Both the position numbers and the translations under genes were made by a program. The notes beneath the pieces are model-generated. The model made no database searches, was not told where the DNA came from, and saw nothing but the letters and a program-made list of their open reading frames with translations. A stretch of DNA of 12,021 nt from Pseudomonadota bacterium (GTDB lineage: Bacteria > Myxococcota > Polyangia > Polyangiales > Polyangiaceae), in NCBI GenBank assembly GCA_023419055.1, contig JAEZYO010000606.1, positions 1 through 12,021 of the forward strand, written 5' to 3'. How positions within the stretch are numbered: position 1 is the first letter of the stretch; each line of letters opens with the position of its first letter. Below, piece by piece: positions 1 to 12,021 of this stretch.

Positions 1-1143
1 GCCAACCAGGCCCATGTCCTGGAGGCTTTGCTCGCGCTCGGGGTCGCCACGCGCGCCGAGCTCGCCAAAGCGACCGCCATGAGCCAGCCGACCGCGGGCA
101 AGATCGTGGACGAGCTCATCAGCGCGCGCGTGATCGAAGAGCTCACGAACGACGAGACGCGCCCGTCCGGCGTCGGGCGACCCGGCAAGCAGCTCCGGCT
201 AGCTCGCGGTGAACCGCGTTTCGTCTTGATCGAGCTCGGCGTCGAACGCACGCGCCTGCTCGCGGCGCCGCTCGCGCCGAGCCAAGAAGAGCGCTGGGAC
301 GTGGAGTTCGAGACTCCGGCGAGCGAAGCGGGTTGGCTCGAGGAGCTCGAGAAGCATGCGCGCCACCTGCGTTCCGGCAAGTGCTCCGGCGTCGTCATGA
401 GCGTCCCCGGGATGATCGACGAACGGACCGGCAACATCTTGCTCTGCCCCAACTTGCACTGGGCGGAGGGGGTGAGCCTCGGTGAGCGCTTGCGGGATCT
501 GTTCGGCGCGCGCGTGGAGCTCTTGCAGGAGGTCCAGGCGCTCTCGCTCGGACAGCTCGCAGAGCGCCCCACCGAACAGGACTTTTTGCTCGTCGACGTC
601 GGTGAAGGTATCGGCGGTTCGATCGTGCTCGGAGGGAAGCCCTTTCAGGGCCCCCAGCCGTTCGCGGGCGAGCTCGGCCACACGCCGATCCCCGGCAACA
701 CGCGCCCTTGCGGCTGTGGCGGGAGCGGCTGCCTGGAGACGCTGATCGCGGAGCCACACCTGTTGCAGGCGTTCCGTTCCGCAGCGGGCGAGCCCGAGCT
801 CTCGCTCGGTGATCTCGAGCGCGTGCTCGATCATGGCGAGCCGCCGCGCTGGCTCGCCGAGGCCCTGGACGCGACAGCCATGTGTGTCGTGGGGTCGCTC
901 AACGTGTTCGGGCTCGCTCGCGTGGTCTTGACCGGCGCGCTCGGGCGCCTGCCCGAGCCGGCGCGCCAGCGGCTCGCCTCGACGATCGAAGGCTCGGCGC
1001 TCTGGAGCCGCTTCGACCGCGTGCGCGTCGAGTTCGCGCCGCGCCGGCGAGCGCGTGGTCTCGGGATGGCGGCGTTCCAGCGCATCGTGGTCCCGACCGA
1101 CTGGGCTCGCAGCAGCCTGAGCCCGGGCAAAGCCTCGGCGTAG
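1..1143 (+). CDS. ROK-family transcriptional regulator, 5' partial
   Basis: The reading frame is already open at base 1, so the true start lies upstream; about 380 residues are visible. The N-terminal ~60 residues form a winged helix-turn-helix like that of NagC/Mlc/XylR repressors (RAELAKATAMSQPTAGKIVD, then a basic wing near RPSGVGRPGK). A ROK sugar-kinase fold follows. The ROK signature is clear at ~191-245 (VDVGEGIGGSIVLGG, AGELGHTPI, then CGCGGSGCLE), including the His and three Cys that bind structural zinc in this family. The kinase parts are degraded: the N-terminal phosphate loop reads ELGVERTRL instead of a D-x-G-G-T type motif, and the catalytic N-D-x-N motif reads Q-E-V-Q (bases 526-537). 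It is therefore probably a sugar- or sugar-phosphate-responsive DNA-binding regulator, not a kinase; the ligand cannot be deduced. It is followed 53 bp later by argC, with no obvious functional link. Confidence 0.88.
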   Translation, partial: ANQAHVLEALLALGVATRAELAKATAMSQPTAGKIVDELISARVIEELTNDETRPSGVGRPGKQLRLARGEPRFVLIELGVERTRLLAAPLAPSQEERWDVEFETPASEAGWLEELEKHARHLRSGKCSGVVMSVPGMIDERTGNILLCPNLHWAEGVSLGERLRDLFGARVELLQEVQALSLGQLAERPTEQDFLLVDVGEGIGGSIVLGGKPFQGPQPFAGELGHTPIPGNTRPCGCGGSGCLETLIAEPHLLQAFRSAAGEPELSLGDLERVLDHGEPPRWLAEALDATAMCVVGSLNVFGLARVVLTGALGRLPEPARQRLASTIEGSALWSRFDRVRVEFAPRRRARGLGMAAFQRIVVPTDWARSSLSPGKASA

Positions 1144-1160
1144 GCGACCTCGCGCCCGGC

Positions 1161-1190
1161 TTCGCAGCCCGCGAGCCCGAGGGTCATACT
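1161..1190 (+). promoter_or_regulatory. possible argC promoter (weak)
   Basis: A sigma-70-like pair sits in the 53-bp gap before argC: TTCGCA at 1161-1166 (4 of 6 matches to TTGACA) and CATACT at 1185-1190 (4 of 6 to TATAAT), separated by 18 bp. Initiation about 7 bases downstream would fall on the argC ATG itself, implying a leaderless or nearly leaderless message. Such matches are frequent by chance, so this is only a candidate. Confidence 0.22.
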
Positions 1191-1196
1191 AGGGGG

Positions 1197-2246
1197 ATGA
1201 AGCGGTTCAAGGCCACGGTCATGGGCGGTTCCGGGTTCGCCGGCGCGGAGCTCGTGCGGCGCCTGCTCTTGCATCCCGACGTCGAGCTCGTGCGCGTCGG
1301 CGCGGCGGATCACGTGGGCGAGCCGTTGAGCTCTGCCCTGCCCCACCTCGAGGGGCTCACCGAGCTCGCGTTCGAGAACCTGTCGCCCCGCGAAGCTGCC
1401 CGCGACGTCGACGTCGTGCTCATGGGGTTACCTCACAAGGCGAGCGTCGAGCTGGTCGAAGCCGCGATCGAGACCGGAGTGCGCGTCATCGATCTCTCGG
1501 GCGCGTTCCGGCTGAAGGATCCCGAAGCGTATCGTCGCTTCTACGGTGAGGCGCACTCGCGCCCGGACCTCTTGGGAGAGTTCGTGTACGGCCTCCCCGA
1601 GCTCAACCGCGAGCGGCTAAAGGGCGCGCGCTGGGTCGCGTCGCCCGGCTGCTTCGCGACGTGCATCGAGCTCGGACTCCTCCCGTTCGCGCGAGCCGGG
1701 CTACTCGCTGGTCCGATCCATACCGTGGGGGTGACGGGATCGAGCGGGAGCGGCGTGACGCCGACCCCGACCACGCACCACCCCGTACGCGCGGTGAACC
1801 TCCGGACCTACAAGCCGCTCGACCACCAGCACGTGCCGGAGATCGAGCGAGTGGTCCGCGAGGCGGGCGCGACCGATCCTCTGCTCTCCTTCATTCCCGT
1901 ATCCGCGCCGCTGACGCGCGGGATCTTCGCGACGTCGTTCTTCGAGGTGCCGGACAGCGTCGCTCCTGAGGCCCTATCGGAAACGCTCGCCGCCGCCTAC
2001 CGGCACGAGCGCTTCATACGCGTCCCGAAGAAGCGACAACCGGAGGTGGTCGCGGTGGCGGGCTCGAACTACGCGGAGGTGGGTCTCGTCGCGGGGGAGG
2101 TCCGCGAGGGCCGGCGGGTGGTCAGCGTGTTCTCGGCGCTCGACAACCTGATCAAGGGGGGCGCGGGTCAGGCGATCCAGAACATGAACTTGATGCTGGG
2201 TTTGCCCGAGCACACGACGCTCGAAGATCCCGGCGGTTACCCCTAG
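1197..2246 (+). CDS. argC: N-acetyl-gamma-glutamyl-phosphate reductase
   Basis: ArgC carries out the NADPH-dependent reduction of N-acetylglutamyl-5-phosphate to the semialdehyde, the third step of arginine (ornithine) biosynthesis, in the cytoplasm. The 349 residues match the usual length of about 345. Visible motifs: the NADP-binding loop GGSGFAGAELVRRLLLHPDVE (10-30), LPHKAS (79-83), DLSGAFRLKDP (99-109), the catalytic-cysteine segment ASPGCFAT with Cys152, GVTGSSGSG (178-186), DHQHVPEIE with the likely catalytic His212, PLTRGIFATSF (238-248) and the C-terminal DNLIKGGAGQAIQNMNLMLG (316-335). The ATG at 1197 is chosen because only eight residues precede the dinucleotide-binding loop, as is normal. 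The frame stays open further upstream, but that part overlaps the ROK gene. The purine-rich AGGGGG abuts the ATG too closely to be a good ribosome-binding site. No other arg gene is in the window; the gene converges with a minus-strand gene 2 bp away. Confidence 0.97.
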   Translation: MKRFKATVMGGSGFAGAELVRRLLLHPDVELVRVGAADHVGEPLSSALPHLEGLTELAFENLSPREAARDVDVVLMGLPHKASVELVEAAIETGVRVIDLSGAFRLKDPEAYRRFYGEAHSRPDLLGEFVYGLPELNRERLKGARWVASPGCFATCIELGLLPFARAGLLAGPIHTVGVTGSSGSGVTPTPTTHHPVRAVNLRTYKPLDHQHVPEIERVVREAGATDPLLSFIPVSAPLTRGIFATSFFEVPDSVAPEALSETLAAAYRHERFIRVPKKRQPEVVAVAGSNYAEVGLVAGEVREGRRVVSVFSALDNLIKGGAGQAIQNMNLMLGLPEHTTLEDPGGYP

Positions 2247-2248
2247 CG

Positions 2249-4546
2249 TCACGGAGCGAGGCAGCGCTCGCCGAAGCTCGTCAGGCCTTCGCGTTGGGCC
2301 GAGCTCAGCTCGGGCAGCTTCAAGAGGTCACCGAGGACGCTCTTGGCCTTCTCCCGGTCACGGAGCGCGCAAGCCACGGTCAGGCGGTTGCGGAGCGCTT
2401 CTCGACGCACGCTTCCGATCGGCACGGGGCGCTCGAGCGCGAGGTCGAGGTGGTGCGCCGCCTCGAGGTAACGCCCCCGCAGCATCAGATTGCGGCCGAT
2501 CAGGTACGACGACACCCCCTGGTCCGGCTCGCGCTCGCCCCAGAGCCCGAGCAGCGGCGCGGCGACGTCCCAAGAGGCGCCGAGCTCCGAGTCGCCCACC
2601 AGAAGCGTGGAGACGGCCTCGTAGGCGAGCCCTTCGCGCGCCCAGCGCTTGACGTCGAGCGTCCTCGAGCGCCCCTCGTCGAAGACCACGCGACTCGCCT
2701 CCGCGTAAAGCTTTTCGGCCTCGTCCGTGCGGCGATCGGCGAACTCGAGATCACCCGCGGCCTCGAGCGCGGACGCCTGCTCGATCTTGGAAAGGTCCTT
2801 CGACGTCGAGAGCTCGATGAACCTCCGCCAGGCTTCCCTTTCGTCCCCCTGTCGCTTGGCGCAGTTCGCGAGTCCGAAATGAGCGCCCGTGTGGTGTCGA
2901 TCGAGCCGCAAGACCTCGCGGTAGCGCTCGGCGGCCTCCTTCCAGTCGCCGACCGAGAGCCGCTGTTCGGCCTGACCGTAGAGGCGATCGACGATGCGCG
3001 GGCAGCGGCGCGCGAAGAAGGCCGGTCGATCGAAGCGCGCTCGCGCGGTCTCGAGCGATTTCTCGGGGAGCGGAAGCCTCCTCAGATCGGCGAGGAAATC
3101 GCGCTCGAGCGCGGCGAGATCTTTGCCCCCGGTGAGCGACGCGAGGTCGGCGCCGCCGTACCACGCGCGCACCTTGGGCATACCGAAGCGCTCAGCGAAC
3201 CAGTTCACGAAGCTGCCGGCCACCGTGTAGGCGCGCGAGGACGGCTGCCCGAGGAAGCCGAGGCGAAAGAGCCGCTCGAGCTCGGGCAAAAGCTCGAGCC
3301 GCTGCATGGCGGCTGCCCACTCGAGGCTCGTGAGCTCCTCGTCTTCGTCCGGCGCCGCGGCGACGGCGATCCCCTCGATACGCCCGGGATCCGGGATCCA
3401 GCCGCCGAGGGGGCCGGCGACCTTGAACGGCCCCTCTCCGAAGCGCCCCGCGATCACGTGCGCGAGCTCGTGCCGAACGACCGGATGCGGGTACGACGAC
3501 TGTTGGAGGTACACCTCCTCGCGCCAGGGCTTCGCGATGTACGTGCGTGACGCGCCCATCAAGCGTCCCTTCTCCGCGTCGGAGGCGAAGAGGTAGACCT
3601 TGATCTTGTCGGGCCCCCGAACGCCGAAGTAGCGCTCGAGCTGAACCACCTGAGCGTCGCAGTCCTTCACGAAGAGATGCAGGTCGCGCTCGAGGATCAC
3701 GCTCGAGTACACGACGTCGCAGCGCTTGCCGCTGCTGCGGCGACCGAGCGCCTCTTCGATCGAGCGACTGGTCGAGTAGTGTCCGAGCTCGGGGCCGTGC
3801 GCGGAGTGGACCAGGCTCGCCACGAGCGCGCCCGCCCCCAAGACGAACAGCCCAGGGCGGCCGATCCAGCGGAATTTCGGACGACTCTGGGGGTCGAGCT
3901 CGAGGTGCTCCGCAAGCGCGAGCGCAAAAACGAGCGTGGCCGCCGATCCGATTCGATACGTGACGAGCGACAAAAACGGATCGATGACGGTGTCGTAGAG
4001 CGGCCCGGAGAAGTACCCGAAGAAAGGGTCGAACGCGAAGACCATCGGGCTCGTGTAGAAGCGAACCAGGCTCACGACGATGCCGCCGAGGGGCCCCGCG
4101 AGCGCCAGAACGACGGCAGCGGTGCGACGCTGCCAGCGCTTCTTCACCCGCGCAGCCGCGAAGCCGACCAGCGTGCCCCACGCCGCGCCGACGAGCGCAC
4201 CGCAGGCGGGCCCGAGCAAGAACAGCCACAGGCCCTCGCCGGGATCACAGAACCCGACGCGGACGCCGTGGAGAAGGAGAAGCAAGAAGCCGATGCCAGC
4301 GAACAGCGCCGCGCTGGCGAGGCTCTCGGCGAGCGCTCGGGCAGGCGCGACCGGCTTCGACGCGACGGCGAGCGCCGCCGCGATGGCGCCCGCGGCGGGC
4401 AGCACTACTCCGGCCAAGAGCGCCGCTTCGTAGCCGGGCCCGCCGAACTGCGGCAGAAACCCGCTCGCGCCGAGCAGCAGGGCGACGACGAGCGCCGTCG
4501 CCCTCCGGGGGGTCCCGAGCTTCACGCTCGGGGTCCCGAGCTTCAC
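2249..4546 (-). CDS. multi-pass membrane protein with gluzincin-type HExxH metallopeptidase domain and TPRs
   Basis: This 765-residue protein has three parts. Residues ~16-248 contain about seven hydrophobic segments (near 16-32, 40-62, 72-93, 105-131, 142-162, 198-213, 232-248). Residues ~275-490 resemble the peptidase-MA/gluzincin group: HELAH at 359-363 supplies two zinc ligands and the catalytic Glu360, IEGIA gives a probable third ligand Glu391, and AYTVAGSFVNWFAERFG (439-455) matches the helix that follows in this group. Residues ~517-765 are TPR-like, clearest at 521-580 and 680-705. Positively charged loops (N-terminus, 64-70, 133-141, 222-230) suggest N-in and an odd number of spans, placing the peptidase and TPR part outside the cytoplasm. 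That is an inference. The GTG start at 4546 overlaps the lon stop (GTGA), with GGAG ten bases upstream. A second in-frame GTG lies at 4525 in a 21-bp duplicate. The substrate is unknown; I recognise no named family member. Confidence 0.8.
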   Translation of the reverse strand: MKLGTPSVKLGTPRRATALVVALLLGASGFLPQFGGPGYEAALLAGVVLPAAGAIAAALAVASKPVAPARALAESLASAALFAGIGFLLLLLHGVRVGFCDPGEGLWLFLLGPACGALVGAAWGTLVGFAAARVKKRWQRRTAAVVLALAGPLGGIVVSLVRFYTSPMVFAFDPFFGYFSGPLYDTVIDPFLSLVTYRIGSAATLVFALALAEHLELDPQSRPKFRWIGRPGLFVLGAGALVASLVHSAHGPELGHYSTSRSIEEALGRRSSGKRCDVVYSSVILERDLHLFVKDCDAQVVQLERYFGVRGPDKIKVYLFASDAEKGRLMGASRTYIAKPWREEVYLQQSSYPHPVVRHELAHVIAGRFGEGPFKVAGPLGGWIPDPGRIEGIAVAAAPDEDEELTSLEWAAAMQRLELLPELERLFRLGFLGQPSSRAYTVAGSFVNWFAERFGMPKVRAWYGGADLASLTGGKDLAALERDFLADLRRLPLPEKSLETARARFDRPAFFARRCPRIVDRLYGQAEQRLSVGDWKEAAERYREVLRLDRHHTGAHFGLANCAKRQGDEREAWRRFIELSTSKDLSKIEQASALEAAGDLEFADRRTDEAEKLYAEASRVVFDEGRSRTLDVKRWAREGLAYEAVSTLLVGDSELGASWDVAAPLLGLWGEREPDQGVSSYLIGRNLMLRGRYLEAAHHLDLALERPVPIGSVRREALRNRLTVACALRDREKAKSVLGDLLKLPELSSAQREGLTSFGERCLAP

Positions 4547-4550
4547 GCCC
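4509..4550. repeat. 21-bp tandem duplication over a stop/start junction
   Basis: Two adjacent 21-bp units (4509-4529 and 4530-4550) are identical at 20 of 21 positions. Read on the minus strand, each carries GTGAAGCTCGGGACCCC and adds seven codons, so the membrane peptidase begins MKLGTPS-VKLGTPR. Each copy contains a GTG that could serve as a start. In the copy proximal to lon, GTGA overlaps the lon TGA stop. Confidence 0.95.
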
Positions 4551-6945
4551 TGACTTCTCCGCTCGGTGCAGGAGTCAGCTGATCATCGTCCTCGGCGTCA
4601 CCCGACTCGGGCTCGGCGAGCACGAGCGGGAGCACCTCGTCCACGCGGTTTACCAGCGTAATGTCGATGTCGTTCCGGACTTCGGCCGGGACTTCCTCGA
4701 CCTCGACGCGGTTCTTTGCCGGGACGATCACCTTGCGCACGCCGGCGCGGTGCGCGGCCAGGATCTTGTCCTTCAGGCCCGGAACCGCGAGCACGTTCCC
4801 GCGCAGGGTGATCTCTCCGGTCACCGCCACGTCCGGGCGGCACGGCGCGCGAAGCAGGAGCGACGCCACGGCGACGAACATCGGCAAGCCGGCGTAGGCC
4901 GCGTCGCGTGCGTGCCCGCCGCGCGGCACGTGGAGGTGGAGGTCGATGGCCTTGAGCCACTCCGGATCCAGCCCCAGCCGGTCCGCTCGCGAGCGCACGA
5001 ACGAGACCGCGGTGGCAGCCGACTCCTTCATCACGTTGCGCATGCTGCCGGTGATGAAGATCTCGCCCTTACCCGGCATCTTCGTCGCTTCGACGATCAT
5101 GAGATCGCCGCCGCTGCTCGAGAAGGAGAGCCCGACCGCGACGCCGGGAGACAGGCGCCGCTCCGCGATCTCCGGGTGATAATGCTCCGGGCCGAGCAGC
5201 TCGCGCACGAGCTCGGCCGTGACGGCGAGCCCCTGGATGGTGCGCCCCTCCGCGAGCTTGACCGTGATGTCGCGGCAGACCGCGGCGATCTCGCGCTCGA
5301 GGTTCCTGACGCCCGCTTCGCGCGTATAGAAATCGACGATGGCCTCGATGCCTTCGCGTTCGAAGCGGACCTGCTCCGGGGAGAGGCCGTGCTCCTTGAG
5401 CTGCTTCGGCACCAGGAACTTCTCCGCGATGGAGCGCTTCTCGGTGCGCGTGTAGCCGGGCACCTCGATGATCTCCATGCGGTCCCGGAGCGGATCGGGG
5501 ATCTGATCCCGGTAGTTTGCGGTGGCCAGGAACATGATCTCCGAGAGATCGAACGGCACGTCGATGTAGTGGTCGACGAAGGTGTCGTTCTGTGCCGGAT
5601 CCAAGACCTCGAGGAGGGCCGCCGCGGGATCGCCCCGCATGTCGACGCCCATCTTGTCGACCTCGTCGAGCACCAGCACCGGGTTCTTGCAGCCGACCTT
5701 CTTCAGCGCCTGGATGATGCGGCCCGGGAGGGCGCCGACGTACGTGCGGCGGTGCCCCCTCACCTCGGCCTCGTCGCGCACTCCGCCGAGCGAGATGCGC
5801 CCGTAGCGGCGGCCCATGGCGCGCGCGATGCTGCGCCCGAGCGAGGTCTTGCCGACACCGGGGGGCCCCACGAAGAGCAGGATCGGCCCCTTTTTGTCCC
5901 GGCGGAGCTGGCGGATGGCGCAGTACTCGACGATCCGGCGCTTGACCTGCTCGAGGCCGTAGTGGTCCTCGTCGAGGCAGCGCTGGACCTCGCGCACGTC
6001 GATGCGATCCGGCGTGATCCGCGCCCAGGGCAGGTCCGAGAGCCACTCCACGTAGGTGCGGGTGACCTGATACTCCGCCGACTGCGGCTGCATGCCGGAG
6101 AGGCGAGCGAGCTGCTTCTTCGCGACCTTCTCGGCGTCGAGGGGGAGCTCCGCGCGCGAGATGCGATCACGGAGCTGTTCGATCTCGTCGTCCTCCGCGG
6201 CCTCGCCGAGCTCTTCGCGGATGGTGCGCATTTGCTGCCGCAGCACGTACTCGCGCTGCGAGCGGCTCATCTCGGTCTGCACCAGGTTCGAGATCTCGTC
6301 CTTGACGCGCAGCACCTCGAGCTGGCGCTCCACCATCGAGAGCACGAGCTCCACGCGCTTGCGCACGTCGAAGGCCTCGAGGATCCGCTGGCGAGCGGCG
6401 ATGCCCGCCTGCTCCTCCGGGAAGTTCGACGCGATGAGATCGGCGAGCGCGCCCGGCTCCCGAACGTTGTCGAGGATGCTCGCGGTCTCCTTCGGCAGGT
6501 TCGGCATCAGGTTCAGCACCTGGCGCGTGCTCTCGCGCAGGCGCTGGCCGAGCTCGCCGAGCTCGAGCGTGCCCTCGGGTTCGGCGACGCGCTGAACGTC
6601 GGCGCGCATGTACGGCTCGAGACCCTGAGGCTCGAGCAGCCTGAAGCGACCGAGACCGTTCAGCACGACGCTGTAGTTCGAGGGGCCGAGGCGGATGACC
6701 TTCACCACCCGCGCCAGCGTCCCGACGTCGTAGAGATCGGCGAACGTGGGCTCGACCGTCTCCGGATTTTTCTGCGTCACGACCCCGAGCAGAGCGCTCT
6801 CTGTCCCGACCAGCTCTTCGACGAGCCGCACCGAGCGTGGGCGACCCACGTTGATGGGCACCACGGACATCGGAAACAACACCGAGTTACGAAGCGGGAG
6901 GATCGCGATCCGTTCTGGATGCGACGCGCCTTCTGAGCCGCGCAT
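4543..6945 (-). CDS. lon: Lon-type AAA+ protein (LonA architecture) lacking the catalytic serine
   Basis: The 800 residues have full LonA architecture: N-terminal LON domain (~12-200, ILPLRNSVLFPMSVVPINVG), helical region (~200-320), AAA+ module (~325-580) and Lon-protease domain (~595-776), plus an acidic tail. The ATPase looks functional: Walker A GPPGVGKT (360-367), Walker B LVLDEVDKMG (Asp427/Glu428), aromatic pore loop RTYVGALPG (Tyr402), DRMEII Arg region and the TREAGVRNLER sensor-2 segment. The protease site is not: the usual D-G-P-S-A-G reads D-A-A-Y-A-G, with Tyr684 (codon TAC, 4896-4894) in the place of E. coli Ser679. Lys727 in GLKDK keeps the exact 43-residue spacing to Ser679/Lys722 and is intact. 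No Ser or Thr lies close by. It may be an unfoldase, chaperone or DNA-binding Lon without Ser-Lys proteolysis. The ATG at 6945 is preferred because the LON domain begins just after it; the frame remains open up to 7083, but that part is not Lon-like and overlaps the divergent gene. The downstream membrane peptidase overlaps by 4 bp. Confidence 0.93.
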   Translation of the reverse strand: MRGSEGASHPERIAILPLRNSVLFPMSVVPINVGRPRSVRLVEELVGTESALLGVVTQKNPETVEPTFADLYDVGTLARVVKVIRLGPSNYSVVLNGLGRFRLLEPQGLEPYMRADVQRVAEPEGTLELGELGQRLRESTRQVLNLMPNLPKETASILDNVREPGALADLIASNFPEEQAGIAARQRILEAFDVRKRVELVLSMVERQLEVLRVKDEISNLVQTEMSRSQREYVLRQQMRTIREELGEAAEDDEIEQLRDRISRAELPLDAEKVAKKQLARLSGMQPQSAEYQVTRTYVEWLSDLPWARITPDRIDVREVQRCLDEDHYGLEQVKRRIVEYCAIRQLRRDKKGPILLFVGPPGVGKTSLGRSIARAMGRRYGRISLGGVRDEAEVRGHRRTYVGALPGRIIQALKKVGCKNPVLVLDEVDKMGVDMRGDPAAALLEVLDPAQNDTFVDHYIDVPFDLSEIMFLATANYRDQIPDPLRDRMEIIEVPGYTRTEKRSIAEKFLVPKQLKEHGLSPEQVRFEREGIEAIVDFYTREAGVRNLEREIAAVCRDITVKLAEGRTIQGLAVTAELVRELLGPEHYHPEIAERRLSPGVAVGLSFSSSGGDLMIVEATKMPGKGEIFITGSMRNVMKESAATAVSFVRSRADRLGLDPEWLKAIDLHLHVPRGGHARDAAYAGLPMFVAVASLLLRAPCRPDVAVTGEITLRGNVLAVPGLKDKILAAHRAGVRKVIVPAKNRVEVEEVPAEVRNDIDITLVNRVDEVLPLVLAEPESGDAEDDDQLTPAPSGEVRA

Positions 6946-7025
6946 AGCTCTCACAGTAGTACGGTTGCTTGGGACGTCCAGGTCTTGAAGTCGCTCTGTT
7001 TCCGGGCCTGTGGTAAGTCGGGCGC
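6946..7025. promoter_or_regulatory. divergent intergenic region between lon-like gene and lipoprotein gene
   Basis: These 80 bp must hold promoters for both directions if neither gene is read from elsewhere. I see an 8-bp palindrome GGACGTCC (6972-6979) and a TTGAAG hexamer on the plus strand (6985-6990), but no well-spaced -10 for it. No CIRCE inverted repeat and no complete heat-shock sigma-32-type promoter are apparent on the lon strand. Confidence 0.35.
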
Positions 7026-7727
7026 ATGCGATGGGTCGCGCCGTCTCCCACCCGGGCCGCTCTGCCCTGGGTCTTGTCCGCACTGCTCTCGACGGGCGCG
7101 CTCGCTTGCGCTTCTGCCAGAACCGGTGAAAACCCCGATCGTGTGCTCAGCGCCTACTCCAGCGCCATTCGGGAAGGCCGGGCGGCTGACGCCTACGCCC
7201 TACTGAGTGACGAAGCCAAAAAGAGCATTCCTTTCGAGTCCTTCCAGAGGATCCTTCGAGACAATCCTGATGAGGTGCGTGAGCTCTCGCAGTCGCTCGA
7301 CCGGCGCTCCGGACCACCCCGAGTGACCGCAACGGTCACCGCGCCCAACGGCCAGAGCGTGCTCCTCGTCTACGAGGCCGGGGCGTGGCGCGTCGACGGG
7401 TCCGCCATCGATCTCTACAGCCAGGCAACCCCCGAGGCTACGGTGCTCGCGTTCGTCCGCGCGTTCGAAAATCGACGCTACGACGTGCTGTTGCGATTCG
7501 TTCCGGACTCCGAGCGGGCAGGCCTCGACGCCGAACACTTACGCAAGGCCTGGGAGGAAGGCGAACAGCGGGCCGAGCTCGAGCGCCTGACGCAAGCGCT
7601 CAGGGCGGCGCTCCCCACCGCGCGCTTCGAAGTGCTGGGCGAGCGCGCGACGATGGCCTACGGAGCCGGCGGGACGGTCGAGCTCGTTCGTGAGCACGGC
7701 CTCTGGAAGCTCGAGGATCTCAAGTGA
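7026..7727 (+). CDS. predicted lipoprotein with two NTF2-like repeats, unknown function
   Basis: The 233-residue protein starts with a basic and hydrophobic signal peptide ending in the lipobox ALAC (Cys28), so it is probably exported and lipid-anchored. The mature part appears to be an internal duplication. Repeat 1 (~37-125) runs from DRVLSAYSSAIREGRAADAY through LLVYEAGAWRVDG. Repeat 2 (~136-231) runs from EATVLAFVRAFENRRYDVLL through VELVREHGLWKLED. The pattern of an N-terminal helix with 'A.REGR..DAY.LL', then a closing strand 'G.W.ld', is typical of NTF2-like folds such as DUF4878/SnoaL-like lipoproteins. This is a fold-level guess. No catalytic residues are recognisable. The start is the only reasonable ATG in frame ahead of the signal peptide; its ribosome-binding site is weak. 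The stop overlaps the hisB start by 4 bp, so the two genes are co-transcribed and probably translationally coupled. Confidence 0.8.
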   Translation: MRWVAPSPTRAALPWVLSALLSTGALACASARTGENPDRVLSAYSSAIREGRAADAYALLSDEAKKSIPFESFQRILRDNPDEVRELSQSLDRRSGPPRVTATVTAPNGQSVLLVYEAGAWRVDGSAIDLYSQATPEATVLAFVRAFENRRYDVLLRFVPDSERAGLDAEHLRKAWEEGEQRAELERLTQALRAALPTARFEVLGERATMAYGAGGTVELVREHGLWKLEDLK

Positions 7728-8326
7728 CTGACCGCAAGAACAGAACCGCCGAGGTGCACCGGAAGACGCGCGAGACCGACATTCGCGTGGCGATCGATCT
7801 CGACGGGACCGGCAAGAGCTCGATCAAGACGCCGATCCCCTTCCTCTCGCACATGCTCGATCAGATCGGCCGCCACGGCTCGTTCGACCTCACGATCGAG
7901 GCGGAAGGCGACGTCGAGATCGACGGGCATCACACCACCGAGGACATCGGCATCGTGCTCGGGAGCGCCGTCCTTCAAGCGCTCGGGGACCGGAGCGGTA
8001 TCCGTCGTTACGGGTCGGCGACGCTCCCGATGGATGAGGCGCTGGTGACGGCGGCGCTCGACCTCTCGGGGCGTCCGTTCTTCGTCTGGAAGGTGCCCTT
8101 GCCGAAGGCGAAGCTCGGCGACTGGGACGTGGAGCTCGCGGAAGTGTTCTTCGAAGCCTTCGCGCGGACCGCGCAAGCGAACCTTCACGTGGTGCTGCAC
8201 GCCGGACAGAACTTGCACCACATCGTCGAAATCAGCTTCAAAGCGTTTTCTCGCGCCCTCCGCGAAGCGACCGAGATGGACCCGCGCGCCGGAGGGATCC
8301 CCTCGACCAAGGGGATGCTGGTGTGA
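7724..8326 (+). CDS. hisB: imidazoleglycerol-phosphate dehydratase (monofunctional HisB)
   Basis: It dehydrates imidazole-glycerol phosphate to imidazole-acetol phosphate in histidine biosynthesis, using manganese in the cytoplasm. At 200 residues it is the monofunctional form, with no phosphatase domain. Diagnostic motifs: FLSHMLDQIGRHG (40-52), DGHHTTEDIGI (67-77), MDEALV (103-108), and NLHHIVEISFKAFSRALREA (163-182) ending with DPR and PSTKGML. The His and Glu residues of the two HH-x2-E motifs are the metal ligands. The usual FLDHML reads FLSHML here. The start is GTG at 7724, overlapping the upstream TGA as GTGA, and is supported by GAGGA at 7713-7717, six bases upstream. A terminator-like hairpin lies between this gene and hisA. 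Confidence 0.97.
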   Translation: MTDRKNRTAEVHRKTRETDIRVAIDLDGTGKSSIKTPIPFLSHMLDQIGRHGSFDLTIEAEGDVEIDGHHTTEDIGIVLGSAVLQALGDRSGIRRYGSATLPMDEALVTAALDLSGRPFFVWKVPLPKAKLGDWDVELAEVFFEAFARTAQANLHVVLHAGQNLHHIVEISFKAFSRALREATEMDPRAGGIPSTKGMLV

Positions 8327-8327
8327 G

Positions 8328-8353
8328 CGGGCCTTGCCCGGTGCCCCGGCCCG
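8328..8353 (+). other. GC-rich hairpins directly after hisB with mutually exclusive pairings
   Basis: Immediately after the hisB stop, CGGGC (8328-8332) can pair with GCCCG (8336-8340) around a 3-base loop. The same left arm extended to CGGGCC (8328-8333) can instead pair with GGCCCG (8348-8353). There is no U tract. This may be a processing or pause hairpin, or a chance product of high GC. Confidence 0.3.
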
Positions 8354-8385
8354 GCTCGGCTTCCCCTAAAAATCCAGGCGAACTG

Positions 8386-8410
8386 GCTCCGCACGTTGCG
8401 GAGCTTTCTT
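8386..8410 (+). terminator. intrinsic-terminator-like hairpin between hisB and hisA
   Basis: GCTCCGCA (8386-8393) pairs perfectly over 8 bp with TGCGGAGC (8397-8404) around a CGT loop and is followed at once by TTTCTT (8405-8410). On the opposite strand the hairpin has no T tract, so it is directed to the plus strand. It could end transcription from the lipoprotein-hisB unit or attenuate entry into hisA. No short His-rich leader peptide is visible in the 117-bp gap. Confidence 0.72.
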
Positions 8411-8443
8411 CGCGACTGACAGAGCGGTATTTCGGATAGACCC

Positions 8444-9175
8444 ATGGAGATCATTCCGGCCATCGACCTGCTCGAGGGCAAAGCGGTACGTCTGCGCCAA
8501 GGGCGCTACGAAGAGGTGACGGTGTACTCGGACAATCCACCGGTGCTCGCGGCCGGCTGGAGCGGACGAGTGAAGCGCGTGCACGTCGTCGATCTGGAGG
8601 GCGCTCGCGCGGGAAAGCCCGTGCAAGGTGAGCTCGTTCGGCGCATCGTCGCCGCGTTCGGCTCCGGCGTGCAAGTCGGCGGCGGAGTGCGCTCGATGGC
8701 GGCGGTGGACGCCTACTTCGCGCTCGGAGTGGATCGGGTCGTGCTCGGCACCGCAGCGCTCCGCGATCCGGAGCTCGTCCGCACCGCGGCTCGCGCTTAC
8801 CCCGGACGGGTGATCGTCGCGGTGGACGCCCGCGGCGGGCGCGTCGCGACCGACGGCTGGCTCGATCAGTCGGAGAAGCTTGCGCTCGAGCTCGTCCGAG
8901 AGCTCGCCGACAGCGGACTCGCAGCCGTCCTCTACACGGACATCGAGCGTGACGGGACCGAGGTCGGGCCGAACGTCACGGAGACCGCGAACCTGGCGCG
9001 CGACGGCGGGCTGCCCGTCATCGCGAGCGGCGGCGTCGGCAAGCTCGAGCACCTCTCGGCGCTTTCGCTGAACCCCGGCGTCGTCGGCGCGATCCTCGGG
9101 AAGGCGCTCCACGAGAAACGCTTCACGCTCGAAGAAGCGGCGAGCGCCGCGAGCGGCAACCCGCCCCGGAGCTGA
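8444..9175 (+). CDS. hisA: phosphoribosylformimino-5-aminoimidazole carboxamide ribotide isomerase
   Basis: It performs the Amadori-type isomerisation of ProFAR to PRFAR in histidine biosynthesis. The 243 residues form a typical HisA TIM barrel of normal length. Visible motifs: IIPAIDLLEGKAVRLRQG with catalytic base Asp8, VHVVDLEGA (46-54), VQVGGGVRS (76-84; phosphate-binding), the mid-barrel Asp128 in IVAVDARGG, YTDIERDGTEVGPN (164-177) with the second catalytic-type Asp166, and VIASGGVG (192-199; second phosphate site). The TDIxRDGT motif favours HisA over the related HisF. The ATG at 8444 is preceded by GGATAG, a modest ribosome-binding site. hisH is missing from its usual place before hisA and hisF does not follow it, so this is a split his locus. 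The downstream gene starts 2 bp after the stop. Confidence 0.97.
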   Translation: MEIIPAIDLLEGKAVRLRQGRYEEVTVYSDNPPVLAAGWSGRVKRVHVVDLEGARAGKPVQGELVRRIVAAFGSGVQVGGGVRSMAAVDAYFALGVDRVVLGTAALRDPELVRTAARAYPGRVIVAVDARGGRVATDGWLDQSEKLALELVRELADSGLAAVLYTDIERDGTEVGPNVTETANLARDGGLPVIASGGVGKLEHLSALSLNPGVVGAILGKALHEKRFTLEEAASAASGNPPRS

Positions 9176-9177
9176 CC

Positions 9178-10692
9178 ATGGTGGAGTCGCGTGAGCCCCG
9201 CGATCCAACGGACGCGCTCTCGAGAGCCGCGACGTTCGCGGTGCGCGCGGTGCCTTCCACCGATAGCGGCGAGGCGGAAGCGGAAGCGGACAGCGTCGGC
9301 CAGCCCGGCGGTGAGGACTTCCTCTTCCACCTCTACCGAGGCAGCGAGCTCCTTCAGGACAACTGCGTCGAAGAGGCCAAGGAGGAGCTCGAGCGCGCGC
9401 TCCGCATGCAGCCGCGCGACATCGAGGGTCAGGGGCTGCTCGGGGTCGTCTACTTCAGGCTCGGGCTCTACCCGCGGGCGATCGAGATTTACGAGGAGAT
9501 CATCCGCGGAGTCCCGAACGACATCACGCCGCGCGTCAACCTCGGGCTTTGCTACCTGAAGACGGGCCAGTACGCCCCGGCGCGCGCCGCGCTCGAAGAG
9601 GTGATCCGGCGAGAGCCTCAACACACGCGAGCCTGGGGCTACCTCGGGCTCATCTTCGAGCGCTTGGGCGAGTACCCGAAGGCCCAGGCCGCGTTCGAGC
9701 GGGCGAGCCAGCCGCAGCTCGCTCGACGCATGCAGCAGCTGGTCGAGGAGCTCACCCACTCGCATGCGCAGTCGCCGAGCGAGCCACCGGAGCAGCAGGA
9801 GGTTCGCCGAGCGGCGGCCGATGCCGTGGACGAGCTCAACGCCGAGGAAGATGCCGCGTTTTCGCGCGCCGATCCGCGTGCCTCGCTGGATCCTTCACGC
9901 TCCGGGCGCTGGCGCGCGCTCGAGCCGGGCGAGGAACAGCTGCCGCCCCTCTCTCGAGCACCCCGCCGTCCTTCGATGGTGGGCCGGTTCGGCCCGGCCG
10001 TGCCTTCGGTTCCTCCTCCCGCCGAGCTCGGTGAACGGCAGGCGCCGCTGCGCTCCTTGCCTCCCTCGTCACTGGTGCAGGCCTCCGAGCTGATTCCGCC
10101 GACGCCCGGGATGCGCGTCACCTTGCCGAGGCCGGGCGCGGTCGTGGTTCGGGTGGAGGTCGGGTTCGCTCTCCGTCGCTCCGCCCTGCTGGCGCTCAGC
10201 CACGACCAGAAGCCCTTCCGGCGCCTCGATCTCAAGCGCCGCGCCCGCGGACGAGAAACCGAGGAGCCCTTCGGCGGCGGTGGCGAGTGGTCCTCGTTGG
10301 AAGGCGCCGGCTTTCTCACGCTCACGGCGGAACGCGATCACGTCGTGACCGTGTTCGATCTGGCCGGCGAATTCGTCTACGTGCGGGAGAGCGCGCTGCT
10401 CGGGTTCGACTCCTCGGCTCGCTACGAGAACGGTCGGCTCCCGGGCACGCTCGGGGTTCAGGTACCGGTAGTGCAGTTTTCGGGAAATGGCCTCGTTCTG
10501 GTGGAGAGCGAGCGGCGGCCGTCCTCCCTGGTCGTGAGCGCCGAGCGGCCCCTGATGCTGCGCAACGAACGGGTCCTTGGTTGGACCGGACGGCTCCTGG
10601 CGCACGCCGTCGAGCAAGATTCCTCCCCGACGCAGGCGCCTGGTTTCGTTTCGTTTGCCGGCGACGGCGCGGTTCTGCTCGACGTCGGTTAG
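9178..10692 (+). CDS. TPR protein with C-terminal AIM24-like beta domain
   Basis: This 504-residue, probably cytoplasmic protein has no signal peptide or membrane span. Four TPR-like units fill ~47-178 (for example EEAKEELERALRMQPRDIEG, ITPRVNLGLCYLKTGQYAPA, RAWGYLGLIFERLGEYPKAQ). A Pro/Ser/Glu/Arg-rich, presumably disordered linker spans ~190-310. Residues ~318-502 look like a beta-rich AIM24 (DUF124/TIGR00266-type) domain: GAGFLTLTAERDHVVTVFDL, the segment EFVYVRESALLGFDSS, and VLGWTGRLL near the end. The AIM24 assignment is by pattern only and is less certain than the TPRs. The role is unknown; TPRs suggest a protein-binding scaffold. The ATG at 9178 has GGAG at 9168-9171 within the end of hisA. 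With a 2-bp gap, this implies co-expression with hisA. No terminator hairpin is visible after its stop. Confidence 0.75.
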   Translation: MVESREPRDPTDALSRAATFAVRAVPSTDSGEAEAEADSVGQPGGEDFLFHLYRGSELLQDNCVEEAKEELERALRMQPRDIEGQGLLGVVYFRLGLYPRAIEIYEEIIRGVPNDITPRVNLGLCYLKTGQYAPARAALEEVIRREPQHTRAWGYLGLIFERLGEYPKAQAAFERASQPQLARRMQQLVEELTHSHAQSPSEPPEQQEVRRAAADAVDELNAEEDAAFSRADPRASLDPSRSGRWRALEPGEEQLPPLSRAPRRPSMVGRFGPAVPSVPPPAELGERQAPLRSLPPSSLVQASELIPPTPGMRVTLPRPGAVVVRVEVGFALRRSALLALSHDQKPFRRLDLKRRARGRETEEPFGGGGEWSSLEGAGFLTLTAERDHVVTVFDLAGEFVYVRESALLGFDSSARYENGRLPGTLGVQVPVVQFSGNGLVLVESERRPSSLVVSAERPLMLRNERVLGWTGRLLAHAVEQDSSPTQAPGFVSFAGDGAVLLDVG

Positions 10693-10699
10693 GCTCCCT

Positions 10700-10728
10700 T
10701 TGATTTTGGGGCGGGTAGGTCCTATCTA
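10700..10728 (+). promoter_or_regulatory. candidate pgsA promoter
   Basis: TTGATT (10700-10705, 4 of 6 to consensus) and TATCTA (10723-10728) lie 17 bp apart in a locally AT-richer gap after the TPR gene. Initiation near 10735 would give a ~50-base leader to the ATG at 10787, or a ~13-base leader to the GTG at 10748. Confidence 0.42.
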
Positions 10729-10786
10729 CTAGCCCACCTTGGAGACCGTGAAAGAAGCGCCCCTGTCCCGCCGGAGTCGGCGGCGA

Positions 10787-11422
10787 ATGTCGGCGGGCGA
10801 GCGCCGCGCCCGGAGGCGCTCTCTCCGGGAAGATGCGTTCAATCTCCCGAACCTCCTCACGATGGGCCGGGTCGCGATCATCCCGGTCGTCCTCTTGTTG
10901 CTGTCGCGTGGCTCGCCCAAGGACTGCACGCTCGCCGCCATCGTCTACTCGTGCGCCGCGATCACGGATCTGCTCGACGGCTACCTGGCGCGCCGCATGA
11001 ACATCGTGAGCGTGCTCGGCAAGTTCCTCGATCCGCTCGCCGACAAGCTCTTGGTCATGGCGTCGCTGATCTACATGGTGCCGATGGGCCGCATCCCGGC
11101 CTGGGCGGTCACTCTGCTGCTCGCCCGCGAGATCGCCGTGACCGGTCTCCGCAGCATCGCGAGCAGTGAAGGCGTGGTCATCGCGGCCGGTGACGACGGC
11201 AAGACCAAGACCGCGTTGCAGATGGTCGGCATCCTTTGCCTCATCATCGGCTACCCGTACCACCTGACGCTCGGGCCCCTCTTCGACCTAGGCGTCGTGG
11301 ACCTCGTGGTGGTGGGCCGGACGCTGGTCTACATCTCGCTCGCCTTCTCGCTTTCGAGCGCATTCGCCTACGTTCGCCTGTTCGACGCGGCCGTGGAAGC
11401 AAAAGCCGGCCGGCGGCAGTAA
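10787..11422 (+). CDS. pgsA: CDP-diacylglycerol--glycerol-3-phosphate 3-phosphatidyltransferase
   Basis: This inner-membrane enzyme makes phosphatidylglycerol phosphate from CDP-diacylglycerol and glycerol 3-phosphate, the committed step to phosphatidylglycerol and cardiolipin. It carries the complete CDP-alcohol phosphotransferase signature D-x2-D-G-x2-A-R-x8-G-x3-D-x3-D: DLLDGYLAR, then GKFLDPLADK (61-87 of 211 residues). NLPNLLTMGR at 19-28 is the usual PgsA N-terminal segment. About five hydrophobic helices are visible. PgsA is favoured over PssA or cardiolipin synthase by NLPNLLT.xR and by the MxxxxxPxxWAVTLLLARE stretch. The ATG at 10787 is chosen because GGAG (10773-10776) precedes it. 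In-frame alternatives are GTG 10748 and TTG 10739, which would add 13 or 16 residues of highly basic sequence (RRSRRR). No other lipid gene is adjacent. Confidence 0.92.
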   Translation: MSAGERRARRRSLREDAFNLPNLLTMGRVAIIPVVLLLLSRGSPKDCTLAAIVYSCAAITDLLDGYLARRMNIVSVLGKFLDPLADKLLVMASLIYMVPMGRIPAWAVTLLLAREIAVTGLRSIASSEGVVIAAGDDGKTKTALQMVGILCLIIGYPYHLTLGPLFDLGVVDLVVVGRTLVYISLAFSLSSAFAYVRLFDAAVEAKAGRRQ

Positions 11423-11489
11423 AGAACCGGGGGGGGCGCCGCCCGCCCGACTCGCCGACCGCGATAAAGTCATGGTAAGAGGCCCGGCC

Positions 11490-11879
11490 ATGGCTTCCAG
11501 AAAGCTCGTCGGCTTGTTGCTCGCGTTCGGTCTCGGCGGGGCGCTCGTTCCCGGGTGCGCCAAACAGGGCGAGGGTGACCGCTGTGACTTGCTGGCCGCG
11601 GGGAACGACGACTGCGACACGGGTCTCGTTTGCGTGTTGGCCAGCGACCTGGTCGACCAGAGCACGGATCGCTGCTGCCCGCCCGTTGGCGAGGGGTTCT
11701 CGAACTCGCGCTGCGCCCGCAGCGGCACCGTCGGGACGGGCGGGACTTCGAGCGCCGGCGGGAGTTCGGGCTCCGGTGGCAGCAGCGCCGCTGGCGCGCC
11801 TGCTTCCGAAGGCGGCGCGCCCGCTTCCGAAGGCGGCGCACCCGCTTCCGAGTCGATGAGCGGCGCAGGCGGGGCGTAA
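11490..11879 (+). CDS. small Cys-rich lipoprotein with Gly/Ser/Ala repeat tail
   Basis: The 129-residue protein has a signal peptide (MASRKLVGLLLAFGLGG) and a lipobox-like VPGC with Cys23, so it is probably lipid-anchored. The mature part has a compact domain with six cysteines (32, 42, 48, 62, 63, 75; GDRCD, NDDCDTGLVC, DRCCPP, SRC), able to form three disulfides. The 'DC..GLVC' pattern recurs in myxobacterial surface lipoproteins. A low-complexity tail (~78-129) contains three GAPASE(G/S) repeats. The ATG at 11490 is preferred over the ATG at 11472 because AAGAGG (11477-11482) is seven bases upstream and the signal peptide then has normal length. The gene sits one base from sctS, so it may be part of a secretion locus. 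The function is unknown, and confidence in coding is moderate to good. Confidence 0.75.
   Translation: MASRKLVGLLLAFGLGGALVPGCAKQGEGDRCDLLAAGNDDCDTGLVCVLASDLVDQSTDRCCPPVGEGFSNSRCARSGTVGTGGTSSAGGSSGSGGSSAAGAPASEGGAPASEGGAPASESMSGAGGA
11793..11855 (+). repeat. three tandem 21-bp coding repeats (GAPASEG)
   Basis: Units at 11793-11813, 11814-11834 and 11835-11855 each encode GAPASEG (GAPASES in the last) and differ from one another at only a few bases. They lie in the low-complexity tail of the lipoprotein. Such in-frame repeats can vary in copy number by slippage. Confidence 0.93.
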
Positions 11880-11880
11880 G

Positions 11881-12021
11881 ATGCCCTCGCTCGGGCACTT
11901 GACCGAGCTCGCCCAGAGCGCGTTGATGCTCGCGGTCGTGCTGTCGTTGCCCGTCGTCGGGCTCGCGGCGCTCATGGGGCTCCTGGTCGCGGCCTTCCAG
12001 GCCGTGACACAGCTTTCGGAT
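11881..12021 (+). CDS. sctS: type III secretion export apparatus protein SctS/FliQ family, 3' partial
   Basis: Forty-seven codons are visible before the window ends. The protein starts MPSLGHLTELAQSALMLAVV and continues through LSLPVVGLAALMGLLVAAFQ to AVTQLSD. This is the first transmembrane hairpin of the FliQ/SctS (YscS/EscS) family: a short amphipathic N-terminus, a Pro-containing helix, GL.VA..QA.TQ, then the start of the polar loop. The LSLP motif favours non-flagellar SctS over flagellar FliQ, though the fragment is too short to settle this. The full protein should be ~85-90 residues and forms part of the export gate in the inner membrane with SctR and SctT. The ATG follows the lipoprotein stop by one base (TAAG-ATG), so translation may be coupled. 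sctT/sctR or sctU homologues are expected nearby outside the window. Confidence 0.78.
   Translation, partial: MPSLGHLTELAQSALMLAVVLSLPVVGLAALMGLLVAAFQAVTQLSD

What the first reader, a model, noticed from the sequence alone, without database searches (positions are those of the whole stretch)
4880..4915. Lon with intact ATPase but Tyr in place of the catalytic serine
Seen directly: the peptidase motif D-G-P-S-A-G reads D-A-A-Y-A-G, with codon TAC at 4896-4894. Lys727 is retained at exactly the 43-residue spacing found between E. coli Ser679 and Lys722. Walker A, Walker B, the pore-loop Tyr402 and the sensor region are intact. Known: Lon uses a Ser-Lys dyad, and Ser-to-Ala mutants lose proteolysis but keep ATPase activity. 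Three changes in one motif (G to A, P to A, S to Y) argue against a single sequencing error. Inference: a natural protease-dead Lon acting as an ATP-driven unfoldase, chaperone or DNA-binding regulator. I know of no described LonA subfamily of this kind.
Basis: partly seen in the sequence, partly recalled or inferred. Interest (0 to 1): 0.78.

Follow-up and report, generated by a model that had tools for sequence, protein, structure and literature searches.

The report
Lon motor that lost its blade
In one group of mostly uncultured soil bacteria (Polyangia), an extra copy of the Lon protein-shredding machine has repeatedly lost the amino acids that cut proteins while keeping its ATP-driven motor, and it sits beside a gene for a membrane metallo-peptidase, so it probably now works as a protein-unfolding or remodelling motor.

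Summary
In detail: the window's Lon reads D-A-A-Y-A-G, with Tyr (TAC, 4896-4894) at E. coli Ser679; Lys722 and the AAA+ motifs are present. It is not an error: four database proteins (88-98% identical) also carry Tyr, a fifth Asn. It is one case of a wider pattern. In my derived group of a Polyangia LonA paralogue, 96 of 135 scored proteins lack the Ser-Lys dyad and none keeps DGPSAG; the tree-defined clade gives 75 of 112. A second clade has Ser to Ala. Parsimony gives 17-27 changes, or 21-34 irreversible losses. Sister orthologues and the other Lons sampled keep the dyad. AAA+ residues are almost invariant and dN/dS is 0.02-0.47. The next gene, overlapping lon by four bases, encodes a membrane protein with a collagenase-like HExxH domain (motif kept in 61 of 61) and TPRs; it follows lon in 45 of 58 loci with usable sequence, including all 15 dyad-less ones, but 30 intact ones too. 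Best reading: a naturally protease-dead Lon motor, probably working with this envelope peptidase. Inactivity and coupling are inferred, not shown. New variant of a known kind.

The parts
4543..6945 (-). LonA paralogue, 800 aa from ATG at 6945 (open frame to GTG at 7083)
   Evidence: ORF; Pfam LON_substr_bdg, AAA, Lon_lid, Lon_C; TIGR00763 864 bits against cut-off 608
4888..4905 (-). D-A-A-Y-A-G in place of D-G-P-S-A-G; Tyr codon 4896-4894
4765..4767 (-). Lys at the E. coli K722 position (Lys773 of 846, Lys727 of 800)
5845..5868 (-). Walker A GPPGVGKT
5650..5679 (-). Walker B region VLVLDEVDKM
5740..5742 (-). pore-loop Tyr448 (Tyr402)
2249..4546 (-). partner gene: seven predicted TM helices, collagenase-like HExxH (HELAH) domain, TPRs, 765 aa
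   Evidence: same-strand neighbour of lon in 45 of 58 loci with usable sequence
4543..4546 (-). GTGA overlap of the partner's first possible start and the lon stop (the partner could also start at a later GTG)

Best explanation
The gene encodes a LonA paralogue of Polyangia that keeps the ATP-driven unfolding and translocation machine but has lost the Ser-Lys peptidase chemistry. Shown by sequence: the catalytic Ser is Tyr; the ATPase, pore, sensor and Arg-finger residues are intact; relatives have repeatedly lost Ser, Lys or both while the other Lons sampled have not; the gene forms a conserved same-strand pair with a gene for a membrane gluzincin-like TPR protein. Inferred: (1) no proteolysis by the classical route; (2) the hexamer still binds and unfolds, threads, remodels or holds proteins; (3) it acts with the membrane partner or on the same clients, perhaps through the partner's cytoplasmic loops, because the charge pattern puts the partner's peptidase domain outside the cytoplasm. 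Once cutting inside the Lon chamber was not needed, the active site drifted in lineage after lineage.
For: Tyr at 679 in five proteins including the window. Derived group: dyad intact in 39 of 135 scored rows, DGPSAG in 0; window inside a 43-row clade with 43 of 43 lacking the dyad. Second clade: Ala at 679 in 10 of 18 rows and 77 of 120. Controls intact: 29 of 29 and 23 of 23 other orthologues, 20 of 20 and 7 of 7 paralogues, 30 of 30 in a phylum sample that partly overlaps them. Pore Tyr, sensor-1 Asn, Arg finger and sensor-2 Arg in 347 of 347 rows. dN/dS 0.04-0.09 (AAA+) and 0.09-0.21 (protease domain) in five derived-group pairs. Protease fold predicted intact. S679A and K722A Lons are described as proteolytically inactive (passages). 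Partner pairing in 45 of 58 loci; HExxH, Glu391 and Tyr440 in 61 of 61 partners.
Against: No biochemistry. 39 of 135 derived-group rows keep Ser and Lys, 19 of these also Thr704 and Ala680, so the group as a whole is not uniformly dead. The window itself keeps Lys722. 30 of 45 partner-linked Lons keep the dyad, so the pairing is older than the losses, and the link between pairing and loss is confounded by ancestry. The partner occurs unlinked as well, and its predicted topology argues against direct hand-over of chains. The window's genome is not held.
Confidence: 0.55

Rival explanations
1. Regulatory subunit: the dead Lon co-assembles with an active Lon paralogue of the same cell and tunes its activity or substrate choice, as is suggested for plant FtsHi pseudo-proteases with FtsH12.
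For: 13 of 13 orthologue-bearing genomes searched have another Lon with DGPSAG; the Lon fold and AAA+ part are conserved. FtsHi parallel from an abstract and a search listing.
Against: The paralogues are only about 42-54% identical, and nothing here tests mixed assembly; it does not explain the partner gene.
Confidence: 0.2
2. Nucleic-acid or DNA-linked regulator: like RadA or BrxL, the dead Lon domain serves as a ring scaffold on DNA.
For: RadA carries Ala and Arg at the two dyad positions (figure legend); BrxL lacks an obvious Lon active-site motif and binds DNA (passages).
Against: Full LonA architecture with protein-binding N-domain and pore Tyr retained; the genetic neighbour is a membrane protein; DNA binding untested.
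Confidence: 0.08
3. Still a protease: another residue or an altered mechanism replaces Ser679, or the Ser-Lys-bearing relatives show that cutting remains the function.
For: 39 of 135 derived-group rows keep Ser and Lys; Asp676, Gly681, His665, His667 and Glu706 stay invariant or nearly so.
Against: Ser, Lys and Thr704 are replaced by many chemically unlike residues, with no replacement nucleophile conserved.
Confidence: 0.08
4. Relaxed selection on the way to gene loss.
For: Peptidase-site columns are among the more variable ones in the derived group.
Against: Open full-length frames, dN/dS well below 1 in all three domains, AAA+ residues almost invariant over the whole clade, pairing with the partner kept.
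Confidence: 0.05
5. Sequencing or assembly error at TAC 4896-4894.
For: None found.
Against: Tyr in four other database proteins of 88-98% identity and Asn in P0003.
Confidence: 0.01

Closest known systems
Canonical LonA (E. coli Lon; TIGR00763)
   Same: Same domain order, AAA+ motifs and protease fold; descent from LonA is clear
   Different: Catalytic Ser replaced by Tyr; in relatives Lys722, Thr704 and other site residues are replaced too
Laboratory S679A and K722A Lon mutants
   Same: ATPase side kept, dyad broken; described as proteolytically inactive, and the E424Q/K722A double mutant still binds substrate (passages)
   Different: Those are engineered; this is a natural, conserved and recurrent state
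RadA and BrxL (Lon-like C-terminal domains)
   Same: Lon-like fold without the dyad (RadA Ala and Arg at the dyad positions; BrxL)
   Different: Different ATPase types or chains that work on DNA; model scores far below their cut-offs here
LonC (MtaLonC)
   Same: A Lon relative that lost one of the two activities
   Different: LonC lost canonical AAA+ motifs and ATPase and kept the dyad (passages): the mirror image
Plant FtsHi pseudo-proteases
   Same: AAA+ proteases whose peptidase motif is lost and that are still needed by the organism (abstract)
   Different: FtsH metalloprotease family, chloroplast, membrane-anchored; here LonA, bacterial, soluble by sequence
M9-type collagenase gluzincins (for the partner's domain)
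   Different: 12% identity; fused to seven TM helices and TPRs; no peptidase family among the 25 of 26 Pfam matches shown

Membership tests
LonA (S16) | LON N-domain, AAA+ module, Lon_C domain in one chain | tested here: met
   TIGR00763 864 bits, cut-off 608
LonA (S16) | Protease-domain fold | tested here: met
LonA (S16) | Ser679-Lys722 dyad in D-G-P-S-A-G context | tested here: not met
   Ser is Tyr; Lys kept
LonA (S16) | ATP-dependent proteolysis | not testable with these tools
   needs purified protein
LonB | Specific family model | tested here: not met
   TIGR00764 80.6 bits against 516.6
LonC | Missing canonical AAA+ motifs, dyad kept | tested here: not met
   Walker A and B intact, Ser absent; definition from passages
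RadA | Specific family model | tested here: not met
   TIGR00416 29.6 bits against 403
BrxL | Specific family model | tested here: not met
   TIGR02653 57 bits against 628
Gluzincin metallopeptidase (partner) | HExxH and downstream Glu | tested here: met
   61 of 61 aligned partners
M9 collagenase (partner) | Sequence family match or close fold match | tested here: inconclusive

The most novel reading that the evidence does not exclude
A split ATP-powered protease system across the inner membrane: a protease-dead Lon hexamer in the cytoplasm supplies force and substrate choice, and a dedicated seven-helix membrane protein with a collagenase-like domain supplies or controls the cutting, so the Lon active site became dispensable and eroded many times independently.
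Probability: 0.2. Interest if true: 0.9.

Novelty: new variant of a known kind. Interest (0 to 1): 0.72.

Why it matters
In Lon, unfolding and cutting sit in one chain. A natural lineage that has repeatedly dropped the cutting chemistry but kept the motor would be a direct test of which Lon functions need proteolysis, would supply natural substrate-trapping Lons, and points to an uncharacterised membrane metallopeptidase-like family as a likely partner. If borne out it would be a LonA counterpart of the FtsHi pseudo-proteases and the mirror image of LonC.

Tried and rejected
My own numbering error, corrected: the residue that I labelled or used as K722 was K720; E. coli K722 is the second Lys of GLKEK (numbering). 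The row labelled 'K724' is the true K722; it is the last letter of the six-residue context. All dyad counts in this report come from the recount. An earlier idea of a third, Lys-first loss clade (LTQK) fell with it: those proteins keep K722 and vary at K720 (41 of 120), though 10 of that list of 120 have Ala and 1 has Gly at 679.

Sequencing error, pseudogene decay, and LonB, LonC, RadA and BrxL membership: tested and disfavoured.

Weak or empty: promoter and terminator scan of 4400-7200 found nothing. A protein search of plasmid records found only matches under 60% identity. The AlphaFold model of the window Lon is poor in the AAA+ part (pLDDT 71.4, pTM 0.40), so only its protease domain was used. 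Foldseek on the partner gave mainly TPR matches. TM counts by hydropathy vary between 4 and 8 among 41 partners.

Literature: ten library searches; none listed a paper on a natural protease-dead LonA subfamily. Most subscription papers are not held. Of papers I saw passages only (PMC10164562, PMC11612176, PMC11825663, PMC2605481, PMC3391209, PMC11986505, PMC5512693), one outline with abstract (PMC8197885), and listings for the rest.

Limits: the homologue lists are the best 120 of about 8000 scored for three chosen queries, so proportions hold for these clades, not for Lon at large. The groups were assigned by me, partly from tree position; the derived group takes in all 120 proteins, and one of them (P0092) falls outside the clade in the FastTree trees though inside it in the IQ-TREE tree. 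Dropped before counting: P0005 (cut C-terminus) and L025 (no residue at 722) from the derived group; L044, P0005 and L025 from the tree. One search scored P0005 in the list of 120 with a doubtful residue. The redundancy filter kept near-identical rows when residues 679 or 720 differed, which can raise change counts a little; 485 of 492 rows were usable. Walker A exceptions exist: GPPGVGNT and GPPGVCKT once each, GPPGTGKT twice, GQPGVGQT in the third paralogue L050; one Walker B Asp-Asp. Loci for the pairing table were chosen across the tree, and four of them (L202-L205) because earlier coordinates already suggested pairing. Of the 13 unlinked loci, seven are more distant Lons or other paralogues (L014-L018, L152, L153) and six are orthologue-type. 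Parsimony cannot tell loss from regain.

Full report

Not an error, not private. Among the 120 best homologues listed, position 679 is S 82, G 21, N 10, Y 4, D 2, T 1. Tyr occurs in P0001, P0002, P0004 and P0005 (88-98% identical); P0003 has Asn. The Ser codon is AGC in 14 of 14 Ser-bearing relatives read, Asn is AAC in the one read, and the window's Tyr is TAC, so Tyr most likely arose through Asn.

A paralogue with an eroded peptidase site. Thirteen genomes with an orthologue were searched; each has at least two further full or partial Lons at 42-54% identity, and in 13 of 13 at least one of them reads DGPSAG with Lys722. With the correct Lys722 column, the derived group that holds the window keeps the dyad in 39 of 135 scored proteins and DGPSAG in none; 19 of the 39 also keep Thr704 and Ala680. 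Pairs at 679 and 722 include Ser-Gln 33, Ser-Met 14, Gly-Lys 12, Asn-Gln 10, Gly-Gln 6, Tyr-Lys 4 and Ser-Arg 4. The tree-defined clade gives 75 of 112 rows without the dyad and again no DGPSAG. A second clade of the same paralogue has Ala-Lys in 10 of 18, and in 77 of 120 of a wider list. Other orthologues are intact: 29 of 29 near the linked clades and 23 of 23 of a sister type. So are two other paralogue sets, 20 of 20 and 7 of 7, and a phylum sample of 30 of 30 that partly overlaps them.

How often. On a 347-row FastTree built with the catalytic columns masked, 128 rows lack the dyad; Fitch parsimony gives 27 changes and an irreversible model 34 losses; the window lies in a clade in which 43 of 43 rows lack it (tree, recount). 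On an IQ-TREE tree of 141 rows, 138 scored, the numbers are 50, 17 and 21, with the window in an 18-row clade without any dyad. Parsimony does not tell loss from regain, but the canonical motif of the sister groups makes loss likelier. In the window's own subclade Lys722 is present while most of its 43-row clade has Gln there, so the order of events is not settled.

Motor under selection. Across the 347 rows, pore Tyr, sensor-1 Asn, Arg finger and sensor-2 Arg are present in all; Walker A is GPPGVGKT in 345 and GPPGTGKT in 2; Walker B is DE in 346, with one gap; a few exceptions in rows outside that set are listed under Tried and rejected. In the derived group (137 rows) entropies at 679, 680 and 704 lie at the 78th, 92nd and 86th percentile of columns, while they are zero in the canonical, sister and paralogue groups. 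Asp676, Gly681, His665, His667 and Glu706 do not vary there, so the fold is still constrained. dN/dS for five derived-group pairs is 0.04-0.09 in the AAA+ part and 0.09-0.21 in the protease domain; three pairs outside it reach 0.47.

The neighbour. The next gene (2249-4546, minus) overlaps the lon stop as GTGA. It follows lon on the same strand in 45 of 58 loci with usable sequence, also where the upstream his genes lie elsewhere (L012). All 15 dyad-less loci of the table are linked; of the 30 intact linked ones 8 have a non-standard motif; the 13 unlinked ones are all intact DGPSAG, but only six of these are orthologue-type. So the pairing is older than the losses, and the association is confounded by ancestry. 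The partner family gives a match in 183 of 192 genomes of the class, mostly one per genome, often away from lon. The window protein has seven predicted TM helices, and the charge pattern puts the C-terminal part outside the cytoplasm (hydropathy only; counts vary among relatives). AlphaFold gives pLDDT 93.8; residues 189-494 match collagenase gluzincins (8jt1_A), followed by TPRs. HExxH, the downstream Glu and a Tyr are kept in 61 of 61.

Mechanism. Lon S679A and Lon with K722A are described as proteolytically inactive (passages), and the E424Q/K722A double mutant still binds substrate. The simplest reading is that the window Lon is a motor without a blade: it binds and unfolds, or holds, clients. 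The constant neighbour suggests that these clients, or the motor itself, act on or with a membrane gluzincin. The predicted topology argues against simple hand-over of unfolded chains, so regulation through cytoplasmic loops or an extraction role is likelier than a split protease; the split protease stays as the boldest reading. Mixed hexamers with a canonical Lon are the strongest rival.

Compared with known systems. It descends from LonA but fails the catalytic test. RadA and BrxL also carry a Lon-like fold without the dyad but work on DNA and score far below their models' cut-offs here. LonC is the converse. FtsHi is the nearest parallel in another family (abstract). My ten library searches found no report of a natural protease-dead LonA subfamily; one survey mentions 2 inactive homologues among 117 Lon-family proteins.

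Noticed in passing
2249-4546, family: An apparently undescribed Polyangia-wide membrane protein family: seven predicted TM helices, collagenase-like HExxH domain and TPRs, a match in 183 of 192 class genomes, no Pfam match except TPR-type and stray weak ones among those shown.
   Followed up: partly
7026-11422: Conserved order divergent from lon: small possible lipoprotein, hisB, hisA, TPR protein with AIM24-like part, pgsA-like gene, seen in several relatives.
   Followed up: partly
4511-4546: Short direct repeat at the partner's start: the protein begins VKLGTPSVKLGTP.
   Followed up: no
P0241-P0278: Relatives in which K720, next to the catalytic K722, is replaced by T, A, S, V, I or P (41 of 120) with the dyad mostly kept; another sign of a loosened site.
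   Followed up: partly
L050: A third Lon paralogue reads GQPGVGQT at Walker A, perhaps a loss of ATPase or an assembly fault.
   Followed up: no
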